Shown: piece by piece, positions 1-64,000 of the stretch | How the letters are laid out: every line of letters starts with the position of its first letter | Position numbering within the stretch: the first letter of the stretch is position 1 | Source of the DNA: Periplaneta americana | Lineage: Eukaryota; Arthropoda; Insecta; Blattodea; Blattidae | Length of the DNA: 64,000 bases | Direction of reading: 5' to 3' | Assembly (NCBI RefSeq): GCF_040183065.1 | Contig: NC_091119.1 | Location: 101,799,774 to 101,863,773, forward strand | Program-made: the position numbers and the translations under genes | Notes under the pieces: generated by a model | Seen by the model: the letters and a program-made list of their open reading frames with translations, nothing else | Told to the model about the DNA's origin: nothing | Databases searched by the model: none

Positions 1-44
1 TTAAGGGCTATAAATGCCGTAATTTGGCTCACTTTCCAAAAAAA

Positions 45-655
45 TAAAGATTGATGCATTAAATTAATCTTATTCCTGAATGAGTGGATTCTATGTTACA
101 TTCAGAGTTCACTTTCTCTGAAAATTTTCTCTGTCACAGATAGATCTCCCTATAGACCTAAAATACTGCAAGAAACTTTGATGATCGAATCAGCGAATTA
201 CATGTAGAATCCTGGAATTGTTTCGAAAGTTCTGAAAGACTTGTAAAAGCCGTCTATAAAATTTTCGGAAAGCTTGGAATTTAATTTAACACAGCCAGTG
301 ATAACAGGCGTAGATAGAATAGGGAAAGGGACTCGTGTGCTGGGGAAGTGAGTTTGATTACACTCCGGCTCACTGATTATATTAGCATATATTTTTTCTT
401 TCAACGCTCTTGGAAGTAGTGTCGAAAATGCAGTACACAGTGTAACTTTCTACATTTGAATGAGGAAAGATAAACTGTAGGCCAATGCACTTTTTTTTCT
501 TTCCCGCAACTTATATGTCTGTTATTTAACGAGGTCACTCATCGACTGAATTAGTGGAATGGAGAGGTTATTAAGGCAAAATGAAAGGGTTATGTGACCC
601 AAACAAGTGATCAGACCAAGTGGGATACAAGCAGTTGTGGAATTCAATATATTTC
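45..655. repeat. Repeat A, copy 1
   Basis: About 610 bp that reappear in the same orientation at 16035-16652. Shared blocks include TTATTCCTGAATGAGTGG, ATACTGCAAGAAACTT, TCTGAAAGACTTGTAAA and AGACCAAGTGGGA. The copies differ by many substitutions and small indels, so this is an old interspersed repeat. No terminal repeat or coding sequence is visible, so the element class is unknown. The homology starts near the window edge, so the left boundary may lie further out. Confidence 0.8.
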
Positions 656-1013
656 AATTGCTGTCAATGTTGAGACCACTTCGATAATAGTAGCTCCAAA
701 GAAGAAAGATGAGTTCATGTCAATTTAGTTGTTATTAAGGGACCTGTGGCCACCTTTAAGGCCTTTGATATTGTGAGTTCATAACGTGGACGAAAAATTA
801 CAAACATTTCGTAGCACTTGTTCAGTCACACAATATATTCCTGTTAAATTAGAGATACCGTAGGTGAAGATTTTCATAACAGTTACTTGAATTTGAATTA
901 AATTTAATAATAACTGTAAACTTATTGTAATGCATTATGCCTGTGTTTCTCAAACTTTTTCCATTTCCGATCACTTTTAACATATTGTACAAACTTAGAA
1001 TTCTTGTAGTCCA

Positions 1014-1015
<2 letters not shown>
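656..1015. other. Unassigned non-coding stretch
   Basis: AT-rich sequence between repeat A and the ATT microsatellite. I see no open coding signature, terminal repeats or RNA gene here. Confidence 0.6.

Positions 1016-1072
<57 letters not shown>
1016..1072 (+). repeat. (ATT)n microsatellite
   Basis: Uninterrupted ATT/TTA trinucleotide tract of about 19 units. One of several such tracts in the window; some of the others abut RTE-type LINE fragments. Confidence 0.95.
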
Positions 1073-1075
<3 letters not shown>

Positions 1076-1551
1076 CATAGGCACTTCTTCACCACACTCA
1101 GGAGGAAAAACGTACATATATCATTGAAAATAACTTCAAAATTGTAACATACCATTCTAGAGACACAATGTCTTCACTGACAAGGTGATATTAGTAGGTA
1201 ACAGTTGGGCTGGGGGGTCCCTGGCAGATATTCATTATCCACAAACCCCTAAAAGCCCAACCTTGAGTGGGTATCGGACGTGCCAGCAGGTGGTGGATAG
1301 CCGAGGACCTGCACTGGGAATAATGCGAAATCACTGGGCCTGTCTCTGAATATCAAATAACAGACTGTGAACAAACTCCCCAACCCTAAAATGTTATGCG
1401 TTTCCGTGCCGATGGGGTGCATGGCACATGGGATGTGTCACTAATGGAATCTCCGAGAAACTGGCGACCTCTCGGAGTAAACAGCCTTGCACTGGCAAAG
1501 AGGGCTCTGCCAGTGTGGACTGTTTAATCCCCCCACACTCGTGGGATCTAA

Positions 1552-1935
1552 ATGAACACAAGTACAGAAATCAAACTAACTGAAACTGACCAAGGAGCCA
1601 CTTCGGCAGACTTGGCAGTACTTCCTCAGAAAAGGCTGTCGAGTCCTTGGCTGCAGGCATTGACTGCAGTCCGGAAGATTTCAGGAGCTCAAAGGAAAAA
1701 ACTCCTGAAAAATAAAAAAGTGAAAGAAGGTACTTAAACAGTTGAAAAACCGCGCAAGAATACCTCTCCAAAAGGAAAAGAAATAGCGGGACCCAGTGGG
1801 AGATTTAAAAGGCCCCACTCGGATTCTAGCACCTCTACTTCCGTCAAACAACATCCCAAAAACCACAGGAGCTTCACTGCGGAGCAGACTGTGTCTTATT
1901 GCGGGTATCAAGATGGCAGTTGTCTGTCAACGTCA
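1552..1935 (+). pseudogene. ORF1 remnant of LINE1
   Basis: Starts MNTSTEIKLTETDQ and runs open for 61 codons to a TAA at 1735. A frame change then continues the charged, serine-rich sequence (KRPHSDSSTS) and the stretch MAVVCQRHPDTKLT. Such basic low-complexity N-terminal ORFs are usual for the nucleic-acid-binding ORF1 of I/LOA-like LINEs. It lies just upstream of the RT remnant. The function is inferred from position and composition only; no zinc knuckle is visible in what remains. Confidence 0.55.
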
Positions 1936-1954
1936 TCCTGATACCAAGCTGACC

Positions 1955-3795
1955 TGGTTTAGCAGATCAATAGACACTGCACTTTTTCAGGTTTCACGAA
2001 AACTGGAAAAGACAATTAAAGCAAAGTAGGTGGCACTAGGTGCCTTCATTGATACTGAAGGCGCCTTTGACATTACCTCCTTTAAAGCTTTTACTACAAC
2101 TGCAAAGAAACATGGTATAGATGAAACCTGTATCAGATGGATTGAGTCCATCTTGAAAGGCAGAGTGGTACATACAACCCTCATGGGCAGCAATTTAGCT
2201 GCAAAGGTCATGAGTGGATGTCCACAGGGAGGTGTATTATCACCCATACTGTGAAATTTAGTTGCAAATGGATTACTGGATGAAGTCAGTAATCTAGGAT
2301 TTGATATTATGGACTATGCTGATGATATGGCCATCATAGTTCGGGGAAAATTCACGAATACCATTAGGAAACTTATGCAAGTGGCCCTAAATAAGGTAAC
2401 GACATGGGCTGAGAGAGAAGGTCTTAAGATCAGTCCTCATAAAACAGCCTTAGTACCTTTCACCAGATAAAGAAATTTGAAGGGATTAGGACCTTATTTC
2501 TTAAAGGTGAAAAACTCAAAATGGTTGAGGAAGTCAAATACTTAGGGGTGATTTTTGACTCTAAGGTAGACTGGAATCAACATTTAAAAAGAATAACACA
2601 ACGAGCAAATACAGTTTTTGAAACTGTTAGACGCACGTACGGAAAAAAATTGGGACTAAGGCCTAGTATGATTCACTGGATCTACACTAGAATAATCAGA
2701 CCATCTATAACCTATGAGCTCTCGTTTGGTGGAAAAAAGTTCTTCAAAACAACTCCAAAATCAAGCTATGCAGAATTCAAAGAACAGCCTGCATGGCTAT
2801 AATGGGAGCTATGAAAACGACTTCCACTGCAGCTATGGAAGCACTCATAAACTTGACTCCATTAGACACAGTAGGAATGGAGGAAGCGAGACTGCAACAT
2901 TCTAAGCAACTGATATTCTCAGATGTAGAGTTGGGTTTGCTGGAATTCAAGAGATTTATGGCAGATGATATACTGTGCATGGAATCAGACCATATTAATC
3001 CTGTTCGACATTATACAAAGAATTTCAATCATCATTGACTCTGAAATATGGAAAAACAAAACTCCAACATTTCCTGAGAAGTCTCTGAGGTTCACAGACT
3101 TAGGAACTGAATCAGGAGTCTATGGCATCAGACCAATGGTTAGCTTAAGCTTCCCCTTGGGTAAATATGCCACTGTTTTTCAAACACAGATATACGCCAT
3201 TATGCAATGCGTTCTTGAAAATATAAGAAGAGCTTATATAGGAAAGCAGATTCTTATATTCTCGAATAGCCAGGCTGCCCTTATGGCTTTAAATGCCATA
3301 TTGTTACTTCAGGACTGGTTCTTAACTGCCTCAATATAATTTCGATCCTGGCAGAACAGAATGAGGTTAAACTCATCTGGGTACGAGGGAAACGAAAAAG
3401 GTGACGAACATGCAAGACAAGGAGTGGCTTCAAAATATATTGTAACAGAATATCTAGTTGTTCTGTCAGAGAAGCAATTAAAAAATGGTCCAAGGTTCAA
3501 CACTACTAAACCTGGATTAAGACACCAGGTATCAATCATGGGAAACAATTTATTATTAGACCAAGCAACAAAAGAGCTGAAATATTACTACAATGTAACA
3601 GATTTCAGCTGAGAACAGTCACAGCTTTTCTCACAGGTCATGCACCTGTGAAAAAGCATCTTAATTTAATGGGCCTACTTCAAGGTAACCTACACTGTAG
3701 ATTCTGCGGGAAGGAGGCTGAAACAGCCCAGAACATTACTTGCTTCTGTGACGCATTGGCTCGCAGAAGATACCATACTTTACCTTTGGAAAAGA
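1955..3795 (+). pseudogene. ORF2 remnant of LINE1: reverse transcriptase and RNase H
   Basis: RT core motifs are readable across frameshifts and stops: FIDTEGAFD (motif A), GCPQGGVLSPIL (B) and YADDMAI (C, near 2316, catalytic YADD kept), then EVKYLGVIFDSKVDW in the thumb region. The RNase H domain follows (FTDLGTESG, FQTQIYAI, FSNSQAALMAL). At two expected RNase H catalytic positions the residues look changed: Gln where family members have Glu (FQTQIYAI), and Asn where they have Asp (SNSQAA). Stops at 2028, 2252 and others make it non-functional. It once copied the element RNA at the target site. Confidence 0.8.
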
Positions 3796-4278
3796 TTCTC
3801 TAGAACCAAAAGATTTTGAACCGAGTTCTATATCTGAACTGTATACCTTAATCAAGTTAACAGGGCTGATGAATCGGTATTATATTATAAAACATAGGTA
3901 GCACAATAAGCTTAAGGCTGTGGTGCGTCCGGAGCAATGACGGGCCTAAATGTTGGAAAAAAAATACAACCCAAATCAGATAACAGTCTCATGTGTGGAA
4001 TGGGAGGATTTCGAAGTTTCATTATTATTACACATTTATTGACGTGGGTGTAACTATAGAATTGAAACTAATTATGTTAATAATGCACATTACATTGTCT
4101 AAAAACTTGCATTTTCAGTTTACTCGAACAAAATAATCATTACGATGCAAATGTTAATATATTTTAATAGTATTTAATAATTAACATAGGCAATTATATA
4201 AAATCTGGTACTGGTACTTAATTGGCCTGTTGAGTGGTATGAATATGTTTCTTTTTAAAGGCTACAAATTTTTTGTAT

Positions 4279-5753
4279 TCAATATCCAATACAATGGCCA
4301 ACACCTTCCTAGGACTTACAAATCCAAATATCTTGGAGTTATTTTCGATAGTAAGTTAACATGGAGCAACCATTTGAAATACTTTTCTGAAAAAGCTCGT
4401 AAAAGATTCTCCCTTTTAAAAAGACTAGCAGGAAAGAAATGGGGATGCTCTAGGAATACTTTGAACATTACATACAAAATGTTTATACAGCCAGTGCTGA
4501 CATACTGCGGAGAAATTTTAATTACTTCACCTTTCATAAACGAAATAGAATATGTTCAAAACCAAGCTCTCAGACTCATTACTGGTGGAATCAAAACAAC
4601 TCCAATAGATTCTATGAGATTCCTCACTAATATTAACAGCATCAAAATGACAATAGAAGAAAAAGCACTGATTCAATATGAAAAACTTATCAGATTACCA
4701 GGAAACAATTGGCATTCATACAGTCCTCTATGTAGATTGAAAACTTAAAAAAGTTTCATATCCATTGTTCAAGAATTAAAACAGAAAATCAATATCCCGA
4801 ATTTAAAAGAAAACTTACAAATTAAACCAAACCCTTTAACTCTATTAAATATAGAATATAATCTAAATTTAACAGAAGATATACTGAAATCAGAAGTAAA
4901 CACTGAAATACTGAAACAATTGTTTTTAGAGATAATTAATATTAGGTACCCTCCACAAAACTGGCTTCATTTATACACTGACGGATCCTTGATCTCCAGA
5001 GAACAAGATGCCAGTGCAGGTGTTACGTGCTGTCTCTTCTCACTTTATAGATCTCTTGGTTATGGAACAACAAGTTTTGATGGTGAAATCATTGCAATAA
5101 GTGAAAATCTCAGGAATCTTCTATGCCACATCAATAAATTTAAGAATGTAGTTATATTGTCAGACTCCAAAGCAGCTATTCTATCAATAGTCTCTAAACA
5201 CACACCTTCATCTCAAACAGCAGAAATAACTAAAGTGCTCTCTCAATTAATATCAATCAATAAAAGAATTGTATTCCAATGGATACCATCCGATTGTGGA
5301 ATTCTGGGAAACGAGAATGCGGAAGCTTTAGCAGAGAAGGGCAGCACTGCTACTTACAGACCTGTTACTAAATCCATGTATTACTCTGTGAAAAGATTTA
5401 TTAAATCTACATACTTAGACTTTAACAAACAAAATTTGATAACACAATCCCAAGGGAAAAAATGGAACTCTCTGCATCAAAATTCACAGTTAATTCCCGA
5501 TTTACCACGAAAATCGTCTGTAGCTGCATTTAGATTGGCAACAGGCCATGATTGTTTGGCCAAACACCTGCATAGAATTGGAATATATCAGTCCCCTAAC
5601 TGCCCATTGTGCAACTCAAACCAAGAAATGGATTCTGAACCTCAAAATGTGTGCTTCAGTGGCTGGCCATGATAATATCTTTGAAAAATATTGGAGTGCA
5701 AGAGGTCAAATGACTTTATTGTCAAATGCCTGGCATTAGAAAACAACAACAAC
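4279..5753 (+). mobile_element. LINE2: 5'-truncated RNase H-bearing LINE
   Basis: A 1475-bp non-LTR insertion flanked by a perfect 13-bp target-site duplication, AAATTTTTTGTAT (4266-4278 and 5754-5766). It keeps only the RT thumb, RNase H and the zinc-knuckle C-terminus, and ends in a (CAA)n tail after the stop, as expected for 5'-truncated target-primed reverse transcription. The homologous position in repeat B copy 2 (near 48393) is uninterrupted, giving a paralogous empty site. A second fragment of the family lies at 15664-16009 on the minus strand. Confidence 0.93.
4281..5735 (+). pseudogene. LINE2 ORF2 C-terminal part (RT thumb, RNase H, zinc knuckle)
   Basis: One reading frame carries KYLGVIFDSKLTWSNHL (RT thumb) and GKKWGCSRNT, then RNase H with YTDGS, GEIIAI, SDSKAA and GNENAEALA (the catalytic Asp/Glu/Asp/Asp positions all look present), then CPLCNSNQEMDSE. 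A TAA at 4746 interrupts the frame once. Near 5641 a one-base shift moves translation out of frame; the remaining C-terminus (ending SNAWH) is readable in the next frame. The sister fragment at 15664-16009 keeps this junction in frame. Otherwise little decayed, so the insertion is moderately young. Confidence 0.88.
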
Positions 5754-6825
5754 AAATTTTTTGTATAATTATTTGGTTTTAGGGCGGGAAGCTGTAGCCT
5801 CATTTCTCCTTCTGCATTTAGCCTATTTCGATAATTTGTTTTCATGGATAAATAGGCAGAGAATCCAGATATAAAACTGATAAATACTATATATTTTTTT
5901 AGATCTTTAATAGTATTAATGATATTAATAATGGAATATGATAATTATTAATATTTATTTTCTAATATTACGATTATACTATAACAATCATTATTGGTGA
6001 TATTTAATGTTTTTATTGATTCATATTTTCGTGACTTAGTATTCATTTTGCAGTATTCTCAAAATTTAAAGAACCGGTACTATTAAACCATTGCTCACGT
6101 GATTATACTATGTAAGCAACGATTTAAATACAATTTATGATTCACAGAATTCCTATCTTTTAGAAGCACTGCAATATAAGATTTATTTTGTTTGTATTTA
6201 TTGATAAGGAAGGATGGTCATAAAATAATGTAATGTATTAAAACCACAAAACCTCTCTGTCTCAGTCATTTTTAAATTGCATCGTGTGTTTGGTTGTGAT
6301 TTTAAATGTGCCTGTCCGATCGAGGCTTAATTATCAACCTCCAATAATATACATATTATTTTATTCTTAGAAACGCCATTGACGCTACAAAACGTAAATG
6401 TTTTTATTCCCTACTTATTGTTGCAGTTCTCAAGCAGGAATCGTAATGTAACTTAGAAAGCTTACCTCAGTAGGAAGAGCTTTATCGTAGTTGTCCCATG
6501 GGAATCGAACCGAGCTCCTCAATAAACGTACACTCCATAAAGCGCTATCTTTGCTTGCTTTATATGAAATCAAAACTCATAATGGCGGTCCAATATGTCA
6601 TTTGCATTGTTGAAGACAGCATTGTTATGCATTGAACGATGAAGGCGAATTCCATAGAGAATAAAAAAATGGAACTAGCGCCAGTGAGCACAGTTCAGTG
6701 AGTAGAAGCTGTAGGTAAAAAAACTGATAATACTTGTGTTGAGAACTTTCGACCTGATTTTAAATGTAGTCAATTGGCCGCAAGGAAATTTAAATATCGT
6801 CATTTTCATATTTTATATTTAAGCC

Positions 6826-9741
6826 ACCAATTTTCACCTCTCTGGGCTAGCAACCCATTGCGCATCATTTTCACATTGCTTTCAAGTCTCAACAGAAGCC
6901 TCGGATGACAAGGATGGATTATAACGATGACGACTCAGGCAAGAACAAGGACAAGACATGGAAAAAAGAAAATATTTTAAAATTTGGAATTTGGAATGTA
7001 CAGGACATTTAACACAAGGAAGATCAATTAGATGATATTTTAGCCAAAAAGAATATATCAATAGCAGTAATTTCGGAAACTAAAAAGAAATTGAAAGGAT
7101 CTAAAGAAACTGAAAACTACCTTCAATTCTATTCTGGTGTTGAGTAGGGCCTGAGCTGGAATCATGGTAATGATACATAAACGTTTCAGGCATGTTGTAG
7201 ATAATTATTATTACTCGAATGAATGATTGATTCAATTACGATTAAAATTGCAAAGAGGTTATCTTACAGTTATTGACATCTATGCTCCAGTAGAAGGGAA
7301 AGAAGAAGAAAATGAAGAATTTTATACTAACTTACAAAAAATTGTCAGTAAAGTTAACAAATCAGATATGCTTTCAATCATGGGAGATTTTAATGCTAGA
7401 GTGGAAATATAAAAATTGAACAATTTGTAGGTAAGTACTCATGGTGAAGACACATGTAATAATAATGGTAATAGATTAATTGATTTTGTGATGTATAATC
7501 AACTCAAAATCATGAATACAATGTTCGAACATAAAGAAAGTCATAAACATACATGGGAAGCCAGGGATTCAAAATCTATCATCGATTATATCAAATGTAA
7601 TTTTCGTTTATCAGACATGGTTATGGATGCCCGAGTTTTTAGAGGCCAGGAATTAGAAACAGATCATTATCTACTAATTAGCTCAGTACGTTTAAAACCA
7701 AGATGGTTGGGAAAGAAAACGCATATGAAAAATAATTTACTCTTCAAAGTCAGTTTACTTAGAGATTTTAGTATTGCTAATCTCTACCGAAATAGAATGG
7801 CTATTCTTGTAGATCAATTACCCCTTCTTGATAATGTTGAAGATGAATGTTTGAATATGAAACAAATTTTAACACAAGCCGCCAAAGAAAGTTTGGGACA
7901 AAAAAAGGTGTGGCTTAGAAAGAAAGGCTTGCGACAGTGTGATGATGACATAAGCAAGATAATTGCTGATAACAAACAAGCATTGAATAAATATATCTCA
8001 ACCAAGAAAGAAGAAGATCAAATTGATTATCGTAAGAAATGGGCAATCGCAAAGAGAGAAGTTCGAAAAAAACATAGACAGAATTGGATAAACTTTGTGG
8101 CATACTTAAAAAATGATATTACTCGGCCTCAATCACAGACTTATAAAATTCTTAAGAAATTAAATTGTGAAGTAAAAGATAATCTAAGAATAAATGTTAT
8201 TTCTCAGGACAATTGGTTACAGTATTTTCAACTACTATGGTCTACATCAACACAATCTCTCATGCTTCCATTTTCAACTAATCCTTTAATGAAGTTAATT
8301 TCTATGGATGAACTACAAAGAGTCTTGAAAAACAATAAATCTCCAGGAGAAGATTTAATAAATAGTGAATTATTTAAATATGCTAGCCATAAATTTCTAC
8401 AAAGATTTTTGAGATTTTAAAATTTGATATGGGAGGGACAAGGATTTCCAGAAAGCTGGACTAAATCTATTGTAATCCCTATACATAAGAGAGGAGATTT
8501 GAAAATTACAGATAACTATAGAGGAATAAGTTTATTGAACGCAGGATATAAAATTTATGCAAATATTTTGAAAAACAAACTCAATAAGCATTACGACAAT
8601 ATTATCAGTGAGGAACAAAATGGTTTTCGTCGAGGAAGGTCCTGTTGTGATGGATATTTCGCATTGAAATTACTGGTTGAGAAACATAGAGAATTTAATC
8701 TAGAAACGCATATGGCATTCATTGACTTTAAAAAGGCTTTTGATAAAGTTAATCGGAATAAATTACTTCAGATTTTGGCAGATGATCAAGTGCCTCAACA
8801 GATTATACAAAATATTTACAATATATATAAAACAACCATCATAGCAATTCGAAGCAACAATAAACTGTCACAATGGCGACCCATTTATAGTGGAGTACGA
8901 CAAGGCTGTGGCCTTTCACCACTTCTGTTTATTATATATATAAATAGAATCATTCAAGATTGGCGACAGACACGCCATGGATTTATTCCAATTAATCGAA
9001 ATTTGCAGCTTGATGCTTTACTTTTCGCTGATGATTTAGTTCTCATGGCATCAACTGAGGATGATTTACAATATTCAGTACACAATTTAAATATGGTCAG
9101 TGAAAAATATAACATGGAAATTAATATTGAAAAATCGAAAATCATGTCATTTTGTAGGAAATTCCCTGTACCAAGTAAAATTTGTTTGAATAATAAAATA
9201 ATAGAAAGAGTAAATACCTTCACTTACCTTGGCTATACACTATCACCTTATGATGAAGTAGATATTGCTGAAAAAATATGTAAATATAATAAAACAATGG
9301 GGATCATTAATAAAATCAAGAAACCTTCAGTAGTACAAAGACACACAAGAATAGGCTTGTATAAAACCTTAGCACAGCCAATATTAAGCTATGGTAGTGA
9401 AGCTTGGACTGTGAAGAATAAAGATGTCAATAGAATAACAGCAAGTGAGATGAGGTTTATGAGAGCAACAGCTGGATATACTCGCTGGGATCATAAAAAA
9501 AATGACATAATGCAAGAACTTCAAATAGAACCCATTATACAGTTCATCAGCAAATATCAACTTCAGTGGAAGGGTCATCTCGAACGAATGAATCAATGCA
9601 GAATTCCAAAAGCACTGTTTCATTACCATCCATATGGCAAAAGATCTCTAGGCTGTCCAAAGAAGAGATGGACTGAAAATTCTAGTTTGAGACTGTAACA
9701 GGCCACTTGGCCTAATACTTGTTAGGAAGATGATGATGATG
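6826..9741 (+). mobile_element. LINE3: apparently full-length EN-RT LINE
   Basis: A 2.9-kb element flanked by an 11-bp duplication, ATATTTAAGCC (6815-6825 and 9742-9752). Repeat B copy 2 has the unoccupied site (ATATTTAAACC near 49580). It has a short 5' leader, one long ORF with endonuclease and reverse transcriptase, and a 3' end with the palindromic AGGCCACTTGGCCT followed by GGAAGA(TGA)n. The same 3' end occurs in an 81-bp insertion at 52039-52119. The clade is uncertain: the peptide around GYTRWDHKKND is common in arthropod EN-RT LINEs, but I cannot place it firmly among RTE, L2 or others. Confidence 0.92.
6978..9698 (+). pseudogene. LINE3 endonuclease-reverse transcriptase
   Basis: The apurinic-like endonuclease is readable from FGIWNV through SIMGDFNARVE (catalytic GDFN) to ETDHYLL (catalytic DH). 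RT follows with FIDFKKAFDKV (A), GVRQGCGLSPLLF (B), LLFADDLVLMA (C, FADD intact) and FTYLGYTLS, then a C-terminal domain with GSEAWT and MRATAGYTRWDHKK. From 7227 to 9698 a single frame is kept, broken by stops at 7410, about 7431 and 8418. The first part needs one or two frame changes near 7000-7220. It nicked DNA and reverse-transcribed its own RNA. With so few lesions this is one of the better preserved elements in the window. Confidence 0.88.
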
Positions 9742-9752
9742 ATATTTAAGCC

Positions 9753-10070
9753 TTATTTAGGGCTTGTTCTTTCATTTGAAAAATATGTAGGGCCTACGTA
9801 TTTAAGTTTTCTGAGGATATGATATAACGTACATTTTATGATGCAGTTATGTTTTGCAGTCTTGTTACTTGATTTTTATCAGTATAACAATTCTCCGGCA
9901 GCACTCTTGAACACGACGTTACTTCAATCTATCCTTAAGGCCGGGATTACGATCGAAGTTCGTTTGCATTACGTTACATTGCGGTGAAGTACGTTGAAGT
10001 TAGACAAATACAAGCTCCGTGTATTTGATTACGGTCAACGTTAGAATGAATGAACGCATGACGGCATTGA
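9753..10070. other. Repeat B end plus unassigned sequence
   Basis: Up to 9889 this is the tail of repeat B. After that comes CCGGGATTACGATCGAAG (from about 9943), which looks like the start of a DNA-transposon end but has no partner I can find. Nothing else is recognised. Confidence 0.4.
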
Positions 10071-10074
10071 TTCA

Positions 10075-11655
10075 ACATAGATGTTGGAGAAAAGCTTCCC
10101 ACTGTGCTTTAAAAATTCCAAGTCCTCTCAAATTTCGAGGTCATATAGCATTGCATCTGGTACATCTGTTGGTAAGCCAACGATTTCCTTGACAGAACTA
10201 TGGATAAGTTTATCAATATCATTAAGAAATTTTAATTTAAGATCCTTTAACGGTGCACATTGAAATGGATAGATAAGCTGAGGCCAAATATATTGGTTTA
10301 AAATGTTCAGTTTTTGATCAGGAATGAGCAAAGGTGATGACACTAGGTGGTTGAGACTATTTGTCAATTTATTAATAATTTCTGTAGGATTAAATTTAAT
10401 TTGATCATGAAAAGTGATTCCCAAATATTTGATGTTTTCATTAGAAGTCAGACAGGATATTATAGATCCATCTATTAACTTAAAGGCTGAGAAGAGAGTT
10501 GACCTTAGTGAAGAGAAATGACTTTACTTTTATCAGTATCAATCTGCAGTCCAATTTTTGCAAGTGAGTTCTTGACTAACATTGTCAGATGTTTTGCAGC
10601 ACTATCATTTTGACTTATAAGAACTAAATCATCAGCAAAAGCTAGCACTGATATTGTTTTCAAGGTTACGAATGATATTGTAACCATATTCTTCTACAAC
10701 TTGCTTTCCACTCAATTCTTTTAAAAGAAAATCTAGTGCCATATTGAAGAGAATAGGAGAAAAAGGAGCACCTTGTACAACTAATTTTTGCATTGAGATT
10801 TCTCCTGTTTTAGATGTTCTTTTTATGGAAACACTAGTTGTATTGCCCTTAAGCAAAGCAATGATGAGATTTTTCAATTTAGAAGGAACAGGGAAAGTAT
10901 GAAGAATCTGTTCTATGTGAGCATGAGAAATATTATCAAAAACTAGTGTTATATCCAAGAATACTACTGTACAATCTTTATGTTTCAATTTGGAATCAGT
11001 TAAACAACCATTCAAAATCGATGAATTAATGTAAGCTCCTGGAGTGGCTATACATCCTCGTCGGTTGGCATTAAGGCAGAGAAACATTTTAAATTTGGTG
11101 TCATTTATTCTTTCAACAATTCGGCAGATTAAGGAGAAAATTGTGATTGGGCGCCAGTTTTTAACTTCAGCTGGGTCACCATTCTTAAAAATTAAAATTG
11201 TTCGACCATGCTTGAGAGGGAGTGGGACATAACCCCAACGAAGCATGTATGTAGCGAGATAAGAAATTGCTTTATATATTTTAAGTTCTCTTATAACTTT
11301 CATCCTTACTCCATCCTCTCCCGGGGCAGTATCAATGCGTATACTCCTACAAGCTTTGATGACGTCAGTATCTGTTATTAGTATACTTTCTTGGTCTAAG
11401 TTATCAAGATCAACATATAGATTATATCTTTCCATTAGAATATCATTTGTAGATCCAAACTGGTTATTAAAATAATCGGAAACAGTTGAGGTATTGAGTT
11501 TACATTCAATTGAATTAGAAGAAGATATTACATGACGAACAGTTCTCCTCCTTTGATAATAGTAATAAAATTGAGCTAGTTCAAAGTCAAATTTATTTTT
11601 TCTTCTTTCAGATTGTTTTCAACTGTTTTTTTCAGATTAGCTAAAGTATTCACTC
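10075..11655 (-). pseudogene. R2-like LINE reverse transcriptase remnant (LINE5)
   Basis: Minus-strand RT of the R2-like type. Reading from 11650 downward: YYYYQRRRTVRHV, APGEDGVRMKVIREL, GRTILIFKNGDPAEVKNWRP, FLDITLVFDNISH (motif A), VQGAPFSPILFN (B), AFADDLVLIS (C) and GLPTDVP. A frameshift separates 10632 from 10687; another near 10125 shifts the tail (RGLGIFKAQWEAFLQHL reads in a different frame). R2-like proteins normally end in a restriction-like endonuclease, which is absent here, so the 3' part is lost near 10075. The R2 affinity rests on remembered similarity around RTILI..GD...NWRPITI. Its 5' end meets the P-element fragment near 11655. Confidence 0.75.
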
Positions 11656-13482
11656 CAGGGCAAATAAAAATGCTTATAGCGGGAAAAGGAAGCAAAGAAG
11701 GGAAGAACAAGACATAATCCCTGCATTAGCTCACAGAGCAATTAGTGATAAACTGTACAATCATTTGAGATCACAGGTGGGAATTCCTCTACCAAGCATT
11801 GCTACCCTGCAGCGTTGGACAAAAAAATTGCCCTTTTCTCCTGGTATTCTTACACCGGTACTGAAAATTTTAAAAGAGCAGGGACTGTCTTTGAGCGAAA
11901 TGGATAAGTTATCAGTGTTACTATTTGATGAGTTGAGTGTCAATGGTGTCATTTGTTATGACCACGAGGATGATTCGATATTGGGCCCTCACAGAAGTGC
12001 TCAAATCGTAATGATCCGAGGATTGACAGGTGAGTGGAAGCAGCCCATCTGTTATGATTTCGATAAAACAATGGACAGAGAGCTACTGTTCGAAATTATA
12101 ACAGAAATTGAAGTGGCAGGTTTCAGAGTAGTTGCAATAGTTTCTGATCTGGGTGGCAGCAACAGAAGACTGTGGAATGAGTTACAAATAGATGTAAATC
12201 AGACCTGCTTTTCAAATCCTGCTTCGGAAGAAAATATTTGCCCCACCTGATTAAGTTATTAAGGAACCATTTTATTGATGGTGGGTTTCAATTGAAAGAC
12301 AATTATAGAAAAAAATGTAATTGAACGGATTATTAAATCCGATTCTTAGGAGTTGCAGCTATTCCCGAAATTACATTGGGGTCACTTTACCGTGCAAGAG
12401 AATGACAGCCAAAGAGTTGCACCAGCCATGGAACTTTTTTCGCATCTCACTGCTGCGCTGATTAAATATTTGGTACCCGAAACTGAGTAAGTTCATGAAT
12501 TTTTTAATTCACAAATGACTTCACAGATGTAATGAATTCGGGAATTCCGAAAGATCCCACAAGAAACAAGTAGAGAAGGAATGTAGGAAACAGTAGAACT
12601 GAGCGTCAGAGGCAAAAATACTCTTCTACCTTTTCAGAATGGCTTCCTTACCACTATTTAGAGCTTGAAACGGTTGTATAGCGATTTAAAAGAAAAGGAA
12701 TTGATTCTATAATGACCAGGAAACTCAATCAGGATGCTCTGGAGAACCTATTTTCCCAAATTCGTGGGATGGGACATTTTTATAATAATCATCTGACCGT
12801 GGAAGTGAAAAATCTCTTGCGCCTATTAATATTAGGACGTCGCCTGCCCCACCCTACAAGTGCCACAGTAGAAGATTCAGGTGGAATAATAATAACAAAG
12901 CAAGTTTTTCAGGATCTCGTGGACATTTCTCATGAAAGCGTGAACGAAATCCTTGAGGAAATAAACTCATTAGAAGTGGATACTGATGATAGAATTGACA
13001 CAACAGAGCTAATAGAAAGGGAAGAAGTAGAATTGCTCAGATATGTTGCTGGTTATATTGCTAGAAAATGTAACAACAGAAGTGCTGTTTCGAATGCTAA
13101 TTCCAGTCAACAATCTCCAGGATGAATAGAGGTCATTACACGTGTTGGACTGGTTCATCCCTCTCCTCAGTGGATGGCAACAATTGAAGAGTGTGAAGTT
13201 ATATTTAGAAAATTTCATAAAAAATCAGTCAAGAGAAAAAAGAATGTCATAGGCCACTTATTTAGATTTTTGAGGACAAAGTTTCCAAATGAAGACCTGG
13301 AATTACTAAAGTTATTTAGTAGAGCACGAACATTTTTTAGAATTCGTTACCTAAATAGAAGAAAACAGGACGTCAAAAGAAGAAACCGTATGAAGCAGAA
13401 GCAATGGCTGCAGAGCTGCTCATCGCGTCCTTCACAAGACTATTTGAGTCAGTTCAAATTTTGTGAAACATTCTTAAAATAA
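11650..13482 (+). pseudogene. P-element / THAP9-like transposase pseudogene
   Basis: Begins with FTPGQIKML, typical of the region after the THAP domain, then IPLPSIATLQRW and the RNase H-like core with candidate catalytic Asp in LLFDELSV and AIVSDLGGSNRRLW. HLIKLLRNHFIDGGF follows a frameshift at about 12235. The C-terminal half has TRKLNQDALENLF, LLRYVAGYIARK and RTFFRIRYLNRRKQDV. Frame changes near 11690, 12235 and 13120 and stops near 12490 and 12680 inactivate it. The N-terminal THAP DNA-binding domain is missing, probably lost at the junction with the R2-like LINE. No P-type terminal repeats were found. Domesticated THAP9 genes exist, but the broken frames argue against that here. Confidence 0.85.
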
Positions 13483-14516
13483 ATTGTTGTATTTGTACAA
13501 TCAGTGTTAAAATTGGGATACTTTTACTCTCCGCTGCTATTGCAATCCATCCTCAACCATTTCACTAAAATAGGTTAATTTACAAAATTTCATTTTACAA
13601 TCCTGTATAAAATTAATTATCAATTAGTTTTAGTACACACTCTATTCCACTGTTATTAAGAGAAATTTAATACATTTTGCATGCGTAATTTAAATTCTGT
13701 CGTTCATCAGTAATATAATTAATATTTTGAGGCTCGGAAACAGAAATTGCCATGTAAAATAAATTAAATATAGGCTACCTATTGAGCAATGTGTATTCGT
13801 TAATAACGTTCTTTAAAATTGGACTGAAATATTCTACAAAGATTAGAGATACAATGAAGCATTCACAGTAGTTTTTATATTGCTATGAGAATTTGGAAAG
13901 TAAACGATCATTGAATTAAAAAAAAAAAAAGATGGGATATTGAAGTGAGAGTTCTACCTCTAAGCCTTTACTCCTCCAGTGTGTATGTAACCCAAACAAA
14001 TATATATAAATATAGGTCTTTAAATCACTTGGTTATTGTTAGAAAGTGTAAGCTGAGGGTTGACAATGTTGCCGTGGTGACGTCACAGATTTACAACCCT
14101 CTTGACTGTCTCTTTAAATGCTGTTATGAAGGGACCTGTGAGAGTGATAGCGACCGACAGTTCACCGACCTTGGTTTTTTGTATTAACACCACTGCCACC
14201 TGGTGAGTGAAATTATAACTACTTACTCAAGTGGAAGCTTTTGATGGGTTAGGAGCTAGACACAAGTCTAGAAAATGGGTCACAGTCCTGCCATCTATCC
14301 ACAATATGCGGAATCCGAATCACTTAAAGTGAAGTGAGAAGACATTAGATGCATAGGATACATGCTAAGAAATAAATGTGAAGTTCTGTCTACATTAATA
14401 ATAAGATTATTAGAACGACATAATTTTTAAGTTCACAAATACTATTAATTAATTTTTAGTTTGCGCAATAACTAGATGCGAAACAGGAACAAGATAAAGT
14501 TAAACTTCTATCAAGA
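13483..14516. other. Unassigned non-coding stretch
   Basis: AT-rich, with a poly(A) run near 13920 and a slightly GC-richer island at about 14040-14220. No recognisable gene, RNA or terminal repeats. Confidence 0.5.
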
Positions 14517-14838
14517 TTAATCCCTTCAGACCTGAATTTATGTTTTAAAAAATTGAAAAAAAAAAAAGAAAACTGGTCACATAATCATTCTCGGGATCCA
14601 AAATTCCCGAATCAAGTCTTCACAGAAAATCAAAATTTAGGAACAATTTTGACCCCTGGGGGCACAAAATTTTAAATTTTATTTTTAATTCAGGTATAGA
14701 AATGTTTAAAAAATAATATTCTCCATTTCTATCACACTGAATTTTTCAAAATATTTAAAAGTATCGAAAACATTCCAAAAAAGAAAAAAAGAAACAATGT
14801 ACAGTATAATGTAGGAACATCAGGCCTGAAGGGGTTAA
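14517..14838. mobile_element. MITE with TTAA duplications (piggyBac-like)
   Basis: About 320 bp bounded by TTAA on both sides (14517-14520 and 14835-14838) with imperfect terminal inverted repeats. The left end reads TCCCTTCAGACCTGAATTT; the complement of the right end reads CCCCTTCAGGCCTGATGTT. TTAA target duplication with a CCCT-like start is the signature of the piggyBac superfamily. No transposase is encoded, so this is a non-autonomous element. Confidence 0.75.
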
Positions 14839-15082
14839 GCAAACTAACACTTCAATGTTATTTATTTATGCAGTGATAAGAGAAGTTGTGAAACAAATAT
14901 AAAGAAAACTCGTGAACTGAATATAATTTATTAAAGTAATAACTATAGGATTGATAGAATTCTGAAAAAAAAAAAGTTTTAACTTCAAGTTTTATATTCG
15001 TATGGAGTGGAAGGCACACAGGTATGCATGGGATAATTTTGATTGTGCTACTAAAGCCCCTTGAGTCTTGGTGTTACCTGAA
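14839..15082. other. Unassigned sequence
   Basis: AT-rich sequence with a short poly(A) run near 14966. Nothing recognisable. Confidence 0.4.
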
Positions 15083-15597
15083 CCCCGAAAGACACAAACC
15101 CCTATAAGGAAGAACATACTGTTTTATCGTCGTTAAAATCAACATATTTTCACACAATTTGAACGCAGAAACTATCAAGAAATCTCTACTAACTAATTTC
15201 AAGAATTAAGAAGAATTACCTGTTCAAGATGGTATGAACATGCAATAATTTAACATTAATATTTCTCAAAGCCAAAGCCTTATATTTCTAGAGGTAAATA
15301 ATCTTAAACCCTCGGTTTCCTGCTACTGCAATGCGGACCAGGAATATTTCTGGAGTAATAGTTCATGCTAATTCAATTATTAGACCTAATAAAGAAGATG
15401 AAAGCCGCAAGGTCTTACCTTGTTGGCGAAACGTTTAGTCCACCATCATTAATTCCATTGTCTGGAATCCTGATGTTCGACTGGGTTAGTTAAAGGGTCT
15501 CACTCCATGGGCTGCAGGTCGTTGTCGGCGTCAATGCCTTCCCACCACATGGGCCCCTCTTGTTCCTAGAAAATTTCAGAAATGTGGAACAATAAAT
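15083..15597 (+). repeat. Repeat C, copy 1
   Basis: Matches 42196-43980 in the same orientation once the hAT insertion there is removed. Shared blocks include GGTAAATAATCTTAAACCCT, GAAGATGAAAGCCGCAAGG and CCTAGAAAATTTCAGAAATG. This copy has about 75 bp (near 15145-15215) absent from the other copy. No coding potential is seen; the element class is unknown. Confidence 0.85.
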
Positions 15598-15663
15598 GGT
15601 AAAACTTTAATCGACGATGGTGAAGTTTTAAGGGCTCTTTGTCTCACTTTAGAACAAAAATAA

Positions 15664-16009
15664 AGTTGTTGTTGTTTTCTAATGCCAGGCGTTTGACAAT
15701 AAAGTCATTTGACCTCTTGCAGTCCAATATTTTTCAAAGATATTATCATGGCCAGCCAATGAAGCACAGATTATGAGGTGTTCCGAATCCATTTCTTGGT
15801 TTGAGTTGAGTTAGGGGACTGATATATTCCAATTCTATGCAGGTGTTTAGCCAATCATGGCCTGTTGCCAATCTAAATGCAGCTACAGACGATTTTCGTG
15901 GTAAATCAGGAATTAACTGTGGATTTTGATGCAGAGAGTTCCATTTTTTCCCTTGGGATTGTGTTATCGAATTTTGTTTGTTGAAGTCTATGTATGTAGA
16001 TTTAATAAA
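15664..16009 (-). mobile_element. LINE2 3' fragment (minus strand)
   Basis: Reverse complement of the LINE2 3' end at 5400-5750, including the stop codon and the (CAA)n tail (read here as GTTGTTGTTG at the left). It encodes the last ~110 residues through the zinc knuckle to SNAWH. At the position where LINE2 at 4279-5753 is frameshifted, this copy reads on in frame (DSEHL then ICASLAGHDNIFEKYW). It ends abruptly at about 16009, next to repeat A. Confidence 0.88.
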
Positions 16010-16034
16010 AATAAAGTGAGATATCCCATGATAC

Positions 16035-16652
16035 AGATTGACGCAATTAAATTCGTCTTATTCCTGAATGAGTGGATTCCATGAAAGATTGAGAGTTCAT
16101 TTTCTCTGAAAATGTTCTCTTTCACAAAAAGATGTCTCTGTAAACCTACAATACTGCAAGAAACTTCGATAATCGAATCAGTGAATTACTTGAAGATTCC
16201 TGGAATTCTTTCGAAAGTTCTGAAAGACTTGTAAACACCGCCTAAAATTTGGAATGCAATTTAACACAGCTGGTGATAACCGGCGTAAATGGAGTAGGAA
16301 AAGAGACTCGTGTGCTGGGATGTGAGTTTGATTACACTCCGGCTGATTGATTATAATTATGTGCACATATTTTTTTCTTTTCACGCTATTGGAGGCAATG
16401 CCGAAAATGCAGTACACACAGTGCAACTTTCCACATACAAACGTGGAAAGATAAAATGCATACACTTTCTTTTTCCTTTCTGGCAGCTTGTGAGTCTGTT
16501 ATTTAACGAGATCACTTAGTGTCGACTGAATTGGTGGAATGGAGGTAATATTAAGGCAAAATGAATTGATGATGAGCTACGGGATTACGTGACCCAAGCA
16601 AGTGATTAGACCAAGTGGGACGCAAGTAGTAATGGAATTCAACACATTTCAA
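16035..16652. repeat. Repeat A, copy 2
   Basis: Direct-orientation copy of 45-655. It lacks a short segment near 16245 and has a small extra segment near 16565 relative to copy 1. Confidence 0.8.
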
Positions 16653-17315
16653 TTTCTCAGTCCAGAGCGAACAGCGGATCAGTATACACGTGTGCGGAGG
16701 GAGTTCGGCAGTGAAGAAATATTGTATAGAGGCACTGACACTGACATCGAAGATTAGGATGTTACTGTTCATAACAAATCCTGTATCTGAAAAGTCGTAG
16801 TTATGTATACCTAAAAGGGGTAGCTTACCGATGCAGAGCTGTAGTGTAGCTCCACATCAACATAATATATGTGCAGCATAACTGTACAGGCTGGCTGATA
16901 TGACGACACAACTTATCCTACTTTCGTAATTGAAGGTCAAGAATTAACTCAACCCAAACCCAGTCCCTGCTCATCTCCACTTTCATCCCAGTGCAAAAGC
17001 CTCCTACACTCGGTGTAACATAAAGTTAATTAAATTATTTTCTTAAATTCTGCTCATTTTTTAATCAATAAATATTTGCTCAAATTAAATTTGAGTGTGT
17101 GTAATCGAGAGACAATGAATTAATATAAAATTCTGGAGCAGGACAATAAAGATAATTCAAAATATTACTTAGACTTTACTGTTTTCAGTTAAGGATGGCA
17201 TTTGAACCAAAAAAATACAGACGTGGTAGAAAAACTGTACTAGAGCCTTAGACCTGCGTAAAATAAATAGGCCTACCATACATTTGAGTTTTCAGGCTTT
17301 CATGGTGACTGTGAG
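16653..17315. other. Unassigned non-coding stretch
   Basis: No repeats shared with the rest of the window and no coding signal that I recognise. Confidence 0.5.
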
Positions 17316-17575
17316 CAGAATTAGGTGCTTCTGGGTATTTCACCGTGTCTTGGAACTTGACATCTCCAAAATTTTGGAAATACATACAGGTTTCATCATC
17401 AGGGCAGATAGGGTGGCTTACTTTGTTGGGCCGTTATGCCAGGCTCAGTTGTCCGGGTTAGCCTGGTATAATGAGCCCAACCTATCTGCCCTGATGTTGA
17501 AACCTGTATCTAGTTCTTGAATGTTCCAAATCTCAAGTTCCAGGACATCGTGAAATACTAAAAAGCCTAATTCTG
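17316..17575. mobile_element. Foldback MITE, 260 bp
   Basis: Two long imperfect inverted arms (about 110 bp each). Both start CAGAATTAGG at the outside and share GTATTTCAC, GGAACTTGA, ACAGGTTTCA and CATCAGGGCAGATAGG inward. The arms are separated by a short centre, so the whole element could form a hairpin. No ORF. The flanks show no convincing target duplication, so the superfamily is open. Confidence 0.75.
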
Positions 17576-18005
17576 AATATTAGACAGCTCATAAATTAAA
17601 AGACAAACTAAATATAAGCTTATTTCGTAACACCACTGAAATATTTTATTATATTTATTTCATCAGCATTTTAAACACCTTAAAAATAGAATGCTTAGAG
17701 AGATGAATAAATACAAAACATTCATCAAAGCACATTGATACTGCCCGCAGTGCAAACAAGGGGCTTATAATGCTGACATCATATTGAATGAGCATTGCGA
17801 AGCACGTTGGCTTATTTGAGACCCATATGCCCGTGTCTGTTACATGCTATGATCACAAGAAAAATGGGAGACAAGAGTTGGACTAAATAAATCTTACATT
17901 CGTCTCCAGCTCAGACTGAGTGCTGCAAAATAATAAATGTCTTCATAGGTAGAAGAACAATGCACATTTCGATAGTTCCTGGCACATTATGGCATCACTG
18001 TGAAT
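17576..18005. other. Unassigned non-coding stretch
   Basis: No coding or repeat signature seen. Confidence 0.5.
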
Positions 18006-18813
18006 CAGTAGCAGCTCGTGCCTGAAAAAGTAGGTGAAGCACAAAATTGTTGCAAGGTTTTCAAAGTCCATGTAGCTAGTTGCATTGATAATAATCGGAA
18101 CTCTATGCAACTAAAGTAATTCCCTCCCATAAATTTCCATTATATTCAATCGTGGAAAGTGATTCCATTGTATTTATTTCTGCCAGCTATCAGTGCACTT
18201 AACAGTACATGTAAATTAAGATATGCTTATTGCTTACCTATCTTTTGTACACTAAGTTGATCCTCCATTCCTTCAGGGCTGGAACCTGTTAATAACGTTC
18301 TCATGGAAGGGCTGTGATTCCAATCTCTTGTCCAACACATCTTTTTGGAGCGAAATATTCCCTAACACCGACAGTCTCTTCTGTGACATTGAGTTTCTCT
18401 GTTTTGTTTTTATTCGTTTTAAATACAAGAAGCTCCTCTCGACGGATACGCTAGTAGATGGTAGTATTAAAATGAGGGAATTTAACTTACACATTTCTCC
18501 AAATACATCTTTGTTGACATCGTTGTCATGAAGAAGTCTAGCACTTTCTTAACTGATATATTCCTTTATTCACTATTCTGGTACAAAAGCTCAAGTTTAG
18601 TTTTCAGAACCTGCGTCTTTTTTTTAATATGCTGAAATAGCTAGCTTGCAGTGAAGAAAGTGGATCATTTGGAAAGTTTCTACTATAAGTGTCAAATTTG
18701 GATGCATCAGCCAGGCTGACAAAACGAAGTTATACATCTTGATTACACAACTTTTAACACTATATCACTTCGGAAAACATATTATGTGTCTTTCTCGTGT
18801 TAAATTTACATTA

Positions 18814-18853
18814 CCTCGTTAACAGGTTTCAGCCTGTTATCGGTCATCTTCAG
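18814..18853 (-). ncRNA. Hammerhead-ribozyme-like motif, left Penelope terminus
   Basis: On the minus strand: the core-like CTGAAGA, a helix-II-like hairpin (GACC...GGCT, one mismatch), GAAAC, then CTGTTAACGAGG. GTT just before the core can pair with AAC just after the putative cleavage position, giving a minimal stem I. Penelope termini are known to carry minimal type I hammerheads. Self-cleavage is inferred only; there is one extra base between the core and helix II. Confidence 0.5.
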
Positions 18854-19288
18854 AACTGGTTGTAGCTGGTCTTGGCACCTTTTGTTTGTGTTTCCTGTGG
18901 GGGTGTGTTTGTGTAGTGTAATGTAAACTGCAACACCTGCAACAACTTCTACATAGGACAGACAGGCAGTCACTTCAAACATGTTACAAAGAACACATCA
19001 CAGTCATAACAAAACTACAAAACACTTCCATATATGCAGAACACATCACAAATGCTAACCACACCTACAGAGACATGAACACACATGTAAATTCTACACA
19101 TTTAACTAAAAAGCCAGAAACTAAGCACACTAAAACAATACGAAATATATAGGCACACAAAAACACATCCAAATGAAATTCTCAACACACAACTCAATTC
19201 CAGAACACACACACTCCACACTACACTATACAAACACACCCCCACAGGAAACACAAACAAAAGGTGCCAAGACCAGCTACAACCAGTT

Positions 19289-19328
19289 CTGAAGATGGCC
19301 AATAACAGGCTGAAACATGTTAACGAGG
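19289..19328 (+). ncRNA. Hammerhead-ribozyme-like motif, right Penelope terminus
   Basis: Inverted partner of the motif at 18814-18853. It reads CTGAAGA, GGCC..GGCT (helix II with one G-U pair), GAA, then the palindromic ACATGT (minimal stem III) and TAACGAGG. This is the arrangement reported for Penelope hammerheads, where stem III is short and palindromic. Confidence 0.55.
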
Positions 19329-20080
19329 TAATGTAAATTTAACATGAGAAAGACACACAATACATTTTCTGAAGAAACAAAGTTTTTCTAAATCCCCAAA
19401 TCTTTCATCGATCTGCATGATGATGTCAAGGATCTCAAAGAACAATATCTTGTAATGACGATCATGTTCTACATCACTTTTTCCACTGTAGCAGCAGTCA
19501 GTCTGTACTTCCTCCCTGAGAATTCACTTCTACTTTTCTCTACATTCAAAATTCTAGCATGGTGCAGTATCTGAAATTTCCACGAGTAAGCGAAGAAGCG
19601 CTTTCGTCATGGCCCCGAAATGATAATTCCTGCTTGCTTAAATACAAAGCAGCATCAATGACTGACCGCATAACATGTCTGTTTACACGAACATTTTCAA
19701 TATACTGCACTAACAATAGCCTAGCATTTTCTTTCAGAACATTCCCAATAGTGTTCACATTCTTCTGTAAATGTTTGAACTGCAGCACGCACTTTAAATG
19801 TTCTGCCGAATTTTCATGTTTTTGTAGAGCATGACTAACATTATTTTAGAAAATCACTGAATCCGGTTTCATTCCACACGTCTTTTAACTCCAATAGTAG
19901 GCATGACTAACAAAATAGTATGCAAATCTAAACAAAATAGTAATAGTAATAGAAAATTAAACAAAATAGTATTTCAATGTAGTGGCTCCCACACTACCAC
20001 TCACTGATGCTTGCAGTACCATGAAGTTTTAAAATTAAGTTCGTATGATTCACCAGCTTGTGAGTTTAACTTTTTATAGT

Positions 20081-22190
20081 TTATGTCTAAAATTGGTTGA
20101 GTTCTGTCTAGAAACAATAGATAACTCTTATCCTGCTCACACCAGTGATTAAACGAGGTATGAATTAATGTACATACTGTGTGATTGAATGGATTCATTT
20201 TGACATTGCAACATAACAATACAACAACTTACATAGTAGTTCCTAACACACTTATTAGAGATTTATTAAAAACTGAAACGCACTTAATGTCTTCACCTAA
20301 TAAAGTAATAAGTAAAATAAATTATATTTTAAAAATTATCACAACTGAATAGCGAGAGTCGAGAACTGACATAAAAAACAATGAAAAACAGACTGAGGTA
20401 CTGAGGAAAGGCAAAAATTCATTCATAACTTGCACTAACAAGGCTGTGTTCAGAACATTAAACTTTCTTTCCATTGCTTTTATAGTATTAATTTTTAGTG
20501 GAATTTTCCTATGAGGTACAGTAAAATTGTAGCCAGAAGAATAAAAAATGAAGCAGCACAAAAATTAAAATCATAAAACATAATAGGACCTATATAGAAA
20601 GAAGACTTGACAAAGCAGAATTTTAAGGAAAGTTTTCTTTAGGATGGGCCATGTTGCTGGACAGACAAGTAGTCGTAAATCTCCGTGTCACCCATTATAA
20701 AAAGCGCATCGACTGGGCCGAAGACCAAATACGTGTTCGTCACAGCAACACCCATTTTTTGAAGAATATGGAAGTGCGGGGGGAAATGACTCAGTCATTG
20801 TCATAGCAACCACCCTAACACATAGGAACAAAATAATATTTTAAATTTGAGAATCAGTGCCTTGTTGCTGCCGCTCGAGGAACTGAGATGTGAAAGTTAC
20901 ACAACAGCGGGAATATTTAAACAGACTGGTGATACTGTACTTGAGATTTACTGATTTATAGTGCTTTAGTTTTTAAAATTAAATAATTTAATATATGAAA
21001 TATAAATCAAATGGCTCGCAAAATAACAAGTGAAATGTTCTTCACCTTCTTCATTTGAATAACCGCTACTGTTGTGAATGAAACTGCCAACCAACTTACC
21101 ACGAAAGGATGTGCAATAACTACAGAATTTCAACATCTCACTCAACCAGAGAAATTCACCACAACTCAAGAACTAACAATGACCACGAACTTTAGCTAGA
21201 GAACAATGTGTGACAGTATTTTTAATGATCAATTGATCAGCCCAAACATATTCCATGGAGAAACAATGACACAACATTTCGACTCATTTTGTAACACAGT
21301 TACCTTGACAAAATATTTAAACAAAACTGGAACCCTATCTCATTGAACTGTGTACTAAGCATGAAAAATGATCATGCAACGGGCTTAAACCACTGAGCAA
21401 ACTGTGTAGTTCCTACTAACAACACTAAAATTCAACATTAGAAGTAGGCCTACTTAATGTATTAATATACTTTAATGATCAGTCTATTATCCCAGCAGCA
21501 TCAGCAGCATGCAGAATCCTTAATAAACATTTATACAAGATTATAATGCTTATTTCATCCAAATGTTTAACAGCAATAACAGAAAGTATCGTTATCTATA
21601 GCAGTAGTAATAATACTTAATGATGCTTTAAACTTACAGATGTCATTCAATATACTAAGTCAGATTAATTCAATTTAGAAGTATAAACAAGTCATCAATT
21701 TACTGAGTAGAAGGTATAAGTACCGGTATGCAGAAATTTTGTTAATTCTGTTCTAACATTTTCTCTCGATTTTCAAAGCTTTGAGATAGTTAGGCAGTGA
21801 ATAGTGAACTTCTTTTTTATAATAGCTGAGACTAACAGAGGGTAGATGGATGTCTGATTTGTGTCTTGTATTAAAATTATGAATTATTTAATTAGTACTA
21901 CATGTATTTTGGTTTTTAACACAAAACATTACAAAGGAAAGAATGTACTCACAAGGTAAAGTCAATATTTATAAATTTTTAAAATCTTTTCACATGGTGT
22001 CCTTTTATGCATAACTGTCACTATCGTTATACCAGTACCTTTCTTTTGTAAAACAAAAATATGTTCAGCTTCAGATGAGAATATTAATCCACATTTCATT
22101 ACACAACGGAAATATGCAAAGTATAAAACTTTAGGAATGTTTATATCACTAACAGAAAATATAGATCTTAATGCTTCAACAAGGAGAGCT
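20081..22190. other. Long unassigned stretch
   Basis: About 2 kb of AT-rich DNA. On the minus strand near 21085-21160 a short ATG-led run (MLKFCSYCTSFRG) is followed by GTAAGT, a donor-like site, but nothing supports a gene. No terminal repeats or TE peptides were recognised. Confidence 0.4.
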
Positions 22191-22194
22191 TAAT

Positions 22195-22545
22195 TTAGGA
22201 GTAATATATTACATGTGGGTTTTCCAGTTTGATTGTCCTTATAGATTGTTTGAGATCAATACCGTTTAATCTAATCTTGTAGAAAAACTGAGCACTATTA
22301 CATGTAGCTACTGGTACACTAAATTTGACTACAATGGAATTATCAACATTAAGTGCTAGTCTATTTACATTAAACAATACACTCATTAGATTTAACACTA
22401 TTAGGTGTGTTAATAAGGTGATTGTATCGTAATCACACTTTTGACATCTGCAAATAAGATTACCTGGGATAATTTATGTATGGTTGAGATTAAATCATTG
22501 ATGTAAATTAAAAACAATAATGGACTCAAAATTGATTTCAAGGAC
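22195..22545 (-). pseudogene. LINE reverse transcriptase fragment (jockey/CR1-like)
   Basis: Minus-strand traces in two or three frames: SPLLFLIYINDLI (RT motif B region, near 22520), ILFADVKSVI (motif C, with FADD changed to FADV), then VNRLALNVDNSIVVKFS, as found just after the catalytic box of jockey/CR1-like RTs. Heavily decayed and without recognisable ends. Confidence 0.6.
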
Positions 22546-23382
22546 TGAGCAGATAGAAATTATTCAAAGATGAGCACTGCAAAGCCATTAACCTTTAAGA
22601 GATAAATGTTAAAACAGTATTATAGTCATGACTTGATATGTTACAAATTGTGTATTATTTATAAAGTATGTTGATATTCTTCAATTTTATGTAACATTAA
22701 GAACATTAGATTAAATAAAATAATTTTAAATTTTTTCTATTGTAAAGTTTCTTTCTTGAAAGGAGCAAACTCAGTTCTACTACAATCAACTAGATCCAAA
22801 GTATGAGCATGGTCAAGGACAATGAATTTTGAAGAATGAAACTTTGTATCTAATGGCAAGCAACTAATCACTAGGATGGGAACACTATATAAAACCACAT
22901 AGGGGTTAAGTAAAAAAATTATAGCTTTAAAACATAAAAACAAAAGAACTGACAGTGTTATCTCAATTACCAGCAGCGGCAGCAGCAGCAAGTGTGCATG
23001 TCTCGTAACCTGCATATTTATTCACCATAAATTTTCACACAATGGATTCTGAATAGACAAAATCTGTCTACTTATATATTTTTACTACCCACAATGTCAA
23101 AACACCTCTGATTGAGGTTCTGGTTGATGTATACTGTACATCTATTATCAGGCAGTACATCTCACTTGACGATAGGTGTCAGAGGAAGAACAATACAGTA
23201 ATTATTATTTGTATACATTTTAAGTCCGATTAGTGAAATATGTTACTAGTCAATGATGTATGAAATGAAGAGGGAAAGGAACTGGCCATCCTACCCCATT
23301 ATCTCATAGCTTAGTTACCTCATGAGTGTTACCTTACTGGTGTCACTTATGGGGCTCCAACCTGTCCTCGGACAGTTGACTA
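22546..23382. other. Unassigned non-coding stretch
   Basis: Contains a short CAGCAGCGGCAGCAGCAGCA run near 22974. No gene or repeat family recognised. Confidence 0.45.
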
Positions 23383-23383
23383 A

Positions 23384-23640
23384 ACTGACAACAATGTAAC
23401 AAAATTGAAATTAATTCTCCAGAAAAACATCAAAGGAGGTACATCTCTCTTTCTCTCCACTACTAAATACCAACATAATAAGCGAGAGGTCCAAAACGAA
23501 TTACTAGGGAAATGGTCTGCTTCCCTAGTATTGCGTCCTGAACCTCTCGTCTGTTTAACAAGAAGGGAGCAAAGGCAGATGTGCCTCCTTCGGTGTAATT
23601 CTTTTAGAGAATTACCAAATTCATTTCCTGTCATCAGTAC
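23384..23640. mobile_element. Degenerate foldback element
   Basis: Two diverged inverted arms meeting near 23515-23530 (around GGTCTGCTTCCCTAG). They share GGAGGTACATCT / AGATGTGCCTCC, CGAGAGGT / ACCTCTCG and TACTAGGGAA / TTCCCTAGTA in inverted order. No ORF. Its right edge overlaps the start of the 240-bp tandem array. Confidence 0.6.
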
Positions 23641-24347
23641 ATTTTAGAACCATGTACGAAGTATCAAGGAATATGTTTCCAGAAAACCTCAAGTAGGTCT
23701 AATTTATTCAAAATTTGGTTATTTGTATGTTTGCGACAAAACTCACTACTTTCTTTTAAGTAGCCTTACAAACTCAAGAATAAATAAAAATATAAACGCA
23801 ATTTCAGTTCATAACACTTTGGGCCATAAGCTATTCCCATACTAGTCGGATGATCGTTCACCTTTTCCTGTCATCAGTACATTTCAGAACCATGTACGAA
23901 GTATCAAGGAATATGTTTCCAGAAAACCTCAAGTAGGTCTAATTTATTCAAAATTTGGTTATTTGTATGTTTGCGACAAAACTCACTACTTTCTTTTAAG
24001 TAGCCTTACAAACTCAAGAATAAATAAAAAATATAAACGCAATTTCAGTTCATAACACTTTGGGCCATAAGCTATCCCCATACTAGTCGGATGATCGTTC
24101 ACCTTTTCCTGTCATCAGTACATTTCAGAACCATGTACGAAGTATCAAGGAATATGTTTCCAGAAAACCTCAAGTAGGTCTAATTTATTCAAAATTTGAT
24201 TATTTGTATGTTTGCGACAAAACTCACTACTTTCTTTTAAGTAGCCTTACAAACTCAAGAATAAATAAAAAATATAAACGCAATTTCAGTTCATAACACT
24301 TTGGGCCATAAGCTATCCCCATACTAGTCGGATGATCGTTCACCTTT
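23625..24347 (+). repeat. 240-bp tandem repeat, three copies
   Basis: Three head-to-tail units starting at 23625, 23865 and 24106 (TTCCTGTCATCAGTACATTT), each ending ATGATCGTTCACCTTT. The units differ by only a handful of bases (for example CTATTCCC versus CTATCCCC, and one extra A), so the triplication is recent. Each unit contains TTGGGCCATAAGCTAT. No coding sequence. Confidence 0.97.
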
Positions 24348-24804
24348 GCCAGCAGTCAGCCTTGATCCTCTACAGGCTGTTGTGCCACACGTTTATTAAT
24401 TTTTAAACTTGAAGCTCAGGTTGTAAATAGACAATACGAGGGGCACAAATGACATTCTAAACTCCAACATACAGATGAAACTATCTTAAATGTAAAAAAT
24501 ATGCACAGTTTAAAACGTACTGTTGCACTACACAATGAAAAGTCAGAAAGAACAATGAGAATGAATGGCCCTAAAAGAACCAACCAAACAATGAATTCAC
24601 ATATTATTTAATTATATTTTACAAAATATGGTCAGTAACAAGAATGTGTACTTCAACATGTCATACGAAGACTGCACTGTAACACAAGGGGCCACAGAAC
24701 AATAACAAGCTTGTCTCCTTCCACCCATTCTTTTTAATAATTCTATTCATGAAGTCACAAGGGAATTGTATAGGCCTACAGAAAAGGAGACTTATGCCAA
24801 AAGA
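24348..24804. other. Unassigned non-coding stretch
   Basis: No recognisable gene, RNA or shared repeat. Confidence 0.45.
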
Positions 24805-25604
24805 ATTCTTAAGCATACTTATGGCTTTTAGAGAACTGGAGGTTCATTTCCACCCTCACATAAGCTCGCATCGGTCCCTATCCTGAGCAAGATTAATCCA
24901 TTCAATACCATCATATCCCACCTCTCTCAAATCCATTTTTATATTGTCATGTGAGTGCAAGAACTAGGTAACTTGATTTTTCATATTTTGTGACATTGCC
25001 TATTTACTTATTTATTGCACTAAGGAATATGTCTCGTTTTCATTTACCTATTTGTTATATTGGAAAATAGATGCCGCTGGTATCGTTTGATCAGTTACCA
25101 AGTTCTTGCATTACATTTTATTCGATTCTTGCTATGCTATAAAAAAGGTAGCTAAAAAACGCTAATTTCGAGTTACCTAGTTCTAGCATTCACACAACGA
25201 TATTATCCTCCCATCTATGTCTTGGTCTCGCCAAAGGTCTTTTTCCCTCCAGTCTCCCAACTAACCATACATATTCATGAACTCATTATTATATCTTCTT
25301 CATCAGTTGACGCCATCATGAACCGCTATCAATATCTTCCTCAAAATCTTTCTTTCAAAAACTGCTAGCCTGTTGCACGTTTCAACATTTAACGTTCATG
25401 TTTCTGCACCATATAAAACAACTGGTCTTATTAAGGTTTTATATACCGTACGTTCTTTTTCACCTTTTCAAAGAATAAATTTAAATTTCCAATTTGTGTA
25501 TTTCCATTTCGTACTACAGTATATTCCAGTCACGAAACATAAACATATATACTTTATCTTTTCGGGATTTACTTCCAAACCTATCTCTTTACTATGAGCA
25601 CAAT
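24805..25604 (-). mobile_element. RTE-type LINE fragment, minus strand, split by a MITE
   Basis: Reverse complement of the 3' half of the RTE-like family seen at 43981-45262. Traces on the minus strand: [11 protein letters not shown] (25590), RPVVLYGAETWTLNVE, LAVFERKILRKIL, then after the MITE the 3' segment ending AAAAGCCATAAGTATG. More diverged than the other copies, with about 150 bp deleted between the [10 protein letters not shown] and VLYG parts. Confidence 0.82.
24950..25194. mobile_element. MITE inside the RTE fragment
   Basis: About 245 bp with terminal inverted repeats. The left end reads TGTGAGTGCAAGAACTAGG; the complement of the right end reads TGTGAATGCTAGAACTAGG. The flanks show ATATTGTC and ATATTATC, a plausible 8-bp target duplication with one mismatch, though a few unexplained bases lie between it and the right end. 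An 8-bp duplication would suit hAT. Confidence 0.65.
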
Positions 25605-25879
25605 TCAGGAACTAGAAAAGAGCAGTCTAAAACCATCATTGAATACACTTAAAAAATCGCGTTCTTTCTTTTTGATGCAAATAACCCACAGTAGGATTAG
25701 TTGAGGGCTGGATAATGGAGATCCTATTGTACTCTCCAATGACATAGTGAGCCTTAGTGCTTCCGACTGACTAAAGTTTGTGCTATCAATGAAGAACAAA
25801 GAAGTTACAGTAAAGAGACAAATTCTCGATGAATAAAACCTTTACTACATTTGAAGCAAATCAGCAACCCCCCGTTTTG
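25605..25879. other. Unassigned sequence
   Basis: No gene or family recognised. Confidence 0.4.
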
Positions 25880-26065
25880 CAGTGTAGGCTTTCACGACCG
25901 GAGTCTATAGATCTAGATTCATTTTCCGTGCTGAGAGGCCGTGGTCTATTGGTTGGTTTTATACCAGACGTTTTGTCTGCAACTGCGGCAGACGTCTTCA
26001 GTGGAGTGGTATCCAAGGTCGCAAGACTCTTCTCGGCGTACCTGAGGCAACCACAGTTTCTTTGC
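25880..26065 (-). mobile_element. Penelope-like terminal fragment (pseudo-LTR)
   Basis: Carries the hallmark arrangement of Penelope-like termini: TTTCACGACCGGAGTC at the left, and in the middle GACGTTTTGTCTGC...GCAGACGTCTTCAG, whose complement is a hammerhead-like sequence. No RT or GIY-YIG coding is nearby, so it appears to be a solitary terminus. Family assignment is from remembered arthropod Penelope termini. Confidence 0.6.
25964..26007 (-). ncRNA. Hammerhead-like motif in the Penelope terminus (probably inactive)
   Basis: Minus strand: CCA, CTGAAGA, a 6-bp helix II (GTCTGC/GCAGAC), then AAAACGTC followed by TGG. CCA and TGG can pair as a minimal stem I, and ACGT is the palindromic minimal stem III with a GTC cleavage triplet. 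The expected GAAA after helix II reads AAAA, so one invariant core G appears mutated. Confidence 0.5.
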
Positions 26066-27408
26066 ATTCCCATTCCGTAATTCAGTACTCTGTTTCAGAG
26101 CTATCTGTTGCAATAAATCGATTCCAAGAATTTTGTTTTCTTGGAGCATTTTCTGTGATATCTAAGGCATGTCCAATACAGTCACACATGATCTGTCAAG
26201 CTGTGGGGAACAAACCGTGTACAATCTGGATATTTTTCCTTTACATGTTTGACACCAACTGCCAAGTGTGAGTTGTTACTGTACTTATAGTTTATACTGT
26301 CCTCTGTTTTTATTGTGATTTCAAATCATTCCATTGTTCCTATAAAGGGTCACTGGGACTGAGTTTAGAAACTTTTAAAATTTTTTATAAATTGCTTCCA
26401 AATTCGTTGTGTTTCTTGTGTCTGTACATTTAAATGATAGTAACAAATTTCATAAAGTTTCAGTTAGTTCCTTAGGTAATAATGTTCACTTATTTTAATT
26501 AAATTATGTATAAATTCAAAACATTCCTCACAGCTTCAGATTTTTTACTTGCATTTTTTAAATTACATCTCATGATTAGGAAAACTGTGCATGAATTTTT
26601 AGATTTGAGTATTGATTAATGAGATAAAAATTTTAATAGAAATCATAATTTTTACTCGATAATATTCTTTGATGCACTGGTAGAGAAGTATTGGGAAGCA
26701 AGAGAGAAGATGATGGCCATCCAAATTCCATCATTCTTGCTGAGATGAACTATTTTTGTACTCTTCTCACTGTTTATTTATTTACTTATCTCACACTATT
26801 GCATGTTGCCTTTATCAGGCTGAAGATAAACTCTACAGCCCTGCATAAATAAAAGTAAATAAAAAAATAAAATATATTCTTTGATTTTTTTAAAGTTAAA
26901 AATCTATATGATGAAAAGTTTATAATGAAGAGCTGATTTCATGCACAACTTTGTGTACTGTACTCACTGGAGCATGCTGAAAAGTTTCATATAAATCAGA
27001 GCAAATAGAAGCCTCTAGGGACCTTTTATTGATCACAAACGTAGTTCTGAGAAAACCCAAGTTTTACTGGCTGTGACAGTTTAAAAGAGCTGTGCATAGC
27101 ATTTTAAAAATGGCTGTCAGACGTTTAAAAATGACAGATGAAGGCTAAGTATAGGACAGAATATTAAACAAATATATTTGCCTTTTTGGTAAAAAAAAGT
27201 TCGTCCAAATGTTCCAAGTACTAGATCACACAGTGCGGCAACTGAAACACGGGACTAGTGTTACGAGGCATCAACTGGTGCTGTCATCTACCAGAGGTGA
27301 ATATGAATCCAAAGAGAGATTGTTCTTAAAAGTGCTACACTGAAGGTCATCATAAACTGACACCATTTGAGAAGGAAATGTGTGAGAAGAACTATAGGTC
27401 TCTCTCAT

Positions 27409-27412
<4 letters not shown>
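26066..27412. other. Long unassigned stretch
   Basis: AT-rich; no TE peptide, terminal repeat or structural RNA recognised. Confidence 0.45.

Positions 27413-27484
<72 letters not shown>
27413..27484 (+). repeat. (TG)n microsatellite
   Basis: Perfect TG dinucleotide run of about 36 units, followed by CGCGTG. Apparent ORFs across it on both strands (poly Cys-Val, poly Thr-His) are artefacts. Confidence 0.98.
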
Positions 27485-27488
<4 letters not shown>

Positions 27489-27915
27489 TGTCATAAAGCA
27501 AGAATGAAACAAAGAAAGCACATAAAAATTTACAGTTCAGCTGGGCAGAAGTGTCATACAGGCCCTATTGTATGTCAAAAGCAGTTAATTTTGTCAATGT
27601 GAGTTGAACTTCAAAGCAAACAACAGTTGGCTACAACGTTTTAAGGTCAGACATGGGATTACTTTCATTAAAGTGGCAGCTGTAGAAGAAAAATCAAACA
27701 CAGTGCTGGTAATCAAATGTTATTTCACAGTATGTAATGTTTCATAGCTATTTCTACTGTACTCTCTCTTTCACAATAGAAAATTTGGGAAAAATTTCAT
27801 AATCCTTCAATACAACAATAAACCTAATATAATACAATTTTTCTAGTCCCCAGAAAACTGTTGTATTGAGATGGCGAAGAATCGGCAGAACAGAGATAAA
27901 TTCTCTCTTTTCTCT
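27485..27915. other. Unassigned sequence
   Basis: Nothing recognised. Confidence 0.4.
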
Positions 27916-27995
27916 GTGGCTTAGTGGATAAAGCACCAGCACATAAAGCTGGAAACCCGAGTTCGAGTCTTGGTGCCAGAGAGAATTTTTTTTCC
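27916..27995 (+). mobile_element. tRNA-derived SINE head or tRNA pseudogene
   Basis: TGTGGCTTAGTGGATAAAGC fits an A-box, and GAGTTCGAGTC fits a B-box 33 bp downstream. A 5-bp anticodon-like stem CCAGC/GCTGG encloses ACATAAA, and CTCTG/CAGAG forms a possible acceptor. The last pairs are imperfect, and the sequence runs into GAGAGAATTTTTTTT as SINEs of this kind do. I therefore call it a SINE rather than a functional tRNA. Confidence 0.6.
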
Positions 27996-28706
27996 ATTGT
28001 ACCAATTCTTTACCATATGGAGATGCAGAATTACTGCACTGAAACTCCATATTTACTTCGGTACATCATAGTAATATGTTGTATGAGGTTCGGCTGTATA
28101 AAAAATAAATAAGGCTGTAAGTTATTTTGTATGACAGCAAGGGAGCTGTGCACAAAATGCTTGTGACCGGTGACCAGACAGTTACTATTATCTGGAAACT
28201 TTGAGATTCCATTGTGTACAGTGTAAGTGTCAAGAAGAAAACAGTTTGTTCCTATTGCCTGACTACACAATACGTCACAAGGCTTGCATTACTAGGAAGT
28301 TTCTGATCAGCACAAAAAAAAATATGTGTTGTCTCATCTATTGTAGTCAGGTAATCACCGATCTTAGCACCATGCGACTTATTTTTGTTCCCAGAAATCA
28401 AAGTAACCTTGGAAAGGTGTTATTTTGATGTGGTAAAGCTTGAATAGAATTCCATACATGGCCTTCCACCATTCCTTTCAATTGCTTCACGATCATTGTC
28501 TGCAGTGTGTAGGTGAAGGAGAAAGAAGAACTTAGTAAACAATGCTTAGATTGTTCATACATGGAATCTTCACTTTTTAGTCCCTTTTTCCAGATGTTGC
28601 ACTGAGTGGAACAATCTTCACAACTAATTAGAAAATTGGTGGTTTTTTATTATACATAACAGAGAAATGCTACAAATGAAAGATATACTTTAAAAAGTTA
28701 AAGTAC
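27996..28706. other. Unassigned non-coding stretch
   Basis: Flanks the putative exon downstream (minus-strand sense). Nothing recognised. Confidence 0.4.
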
Positions 28707-28792
28707 CATCTTTTTCATCCACTAGAACCAGTGCATCCAGGCCCTTCATGTGATATGTTGACTGTTTCAGAGGGTTATCATCTGGACACCAT
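28707..28792 (-). CDS. Putative internal exon of an unidentified host gene
   Basis: On the minus strand a pyrimidine-rich acceptor (TACTTCCATTTGCAG) is followed by 86 nt with one open frame, reading WCPDDNPLKQSTYHMKGLDA and then LVLVDEKD, and then a donor-like GTACTT. The codon mix and lack of stops contrast with the AT-rich surroundings, and the peptide is not one of the TE peptides I recognise. Acceptor phase 1 and donor phase 1 are inferred. It would be an internal exon of a large-intron gene running right to left. I cannot name the protein, and no neighbouring exon was found. It could be a chance ORF. Confidence 0.4.
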
Positions 28793-28843
28793 CTGCAAAT
28801 GGAAGTACAAGAAGTAATGAAAATTTAAGACAAAATATAATAA

Positions 28844-29085
28844 CAGTAGTGGCTCGTGGGTATTGAATTCAGAGGGGCTGCATACATTATAAATCATGCA
28901 ACTTCCTTATTTAAAGATTAGTTCCATTCGCCTTGTCTTGTAGGTTGCAGACTTTTGAATCACCTTCTTATTAATATCGTTTAACATAGTCTTTTCAATG
29001 GACAACATGGCTAATGCGATCAGTCCCTCTTCTTTCATCGTATTTCTAAGACAGGATTTTACTCTTTTCATATGAGGCGCCTGAG
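28844..29085 (-). mobile_element. hAT 3' end (ZMYM1-like), fragment
   Basis: The left end is CAGTAGTGGCTCGTGGG, a hAT-like terminus closely related to that at 18006. Minus-strand coding reads VKSCLRNTMKEEGLIALAML and then SIEKTMLND...KTRRMEL, the extreme C-terminus of ZMYM1-like hAT transposases. The rest of the element is missing; at 29085 a different repetitive stretch begins. Confidence 0.75.
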
Positions 29086-29825
29086 ATCAAAATGGGCTAT
29101 GTGACTTTTTTTTTAGAAAATGAATTACTGACGTCATGGGCAAGTTTGGGTTGAAGACTTTATACAGAGAAAGGTTCAGTTTCAAAATGGTTTATTTTAG
29201 ACGTATAAAATGCATGGAGAAAATCAGTACATAGATCAAAATGGGATATATTATTATTAATGAATTAATCAAAATGGGATATGCCAACCATTATTTGAAC
29301 AGAACAAAATGGGTCATATTTCATATTGTTACGTTATATTTCCAGAGCACATGAAACAGAATGGTCAATGTTTGCCAAAGTTTGTGTGGTTATAGTTTTT
29401 CCGCCAGATTTTTCAGAAAGCCAACATGGTTGAGGCTTTAGTTACACAGTAATTATACGTCTACACTTCTCTTCTCATTTATAAGGCCAGGACTGCATTG
29501 CTATGAAAAATATTGATGAAAGCTAATGTAATAAGCATTATTTTATGAATTACGATAATACTACGTCAGATGGAATATTACAGTCCATCTTGAGTCTTGT
29601 GTACACTACTTTTAACACTTTATTACAGAAGATTGATAAATGGGCAACTTACAGTGTTATATATTTAAGCACGTGTTAAAAGAATTATCCTTGCAGGAAA
29701 TGACTGCTCTCTGGACCAAAATGATCGTATTTTAATTATTTAAATACAATTTCAATTAAGTAACATATTAAACAATTTATCCTCCTATCAAACACGGATG
29801 TTCCCTGGACCAAATGTCCTATTTT
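29085..29825 (+). repeat. Short-motif array D upstream of the Mutator-like pseudogene
   Basis: Degenerate copies of a GATCAAAATGGGATAT-like motif at 29085, 29234, 29267, 29302 and 29353, with related GGACCAAAATGATCGTATT at 29713 and GGACCAAATGTCCTATTTT at 29807, all in the same orientation. The last two sit in a ~100-bp unit repeated twice (29670-29860), whose relative occurs on the minus strand at 46335-46525. Interpreted as subterminal repeats of a DNA transposon; inference. Confidence 0.5.
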
Positions 29826-30072
29826 AATTATGTAATTACTTCATATTTATTTCTAACAACTGCAGTGAAGCGCACAGGTATGACTAGTTTTTAATATTTT
29901 TCAAAATGTGGAAACAGTAATGGTAGGCTTAATGATATTGAGGGTCCCAATTATTTATTTTTATCTAAAAATAAACTATTTGAATTAGTTGGGAGGCTGG
30001 GATGTAAGTGTGGAGGCAGAGCAAATCTTGAAATAAGTTCTTCTCGTGGTTATAGTCACACACTGGTTTTAT

Positions 30073-30831
30073 ATGCGAAGATTGTGGCTTTGGAGGAAAT
30101 GTTACTTCATCAAGTAGAGTAAAGTGTGATGATACTTCAAGCTTTGCTTTTGATGTCAAACGCAGGATTGTACGAGCATTTTCCGAAATTGGAAAAGGTT
30201 ACATGGTACAAGAAAGTTTCGCAATGGTCATGGATATGAACCCATTGTCTGAAACTGCATACAATGATCATCTAAGTAAAATATGTGTTACTGCTACACA
30301 CACTAGTACAGATGTTCTAGCTTATCCTAGACAAGAAGTGCTTGATACCCACAAGCTACATAATATTATGGTCAGTTTCGATGGTACTTGGAACAAACGA
30401 GGCCATACCTCAAATTTTGGTGTCGGTTGTGTGACTGATGTAGTCACAGGATATGTGACAGATTTTGTTGTTTTATCGAAAACAGCCAAAGATGTTCAGT
30501 AGCAAAGAAAAGCTTCATGAGAACAGTGCAGAATTTCACTTTTGGTTTGAAGGCCATAAACCAGATTGTATCATAAACTATATTGGTTCCTCTCCTGCCA
30601 TGGAATGAGAAGCTGCTGTACGCTTGTGGACAAGATCTGTTGGCCATGGATTTAGATATACAACAATACTCAGTGATGGGGATTCCAAAACTTTCAAAGA
30701 ACTGGTCGGGCTAAATGTATATGGAGACAGTCACCCCATTGAGAAAGAGGAATGGGTGAACCATGTTCTGAAATGAATGGGCACTGCTTTACATCAACTT
30801 ATTAGTGAGACAAAGAAGGGCACCACTTTAG
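30073..30831 (+). pseudogene. Mutator-like transposase pseudogene
   Basis: Open from CEDCGFGGNVTSSS (a Cys pair near the start) through FDVKRRIVRAFSEIGKGYM, SFAMVMDMNPLSETAY and VSFDGTWNKRGHTSNFGVGC (catalytic-region signature, Asp in SFDGTW) to VTGYVTDFVVLSKTAKDVQ. After a stop at about 30500 and frame changes: EFHFWFEGHKPDCIINYIGS, GFRYTTILSDGDSKTF (second catalytic-region Asp), VYGDSHPIEKEEWVNHV and MGTALHQLISETKKGTTL. This order matches the arthropod proteins annotated as Mutator-like transposase domain. It breaks off at GGCCCGGTTCACACG (30832). Catalysed cut-and-paste transposition when intact. Confidence 0.85.
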
Positions 30832-31000
30832 GCCCGGTTCACACGAACGGAATGTCTGTGGAACGGCAGTCGCGCGGCGGCCGCACCATTCTGAGGCCAC
30901 ACGAGCGGATGAAAGATGGACGGAAGGATTTGAGATGGACAGTCACCATAGATGCTAATCACTGTGCAATACTAGTGTACTTCGAAATGCAGTTATTGAT
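30832..31000 (+). mobile_element. Possible truncated DNA transposon end
   Basis: GGCCCGGTTCACACGAACGG resembles a terminal repeat of PIF/Harbinger-type elements, is much richer in GC than its surroundings, and abruptly ends the Mutator-like coding sequence. No matching inverted end was found downstream. Confidence 0.3.
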
Positions 31001-32940
31001 AAGCAAAGTAAAGATGAAGACATTGAGTACATCCAATAGTCAACAGTCCTTTATTACAAGGAACTTTTCATGTATTGTTTAACTAGTTGCACAAAGAGGA
31101 ATCAGTTTATTTTAATTAACTTCAAAATGACATTTCCCAGCTTCGATGAATTTTATTGTATCATACTCTGAAAAATGCATTCAGAAAGAATATATTAACG
31201 TACGACTGGCTATACCTCCAATAGAATGCTTTCTATAACATTTATGGCAAATTAATGTCAATAGTTGTATGCATTTAATTGTGGAAGTGAATAAGTTGTT
31301 GTTGCAATGTCAGGACGATCAGCGAGTTTTTCATGTGGGAGTAATGAAGTAGCTGTTTCAGGTCATTGCGGATTGTAGGTGAAACTTAAGAAAATGTAAG
31401 GTTTGTCATGCTTTGAACAAAAGACTTAGCATCTTGGTATAGCTGCTGCATGTTTCGTGAACTACCCTGAAATGTAGAGGGCAGAATCACTTTTTCCCAC
31501 TAAGATATCTTGCTGAGGTGATCAAGAGAATATAAAATCTTGTAGGCCTCTTATTTTAGCAGTAAGTAATACCTTTTGGTCTTTTCTTAGGAATTGTAAT
31601 TTTTGCGCTTCCTCCAGACAATACTGATCTACCAAATACTGCTGGATTAATTTGTGTAACAATGAATGTTATCCCGTATATTTTCTGTAATATAGGCTGT
31701 TGTGAGGAATCTATTGCTGAGATGCGGAAAATGAGGCGAATGATATGTCAGAGTTGTAGAATCTTATATTCGCCCTAAATAAAATTGTCCATCGTAAATC
31801 GTTAGCAGTGTCAGTGTTTCAGTCGTTGCTGGTTGCGGGATATAAACTTACTCATCACGGTAGCAAGAAGTGAAATGGCATTCTATTTTCCCTACAACAA
31901 AATATGCTTGGCAGCGATCACAAATCTAATCTATTAAACCAAAGAAATATTAAATTAATTTTTATGCAGTTTAAAGATGCAGCTAAAATAGGAAGCATGA
32001 CTCAGTTACTACCAAGGAAAATTAGAGAATCAGAATCATAATTATACATATCTATACCACACAGCCATTGAATACTGTATATGAAAAAACCCACACTACT
32101 TGATTAATAACTATAAAAGTATTTCATTTTTAATAACAATATAGTTACCTTACATAAGTTTTATAGTTTTCAGTAACATATATAGCCGTTACTCTTTAAA
32201 TTATAAAAATGAAGATCTAATATAAAATATTCTCCCTGCGTCTACTTACTTAAAGCCCCAAAAGGATTCACTTTCATATTATCAGTATATCATTATGTGT
32301 TGCATTAACTATAATAATATTTCATTTTAATGGTAATAATGTCATAAAACATTCTTAAGTTTTGTAGTTCTTAATATCCAATACATAGCTGTACTCAGAA
32401 AACTACAGACCAGAGAATCAGACCTGTAAATTATTTTTTTATTGGTTATCAAAAAATTACACAAATGAAGATAGACATATTGAATTATGATGTGAAATAA
32501 TCTGAGCCATCTGAACTCTATGTCAGCAATCCTGTAGGTCATGGCCTCCGTGTAATAGTCTATTGTTTGTTGTAGTGTGTGTTTTGTTTTATTCTGATAT
32601 GCAATTAATTAGTTCTCAAAACTGACGAAAGACGGATTTTGGAAAATAGGAAAATGATGTAGGAAAATTGAAATTTCACTGAAAACTACTATTTTTCTGA
32701 AAAACTTTGGGTTCCAAGCTTCAAAATGAGGGGTCATTTATTAAAATCCGTTCAGCCGTTTTCCCGTAATTTCCATTACCAGTTCAAATTATATATACAG
32801 ATATATCAGCTCCCTGTGCCTGATTGTTATACTACAATTGAAATTTTCTTCCTACATTCAATTTACCTTCCCAGTCACCATCCTGTAATTCTCTCGCTTC
32901 CATTACGCCAATAAACACTCTTTAATCAAAGCTTGATTAA
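31001..32940. other. Long unassigned stretch
   Basis: AT-rich. Near 32740 AAAATCCGTTCAGCCGTTTT followed by AATTATATATACAGATAT resembles the 3' tail of insect LINE/SINE repeats, but without a body to confirm it. Nothing else recognised. Confidence 0.35.
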
Positions 32941-33700
32941 CTTTGTGGTTCCGATAGCTTAAATAATTTTACTTACAAGTTTTTATTTCCTTCATAACTT
33001 ATGTTTAATACAAATTTATATTTGAACTAACGTTTTCACTGATGCGATTATTATTAGGTCCTAACAGAGACGTACGCAAAGAGTGGAGGGGGTTCGAACC
33101 CCCTTTAAACTAAAAAAAGACATATTTAGATCTGAGTATTTTTAATCCATAATCGTATTCTTTCTAATTTTTCACGTCAGAGTAACAAAAACTACATCGA
33201 CATAAGGTATAGTCCTCCTACCCCTCCTTCAATATAATCCCTGTGCTTGATGCTTCGCCACATTCGAATTATAACAATGCTATATTTATTATACCGCCTA
33301 GTACCGACCTTGTAATAAAATGAATCTGACACAATATGAAATTTAACTCGTTGAACATACTGAAAAGTTTGTTTTGACAGTTCTGCAGTGCAGACGTTAA
33401 ATATTGTGCATTGTCGATTTTAAAATCATTTTCAGAGCGGTATTCATCCGTTCCTTAGTTATTATGAAAAGTTCGTTTAACATTTTGTGCATTTGACAGT
33501 TCATATCTTTAATACAGTATAAACTTCTTATGTAAGTATAATAATGACACAAGTATTTTTATTATACAAAATTAAACAGAAGTTAAAATTTGTTAACAAT
33601 TGACTATGAAAAAATCACGTTACAGAGATTTTATAAAGATATTCATGAATATGTTCTAGTAGAATAGTACAGTATTAATAAATAATACCAACATAATATT
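32941..33700 (+). repeat. Repeat D, copy 1
   Basis: About 760 bp duplicated in the same orientation at 34427-35205. Both copies start near TTGTGGTTC(C/T)GATA(G/A)CTTAAATAA, contain GAACTAACGT...GGTCCTAACA, a CCCCC-rich palindrome (GGGGGTTCGAACCCCC in this copy, near 33090), ACTACATCGACATAAG and ATTATACAAAATTAAACAGA, and end in ATT-rich sequence. No ORF. Confidence 0.88.
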
Positions 33701-33764
33701 AATAATAATAATAACAATAATAATAACAACAAAGCACAAAATGTAGAATACCGATGAAGAAAAA

Positions 33765-34418
33765 TAAAAAAGGTAAACTTTCAAATCCTAAATGAGGCAG
33801 TACAGTAAGTGAACAGCTTCAAATACTTGGAGTGTAGGCTACTATAAGTAGTAACATGAACTGCTGCCATGAGGTCAAAAGAAGGATAATAATGGCTCAT
33901 GAAGCTTTTAATGGAAAAAGGAGCATCTTCTGCGGATCCCTGGAAAAATAACTAAGGAACAGACTAGTGAAGTGCTTTACATGGAGATGGCATTGTACGA
34001 GGCAGAAACATGGACATTACGACGAAGTGAAGAGAAGTGAATAGAACCATTTCAAATGTGGATATGGAGAAGAATGGAGCGTGTGAAATGGACAAACAGT
34101 ATAAGAAATGAAGTTATATTGGAAAGAGTGGGTGAAGAAAGAATGATACTGAAACTGATCAGGAAGAAAAAAAGGAATTGGTTGGGTCACTGACTGAGAA
34201 CAAACTGTCTGCTAAAGGATGTACTGGAAGGAATAGTGAACGGGAGAAGAGTTTGGGGCAGAAGAAGATATCAGATGATAGACGACATTAAGATATGTGG
34301 ATCATATGTGGAGACTAAGAGTAAGGCAGAAAATAGGAACGATTGGAGAAAGCTGGGTTTGCAGTGAAAGATCTGCCCTTGGACAGAACAATGAATGAAT
34401 GAATGAGTCATAGTTTGA
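33765..34418 (+). mobile_element. LINE6 3' fragment, between the repeat D copies
   Basis: Decayed non-LTR RT C-terminus. In several frames: CHEVKRRIIMAHEAFN, KRSIFCGSLEK, KCFTWRWHCTRQKHGH (from a VALYGAETWTLRR-type segment), RKKKRNWLGH-like sequence, and a (TGAA)n tail at 34390. A sister copy is at 45695-46182. Multiple stops; no endonuclease or RT core remains. Confidence 0.78.
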
Positions 34419-34426
34419 TGGCATTG

Positions 34427-35205
34427 TGGTTCTGATAACTTAAATAATCTTTCTTACAAGTTTTTATTTCCGTGAATAACTCCTGTTTAATACAATTTTA
34501 TATCATTTGAACTAACGTCTTCACTTATGTCGGGCATCATCAGGTCCTAACACGGCCGTACGTAAGAGGGGGTTACGGGATTTTACCCCCCCCCTTTGAA
34601 CTTAAAAAAATGGCATATTTAGATTTGAGTATTATTTGTATCCATAATCGTTTTCATTTGTCTAATTTTTCACTGCCAGAGTAACAAAATCTACATCGAC
34701 ATAAGACATAGCCCTCCTAACCCTTGTTCAATATAATCCCTGTGTTTGATGCTGCGGCACGTACGAATTATAATCATGCTATCTTTATTACAAAGAGACC
34801 TGCAGCCTAATAAAATAAAGCCAACACAATATGAAATCTAACTTCTTGTGAAACATATTGAAAAGCTTGTTTTGTCAGTTTTACAGTGCAGATGTTAAAT
34901 ATTGTGCATTGCCGATTTTAAATTAATCTTAAGAGTGGTATTCACCTGTTCGTTAGTTAGAGTTCTGACTTTATTGTGAAACGTTCGTTTAACGTTATGT
35001 GCATTTGACAGTTCATATCTTTAGTTTAAACTTTTTATGTAAGTGTAATAATAACACAAGTATTTTTTATTATACAAAATTAAACAGAAGTTGAAATTTG
35101 TTAAAAATTGGATAAATGTGAAAAAATTACGATTCAAAGATTTTATAAGGATATTCAAGAATATGTTCTATTAAAACAGTACAATATTAATAAACAAATA
35201 CCTTA
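34427..35205 (+). repeat. Repeat D, copy 2
   Basis: Direct repeat of 32941-33700 at roughly 85 percent identity by eye. It is interrupted at its ATT-rich end by an RTE-type LINE fragment (35208-35425) and then resumes with AACATAATAATAATAAT. Confidence 0.88.
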
Positions 35206-35207
35206 CT

Positions 35208-35425
35208 TACTTATAGCTTTTAAAGAACCCGGAGGTTCATTGCCGCCTTCGCATAAGCCCGCCATCGATCCCTATCCTGAGCAAGATTAATCCAGTCTCT
35301 ACCATCATATCCCACCTCCCTCAAATTCATCCCATCTACGTCTCGGCCTCCCCAAAGGTCTTATTCCTTCCGGTTTACCAACTAACACACTATATGCATT
35401 TCTGGATTCAGCCATAAGTGCTACA
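35208..35425 (-). mobile_element. RTE-type LINE 3' fragment, minus strand
   Basis: Reverse complement of the last ~220 bp of the RTE-like family: NAYSVLVGKPEGIRPLGRPR, then GGGATATGATGGTAGAGACTGG, ending in AAAGCTATAAGTAAG. Inserted into the AAT-rich tail of repeat D copy 2. Confidence 0.88.
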
Positions 35426-35448
35426 TAATAAAAATAAATAATACTGTA

Positions 35449-35450
35449 AC

Positions 35451-35528
<78 letters not shown>
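35449..35528 (+). repeat. (AAT)n microsatellite
   Basis: About 26 uninterrupted AAT units; it lies on the 5' side of the adjoining minus-strand RTE fragment. The poly-leucine ORF across it is an artefact. Confidence 0.97.
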
Positions 35529-35529
<1 letters not shown>

Positions 35530-35944
35530 ATAACATTTAAAATAACGATAATGTAAATTATAAACAATTTTCATAATGACCGTTATAAACATCTGTTGGT
35601 GACAAATCGTTGCCTTGGAATAAAATAGTCACAACTCAAAAATCACCATTTTTTTTATTTTCCCATAATTTTAATTTTATGTGGAAAACCGTCACAAATT
35701 AAATTCTTTTACTTTCTGAAAAAATAAAATAATTACACTCTAATAAAATGAAAGCTTCGCCTTTAATTCACCTAAAATGATCTCCCAATTACTGAGGAAA
35801 GACCGTCATATTACGAGTAGAAAAGGGTCTAATAAAAGAGATTTATTATTATCATAATACTCAGAGATTAAAGTCTAACGTAGCACATAGTATCTTCATT
35901 TTCCACATAAAACAGTTTTGTTGTAGGTTAATTTTCGGATTCAT
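35529..35944. other. Unassigned sequence
   Basis: AT-rich; no family recognised. Confidence 0.4.
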
Positions 35945-36138
35945 ATCAGGGTTTATGTAACGCCTAATTTTTTTAATGTTTCTCCTGAAAAGAATTTTAA
36001 TAATTTGTTACTAGATGTGATTTTAGTCAGTTTGTAAAATATTTTTGGTCCAGGGAAAATATACATCTTTTTATGACTATACAACAATGGCTGACTTAAT
36101 GGCTTATGCAACGAGAACCGGGTACTAGGAAACTTCCG
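35945..36138 (+). mobile_element. Partial copy of the GGWAGTTTCC MITE
   Basis: Matches the complement of the MITE at 48587-48803 from AAAAGAATTTTAATAATTTG through GGTCCAGGGAAAATATAC to the terminus CCGGGTACTAGGAAACTTCC. The left end has diverged or is lost. Confidence 0.6.
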
Positions 36139-36241
36139 AAATTAGTAATAAGTATACATATTGTTACTTCAATTTCAATCTCATATCCCAAAGAAAACAC
36201 CACACCATCAGTTCATTATTAAGCTTGCATATTCTGCCCTC

Positions 36242-36465
36242 CCAAGCCAAAAGGGCGTATCTCAATGATTTTCTGAAAATCAGTTTTTGAAATAATTGGA
36301 TAGTTCAGATGCTAATATATCTATTTCCTAAAGGAAATGGCCGTTTCTCAATAAATTGTGCCTTTAAGATGTGATTTAATGAAAGCCGTATCTCAAAATT
36401 AATATGAATTCCTAAGCGAATTTGGCGGAAGTTCATTTTTCTAAGCAAAAAGGCCGTTTCTCAGG
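36242..36465 (+). repeat. Short-motif array A upstream of the DUF7869-like pseudogene
   Basis: Five same-orientation copies of a ~24-bp motif in 225 bp (36242, 36327, 36376, 36411, 36440). Typical cores: AAAAGGGCGTATCTCAA, AAATGGCCGTTTCTCAA, GAAAGCCGTATCTCAA and AAAAAGGCCGTTTCTCAGG. The array lies just upstream of the transposase-like pseudogene starting near 36855. Possible transposase-binding subterminal repeats (inference). Confidence 0.6.
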
Positions 36466-36854
36466 CATACGTTCTTTTCGCTTAGTATTTCCTATTTGCC
36501 ATTCTAGTCAAATTAGACGTAACTGCATTAGTAACAAATCCTTCAGCATGTAATCGCCACTACCCGAATACTCATTTCTCATAGTTTAAACATAGTTCTT
36601 ATAATTAATTCATTGTTGATCATGAAAATTAATATGCAAGGTGTGTTCCAATTAATTTTTCTAGCTTATTATTGAAAACATGTCAATTTTCATTTTCCTG
36701 TTTGTTGTTATGTAGCCAAAACACAGAATATTGATTCTACTCAACCTTATTTTAGAAACACCATTATAATCACCATGTAAGTAAAATAATTTATATTTTT
36801 ATCACTATTGGACTGATAGTTCATATGCACATATGTTTTAGAGACAACGAAATG

Positions 36855-37830
36855 GACAATGAAATTATTCGTAGACACATAAATTCATTTAATCCTACCA
36901 TATCACATTAGTACATTACCGGAGGGAACATGCATCTAATCGTCTTTATTTACCAAGTGATATAACGCTGACTGCCATGCACCATGATTTTTTTACTCAG
37001 AATGTTAATTAAAAATGTTCATATGAAAAGTACAGAACGGTAGCCAGTGAAATGGACATATCTTTTGATAAACTGTGAAATCTTCAATGCCACACAAAGG
37101 AAAATTTGGACACTAATTTTTAAACTTGTAAAATGTGGAAAACATATTGAGAGAGCATCAAAATCTCGGGCCAAATATAGAGAAGATGCTGAAAAAATTG
37201 AAGAGATTAACAAAATAATTTATTATGCAGATCTTCAAAGAGTTATCTTGTTGCCAAGACTAGACACATTTAAGGTAGCTATATTCACAAGTGTTTGACT
37301 GTCTACATGAGAGCTTCGTTCCTGTTGGGGGTGGGGAACAAAACAAAAAATGTGCAAGCCGTTTGCAGCTGTCCGGCACGAGGCTCTCTTTAAAAGGAGC
37401 AAAGAAGAAATAGTAAGCACTTTCTACAATTTTTTCAAGTACAAGAGAGATTGTTCAAAATTACTCTATGGTTGGACAACTGCACGGTCCAGAACAAAAA
37501 TTGGACATTCTTTTCATTTTTGATTTACATTGTTAATTCAAATGAAGTAAGTACTAATGAAATTGTGATAAGTTATTTTGAACTAGGCCATTCGTTAATG
37601 GCTTCTGATCCTTTCATCACAAAGTAGAACAGTCAGTGAAAAGACGTGGATATAAAGTATATGATTTTGCAGACTTTGTAGATGCAGTAAAATCGGCATC
37701 TTACCAGACTAAGATACTGCCAGTGGAGCTTCAGTATTTTTTCATTTGGTCTGGCTACTCATCACAATATAAATTTAACCTGATTAGTTTATTCATTACT
37801 TTTGTAAGGCTAAAGATACAATCAATATAA
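36855..37830 (+). pseudogene. DUF7869-family transposase-like pseudogene (element A)
   Basis: Frames joined across lesions read INSFNPTISHY, REHASNRLYLPSDITLTAMH, KCSYEKYRTVASEMDISFDK, then KCGKHIERASKSRAKYREDA and YADLQRVILLPRLDTFKVAI. After about 37298, in another frame: HESFVPVG, YWLDNCTVQ-like WLDNCT, EIVISYFELGHSLMASDPFH and KVYDFADFVDAVKSA. This matches an arthropod family I remember as DUF7869-containing uncharacterised proteins. Conserved acidic residues (YADLQ, LDNC, GHS..A.D) fit an RNase H-fold nuclease, so a DNA transposase is plausible but inferred. Stops and shifts inactivate it; the C-terminus past 37830 is not readable. Confidence 0.7.
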
Positions 37831-38355
37831 ATCCCAACTTATCATGTCACACTCAGTCTCTTTCTTTGGAATATCATTTTTTTTATGAATGATGTGTTTC
37901 ATCCACTTAATACAGTATAATATTATACTACTATGCAATTTAAATGAATATTCCTTCTTAACTCTCTATTATGTTATTAAGATTTAAAACACAAGTACAA
38001 TATTAAGAAATCAGTGTTAGTACTTCTGTTTTACAGACAATATAGATAACATTAAACAGAAAGAAGCCATATAAAAATAACGACATAAAATTTCACGTTT
38101 TGTTTGAAGTTTGTGCACCACTGTTTTCTTAATCCAACAGGTTGCTTATTCATATACACAGCCCTTCTTCTTTCCATACTTAGCGCTTGCTGCCCGCGCA
38201 CGACATCAAGGTCAGAAAAATGCGCTCGCTTTGACATCACTGGGCTATGCTTTACAGAATTGCCCAGTGTTATTCATATTGTAAATTTGTGTACATCACA
38301 CTGTTTAACATGAATATTGGAATAAGCTTACTCCTGTCTTTCTGTATTTCGACGG
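37831..38355. other. Unassigned sequence between elements A and B
   Basis: AT-rich with no readable coding sequence or repeated motif. Confidence 0.4.
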
Positions 38356-38620
38356 CTTAGTGTCAAAGGACACTAAGTCCAAAAATCGACTTTTTGAGTT
38401 ATTTATAGTATCATATTGTACAAAGTAGCCTTTATATAGTGTGAAAGTAATATGTCTCTACAAATAATAGTTTTATTTATTTTTTTTTTTTGAGATAGTG
38501 TTGTGTTAATTTAGACAGATGCTGAGTGTCAAACAACACTATCTAGACTTAGTTTTCTTTGACAGTAACAAAATATAGACTAGAAGAACACTAAGTCGAG
38601 ATAGTGTTCTTTGTCACTAA
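38356..38620. repeat. Short-motif array B, left
   Basis: Copies of a GTGTCAAAGAACACTATCTC-like motif in both orientations: CTTAGTGTCAAAGGACACTA (38356), GAGATAGTGTTGTGT (38492), GTGTCAAACAACACTATCT (38526), TTCTTTGACAGT (38554), and AGAACACTAAGTCGAGATAG running into TGTTCTTTGTCAC (38585-38616). The partner array is at 41396-41665, on the other side of the pseudogene it brackets. Confidence 0.65.
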
Positions 38621-38869
38621 ATTATTTAACATTTCTAAGATTTTATTGTTGACACTGCCTCAGAACAAACAACGAAGAATGTAATACAGTCACCATACTG
38701 TTCATTGTTAGAGAATTTATAATTTTTTAATTAATAGAACAAGAATTCTTAAATCAATCCAGTTTGTAAGAAGTTTACAGTTTGTAAGAGACGCAGCACA
38801 GGATTGCTCTGATAATTTGATACTTTTTTATTAGAGCTAAGAAATACTCAGATCGAATATTAGGGGCAG

Positions 38870-40690
38870 GTTAATGGTGAAGTTGGCTTTAGCGACATAT
38901 AAAATTTCGCAAGGAATGAGTGATGAAGCTAATAAGAGCATAGCTGTTAGTAGTCCATGTCCAACGCTGGATAACAGGAAAGCCCACAAGTCCTTAAATA
39001 GTGGAAAGAAATTGCTGGTAAAAAAAGTTCTAGACAAAGATTGTACAAAATGTCTTCTTAAATGCAACCTCTCATTTAGTGCTAAAGACAAACATGAAAT
39101 TCATAAACAATATTGGAATATTGAGAATAACAATTTGAAGCGGCAATTTTTTTATGGGCCTTACAGAAGTGAAGGAAATCCAAATCCAAAAAGGATGAAT
39201 CTAGAAGGCGAAACACCAGTTCTTGCCTGGTGAAAAATAAAGAAAACATATGGATATGCAGGGGTTTTTTTTCTCGCCATCTTTGACATATCCAACACAA
39301 TAATAGAATATATTTTGAAAAAAGTGACAATAACATAGTGAAAACTGATCGAAGAGGAAAGCATGAACACGGAGTAAAGAAATCTGAAAATACTCGTGAA
39401 TGTATAGTGAACCACACTGCATCATTTTCAAGAGTACTGTCCAACAAGAGTACAAGAAACGAACTGCAAGAGAATATCTGTCTTGTGATTTAAATTTACA
39501 AAAATATGTATGAATTGTATAAAGAAAAATTCAGATTTTGAACCGATTTCTATATCTGGACTGTATACCTTAATCAAGGTAACAGGGCTGATGAATCGGT
39601 ATTAAATTATAAAACATAGGCAGCACAATAAGTCTAAGGTTGCAGTGCGTCCGGAGCAATGACGGGCCTAAATGTTGGGGGGGGGGGGGGGGGACACAGG
39701 AATGCTAATGTTAAAGCAGAAAAACCTTTCATATTATCGTCATATTTTCAAAAATAATTTTAATATACCTTTTCATAATTCCAGAAAGGATCAATGAAAG
39801 TAAGAAGATAGAGACGGAGGAAGTTCATCAGTCCCACATTGAAAGAAGGAAGCAGCTCGTCAAGTAACAAAAAGATTACAAAATTTAGAGCATCAGTAAA
39901 TGATCTTTACTTTTTAAAATTTGATTTGAACCTGTGCGCAATGGTCCAGATGTTAAAATGGAATGAGTGTTTTATAAACGTGGATTACCTGTACATAATT
40001 TGACCAAGTATGGATGTAGCCAACAGAACAGCAGGAAATTTTTTATGGAACGAGAAAATTGCAGAAAGGGGAGCTGCAGAGGTACCATCATGTCTCTTTG
40101 CTCAAATGAAAAAACTGCATAATGGTAAAAGGTTCTGCTTCATGTCCGATACCTGTGGAGGACTTTGCTTATATCAACCATGCTCCTCTACGCTGTGAAT
40201 GTTTTGGACGTATCTCAAATTGAACTTTATTTTTAACTAAGAAATTCACAAATGGACACAGTCCACACGCACATTGAAAAAAAACAGCAAAATATACAGA
40301 AATATTTGATCCATCAGAGTGGTATACTATAGTTAGAGCTGTATCAAAAATAGAAGTGGAACAGAGTAATGTAATGATGTAAGAGAAATTCAGAAGACAT
40401 TAATAAAGAACAAGAAAGTTGACACTAATGGAAACATTGTAGATGGCTGGATATAGTGTGGTTCCAGTATCGGAAAAGTGACAGTGAACATGTATTTTTT
40501 TTAAATACAATTATGATGAAGAATTCCATAAATTCAAGGTACAGAGGAAGATTACACGTGGATTTAGGCTGGATAATCTTCAACTTAAACCAAAGGATCA
40601 TGGTGCACTGAAAATATACAAGATTAGAAAATGAATAATGTATTGCAACTGTGTAAACAGAACATTATACCAGGAAATTACCATTTCCTT
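38870..40690 (+). pseudogene. DUF7869-family transposase-like pseudogene (element B)
   Basis: N-terminal Cys-rich part: DCTKCLLKCNLSFSAKDKHE and IHKQYWNIENN (open 38874-39233). Then VCKGFF-like, TDRRGKHEHGVKK and REYLSCDLNLQK, which ends where a LINE1 3' fragment is inserted (39531-39693). After it: LKFDLNLCAMVQML, AGNFLWNEKIAERGAAEVPS, CLFAQMKKL and MSDTCGGLCL (the family usually has SDxCGGQN), FDPSEWYTIVRAVSKIE, and near 40550 KVQRKITRGFRLDNLQ. The order matches the DUF7869-type family but a different subfamily from element A. Stops and frameshifts throughout. Repeated motifs flank it on both sides. Confidence 0.7.
39531..39693 (+). mobile_element. LINE1 3' end fragment with a poly(G) tract
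   Basis: Positions 39531-39676 match the 3' end of LINE1 (3811-3955) at about 90 percent by eye, ending GACGGGCCTAAATGTTGG. Seventeen consecutive G (39677-39693) follow, where the other copy has poly(A). The insertion falls inside the DUF7869-like pseudogene and therefore postdates it. Confidence 0.85.
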
Positions 40691-41395
40691 TACAACAGTT
40701 TAAAAATGAACAGGAAATCGTAGAAGAAGATACTCAAAATGAAGAGCAATAAGTGATTATAAAATCAAGAAGAAATTTTAAATTTTTATATGAGAGGTAT
40801 GGATATTGATACTATTCAAAACAAATACTGAATAAAATCAAATATAATCCTATTCAGATTATAATTTTATTCAATGTCATTTAGGGTATAAATTCTGAGT
40901 TAAGTGTGTATTTTCGTTTTATTACGTGCAGACAGACTTTTAAATCAACTGAATTTGTAGGCTTTGCTATTTTTAAAAATAAATTGATAATTAGTTAAAT
41001 AACTTTTTCATCGAAACTCCTCATCAGCTGTGGTAAATTAAAGTAGTGTAACATTAGCAACTATTTAAAAACACTGTTGTTCTAAAATGCAATGTAAATT
41101 GAAGATAACTTTTACTCTTTTATTATTTTATAAATGCACTGTTAAAATTATTATTTCAGATAATAGTATAAATTAATCTAATAATGATAACATTATGCTT
41201 TTATGCTTTATAAATAATATTAACTGGCACTGTTATAATAATGCAGATATGTTTTGAGTTTAGATAATATTCCTTTATGAAGAAGAAGAAATATGATAAT
41301 TGCAGCTCTCCACAATAAGTTAAATTTATTAATTTGGATTGTCAAATAGATCTATAATTTTTTACTAGAGTGTTTGAATTCAATATTTTGGCATT
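40691..41395. other. Unassigned stretch inside putative element B
   Basis: AT-rich 3' non-coding part between the pseudogene and the right motif array; nothing recognised. Confidence 0.4.
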
Positions 41396-41665
41396 TATTT
41401 TTAACACTATCTACTAAATTGAATGCTTCGTGTCAGTAACAAAGAACACTATCTCCAAAATATGTTAATTTTTAAGTCAATATTAAATATTTCTAGAAAA
41501 TATGTATTGTATTGTCTTTAAGGTTATATCCTATATATATTAACTGGTTTAAATTTTATCAACATATCTCTTAAATTAAAGCAGTAACATAAGAAAATAT
41601 ACACAATTGAACTGTTTTTTGCCTCTCCTGTAAAGTTGTGATTTTGGAGTTAGTGTTCTTTGACA
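41396..41665. repeat. Short-motif array B, right
   Basis: TTAACACTATCTAC (41401), GTAACAAAGAACACTATCTC (41437) and GGAGTTAGTGTTCTTTGACA (41646): the same motif as at 38356-38620. The two arrays bracket the DUF7869-like pseudogene, suggesting the original element spanned roughly 38.35-41.67 kb. Confidence 0.6.
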
Positions 41666-42195
41666 TTATTGTTGTACACACCAGGTCGAATTATGTTTCT
41701 AATTGTTTCAATACATACTATGAAAGGTATTAAAATTGGTGAAGTTCCTATGTTTTGTCATCAGAAGGAATTGCTAAATTACTATAATTTGGTTTAAGAG
41801 ACCATTACTTGTTTTCAATCCTCTGATGATTCGCGTAGAAAAAACATAGCTAAGCAGACCGAACAGGCGCTACTAAGAGCGAACAGCCCGTCTCAATAAA
41901 ATCGTAATGAAACAGAAGCGCTACGCATTCTCATACGCACTGAGTACTTATTCTTCTCGAAATTATTTCATGGAGCGAGTCTTGATGGAAGTCCACTAGT
42001 AAGTAGGCAACAGTTTCGCACGACTGTCCACAAGTAGCATATTACAGGGGCACTTGTTTACTGCACATGCACAGTGTGTGGTAAGCGAAACTAGAACAAT
42101 AAGGGAGTTCCAATTTTTTTTTTCCGTATCTATACAGTACATACTCGTAGATCTGTGGTTAATACTTTTGTACACGGTCTGTAACAGTTGGTTTT
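41666..42195. other. Unassigned sequence
   Basis: No family recognised. Confidence 0.4.
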
Positions 42196-42844
42196 GCCTA
42201 AATCCCAAAAGACACAAAACCTATACGAAAGAACATAGTGTTCTATCTTCGTTAAAATTGCCCGTTCAAGACGTTATAAAAATGCAATCATTTAACTAGA
42301 ACAATGGTGGGCATTCCTGCGGTCGCAGTGACATCAGACCTCAGCGAAGCATCAAACTTATCCCCTACCTTCCCCTTCCCCACTCCATGAAAATACTGCG
42401 CGTGTACGTGGCGGATTATACTGGATTGCTGTACTTCGGAGCTCCATTAGTGGTACAATGTCTTTCGCAGAATCATATGAATCGAGAGGATATCACACTT
42501 ACAAGAAAGGCGGTTCTTTCATTTCTCATGTTTAGGATTAGTTACAAGTATTCAGGACGCGAACTTAAATATGTACATTCTTAAAATAGATCACCTGTTA
42601 TACGAGTTCAAAGAACACAGATTCAGTGATTTTCAAAGGATGGTGAAAGATTTCAATATTTTTGCCGCTCCTTTTCATGTTTAAATTGAAAATGTTATCC
42701 CAGAATTGCAGTTAGAGGTACTGGATTTGCAGAATGATGGCTTCTTGAAAGCAGAATGTGAAGGTCTACTGGGGGCTAAAATTTTTAAAAGATGTCCAGT
42801 ACTACATATCCACTGCTTAGACAGTTTGCTTAAAAAATAATGAG

Positions 42845-43084
42845 TACCGTCATTTTCCATAACTGTGGTCCTGGAACATAACTATTGTCCACGATACAAC
42901 CATTCAAATTTTGTACTCCATAACGTAGTACGTCGTTTGTCTATATTCTTGCTGTACTGTAGTTTGAATTCAAGTCACTGCAGCTATCTACGAACGGTCT
43001 ATGTTGCTTCTGCAATGATCTTTGAATGGTTGTATCGTGGACCATAGTTGTGTTCCAGAACCATAGTTGTGGGAAATGACGGTA
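42845..43084. mobile_element. MITE with 64-bp inverted repeats and TA target (Tc1/mariner-like)
   Basis: The outer ends TACCGTCATTTTCC and its complement GGAAATGACGGTA begin about 64 bp of ~90 percent inverted repeat (through CGATACAACCATTCAAA). A TA dinucleotide at each end fits Tc1/mariner target duplication. No ORF. It sits inside the hAT coding region at 42302-43608. Confidence 0.85.
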
Positions 43085-43149
43085 TGTATTCATCAACCTA
43101 CCAGTGCGAACAGCTGTTTTCTAAAATGAAATCCAGCCACAGATCCCGC

Positions 43150-43355
43150 TTAAGGGGAGTCTGTACTGCCATCCCATCAATGTAAAGCAGAGCAATAATA
43201 GATAAAGACCGTAATTTTAGCCCGTTACATACAATAATACTTGAAGAATAACCCCTAAAAATTTCAACTGTGTATCTTATGTAAGTCCTGAGACAAGTGT
43301 ACCTAAATTAGATGAAATTTACATTGCTGGGATAGGCAGTACAGACTCCCCTTAA
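43150..43355. mobile_element. MITE with TTAA duplication (piggyBac-like)
   Basis: TTAA at 43150-43153 and 43352-43355 bracket inverted repeats of about 35 bp starting GGGGAGTCTGTACTGCC. It is inserted in the hAT transposase ORF. A different family from the TTAA MITE at 14517-14838. Confidence 0.88.
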
Positions 43356-43980
43356 GCGATGCTCATCTTCTTGCGCAACTGAAGATAGCATACACAGATA
43401 TAAATCCCAATTTCGAAGAAAATACTTTGAAAAATGATTAATTAAATATCAAGTGAATGGACTATTCTAATTACATATGGTAGGTAGGAGTGTAGTGGCG
43501 CAACTGTCTGTAAATCCGTCACTGCACTATAAAGTGCAACCCCTCCCACAGTATATAGTTGCCATTTAAATCCTGTCTTGTGGGTTGCGTTCATTTTGCC
43601 CACCACTGAATTAGAATAATTCTCAAAACAAAAGCCTTATATTTCTGTAGGTAAATAATCTTAAACCCTGAGTTTCCTGCTAGTGCAGTGCGGACCAGAA
43701 ATACTGCTGGAGTAATAGATCATGCTAATTAAGTTATGTGACCTAATAAAGAAGATGAAAGCCGCAAGGTCTTACCTTGTTGGCGAAACGATTAGTTCAC
43801 TAGCATTACTTCCATTGGGTATCCCATTCCATTGTCTGGTATTCTGTTGTAACCAGATGTTCGACTGGGTTAGTTGCAGACTCCCACTCCATGGGCTGCA
43901 TGTCATTCTTGGCGTCGATGCCTTCCAACTGCATGCGCTCCTGATGTTCCTAGAAAATTTCAGAAATGTGGAATAATGAA

Positions 43981-45258
43981 TTTTACAGTTTTAATCGAGT
44001 ATTAACTCCATATGTAGATGAAATTATTGGGGATCATCAGTGTGGTTTTAGGCGTAATAGATCAACTATTGACCAAATATTTTGTATTCGGCAGATAATA
44101 GAGAAAAAATGGGAGTATAAGGGTACAGTGCATCAGTTATTCATAGATTTCAAAAAGGCATATGACTCGGCTAAGAGAGAAGTTTTATATGATATTCTTA
44201 TTGAATTTGGTATTCCCAAGAAATTAGTTCGATTAATTAAAATGTGTCTCAGTGAAACGTACAGCAGAGTTTGTATAGGTCAGTTTCTGTCAGATGCGTT
44301 TCCAAATCACTGTGGGCTAAGCAAGGAGATGCACTATCACCTTTACTTTTTAACTTTGCTCTAGTCTAGAGTATCCCATTAGGAAAGTCCAGGATAACAG
44401 AGAGGGTTTGGAATTGAATGGGTTACATCAGCTGCTTGTCTATGCGGATGACGTGAATATATTAGGAGAAAATTCACAAACGATTAGGGAAAACACGGGA
44501 ATTTTACATGAAGCAAGTAAAGAGATAGGTTTGGAAGTAAATCCCGAAAATACAAAGTATATGATTATGTCTCGTGACGAGAATATTATACGAAATGGAA
44601 ATATAAAAACTGGAAATTTATCTTTTGAAGAGGTGGAGAAGTTCAAATATCTTGGAGCCACAGTAACAAATATAAATGATACTCGGGAGGAAATTAAACA
44701 CAGAATAAATATGGGAAATGCCTGTTATTATTCGGTTGAGAAGCTTTTATCATCCAGTCTGCTGTCAAAAAAACTGAAAGTTAGAATTTATAAAACAGTT
44801 ATATTACCGGTTGTTCTTTATGGTTGTGAAACTTGGACTCTCACTTTGACAGAGGAACATAGGTTAAGGGTGTTTGAGAATAAGGTGCTTAGGAAAATAT
44901 TTGGGGCTAAGCGGGATGAAGTTACAGGAGAATGGAGAAAGTTACACAACACAGAACTGCACGCTTTGTATTCTTCACCTGACATAATTAGGAACATTAA
45001 ATCCAGACGTTTGAGATGAGCAGAGCACGTAGCACGTATGGGCGAATTCAGAAATGCATATAGAGTGTTAGTTGGGAGGCTGGAGGGGAAAAAGTCCTTT
45101 GGGAGGGCCGAGATGTAGATGGTAGAATAATATTAAAATGGATTTGAAGGAGGTAGGATATGATGATAGAGACTGGATTAATCTAGCACAGGATAGGGAC
45201 CGATGGCGGGCTTATGTGAGGGCGGCAATGAAACTGCGGGTTCCTTAAAAGCCATTTG

Positions 45259-45262
<4 letters not shown>
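43981..45262 (+). mobile_element. LINE4: RTE-type non-LTR retrotransposon, longest copy
   Basis: About 1.3 kb ending CGGGTTCCTTAAAAGCCATTTGTAAG then (TTA)n. It carries the RT from fingers to thumb plus the C-terminal domain but no endonuclease, so it is 5'-truncated. Related fragments are at 24805-25604, 35208-35425 and 47653-48090. It begins where the recognisable part of repeat C ends. Confidence 0.88.
43985..45250 (+). pseudogene. RTE-type reverse transcriptase pseudogene
   Basis: GDHQCGFRRNRSTIDQIFCI, HQLFIDFKKAYDSAKRE (motif A), FGIPKKLVRLIKMCL and [15 protein letters not shown] (motif B region, where a frameshift has destroyed [13 protein letters not shown]). In the next frame: [13 protein letters not shown] (C, YADD intact), [59 protein letters not shown] and [11 protein letters not shown] stop at 45017 and later shifts end the frame. 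The sequence is that of the RTE clade. The N-terminal endonuclease is missing. Confidence 0.88.

Positions 45263-45294
<32 letters not shown>
45262..45294 (+). repeat. (ATT)n tail of LINE4
   Basis: About ten ATT units immediately after the RTE 3' end; either the tail of the element or its microsatellite target. Confidence 0.9.
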
Positions 45295-45297
<3 letters not shown>

Positions 45298-45694
45298 TTT
45301 TGTAATTTTTTTCAATTTATTTGGGAAACAATCATGTTACAATAACGATTACAATTATTGCAATCAGGAAACTACAAAAATAGGTGTTAAATACAAAAGA
45401 CATAAAAATTCATTAAAAGAGCTATTACATCGTCGAACAAAAATGTACGTGTCAAATATTAAAAAAAAAACAGATATATAAATTAAAGAATTTGTCTCTC
45501 GTATGAGCAAATGCTCATGGTCGGGAGATCAAAACCGCACTGTAGATAAGCTGAAAGAAGAAGGCAAAATAAACAATTAATATAAGCAATAGGCTAAAGT
45601 AGCAGAAATTACAAAAACAAGAGTCGACAATTATGATATAAAGGGATCACAATTGAAAAAAATTTATAACCAATATTCACAAGGATATAAGACT
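45295..45694. other. Unassigned sequence
   Basis: AT-rich; nothing recognised. Confidence 0.4.
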
Positions 45695-46182
45695 AATACA
45701 GGAGTATCTTCTGCGGACCTCTGGAGAAAGAACTAAAGAAGACTCTAGTGAAGTGCTTTATGTGGAAAGTAGCATTGTATGGGGTAGAAACATGGACATT
45801 ACGACGAAGTGAAGAGAAGCATTTTAAATGTGTATATGGAGAAGAATGCAACGTGTGAAATGGACAGACAGAATAAGGAACGAAGTTGTGTTGAAAAGAG
45901 TGGATGAAGAAAGAATGATACTGAAACTGATCAGAAAGAGAAAAAGGAATTGGCTGAGTCATTGGTTGAGAAGAAACTGCCTACTGAAGGATGTACTAGA
46001 AGGAATGGTAAACGGGAGAAGAGTTCAAGACAGAGAAGATATCAGATGATAGACCACATTAAGATATATGGATCATATGCGGAGACAAAGAGGAAGGCAG
46101 AAAATAGAAAAGACTGGAGAATGCTGGGTTTGTAGTGAAAGATCTGCCCTTGCGCCGGACACTATAAATGAATGAGACTAAT
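45695..46182 (+). mobile_element. LINE6 3' fragment, second copy
   Basis: Matches 33890-34418: RSIFCGPLEKELKK-like, VALYGVETWTLRRSEE, RRMQRVKWTDRIRNEVVLKR, KRKRNWLSHWLRRNCLLKDV and YQMIDHIKIYGSYAETKRKA, ending ATAAATGAATGAGAC. Better preserved than the 33.8-kb copy but truncated on the left and frameshifted near 45820. Confidence 0.8.
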
Positions 46183-46334
46183 ACATAGCAACTAATTATT
46201 AAACCCTATATTAATTTCCCTTAATAATTTATTTAATCTTAAGTTTATATTTAATCGTACCCTGTGCATGAGTAGGTAGTTCAGTATCTATTCCGAACCA
46301 TGCCTGAACAAACTTTATAAAGTAAATTACATAA

Positions 46335-46525
46335 TAAAGATATGATCATTTGGTCCAGGCTGCATCCGATTTTGCACAAGAAGAAATTCTTCAACATGTT
46401 TGTGAATTCAACTTAACTTAATTATATCTACGATAATTTTAGTCCATGAAGCATACATTTGATGTAAGAATAATTCCTTTAACACGTTTCTAAATCAGCC
46501 TTGTATACTATCCATAATAAATCAC
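46335..46525 (-). repeat. Two diverged ~100-bp units related to 29670-29860
   Basis: Read on the minus strand, ACGTGTTAAAGGAATTATTC...ATGGACTAAAATTATCGTA and CATGTTGAAGAATTTCTTC...CTGGACCAAATGATCATAT match the two units upstream of the Mutator-like pseudogene. A third TTTTTGGTCCAGGGAAAATA lies at about 46819. Confidence 0.55.
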
Positions 46526-46867
46526 TCCACACCAATTTCAATAACGTGCATTGTGTAACCTAGGAAGTCATTTTTTGTGTTGACCGATTTGTGCATCATT
46601 GTTTAAGTTGTAAACAAGAACAAATAAAAATTAACGTGCAACATAAGTATTATTTTAAGAAACACAGGGGGCAAATGTTGGTAAATGATGAACACAGAAA
46701 TGGCATTTCGGGACACTTTGTTTTCTTAACTACTAGGATAACCTAAAGAATGAAAATGAACAACTTCAGTAGTAGGTCCACAATAAAATACAAATTGTTA
46801 CTTAATTTGTATTTCATTTTTTGGTCCAGGGAAAATACTCGTCCTTCACAACCCTCGCAAGAATAGG

Positions 46868-46868
<1 letters not shown>

Positions 46869-46925
<57 letters not shown>
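46869..46925 (+). repeat. (ATT)n microsatellite
   Basis: About 19 uninterrupted units. Confidence 0.95.
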
Positions 46926-46928
<3 letters not shown>

Positions 46929-47136
46929 TGAAATTCAGTAAAAATTAGTATTTTATGTGGAACAAATAGAATTTAAGCTTACATTACCGCAGGTCACCCA
47001 GATACTATGTTACTAGGTGATAAAATATGTGTACTTTATCCAATAATTAATATAAACCACCTGTGAGGAAATGGATCAAAATCATCTTCAACACTACCCA
47101 GCCACTATCAACTTAGCGTCCTTGAGTGAAAAATAC

Positions 47137-47175
<39 letters not shown>
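47137..47175 (+). repeat. (GA)n microsatellite
   Basis: About 19 AG units, uninterrupted. Confidence 0.97.
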
Positions 47176-47177
<2 letters not shown>

Positions 47178-47254
47178 AATGATTTTATTGTCAGAAATTC
47201 AGCACTAGCAAACAACAACAACATTATATATTCAACCTGTATATTTGAATAAAA

Positions 47255-47446
47255 CTTTTTAGAAAGGAACTAAGTCAAAATTTGTAACTTTTTTTACTGA
47301 TGAAATGATTAATACTTTCAAGTTCAAGTTGATATTTATAGTACGGGACTGGTACACTCATATTTAGCCTATTCTTGAAAATAAGTTTCTTTGCGCTCCT
47401 GAATAGCAGGAAATTTTGACTTAGTTCCTTTCTAAAAAATGGCTAT
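47255..47446. mobile_element. Possible short inverted-repeat element
   Basis: TTTTTAGAAAGGAACTAAGT at the left and ACTTAGTTCCTTTCTAAAAA at the right are perfect or near-perfect inverted repeats about 190 bp apart. No ORF between them. Could be a MITE; no target duplication was verified. Confidence 0.5.
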
Positions 47447-47578
47447 TCATTAGTAATATTAATGCATTTCTCACCTTCATTAGAACATGAATAAAATTAA
47501 CACAACGCAAATCAAATAAGTTTCATATGTGGTATGGGAGGGTTTCGAAGGTCCTTTATTGCTAGAATTAGTGTTAGA

Positions 47579-47579
<1 letters not shown>

Positions 47580-47646
<67 letters not shown>
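47580..47646 (+). repeat. (ATT)n microsatellite at an RTE insertion site
   Basis: About 22 units. The poly-asparagine ORF across the opposite strand is an artefact. Confidence 0.97.
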
Positions 47647-47647
<1 letters not shown>

Positions 47648-47652
47648 ACATT

Positions 47653-48090
47653 GTTCTGTATGGTTGTGAAACTTGGACTCTCACTTTGAGAGAGGAACAG
47701 AGATTAAGGGTGTTTGAGAATAAGATTCTTAGGAAAATATTTGGGGCTAAAAGGGATGAGGTTACAGGAGAACGGAGAAAGTTACACAACGCAGAACTGC
47801 ATGCGCCTGACATAATTAGGAACGTTAAATTCAGACGTTTGAGATGGGCAGGGCATGTAGAAGGTATGGACAAATCCAGAAATACATATATAGTGTTAGC
47901 TGGGAGACCGGAGAGAAAAAGACCTTTGAGGAGTTCGAGACGTAGATGGAAATATAATATTAAAATGGATTTGAGGGAGGTGTGATATGATGATAGAGAG
48001 TGGATTAATCTTGCACAGGATAAGGGACCGATGGCGGGCTTATGTAAGGGCAGCAATGAACCTGCGGGTTCCTTAAAAGCCATTTGTAGG
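47653..48090 (+). mobile_element. RTE-type LINE 3' fragment
   Basis: Starts at [20 protein letters not shown] and keeps an open frame through [20 protein letters not shown] and IRNVKFRRLRWAGHVEGMD to RWKYNIKMDLREV, then the family 3' end GGGTTCCTTAAAAGCCATTT. It lies in the ATT tract of repeat B; ATTATTACAC on the left and ATTATTACAA on the right look like the target duplication. Short but little decayed. Confidence 0.9.
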
Positions 48091-48586
48091 CCTAAGTAAT
48101 TATTATTACAAATTTATTGAAGTGGGTGTAAGTGGATTGAAACTATGTTAATAATGCACATACATTATCAAAACTTGTATTTTCAGTTTAGTTTGAAGTG
48201 CACCTTCGCTTTACTCAGTAGGCCTACTATGAACGGTCATAAGATCTTTAAAAGAATAAAAAAAGTAATGCTTACGATGCAAATGTTAATATATTTTAAT
48301 AATATTTAATAAATAACACACGTAATTATATAAAATATAGAACTGAATTGTTCTGTTTGGTGGAGTGAATATGTTCTTTTTAAAAGGCTACATATTTTTT
48401 GTATAATTATTTGGTTTTAGGGCGGGAAGGTGTAGCCTCATTTCTGCATCTTCATTTAGCCTATTTCGGTAATCTGTTTTCATGGATAAATACGCAGAGA
48501 ACCCAGATATGGAACTGATAATTATTATATATCTTTTAGATCTTTAATTGTATTAATGATATTAATAATAATTATTATTATTTATT

Positions 48587-48803
48587 GGAAGTTTCCTAGT
48601 ACCTGGTACTCGTTACATAAGCTGTTAAGTCGGCCATTGTTGTGTAATCATAAAAGATGCATATTTTCCCTGGCCCAAAATTATATTATAAAATGACTAG
48701 AATCACATCTAGTAACAAACTGTTAAAATTCTTTTGAGAAAGGAGCCACTGTGTAAACACAAAAATGATCTATCTAACGAGTACCGGGTACTAGGAAACT
48801 ACC
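48587..48803. mobile_element. MITE, 217 bp, GGWAGTTTCC termini, 8-bp duplication
   Basis: Perfect TATTTATT duplication (48579-48586 and 48804-48811). Inverted repeats GGAAGTTTCCTAGTACCTGG (left) and GGTAGTTTCCTAGTACCCGG (complement of the right end), extending through TACTCGTTA. Repeat B copy 1 lacks it. A partial copy is at 35945-36138. It contains TTTTCCCTGGCCC, related to the GGTCCAGGGAAAATA motif seen near the Mutator-like pseudogene, so it may be a Mutator-like derivative (8-9 bp target). Confidence 0.88.
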
Positions 48804-49692
48804 TATTTATTTTCTGTTACGATTATATTATAATAATTTTTATTGGTGATATTACATGTTTTTATTGATTCGTATTTTCGTGAGTTTGTATACATTTTGC
48901 AGTATTATCCAAATTTAAAATACTGTTTAAATACTATTTACGATTCACATGTTTCGAAACTTTCACATGTGTAGCATTATATGATTTATTTTATTACTAT
49001 TAGTAAGAAAGGATGGCCATAAAACAGTGTAATGCATTATAACCATAAAACTTCATTGTCCTCAGTAATTTTTAAACTGCGTCATGCATTCGTTAGTGTT
49101 TTTAAATATGCCTGTCCAATGCAGTCTTAATTATCAGCCCCCTAATATACACATTTATTCCTAGAATAGCCATTGACGCTACGAAACGTAAATGTTTTAT
49201 TCCCTACTTACTGTTGTAGTTTTCAAGCAGGAATCTTAATATAACTTAGAAAGCTTACCTCAGTGGAAAGAGCTTCATCCTGATTGTCCCATGAGAATCG
49301 AACCGAGCTCCTCAATACACATAAAGCGCTATCTTTTCTTGCTTTAAAAGAAATTAAAACTCAAAATGGCGGTCCAATATGTCATTTGCATTGTTGAAGA
49401 GGGCTTTGTTAACGCGTTGAGCGATGAACGCGAATTCCATAGAGAATGAAAAACTGGAACTAGCGTCAGGGATTAGAAGCTGTAGGTAAGAAAATTGATG
49501 GTACTTGTGTTGAGAACTTTCGACCTGATTTTAAATGTAGTCAACCGGCCGCAATGGAATTTAAATATTGTCGTTTTCGTATTTTATATTTAAACCGTAT
49601 TTTTGAGTTTTGTAAAGAAACTGATATAACTTACATTTTATGATGCAGTTATGTATTGCACTCATGTTACTTGATTTTTATCATTATAAAAT

Positions 49693-50340
49693 TCACTCTT
49701 TGGTTTGGAGTTCTTCTTCCTCTTGTTTTATTAATTCTGCAGGAGAAATTCATTCTATACTATGTTGGCTGCGTTTTCATAATAGGAGATGAACTTCAAT
49801 GTTGCGACTGTGCAGTTAAGGAAATATAGTTCTTACCACGTGTTCAACTGTGTATTTGGTTTTTAAAAAATTACATTTATTTGCATGTGTCCCCATTTTC
49901 TCTTGAACAAGTGAAAGTAGACAGATGAAATTTCACCGCTTTTTATCACACTACGACAGTTTCTGATACTACATTATGTCAATCATGTGGTAATGAACTT
50001 ACTGATAGAAGACATAGATTAGAAACATTTGTAGGAGTCAAAACTTTTTCAAACAATAATACTATAGAAATAGGTTAATTCGACATTCGATCATTGCAAT
50101 AAATGTCTATTTCCTAGTAATTACTTTCAAAACTAATGTTGGTCACTGTGTAAGCAATTTTAACTTTTTTTTTGCACTGGGCATGTGATACATGTTTTCT
50201 ACATAATTTTAACCTTCTGAATACGAATATGACAATAAAAAGCAGTTTTAGGTTACGGTTTTTTAAGAAATTTTTCGAATTTATATCTATTCAAAATACT
50301 GCTTTATATATCGTAACGACCGTAAAGTTAAATACTCACT
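49693..50340. other. Unassigned sequence
   Basis: No coding or repeat family recognised. Confidence 0.4.
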
Positions 50341-50344
50341 CTTC

Positions 50345-51275
50345 AAAAGATTACAGCTTTCTTTTTCTGCATTTTCTTTTATACTGGACATCAGGTACAT
50401 CACGAGCTAAAGTCCAACAATAGTCTGCTAGCATATTGGTACTCCACTGTTCTTGGTATCTTTTTTAAATAGATAAAATTTCTTCATCAAAGCGCTTACA
50501 ATGCTCATCACTGAATTTGTCACAATTCTCAGGAAAGAAGTCAAGATGGGAGTAAATGAAGTGAATTTTAAGGGATATGTTACAACCCATAGCTTCAAAC
50601 GCCAACAGTAAATTTTGTACTAGTTCTTAGTTGTACTCACTTCCACGGTGTCCACACCTGTGGAGTAACGGTCAGCGCGTCTGGCCGTGAAACCAGGTGG
50701 CCTGGGTTCGAATCCCTGTCGGGGCAAGTTACCTGGTTGAGGTTTTTCCGGGGTTTTCCCTCAACTCAATACGAGTAAATGCTGGGTAACTTTCGTTGCT
50801 GGACCTCGGACTCATTTCACCGGCATTATCACCTTCATTTCATTCAGAAGCTAAATAACCTAGATGTTGATACAGCGTCGTAAAATAACCCAATAAAATA
50901 AAAATAAACTTCCACGGTTACCCAGAAAATTTAATACAGCCTCTTGAATGCGGCTCTCTCTTTTCCTTCCAACAAAGATTCGAAGTGATTGTCCTTCATT
51001 ATTACTGTAATTTGTGGTCCGTTGAAAACTTTCTCTTTTATTTTTGAGTCACTAAATGCATCAGTTTCATGAGTCATCCCTTTAACAATATTCTTCATTA
51101 ACCCTAACTTAATGTGTAAACGGGATGAAATTACTTTACTTTGAGGTACAATGAGTTGATGTATAATATTTTTCTTCCCTGGCTCTAGTAATTGTGTTGG
51201 CCATACTTTTATTTTATAATGCTCATTTCGAGCATATCCCATTCGCACAGAAAGATTTTGTGTAGCCATAATTGC
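50345..51275 (-). pseudogene. Pseudogene of a recurrent arthropod family of unknown function, split by a SINE
   Basis: Minus strand, N to C: MATQNLSVRMGYARNEHYKI, RLHIKLGLMKNIVKGM, DSKIKEKVFNGPQITVIMKD and ESLLEGKERAAFKRL (open 50931-51269). A frameshift leads to VLNFLGNRGS, then the SINE at 50650-50907, then LLLAFEAMGCNISLKIHFIY, SHLDFFPENCDKFSDEHCKR, FDEEILSI, a stop, and RYQEQWSTNMLADYCWTLAR. The HIKLGLMKN, SLKIHFxxSHLDFFPEN and MLADYCW signatures recur in many uncharacterised arthropod proteins that I believe are TE-borne. I know no function. The frameshift, stops and SINE show this copy is dead. Confidence 0.7.
50650..50907 (+). mobile_element. tRNA-derived SINE (family 1)
   Basis: The tRNA-like head has an A-box region GGAGTAACGGTCAGCGCGTC and B-box GGGTTCGAATCCC. 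The body contains GTTGAGGTTTTTCCGGGGTT and TTTCACCGGCATTATCACC, and the tail is AT-rich. Flanked by a perfect 11-bp duplication ACTTCCACGGT (50639-50649 and 50908-50918). Pol III promoter boxes intact. Inserted into the unknown-family pseudogene. Other copies: 57510-57738 and 57865-58118. Confidence 0.95.
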
Positions 51276-52025
51276 ATTCTAAGAAACAATGCTACAACCT
51301 TCAAATCCGCACATTTAAACATTCATACTTTGAATGTTATCATTAAAACACTTTTTAAAGCAATACACGTCTTATACAGAATACTAACATCAAGGAAATC
51401 TCCTGGTAATCTGAAGTGATTTCATGTGGCGAACCTGAATCTCCCCCTCCAAATGGAAACGAAAAGGGCATTAAAACAATTTCTGCTTCTATAAATGGTT
51501 TTTACAGAGTAACATATTGAAAAATATAAACTACAGTAATGTCATCAAAGCTCAGAGTGAAATAAATACACATCTCAAGTAAAATCATGTCAACTCAAGC
51601 GAATTCATATCGCGAACCTGTTTCCACCTCCTCCAAATAGATTCGTGAAAGGGCAGTAAAATAATTTACATTTCCACAAGTGTTTCTAACACATTGTTTT
51701 CCACATAATAGGCCATCACAAATAGTTTCACAAGAAATATGGTGATTTTTTAAATAAAATACATAGAAAATTATATTGTTCACCTCGAAAACCCAAACTG
51801 ATGGAACATTTTTCTTGTTATTTTTTTTTAATTCAGGAGGTCGAAATTAGTAACAATTTGTTAGTGTTATGTCTGGCGCAAAATGACTGTTGACCACTGT
51901 AATGAACATTGCATTGCAATTATTTTCGAATCTTACGTTTTCGGAAAATTAAAAAATTTCAACGAAAATATTGTGATTCTGGAATCCTAGAGTATGTTGA
52001 TGAAATGTCATTATTTTTTTCTTTT
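51276..52025. other. Mostly unassigned; contains a diverged tandem duplication
   Basis: About 51405-51570 and 51571-51740 look like diverged copies of one ~170-bp unit (shared GCGAACCTG, CCTCCAAAT and GAAAAGGGCA versus GTGAAAGGGCA). Otherwise nothing recognised. Confidence 0.4.
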
Positions 52026-52038
52026 AGCTATAAAACGT

Positions 52039-52119
52039 GAGATCGTAACAGGCCATTTGGCCTAATACTTGAAGGGAAGAAGAAGAAAAAGAAGAAGAAG
52101 AAGAAGAAGAAGAAGAAGA
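52039..52119 (+). mobile_element. Ultra-short LINE3-family 3' stub
   Basis: 81 bp: TAACAGGCCATTTGGCCTAA plus TACTTGAAGGGAAGAAGAAG and more (GAA)n, matching the last ~45 bp of LINE3 (9695-9735), where the tail is (TGA)n. Bounded by a perfect 13-bp duplication AGCTATAAAACGT (52026-52038, 52120-52132). A severely truncated retrotransposition event. Confidence 0.92.
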
Positions 52120-52132
52120 AGCTATAAAACGT

Positions 52133-52735
52133 TGTCCTTCAATAGAGCAATTAATTTTATTTTATAACAAAACAAAACAATGTAATTTTTATGTCTTTAT
52201 GTTGTACCATCTGAAAGCACCTTCTTGATTCTATTTTTAATTAAACTTGTTAGACTTTTCAGAAATCTCAACTCAACTATAGACAAACAAAATGAATAAA
52301 TTGCCTTTAGGTATATGTACACCTTTACATATAAACAATTTTGTTTTGCATAATATTGCCCTATAAAATTTGTAAACAATTGAGTATAGTACCGGAAAGA
52401 GAATGAACTGAACAGATCCCTTGCAATTGTTTCTAAATTGTTTCTAAAAATTATTTTGTTTTTAAATTTGACTTAAAACTGATACATATCTCATGCAGTT
52501 TTCAAGATAGAGCCACAGTTTTTTTTTTCACTATTTTATAGCTAAAACTATTGTTTAATGCCTGACATAGAGCTATTTTTTATTTTCATTTACATTAATT
52601 AAATATTACCATATATGTAACATATGACAGTGTTTTATGTTCCATAATTATGTAAAAAAAATCCAAAGATATTAACTATATATTGTAATATATGGCACTA
52701 AGGAAGCTTCAAAATGATACCAATATCTTCTTGGT
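52133..52735. other. Unassigned sequence
   Basis: Very AT-rich; nothing recognised. Confidence 0.4.
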
Positions 52736-52889
52736 ATCATCATTAGGGAGCGGATTTTTATGTGCTAAAAAATTTAAATATATTTATTTTTATGTGCTAA
52801 AAAGTACGAAAATATTTGCTAAAAATTAAAAAATATTTTTTTTTTAATATGACAAAAATACCTTACTTAGCTTGGAAAAAAAAATGTTA

Positions 52890-53990
52890 CTAGATACTCA
52901 CCAACCACACTTGAGTGCTAGTAGTTGGCCGAGAATTGCAGTGAACAACAAAGGTCATCTCCAAATTCTCCATCACAAATGCTTGCCGATTATCTCTGAA
53001 CAACGACTTATACTGTGAAAACGATCTTTCCACATCACAGGACGTCAGACGTGCATATTTAAAGAGAGGAATGTCACAAACACATACACCGTCAGCTTCA
53101 TCTATAGGCACACCCTCCAATACTTGAGCAACTTTACACATTTTTTTTATATCTACTGTTTTTCCCAAACACATTCTGGAATTTGTCCCTTAGTACTTGT
53201 ACTTCTGAACCTGGTAGCGAGTCTAGTTTAATTTTCACGGCACGCACCTCCCTGTTTCAGACAACAGGTTTTTGGATGTTTCGAGTTTTTTTTTGTGGTG
53301 TCACACAAAAAGCTTAGATTTGCTAATATGAAAGCCAAATCGTTTTTTAAACAACCATCTTTCAGTATATCTTGAAGGATATCGATTGACGAAGCCGATA
53401 TCAGGGAATCACAACAAGACGTATTGCCGAACGAGAGGCGAGAGATTTGTCTAAATTAGCCGGCCTGGGTGGCGCAAGCACTAGAGGCACGGACTGTCTC
53501 TACCGCTTGCTCCGAAGGGCTGTGGGTTCGAGTCCCGCCTCGGGCATGGGTGTTGTGTTTGTATTAGTATAAGTAAAACAAAGGAAAACAAATTAGAAAC
53601 AGAAAACAAAAGAGATAACTTTGGTAAACGGCCTCTGGCCGGTCTAAATTAAAAAAAAAAATAAAATATTCATACCCGAGCTCTTATCTGTTGTGTTTCA
53701 CAAGCAAAGCGTTGAATGAAATCATCTTCAGCAACAATAAACATTCCTAATTATGTGTTGCAAGATCTCTCCTCCTTATCTATGTTAATTTATTCTCCTA
53801 ATAATAACATTGATATGCTGCCTAGCAGTTCTCAGAACTTGAGGCGAAACTAGGACTATTACAAAAATGGATCACGGATACACCACACAGCGCTTAGAAA
53901 CACAAAGCAACCAAGAATTCTTAAAAAGATAACGTCCTTCTGAGTTACATAATTGATTTAGTTTTAAAATGTTTAAAAATTCTTGTAAAA
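52890..53990 (-). pseudogene. hAT transposase C-terminal pseudogene
   Basis: From right to left on the minus strand: SIDILQDILKDGCLKNDLAF (about 53360), AVKIKLDSLPGSEVQVLRDK and FQNVFGKN, then the open frame 53174-52890 with PIDEADG, FKYARLTSCDVERSFSQYKS, LFRDNRQAFVMENLEMTFVV and HCN. TSCDVERSFSQYK is the hAT dimerisation signature. The N-terminal zinc finger and most of the catalytic core are missing. A SINE interrupts the upstream part. Confidence 0.82.
53459..53641 (+). mobile_element. tRNA-derived SINE (family 2) inside the hAT
   Basis: Head CCGGCCTGGGTGGCGCAAGC (A-box), GTGGGTTCGAGTCCCGCCTC (B-box). The 183-bp body ends GGCCTCTGGCCG. Flanked by a 10-bp duplication GTCTAAATTA (53449-53458, 53642-53651). 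Intact Pol III boxes; a different family from the SINE at 50650. Confidence 0.9.
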
Positions 53991-54229
53991 AATTATTTAA
54001 GTAAAAAAACTCCAAGATTTATGTGTTTATAATAGATTTCCTGAAAATATGTATTTACATAATTTTTTGTGAAAATATGTGTTTTTATGTGAAATAAAAT
54101 TCGGGTTTTAAGCTTGAAACTTCATGTTCGGAATTTTTAACTTTGTTAAATGTGTTTTATCACACGCAAAAATAATATTTAATTACATAGGAATCCGCTC
54201 CTTAATCATCATATTTGGCTGAGATATCA

Positions 54230-55200
54230 TGTCTCAAAAAATTAAATGTTCTAAAATTACTACTTACAGGAAATGAGCCACAAACTTTCAGAGCATAGAA
54301 GCCTCCAGCTTCATATGTCACCCCTTCAGCAGCTTCATGTTGGTCCAGTTTCAGCTTCTTTCTGTCTCTCAGATACCTCCTCCTTGTTTTAACTTCAGGT
54401 GTTGTTGTTTTCTGGCACTTTTGTCCCCTTTTTCCATTGATGCGGCTTTGTCCTCATTTTCCATTGATGCAGCAACTCCTGTGATGGTGCTTGTTTCAGG
54501 GTTTACATCCATCCTCCTTAGAATTTCAATTTCTACTTCTGGATCCAAAAATAAAATGACACACAGCATTACTGACACACAAATTTACAGTTTCCTGAGC
54601 TGTATAATCTTCCTTGAGGCACTTATTCCATATTGTTCCATTGAAGCCTCGTTCACATTTTGGGTTTTTCTATGTAAGCACCTTGCCAACAACTTTAGGT
54701 CGATCAATCTCTTATATACAGATTTAATCGCTCTTACGATATCTATTTTCATGCCAGGTCCTTTGTGTTTGTATGTTTCTCCTTTGACTTTCACTACTTG
54801 GTAAGGACACCAACTCCCTTCACCCAATGGACGCTTAGCATGGAGAGGCTGATCATCATCTGCTGCGATATGGAACAAGGAAACCCAGATTGCTCTAGAA
54901 TTATCTTCTACACTGCCAGTATTGTCCCTCAAAGCAATGCCAAAGTAGTTCTGGAGGTTGTCGATAAGTTTGTGCGTTAGCCCCCCTCTATAACCTAGAT
55001 TGTTTGATTTTGCTAGTTGGCGTAGAGCATTTCCAACATGTTTTTAGCAATATTCCACACATTTAAATTTTATAATAATCTTTCCATTATATGGATCTAG
55101 TTCACACACCGTTTCACTGTCATTGAGTGGTGCACAACCATCTTCACATAGTGAACAGAGTCCAGTTTCCTTTGTGCTACTCATCTCGCAGGTTTCGTGG
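54230..55200 (-). pseudogene. Mutator-like transposase C-terminal pseudogene
   Basis: Minus strand: DPYNGKIIIKFKCVEYC, a stop, KHVGNALRQLAKSNNLGYRG, LTHKLIDNLQNYFGIALRDN, SVEDNSRAIWVSLFHIA, RPLGEGSWCPYQVVK, YKHKGPGMKIDIVRAIKSVY, LLARCLHRKTQNVNEAS, then (frame change) PEVEIEILRRMDVNPETSTI, ARKQQHLKLKQ and GVTYEAGGFYAL. This is the same family as 30073-30831 but covers the C-terminal half, including the conserved GSWCKYQ-like and TQNxNE motifs. A GTAAGT follows near the end, of unknown meaning. The catalytic N-terminal part is not readable. Confidence 0.82.
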
Positions 55201-55214
55201 TATCCAAGTCGATT

Positions 55215-55530
55215 ACCAGAGACACTTATCATATTTTCGATCCTACTTTTGAACTGGTTAAAATCTGGAAGAGCAGTTCGAAGTGACGGTAGTGCTCTTG
55301 TAGTGCCCAGAAAAATACCTAAACTCACAGATGATGCAGTCCCTTCAAAACTTTAAAATCAGCCATCATATTTGTCCTCTGAATGTAAACAAAAACGTGA
55401 AGAACCAGAAGAAAGACGAAAAGAAGCAGAGGCGAGAGATGGAGATGCGTTTAGCAAGTGGTTGGCAAATGACGTGATTTCAGATTTTAACCAATACAGA
55501 AGTAGGATCGAAAATATGAAAATTGATGGG
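55215..55530. repeat. Inverted duplication around 55.2-55.5 kb
   Basis: CAGATTTTAACCA-(A/G)T-(A/T)C-A-(G/A)-AAGTAGGATCGAAAATATGA occurs on the plus strand at about 55484-55520, and its complement at about 55222-55262. Both encode DFNQ(Y/F)(R/K)SRIENM, on opposite strands. The arms are roughly 45 bp, more if the diverged flanks are counted. Could be a fold-back rearrangement of one coding fragment. Confidence 0.65.
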
Positions 55531-55790
55531 TTCACGGTAATAGTAAATGATACTGAACGTTGTATTTTTGAAAATTGGCAGTACTTCTGTTGTGCCAAAG
55601 ATTATCGCGAGTTTAAAAGTAATTAACGAACTTAGAATTATTATTTCAAACAACGACATTTCCATTGCTAGTTCTAAATTTAAATGGGTTCTTGGCAAAG
55701 ATATGGTAATGCATAAGTGGTCTAAATTCGACACTCTTTTGAGTCATTTGAATTCTTAAAAAATTTGGAATTTATCACCAAACGAGAAAA
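55372..55790 (+). pseudogene. Uncharacterised coding remnant
   Basis: A plus-strand frame reads KREEPEERRKEAEARDGDAF then DFNQYRSRIENMKIDGFTVI, and continues in a second frame (FLKIGSTSVVPKIIASLKVI, SKFKWVLGKDMVMHKWSKFD). The charged start looks like a coiled segment. I do not recognise a family. The frame change and the inverted duplicate of part of it suggest a dead, rearranged fragment, probably TE-derived. Confidence 0.35.
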
Positions 55791-55951
55791 TTGAACTAGC
55801 GTCAAACTTGTTGCGCAACTACTGCGATGAAGTTGACTAAAGTTCTGGACTATACAGTAAGGTTAAGTTTTTGAAGGAGCAAGCATAGGCGGAGTTATAG
55901 GGGGGTACATGGGGGACACTACCCCCCAAAAATTGTCAACTCCTTTACCGT
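55791..55951. other. Unassigned, with a GC-rich patch
   Basis: GGCGGAGTTATAGGGGGGTA and CACTACCCCCCAAAAA near 55890-55930 resemble a hAT-type terminus, but no partner was found. Confidence 0.3.
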
Positions 55952-56690
55952 TATACAGGATGATTCAAAACCTCTGCGACAAACTATGAGGGGTGATAGA
56001 TCTAACAATAAGGAACTCTTTTTGTTAAAAAAACCTATGTTTTTTGACGCGTCGTTTCGAAGTTACCGTTGAAAATGTTTTTGCGCGGGCGTATGTCAGT
56101 GTAGGCGAATGTGTGCATCCCTGTTTGTTTGTTGAGATGTATGTAAGAGACGAAAAGGGCTGTTGTTGTTTGTTTACGTTTAATGTTCAATACCTTTTTC
56201 TTTCAGTTCAGTCTAATCATCAATTGAGAAAGGATGTCTACACTTTCCCGAGTTAGACGACATGGTAATGTGTTATGGGGGAGGCTCACGGAAACGGAAG
56301 AAGAGCTCTCCACATGTACCAACAACAGTTTCAAAACAGAAATCACCCTCACCACACAATGTTTGCTCTACTTTATCAGCGCCTTCGAGACGATGGGTCT
56401 CTTCGTCTCCGGCGCATTGGTGGAAGACTACGTAGACATCCATTCTAAATTGATGATTACACTGAACTGAAATGAAAAGGCATTGAACATTAAACGTAAA
56501 CAAACAACAACAACCCTTCTCTTGTCTTACAAACATCTCAACAAACAAGGGTGCACACATTCTCATACATTGACGTATGCCCGCGCAAAAACATTTTCAA
56601 CGGTAACTTTGAAACAACATAGGTTGTTTAACAAAAAGAGATCTATCACCCCTCAGAGTTTGTTGCAGAGTTTTTTAATCATCCTGTATA
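55952..56690. mobile_element. Long foldback element, 739 bp
   Basis: Perfect outer TATACAGGATGATT / AATCATCCTGTATA, then inverted arms of about 300 bp each with few differences (shared GAGGGGTGATAGATCT, GTTACCGTTGAAAATG, TTTTTGCGCGGGC, GTTTACGTTTAATGTTCAAT, CAGTTCAGT). The centre is about 120 bp (56270-56390). ORFs in the arms are mirror images of each other, not genes. The superfamily is not clear; a TA-target element is possible. Confidence 0.9.
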
Positions 56691-57509
56691 TTAAAATTAG
56701 AAAATAATTAATTCAAAAGATGTTTTTTGTTTTCGTTTATGATTAAGTTTCTGTGCTTAATTGACGAATTAATGTTTTCAGACCATGTGTCTGGACTATA
56801 ATATATTTTATTTTAAATTTCTGAATGTATAATAATCTCTATACATCATTTGAATGGGAATATTGAGAAACCACACACGTCCATAAAAGTAAAATTTTCA
56901 GGAACGACAAAAACCACACAGCTACTTTTATCTAATACTTTGACCCCGTAAAAAAATATATGTGGTTAAGTACAGTAAGTTAAAGATTTTCAGTAGATTT
57001 CATCCCTATGCGACATCTATTTTCCGAGAAAAAATATATAAAAGCCGTTGGATATGTGTTGTTTCTCAATATTTTGAACATAAATTAATTAGCAGAATAC
57101 AATAAAATATTACATCTTTACTCACAACAAATGGTTTCTTTGCAAAATTGTCACAGATCATCAATATATCATTTTCATGTGTAGTATTACTGTAAACTTC
57201 AAAACAGAACAATAAAATTAAATTTTTATTCAGAATAAATTGTTACTTAGGATTGCAAATCCTTCACAGATCATCAATATAATAAAATATTCATTCATTT
57301 TCATGTATAGTCAAACTTTAAGCTTCAGAATAGAACGTTAAAATGATATTCTTATTCAGGAAAAATTGTTACTTATTTCTAAACATTCACAGATCATCAA
57401 TATAATACAATATTAATTTATTTTTATGTGTACTCAGAGAGTAAACGTCGGAATAGAACAATAAAATTAGATTTTTATTCACAACAAAGGGTAAAAGTAA
57501 AAAGTAAAT

Positions 57510-57738
57510 TGTCCACACCTGTGGAGTAACAGCTAGCGCGTCTGGCCGCGAAACCAGGTGGCCCAGGTTCGATTTCCGGTCAGGGCAAGTTGCCTGGTTG
57601 AGGTTTTTTCGGGATTTTCTCTCAACCAAATATGAGAAAATCCTGGATAACTTTCGGTGCTAGACCCCGAACTCATTTCACCGGCATTATCACGTTCATC
57701 TCATTCAGACGCTAAATAACCTACTAAAATAATAAAAA
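57510..57738 (+). mobile_element. SINE family 1, copy 2
   Basis: Same family as 50650-50907 (GTCCACACCTGTGGAGTAAC start; CACCGGCATTATCACG in the body). Duplication AAAAAGTAAAT at 57499-57509 and 57739-57749. More diverged: B-box CAGGTTCGATTTCC. Confidence 0.9.
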
Positions 57739-57744
57739 AAAAAG

Positions 57745-58317
57745 TAAATCCGTGGTGCTACAGCATATGAAGGACCAAGACTGACCAGCCGGTTGCTGGT
57801 CTCACGTCGACATGCTGAAGCAGAGGTGAACGATCATCCAACCAGACTGGAGGTATCGTGTGGTATTTTTAAGTAGGTTATTTTATGTCGCTTTATCAAC
57901 ATATTAGGTTATTTAGCGTCTGAATGAGATAAAGGTGATAATGCCGGTGAAATGAGTCCGAGATCCAACACCGAAAGTTACCCAGCATTTGCTCATATTG
58001 GTTGAGGGAAAACCCCGGTAAAAACCTCAAGCATTTAACTTGCCCCGACCGGGAATCGAACCCGAGTCACCTGGTTTCGCGGCCAGACACGCTAACCATT
58101 ACCCCACAGGTGTGCACTGGTATCGTGTGGTTAGCACGATGATGACCCCAACCGTTATAGCTGGTTTGCGAAACCGGATTTTCGCTACCTATCACAGTTC
58201 CCCAAGTACATCACGATGCTAGGTGCACATCGGTCCCATTAGTAGGCCTACACTAGCAGAAATTTCATGAGAAAATTTCTTTCCCCATGAGGACTCGAAC
58301 GAGCGCACATTCCTCAG
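57745..58317 (-). mobile_element. SINE-like repeat (family 3), minus strand, split by SINE family 1
   Basis: Outer element between the AACAAAGGGTA duplications. On the minus strand the B-box-like CGTTCGAGTCC lies near the right end (58294), followed by TTTCTCATGAAATTTC and GCAAACCAGC; after the inner SINE come ACCAGCAACCGGCTGG and an A-rich tail. The tRNA-like left half is missing, so it is 5'-truncated or not tRNA-derived. Confidence 0.55.
57865..58118 (-). mobile_element. SINE family 1, copy 3 (minus strand)
   Basis: Reverse complement of the family: GGTGATAATGCCGGTGAAAT, and the complement of GGGTTCGATTCCC near 58055. Perfect 13-bp duplication GGTATCGTGTGGT (57852-57864, 58119-58131). Inserted within the family 3 repeat. 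Confidence 0.95.
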
Positions 58318-58429
58318 AACAAAGGGTACATATTGCAAATTTAATCCTTCACAAATCATCAATATCATATTATAATACTCAATCATTTTCATGTGTAATC
58401 ATAATGTAAACTTCCTACACCCCTTCGTT

Positions 58430-58740
58430 TTCTGGAAGGAATCTGTGGGACTTTTCCAGATGATCAGTCTTTTGTTTATTAATTGGCGAACTTCCTTTAT
58501 ATGATATGGTTTTAGGGCTCTGAGGAATCAATGAACGTTCTGATAATACAAAAGTATGTTCCATTATTCTTTCATCTATGTGTACTTTTGCTTTTACAAC
58601 TCCGAAATTTTCACTGGAGTAATGAAACTGATGGAATTCAGTTTAAAATGGTTCTTACTGAGAACGTGGGGTTCCTCTCACTTGAATTTCCAGAGACTAT
58701 GTATTCTTGCGATAATGGTGAGGCCACCATTCTTTAAAAT
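58430..58740 (-). pseudogene. Possible DUF7869-like C-terminal tail (weak)
   Basis: Minus-strand frames give LPQSPKTISYKGSSPINKQK and HRFLPENE-like endings, reminiscent of the C-terminus of DUF7869-type proteins, within the span of motif set C. Stops are frequent and no upstream core could be read. Treat as a hint only. Confidence 0.2.
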
Positions 58741-59763
58741 CAATATTTCAGTTCTTTCTGGAACTGTAACTTAAAGTAATTTTTTGAACTGATTAACTTT
58801 TTCAGTTTCCTTTCTATAACGCCAAAATCACGGTCGCAGGGGAGGAAGGAATGGCCTCTTATGGGGAAGTATTGTGTGATTGTTTCAAACCTTCCCTGTG
58901 CTGGGGAAAATTGTATTTAATATACATTGTTACCAAACTATAATAATTATTTTTAATTAATTGATGGTAAATCTTATGCATGTGCTGCCAATCTAAGAAT
59001 CTAAAATATTGAGAAACCTCACAAGTTCTGAATATGTGTGGTTTCTCTTCATATTGGAAATAAGTTGAACTGAATTCTGGCATAGGATATGATGGAAGAT
59101 GTAGTGTCCAGTGACGATTCCTCCATGAAGGATATGTGGATGATCCTACAGTTTAATTTCGTGCCTCTGAGGATAGAAAACATTTTAATGACAGATTTTA
59201 TTTTTAATGCTTCCCGATGTAATAATTTTCTTCAAACTTTCACTTTCTGTCGTGAGTTGTCGCCACTGCACATCTCAGACCTTAGGAAAACTTTCCGAGG
59301 AACCATCCAAATATCTTACAATTAATATTACAGCAAACGGCTTTTTCTAGCAGTGAAGTTACAGACAGGGGTGAGTGCGGAGGGCGGGGTATGGCTTGCC
59401 TTTAACCGCATTTGAGGATATGACCGTATATCCTAATACTACGACCCTTCTTTCTGGGTGGTGGTGAGGAAACCCTATCAGAGACTACAATACGAATTTC
59501 AAGTACCCTTGTAGCCTCCTTAATTGCAGTTCATTGGTCATTTTAAAAGGCCGGAATAAATGAAATAATAATTTAAAATGATATAACATAAAAAATAAAA
59601 TGAATCAAAACCAAAATTACATAAAAATAAATAAAATAAGCTATAGGCTAATAAAACACAAGAATTAACAGAACTTTTAGATGACAGGACTGCCGAACGA
59701 ATATCTGAAGTTGCATTTGATCATTTAGAAGAATGTAACTGTAGCAAGAAATTAGTTGCGCAT
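58741..59763. other. Unassigned sequence
   Basis: Apart from motif-set-C copies near 59003-59050, nothing recognised. Confidence 0.4.
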
Positions 59764-59765
59764 GC

Positions 59766-59819
<54 letters not shown>
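59764..59819 (+). repeat. (ATT)n microsatellite
   Basis: About 18 units. The poly-tyrosine ORF is an artefact. Confidence 0.97.
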
Positions 59820-60886
59820 TTATGTCTTGGTCATCAGTCGTCAATCTCATATCCTACAAACAAAAAATATCACGAGTCGCCACTGGTAGTGTCTCTCTTC
59901 AGAATGATGCGTCCTGGTGTGTAGAATACAAAATGGAATGTAACTCAATTTCGTAAAAAAGTGGACATTTCGGGTTTCTCAATATTTCCATTCATTTGAG
60001 GAATGAAATCATTGTAATGTTTCTTTTGTAACAGCCTGTACTCATGTGTTAGAAGTCTGCAGGTGTTCAGGCCGCCACTTGGAGAAATATAAATAACATA
60101 CTGCACAACGTTGCAGAAAAAAAAAGTGATTCCGGTATAATGTGTAAACTTAAAGACGAGATAAATAAAATAATTAGAGTTTACATTAATTGTTATGATA
60201 TCTTCAGGAAAGTAAGCTTCATATAAACAATTTTGTTAGCACTGTTACGTAATTTTATTGATGCATGCATGTATTTCTGTACGAAAGACAAAAACAGGGA
60301 GATTGTTTTAAGTTATGCCTATTATAATATGTACTAGACCTACAGTTCAAGCCCTATACAACTCCGTCTGAAACATCGCGGATATGGATGTAAATGTAAG
60401 AAACAAATGCCCCGAAGGTAAATGATGTCCCCTCAAGAAAACTGTTCTCTCTCAACCTATGGGAGCAAGTATCACTGTTAACAACAAAAGCGCCGTAATA
60501 CTCGATTGATATTTTAGTACAGGCATCCTTGAATTATTTTTCAAATCCGCCATCCTATAGAACAGCCGTGGCGAAAATATGACTCATGAGCACATTGTGG
60601 CTCGCAATGATATCTGTGCATTTCTCTTGCTTCCTGTCTTCCCCAACCCCACCCTCTCACTCACTGGAGTCAAACTCCGTTCCATTTGTGTTTGTCTCTG
60701 ACCTGCGAGTGGCGTATCATCGCAATGTCTCTCTCAAAACCATGTACCTCTACAAATACGAAAGATTTTTTCTGCCAGTATGATGAGAATATTAAATTTT
60801 GAATTGTTCACAAGTATTACGAGGAAAATGGTCGTATAACAAAACGGCATTTTACTACATGTCACTCATGAAACATTAAAAGGTTA

Positions 60887-60888
<2 letters not shown>
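59820..60888. other. Unassigned sequence
   Basis: No family recognised; contains one motif-set-C copy near 59971. Confidence 0.4.

Positions 60889-60931
<43 letters not shown>
60889..60931 (+). repeat. (ATT)n microsatellite
   Basis: About 14 units, directly upstream of the hAT tail. Confidence 0.96.
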
Positions 60932-60944
60932 CTCTGTACGTCGA

Positions 60945-61237
60945 TCCTTTTTCAGCGGATGTACTAACAGATTTACAATGTATTGTGATGTTAAATGAAA
61001 GCTAGATGTAAGGATTTCACAAATGTTGAACTTTTCAAATCTTGCCAAAAAAATAAATATCCGAATTTTCGTTCTTTCGCTTGCTCTGTTCAAGCCATGT
61101 TCGCTGCAACTTACGTTTGTGAAAAGTTATTTTCAACAATGAAAGTAGTAAAAACCAAATTTAGATCACGACTGACAGACAAATACCTTCGTGATCAACT
61201 ACGACTGGCAGTAAGTGACTTAATTCCTGATTTTTGA
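60945..61237 (+). pseudogene. hAT transposase C-terminal fragment (GTF2IRD2/ZBED-like)
   Basis: PLFSADVLTDLQCIVMLNES, then a frame change, KARCKDFTNVELFKSCQKNK, YPNFRSFACSVQAMFAATYV, CEKLFSTMKVVKTKFRSRLT and DKYLRDQLRLAVSDLIPDF with a natural stop at 61235. The ATYVCEKLFSTMK...RSRLTD block is the hAT dimerisation domain, the same subfamily as 42302-43608. Only one lesion in about 95 codons, but the N-terminal and catalytic parts are absent and no terminal repeats were seen. Confidence 0.82.
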
Positions 61238-62540
61238 AACTCTATCACAGAGACATTCTGAAGACAGTTAATTTTAGGTTGTGATAATGTTTCCTATGTT
61301 TCCTTGTTCATTTCTTTCTTCGTTACACGTGCTAAACATTAGTTTGAAGCCTTGTACTGTATAAAATTATATTTAAGTGCTTGACGTAAGGAAAATGAAT
61401 ATCCGTTAATAAGTCAGACAGTTGCTTCACTTCCCTTTCGGGTGTCCACCTCCCTCCATAGGTGCTATGCACGTTGCAGGTTACACAGTGGCTCGGCGCA
61501 CTATCACACTTTTGCCACGGCTGCTGTAGACAATTATGGAGTTCCACCATCCTCATCCTATCTAAGACAGCTATCCCACGTCTTGAGTCCACTCCCATGC
61601 TCAAATCCCTATTGATTAAAATATCTTTCTGAAAAAGCTTAGATATTAGAAGATCACGAGAAAGTTGTTAACTTATTACTGGATGAAATTTATGTTAAAC
61701 CTGCAATTTCTTATAAGGGTGGCAAAATACAGGATTTCGCAGATAAATTGAACCTGCTACCACAGTGCAAGCATTTATGATTACGTCACTCTGTCAAACA
61801 ATAAAGATACATCATAAAGTCTTTTTCCCGCAAAAAATTTGACTTCAGGAAAGCTTTACGAGTTCGCAGTATCAATTGTAAATATCCTGAATCAGTGCAG
61901 TTTTCGAGGTATCACTCTCATTTCAGACAACAATAGAATCAACTGGAACATGCTAGAGAAATATGTAATGGACGACTAACGTCTACTTTTAAGAATCCCT
62001 TCAAAATGGGAGTGGAGATGATTGCAACTACAGGGGAGATTTAGATGCTGTTGTGGAATGTGGTTGTGAAGATGTTATTTTTGTTTGTGAGGATGTTGAG
62101 GTAGAGGAAAATATTGTCGGACCATCTGATCTGTGCCCCCGTAAGATATGCGAACTGAACCGTAATTCCTTCTCAGCCTCGGTAATTCATTTCTCTCCCT
62201 GCATTCCTATCTCTCTCTTTTCTAGCTCTCTCCCTTTCTCTCTCCCACTACTCACAATTTTTAGCCTTCTTGCGGGACAGTTTATTTGCACTTGCAGTCC
62301 AGTGTTGTCAACTCAACATGAACACTGTAGCACGGAGTGGCGAAAGAAATATTATTAAGCAAGTACGTAATAGCATCTTGCGATGAAGAGAAACAAACAG
62401 GTCAATATCTGTTTCCTATAAATCAGGCAACGTAAAGAGCAGCTGCGATCACAGGTGGGGCTAATTTTATTTCAATTGATTACATATTAAAATTACTTAG
62501 TTAACTAATACTAATAATACAATATTTTTATGTAATTTAT
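61238..62540. other. Unassigned sequence
   Basis: Includes a pyrimidine-rich run (TCTCTC...) near 62190-62250. No TE peptide or RNA recognised. Confidence 0.4.
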
Positions 62541-62544
62541 AATT

Positions 62545-62890
62545 TATATAGACAGGTCAGAGCGCCTAACAAAGAAAATCAGGAGAGAGGGAGGCTGTAC
62601 AGGAGATGAAGAGAAGAACAGACCAAGGGAACCTTTAATTCTTGTAGATGATATGAACCAATGTATTTTAAGAAGAAAGACACAAGAATTTTATACCGTG
62701 TAGAATGAAGTTCCGACATTGAAGAAATTACTGAAGATTGCGAGAGACAATATTTTCCAAGGTTGGAGAAAAACGCTGCAGAAAGTGATTCGAGACATGG
62801 GATTTAGGTTTCAAAAATGTAGAAATAGAAGATGTATTTTGATTGAAAGAAATGATATTGTAGCATGGAGGACCAGTTATTTATGATACC
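62545..62890 (+). pseudogene. Tc1/IS630-like transposase N-terminal fragment
   Basis: QCILRRKTQEFYTV, a stop, NEVPTLKKLLKIARDNIFQG, WRKTLQKVIRDMGFRFQKCR and NRRCILIERNDIVAWRTSYL. Helix-turn-helix regions ending RxILxERxDIVAWRxxYL precede the DDE domain in a group of insect Tc1/IS630-like transposase proteins; the assignment is from memory. Sequence after 62890 does not continue it, and no terminal repeats were found. Confidence 0.55.
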
Positions 62891-63448
62891 GTTTGACGAA
62901 AGTTTGGCAACATCCCTATTCGGCAAGATTCGTGGCTTGCTGTTTAACATGGTGGGAGCAAAGCAGGTGGAATGGAGTGAGTACAGGCGTTAACTTTTTC
63001 AAGAACGGCGACAGCGCTGAAGGGGCACAGATCCTATGGTCCGACAATATGATGGCTCTGATATAGGCCTACTACATTGCAGGTTATGTTGCCAAGTGTG
63101 TAAGTGTAGCAGTAAAGTGTGTTAGATGTAGATATGTTTTATACAGTCATCAGACATTGGAATATTCCAGTTATACAGTAGAATTGAATAATTATATAAG
63201 AATAATAGACAGAAAAGGACTCTTGTGGCGCACAATTTGTAAAAAAATGTGACTGTACTGGCATATAAAGTGTTTCAGTGTTTAATTTCGAACGAATATG
63301 AGAGCGACTTCATTAACCCTCTGCTGCATGAGTTATTTTCTCAAATAACGTTCAGCTGTTTTATTGGCGCCATAGACTCAGAGATACCAACTTCTTAAAT
63401 TTTCTTCGACTCTGTCTTCGTCAGTGCAACAAATCAAAGGCATCTCTA
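62891..63448. other. Unassigned sequence
   Basis: Nothing recognised. Confidence 0.4.
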
Positions 63449-63495
63449 GTCCCTATCATGGTGGAAGAATACCATTCTTCCACCATGGTCCCTAT
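63449..63495. repeat. 31-bp perfect palindrome between 8-bp direct repeats
   Basis: GTCCCTAT (63449-63456), then CATGGTGGAAGAAT + ACC + ATTCTTCCACCATG (63457-63487), then GTCCCTAT again (63488-63495). The 14-bp arms are perfect around a 3-nt spacer. It could be a minimal transposon remnant or a template-switch product. Confidence 0.9.
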
Positions 63496-63585
63496 TTACA
63501 CTTGCTATTTGTCGTTCGACTTACAGCGCGGGCGCATTGGCAGTACTAATTTCGTTCCTTTCCTTTCGACATCTGCTGAGTAGAA

Positions 63586-63755
63586 GCTGTTTCTATCATA
63601 GACTTACTAAATAACCGAGGTTTCTATTTCTGTGCGACATTTCCTAGGTGGGCCAGCCGAATTGACGCGACAGGACCCGAACATGGTTCGGAAAAGCAGT
63701 AGCAGACAACTTTTAATCAGCTGTTTCCATAGACTTACTAAATAACCGCGGCTGT
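63586..63755 (+). repeat. Direct repeat pair, ~132-bp period
   Basis: AGCTGTTTC(TAT)CATAGACTTACTAAATAACCG occurs at 63586 and 63718, both followed by a GGTTTCTAT / GGCTGTTTC variant. A short local duplication upstream of the MADF frame. Confidence 0.8.
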
Positions 63756-63784
63756 TTCTCTCTTTCCACGCGCTTTGTAGCATA

Positions 63785-64000
63785 ATGTCAGAGTGGAACA
63801 AAAACCAAGTAATGAAATTAATCAAGCTTTACGAGGAATTTCCATACTTTTATGACATCAGAAATAAGGACTATCACAATAGGATTTGGAGGGAAAATGC
63901 ACTGGAGTTTGTTTGTAAAAATTTGGAGTCTGTTCGTCCCAATACTATTCCTTCCGACATCAAAACAAATATAAAGAACATCAGGAGTCAATATGCAAGA
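63785..64000 (+). CDS. MADF-domain protein, N-terminus (runs off the window)
   Basis: ATG at 63785 opens a frame that stays open to the last base (72 codons): MSEWNKNQVMKLIKLYEEFP, YFYDIRNKDYHNRIWRENAL, then IPSDIKTNIKNIRSQYAR. W...LI.LYE..P.LYD...KDY.N...R..A and IK.KI..LRSQ are the signature of the MADF (Myb/SANT-like) DNA-binding domain of about 85-90 residues. MADF proteins are sequence-specific nuclear DNA-binding factors; insects have many, and PIF/Harbinger transposons carry a related second gene. No lesion is visible. The in-frame start is preceded by the ordinary context CATAATG. This is the best candidate for an intact gene in the window. Confidence 0.75.
   Translation, partial: MSEWNKNQVMKLIKLYEEFPYFYDIRNKDYHNRIWRENALEFVCKNLESVRPNTIPSDIKTNIKNIRSQYAR

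Follow-up and report, generated by a model that had tools for sequence, protein, structure and literature searches.

Decayed DUF7869-type DNA transposons, probably of the Sola group, with subterminal repeats of their own inverted ends

Comparison with Sola and other described elements

Transposons of the Sola superfamily encode a DDD transposase, produce a 4-bp target duplication and occur in bacteria and metazoans (PMC10741241, PMC3627910). In the available portions of these two descriptions, the inverted ends are variable in sequence and range from 11 to 1124 bp, most elements measure 2-9 kb, and the Sola2 group is characterized by an AWWT target duplication (PMC10741241, PMC3627910). In this study, a 64-kb window (the whole stretch of DNA that was analysed) from a genome of 3.2 Gb was found to hold two decayed elements, A and B, both members of multicopy families of that genome in which full copies define the ends. 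Compared by description, as far as those portions go, these families and their relatives share with Sola, and above all with Sola2, a putative DDD pattern, the 4-bp duplication, AWWT in most families, variable ends and occurrence in bacteria and animals. On the other hand, family A uses TATA or TACA instead of the AWWT in print for Sola2, elements here are 1.4-5.3 kb long against the printed 2-9 kb of most Sola elements, and subterminal arrays, present here, are unmentioned in the available portions of the Sola descriptions (PMC10741241, PMC3627910).

We propose that A and B are, very probably, dead copies of two cut-and-paste DNA transposon families with one group of DUF7869 transposases, most probably that of Sola, each of which would bind its own site. 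Subterminal transposase sites are found in hAT and similar elements (Kat1, Hermes), and the present elements are alike in carrying motif copies inside their ends, where the transposase presumably binds; however, hAT elements have another transposase domain and another target duplication length.

Element copies, inverted ends and target duplications

The first-pass annotation placed two related DUF7869-like pseudogenes in this region with limits that were slightly off, the A copy extending over 36234-37785 and the B copy over 38350-41668. Their kinship held, via shared relatives, as both match DUF7869 proteins of their own genome (best E 9.5e-7 for A and 3.8e-8 for B in a set of 20 proteins). 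Element A starts with a left terminal inverted repeat on the plus strand (CTGCCCTCCCAAGCCAAAAGGGCGTATCTCAA, 36234..36265), with an inverted counterpart at the right end of full copies, and is preceded by TATT (36230..36233), the left half of a presumed 4-bp target duplication whose right half is lost; this boundary was drawn from eight genomic copies. The broken transposase coding remnant (36893..37785, plus strand) was identified by genomic protein matches and a profile match at 37457-37609, the piece 37394-37624 matching PF25273 DUF7869 with E=2.7e-5 and 24.3 bits, below the curated cut-off of 26. Homology to full copies ends at 37785, and the right third of A is lost by this 3' truncation. 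A sequence was found at 40 genomic places with 96-100% identity, window counted in. A homology break at 36544 in most A copies, which seemed to refute the unity of array and coding region, proved to be merely an indel.

Element B begins with a left terminal inverted repeat (CGACGGCTTAGTGTCAAAGGACACTAAGTCCAAAA, 38350..38384, plus strand) defined by genomic copies, next to ATTT (38346..38349), the left half of its presumed 4-bp duplication, with the boundary taken from 20 genomic left ends. The flanks of these copies diverge before CGACGG, which is exact in 15 of the 20 left ends, and the B left end was found at 40 genomic places, window included, with 94-100% identity. An inverted repeat starting at the GTCAAAG block with a TA or TTA duplication was rejected, as copies begin 8-11 nt farther out, at CGACGG. 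The broken coding remnant of B (38958..40162, plus strand) consists of two blocks with protein matches, 38958-39457 and 39905-40162, its N-terminal part being nearest to L012/L013; a Pfam search of the B pieces, separate or joined by X, gave no match of their own. The segment 39533-39678 was considered a nested repeat private to this copy, but L051 and L052 align across it, and thus it belongs to the B family or is old. At the right end, the terminal inverted repeat (41642..41668, minus strand) lacks its last 8 nt relative to full copies. Given these losses, the right third in A and eight terminal bases in B, both copies are probably immobile. The A+B pair recurs at seven other genomic places, and the window is rich in repeats.

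Full copies of family A are about 2.5 kb long with inverted ends of about 36 nt, and all three copies checked have exact 4-bp duplications (TATA, TATA, TACA); those of family B are 2.0-3.5 kb long with ends of about 37 bp and exact duplications in three of four copies. Among 20 DUF7869 loci fetched for long frames, inverted ends surround the open frame in 16, L014 included, with alignments of 29-67 nt (15 loci plus L014). From 18 inverted-repeat pairs, three were left out, namely the outer ones of L016 and L025 and that of L028. The four loci without usable ends plus duplication were L010, L019 and L027, where no inverted pair brackets the frame, and L028, a 26-bp pair without duplication.

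Exact 4-bp duplications occur in 21 of 23 elements with defined ends, that is, in 17 of 19 (including the three of four B copies), in the three A copies and in L014 (ATGT), while the chance identity of a random 4-bp pair is about 0.006; ends were set by hand beside the 4-bp match. The two exceptions are L015 (TTTT/ATTT) and L051 (AAAT/AGAT). Ten duplications are non-palindromic (six ATTT, AACT, ACAT, ATGT and TACA) and thus direct repeats, with flank identity ending after 4-5 bp, whereas the other eleven are palindromic and therefore indistinguishable from an extended inverted repeat. Outside family A, 15 of 20 elements have exact AWWT pairs and three more have AACT, ACAT and ATGT. The one empty site found was ambiguous.

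The sharp ends and 4-bp duplications obtained by aligning the flanks of copies bear out that the elements are DNA transposons, as the first reading had supposed. They also contradict the notion of satellite or regulatory arrays lying by chance near unrelated pseudogenes, for which the repeat-rich window and the recurrence of the A+B pair might be cited, since differently flanked copies have array and coding region in common; we regard it as hardly tenable. Known superfamilies with other hallmarks were also considered. CACTA/EnSpm elements have CACTA/CACTG termini and a Tnp2 transposase, KDZ/Zisupton elements an 8-bp target duplication, and Kolobok/piggyBac elements a TTAA target. Two traits are reminiscent of CACTA, namely subterminal repeats and, in B, an internal CACTA string (38371), but that string is not terminal and the family ends are CGACGG, CTGCCC, GAA.. 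and others; the duplications are 4 bp rather than 3 bp, 8 bp or TTAA (TTAA is absent among the 23 elements), and nothing but DUF7869 scored above a curated cut-off when six long-frame proteins were scanned against Pfam. Membership in any of these groups is thus extremely improbable.

Subterminal motifs and their own inverted ends

Within the window, the motifs cluster in the two elements. Motif A has four clear copies, all on the plus strand, starting at 36254, 36340, 36385 and 36453; the first is the inner part of the left terminal inverted repeat, and the other three, of GGCCGTTTCTCA type, occupy 36339..36464 (36339-36350, 36385-36395 and 36453-36463). A fifth copy had been claimed, but none was found inside the array, and the single GCCGTATCTCAA match outside it, with one mismatch allowed, lies at 40207 within element B. 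Allowing three mismatches at most, the motif B 18-mer GTCAAAGAACACTATCTC matched the window seven times, where 0.06 matches would be expected; six of the seven lie in 38362-41664. The 11-base core with one mismatch gave nine copies on both strands in 38368-41658, six in the left array (38368..38609, both orientations) and three in the right array (41402..41658), in agreement with the roughly nine bracketing copies first counted; shuffles of this region (n=30) had a mean of 0.30 cores and a maximum of 2. The entire window holds 17 cores, eight of them elsewhere.

In each family, the array motif corresponds to the inward portion of the terminal inverted repeat, of which further copies lie subterminally. 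Alignments of genomic copies run on from the array into the coding region, which supports assigning the arrays to the elements; the stop of homology between the two that would have spoken against the first reading did not occur. In a motif matrix built from a single copy of each family (A, B and nine families represented by fetched loci), subterminal repeats fit their own family's inverted end best, with a strict maximum in all eleven families at 11 of 12 identities, 35 matches on the diagonal and an average of 0.15 in the off-diagonal cells. This threshold was chosen afterwards, 10 of 12 identities having given excess background; strict maxima were found in 8 of 11 families at 10 of 11 identities and in 7 of 10 at 10 of 10. 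The proposal that each motif is tied to its lineage thus holds, refined to internal repeats of the terminal repeat.

Own-end repeats exceeded all 40 shuffles in eight of the eleven families, while the counts were reached by shuffles in F5 (2/40), F6 (2/40) and F8 (1/40), and the interior of F6 was almost as rich in them (1.26 vs 2). Beyond the inverted end, F5 has one repeat and F1, F3, F6 and F8 have two each. It might be argued from these sparse families, and from the three not above all shuffles, that the motifs are host-factor sites, promoter elements or functionless decayed inverted ends rather than transposase sites. We consider this unlikely, since the own inverted end fits best in every family and the repeats of A and B occur at both ends and in both orientations. 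Binding of the transposase to the motifs is the reading we infer, and it yields a testable rule, namely that in this group a transposase's own site lies in the inverted end, is repeated subterminally and differs per family. A TTGAGATA core common to A, B and further families was also tried and rejected; TGAGWTA was counted 11 times (shuffles: mean 2.7, maximum 8), but its distribution among families was uneven.

The DUF7869 region and its bacterial relatives

PF25273 DUF7869 is listed in Pfam with no function given, and no literature was found on DUF7869, PF25273, IPR057191 and two PANTHER identifiers. In the genome holding the window, 150 of 150 scored candidates (of 2969 first-look candidates) match this domain, with frames up to 686 aa, while a search of 14 control genomes gave no match. 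All six long-frame relatives scanned scored 46.5-66.7 bits against PF25273, and a PDB search gave no match (best E 0.8). Bacterial relatives were found at 11 loci, and two bacterial proteins scanned scored 66.7 and 64.8 bits. Three Asp columns are conserved in 9, 11 and 12 of 12 insect proteins and in 10 of 11 (one gap), 11 of 11 and 11 of 11 bacterial proteins; in the Desulfocicer protein (L057:2782-4752) they correspond to D355, D434 and D476.

Inverted ends were identified at 8 of the 11 bacterial loci, with ANNT on 16 of 16 sides, the ends being set by hand beside ANNT; an exact 4-bp duplication was present in only three of the eight elements, L062 offers an alternative candidate for its right end, and four bacterial genomes hold a single copy each. 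One locus belongs to the isolate Desulfocicer vacuolatum DSM 3385 (contig of 147,846 bases), and several others are on MAG contigs. The sole viral-contig match confirmed by tblastn (L001) was set aside, its orientation being opposite to the reading direction of the phage-like genes.

The transposase region thus matches PF25273 in insect and bacterial elements and lies here inside transposons, which suggests that DUF7869 is the enzyme moving these elements. In the proposed mechanism, the catalytic domain would be the DUF7869 region, with an RNase H-like fold and an Asp-Asp-Asp triad; in each lineage the transposase would bind the inner part of the inverted ends and the subterminal copies, pair the ends and then excise the element, and insertion would take place at 4-bp AT-rich sites, TAYA in family A and ANNT in other families.

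The first reading suggested that these elements may represent a superfamily not yet described. With their 4-bp duplication, putative DDD pattern, variable ends and bacterial relatives they fit the available portions of the printed Sola descriptions, and the suggestion is therefore improbable, the comparison being by description. A separate superfamily, resembling Sola only in duplication length and catalytic pattern, could still be defended on that ground, on TATA/TACA in place of AWWT in family A and on the unknown-function label of PF25273; however, AWWT in most of the ANNT-type elements and the shared presence in bacteria and animals likewise match those descriptions, and we find such a superfamily doubtful. 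In a more speculative version, an old group of DDD transposases, reaching from bacteria to animals and separate from or broader than described Sola, would have DUF7869 as its catalytic domain, with each lineage co-evolving with its own motif in the inverted end and subterminal copies. We hold this, too, to be rather unlikely; if true, at least eleven families with different motifs in one genome would amount to a naturally occurring set of orthogonal pairs of transposase and site.

These results provide DUF7869, which Pfam still lists without a function, with a likely one as a transposase catalytic region, and consequently genes annotated by this domain alone may be transposon debris. A third DUF7869-type coding fragment lies in the window at 58430..58925 on the minus strand, where a tblastn search with the 20 proteins of the genome gave a best E of 4.7e-13.

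Subterminal arrays and inverted ends

The short-motif arrays beside the broken DUF7869-type coding remnants of A and B, two decayed DNA-transposon copies, consist of further copies of the inner portion of the inverted end of the family concerned; this pattern is strong in A (5) and B (6) and weak in some other families, as the diagonal of a motif matrix and a comparison with shuffled DNA indicate. In this matrix of eleven families (nine from DUF7869 loci of the same genome plus A and B, one copy per family), the inverted end, defined as the first 38 nt of both ends, was sought in each family's next 362 nt. At 11/12 identities the own end was the strict maximum in 11/11 columns, with 35 matches on the diagonal vs 0.15 per other cell, and eight of the eleven families lay above every one of 40 shuffles of the same DNA. 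Three families, F5, F6 and F8 (1, 2 and 2 matches), were equalled by 2, 2 and 1 of 40 shuffles, and the F6 interior was not much poorer in own-end matches; at 10/11 identities the own end was the strict maximum in 8/11 families. By analogy with other transposons, such subterminal repeats are probably transposase binding sites.

The B array was found as the first-pass annotation described it, with nine 11-base cores at 38368-41658, six left and three right (0.30 expected in shuffles), and 6/7 of the whole-window matches of a B 18-mer fall within it. The five copies reported for A came to four on counting, all on the plus strand. In line with the first-pass annotation, the ends of A and B were absent from each other's subterminal DNA at 11/12 identities. 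Profile search gave a single weak DUF7869 match in A (24.3 bits vs a cut-off of 26) and no DUF7869 match in B; the two pseudogenes do belong to one protein group as claimed, because proteins of 20 DUF7869 loci match both, with best E-values of 9.5e-7 for A and 3.8e-8 for B. The same proteins found a third DUF7869-type fragment, absent from the earlier finding, at 58430-58925 on the minus strand. A piece of a different transposase, Mutator-like PF20700, lies at 30203-30499 (E=3.9e-9).

DUF7869 loci and target duplication

DUF7869 is abundant in the P. americana genome, where 150/150 scored candidates matched, of 2969 first-look candidates, with frames reaching 686 aa; none was found in 14 control genomes. 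Among 20 loci picked for long frames, inverted ends flank the frame in 16; in 15 of these the arms align over 29-67 nt and the elements span 1.4-3.4 kb, and the element of the sixteenth (L014) measures 5.3 kb. Second, outer inverted-repeat pairs surround the elements at L016:2231-6191 and L025:3710-5554, and are perhaps other transposons that hosted the insertion.

An exact 4-bp repeat borders 21/23 elements with defined ends. Ten of the 21 are non-palindromic direct repeats, namely ATTT (L016, L017, L021, L024, L026 and the B copy L052), AACT (L022), ACAT (the B copy L053), ATGT (L014) and TACA (one A copy); the remaining eleven are palindromic (AATT, ATAT, TATA) and hence less telling. One empty site fits a single ATAT, but is ambiguous.

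Transposase, bacterial relatives and likeness to Sola

Three Asp residues are aligned in both the insect (12 proteins) and the bacterial (11 proteins) alignments: in the DLQ/DFAQ motif (9/12 insect; 10/11 bacterial, with one gap), in DNCxGQNKN (11/12; 11/11) and in CDRDF/SPDxYFG (12/12; 11/11). The 11 bacterial loci came from 70 pattern matches when a bacterial and archaeal collection was searched with the insect alignment. Seven have stop-free frames of 635-668 aa, the two bacterial proteins scanned against PF25273 (the Pfam entry for DUF7869) gave 66.7 and 64.8 bits, and four of the genomes hold one copy each. In a tree read irrespective of support values, the bacterial proteins stand on their own side. 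The viral contigs searched yielded no relative, and the solved structures searched no match.

Inverted ends occur in 8/11 bacterial loci, with ANNT on 16/16 flanks of these eight elements and an exact duplication in only 3/8. ANNT with unlike inner bases stands on both sides in L057, L058, L060, L062 and L063. L057, from the isolate Desulfocicer vacuolatum DSM 3385, has identical 43-bp arms, and its AAAT/ATTT is inverted, not direct.

Printed descriptions credit Sola transposons, which occur in bacteria and metazoans, with a DDD transposase, duplications of 4 bp, lengths of mostly 2-9 kb and highly variable ends (PMC10741241), and Sola2 with AWWT duplications and short inverted ends (PMC3627910); an arthropod survey places Sola among widespread arthropod transposons (PMC6327564). 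Most features that could be tested agree with these printed descriptions, while the TATA/TACA targets of family A fall outside the Sola2 AWWT rule and 5/8 bacterial elements, with inexact duplications, do not fit. On this likeness to printed descriptions, the elements are very probably Sola-type. The first-pass annotation, which thought of an undescribed superfamily, made a good observation on an ordinary kind of element. The literature searched yielded no mention of DUF7869 or PF25273, so a link of this domain to a kind of transposon may be unpublished within that set. As a useful side result, DUF7869 gains a likely function, and its end motifs are seen to follow a simple rule.

Copies of A and B

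The A left end matches 40 genomic places at 96-100%, window included. A stop of homology between array and coding region, which the first-pass annotation had named as evidence against its reading, was not seen in A: eight copies fetched have the array and the sequence beyond in common, and in three of them the shared sequence was traced on through the coding region. These three, traced to the right end, measure 2492-2519 bp; their ends read CTGCCCTCCCAAGCCAAAAGG, give or take one or two changes, and their target duplications are TATA, TATA and TACA. The window copy starts at 36234 but breaks off at 37785, and has therefore lost its right array and right end.

The B left end matches 40 genomic places at 94-100%, again window included. 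In 20 fetched left ends, partly non-independent through flanks common to L033 and L038-L041 and to L048, L049 and the window, the common sequence starts at CGACGG (window 38350; exact in 15/20) after differing flanks. Four longer copies, L050-L053, gave the right end TAAGCCGTCG, lengths of 2007-3546 bp and target duplications that are exact in three (AATT, ATTT, ACAT), whereas L051 has AAAT/AGAT. In the window, B ends at 41668, eight bases short. The longest open frames in L050-L052 are at most 143 aa, and stops and frame breaks lie at different positions in each B copy.

The window is repeat-rich DNA from an assembly of 3.23 Gb, and a 146-bp stretch of B (39533-39678) recurs at 93% at 3811-3956. 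The A and B left ends lie about 2.1 kb apart (36180-38640), and the same spacing recurs at 96-100% identity at seven other genomic places (three on contig C15 and one each on C8, C7, C21 and C3); the pair is therefore part of a larger duplicated unit.
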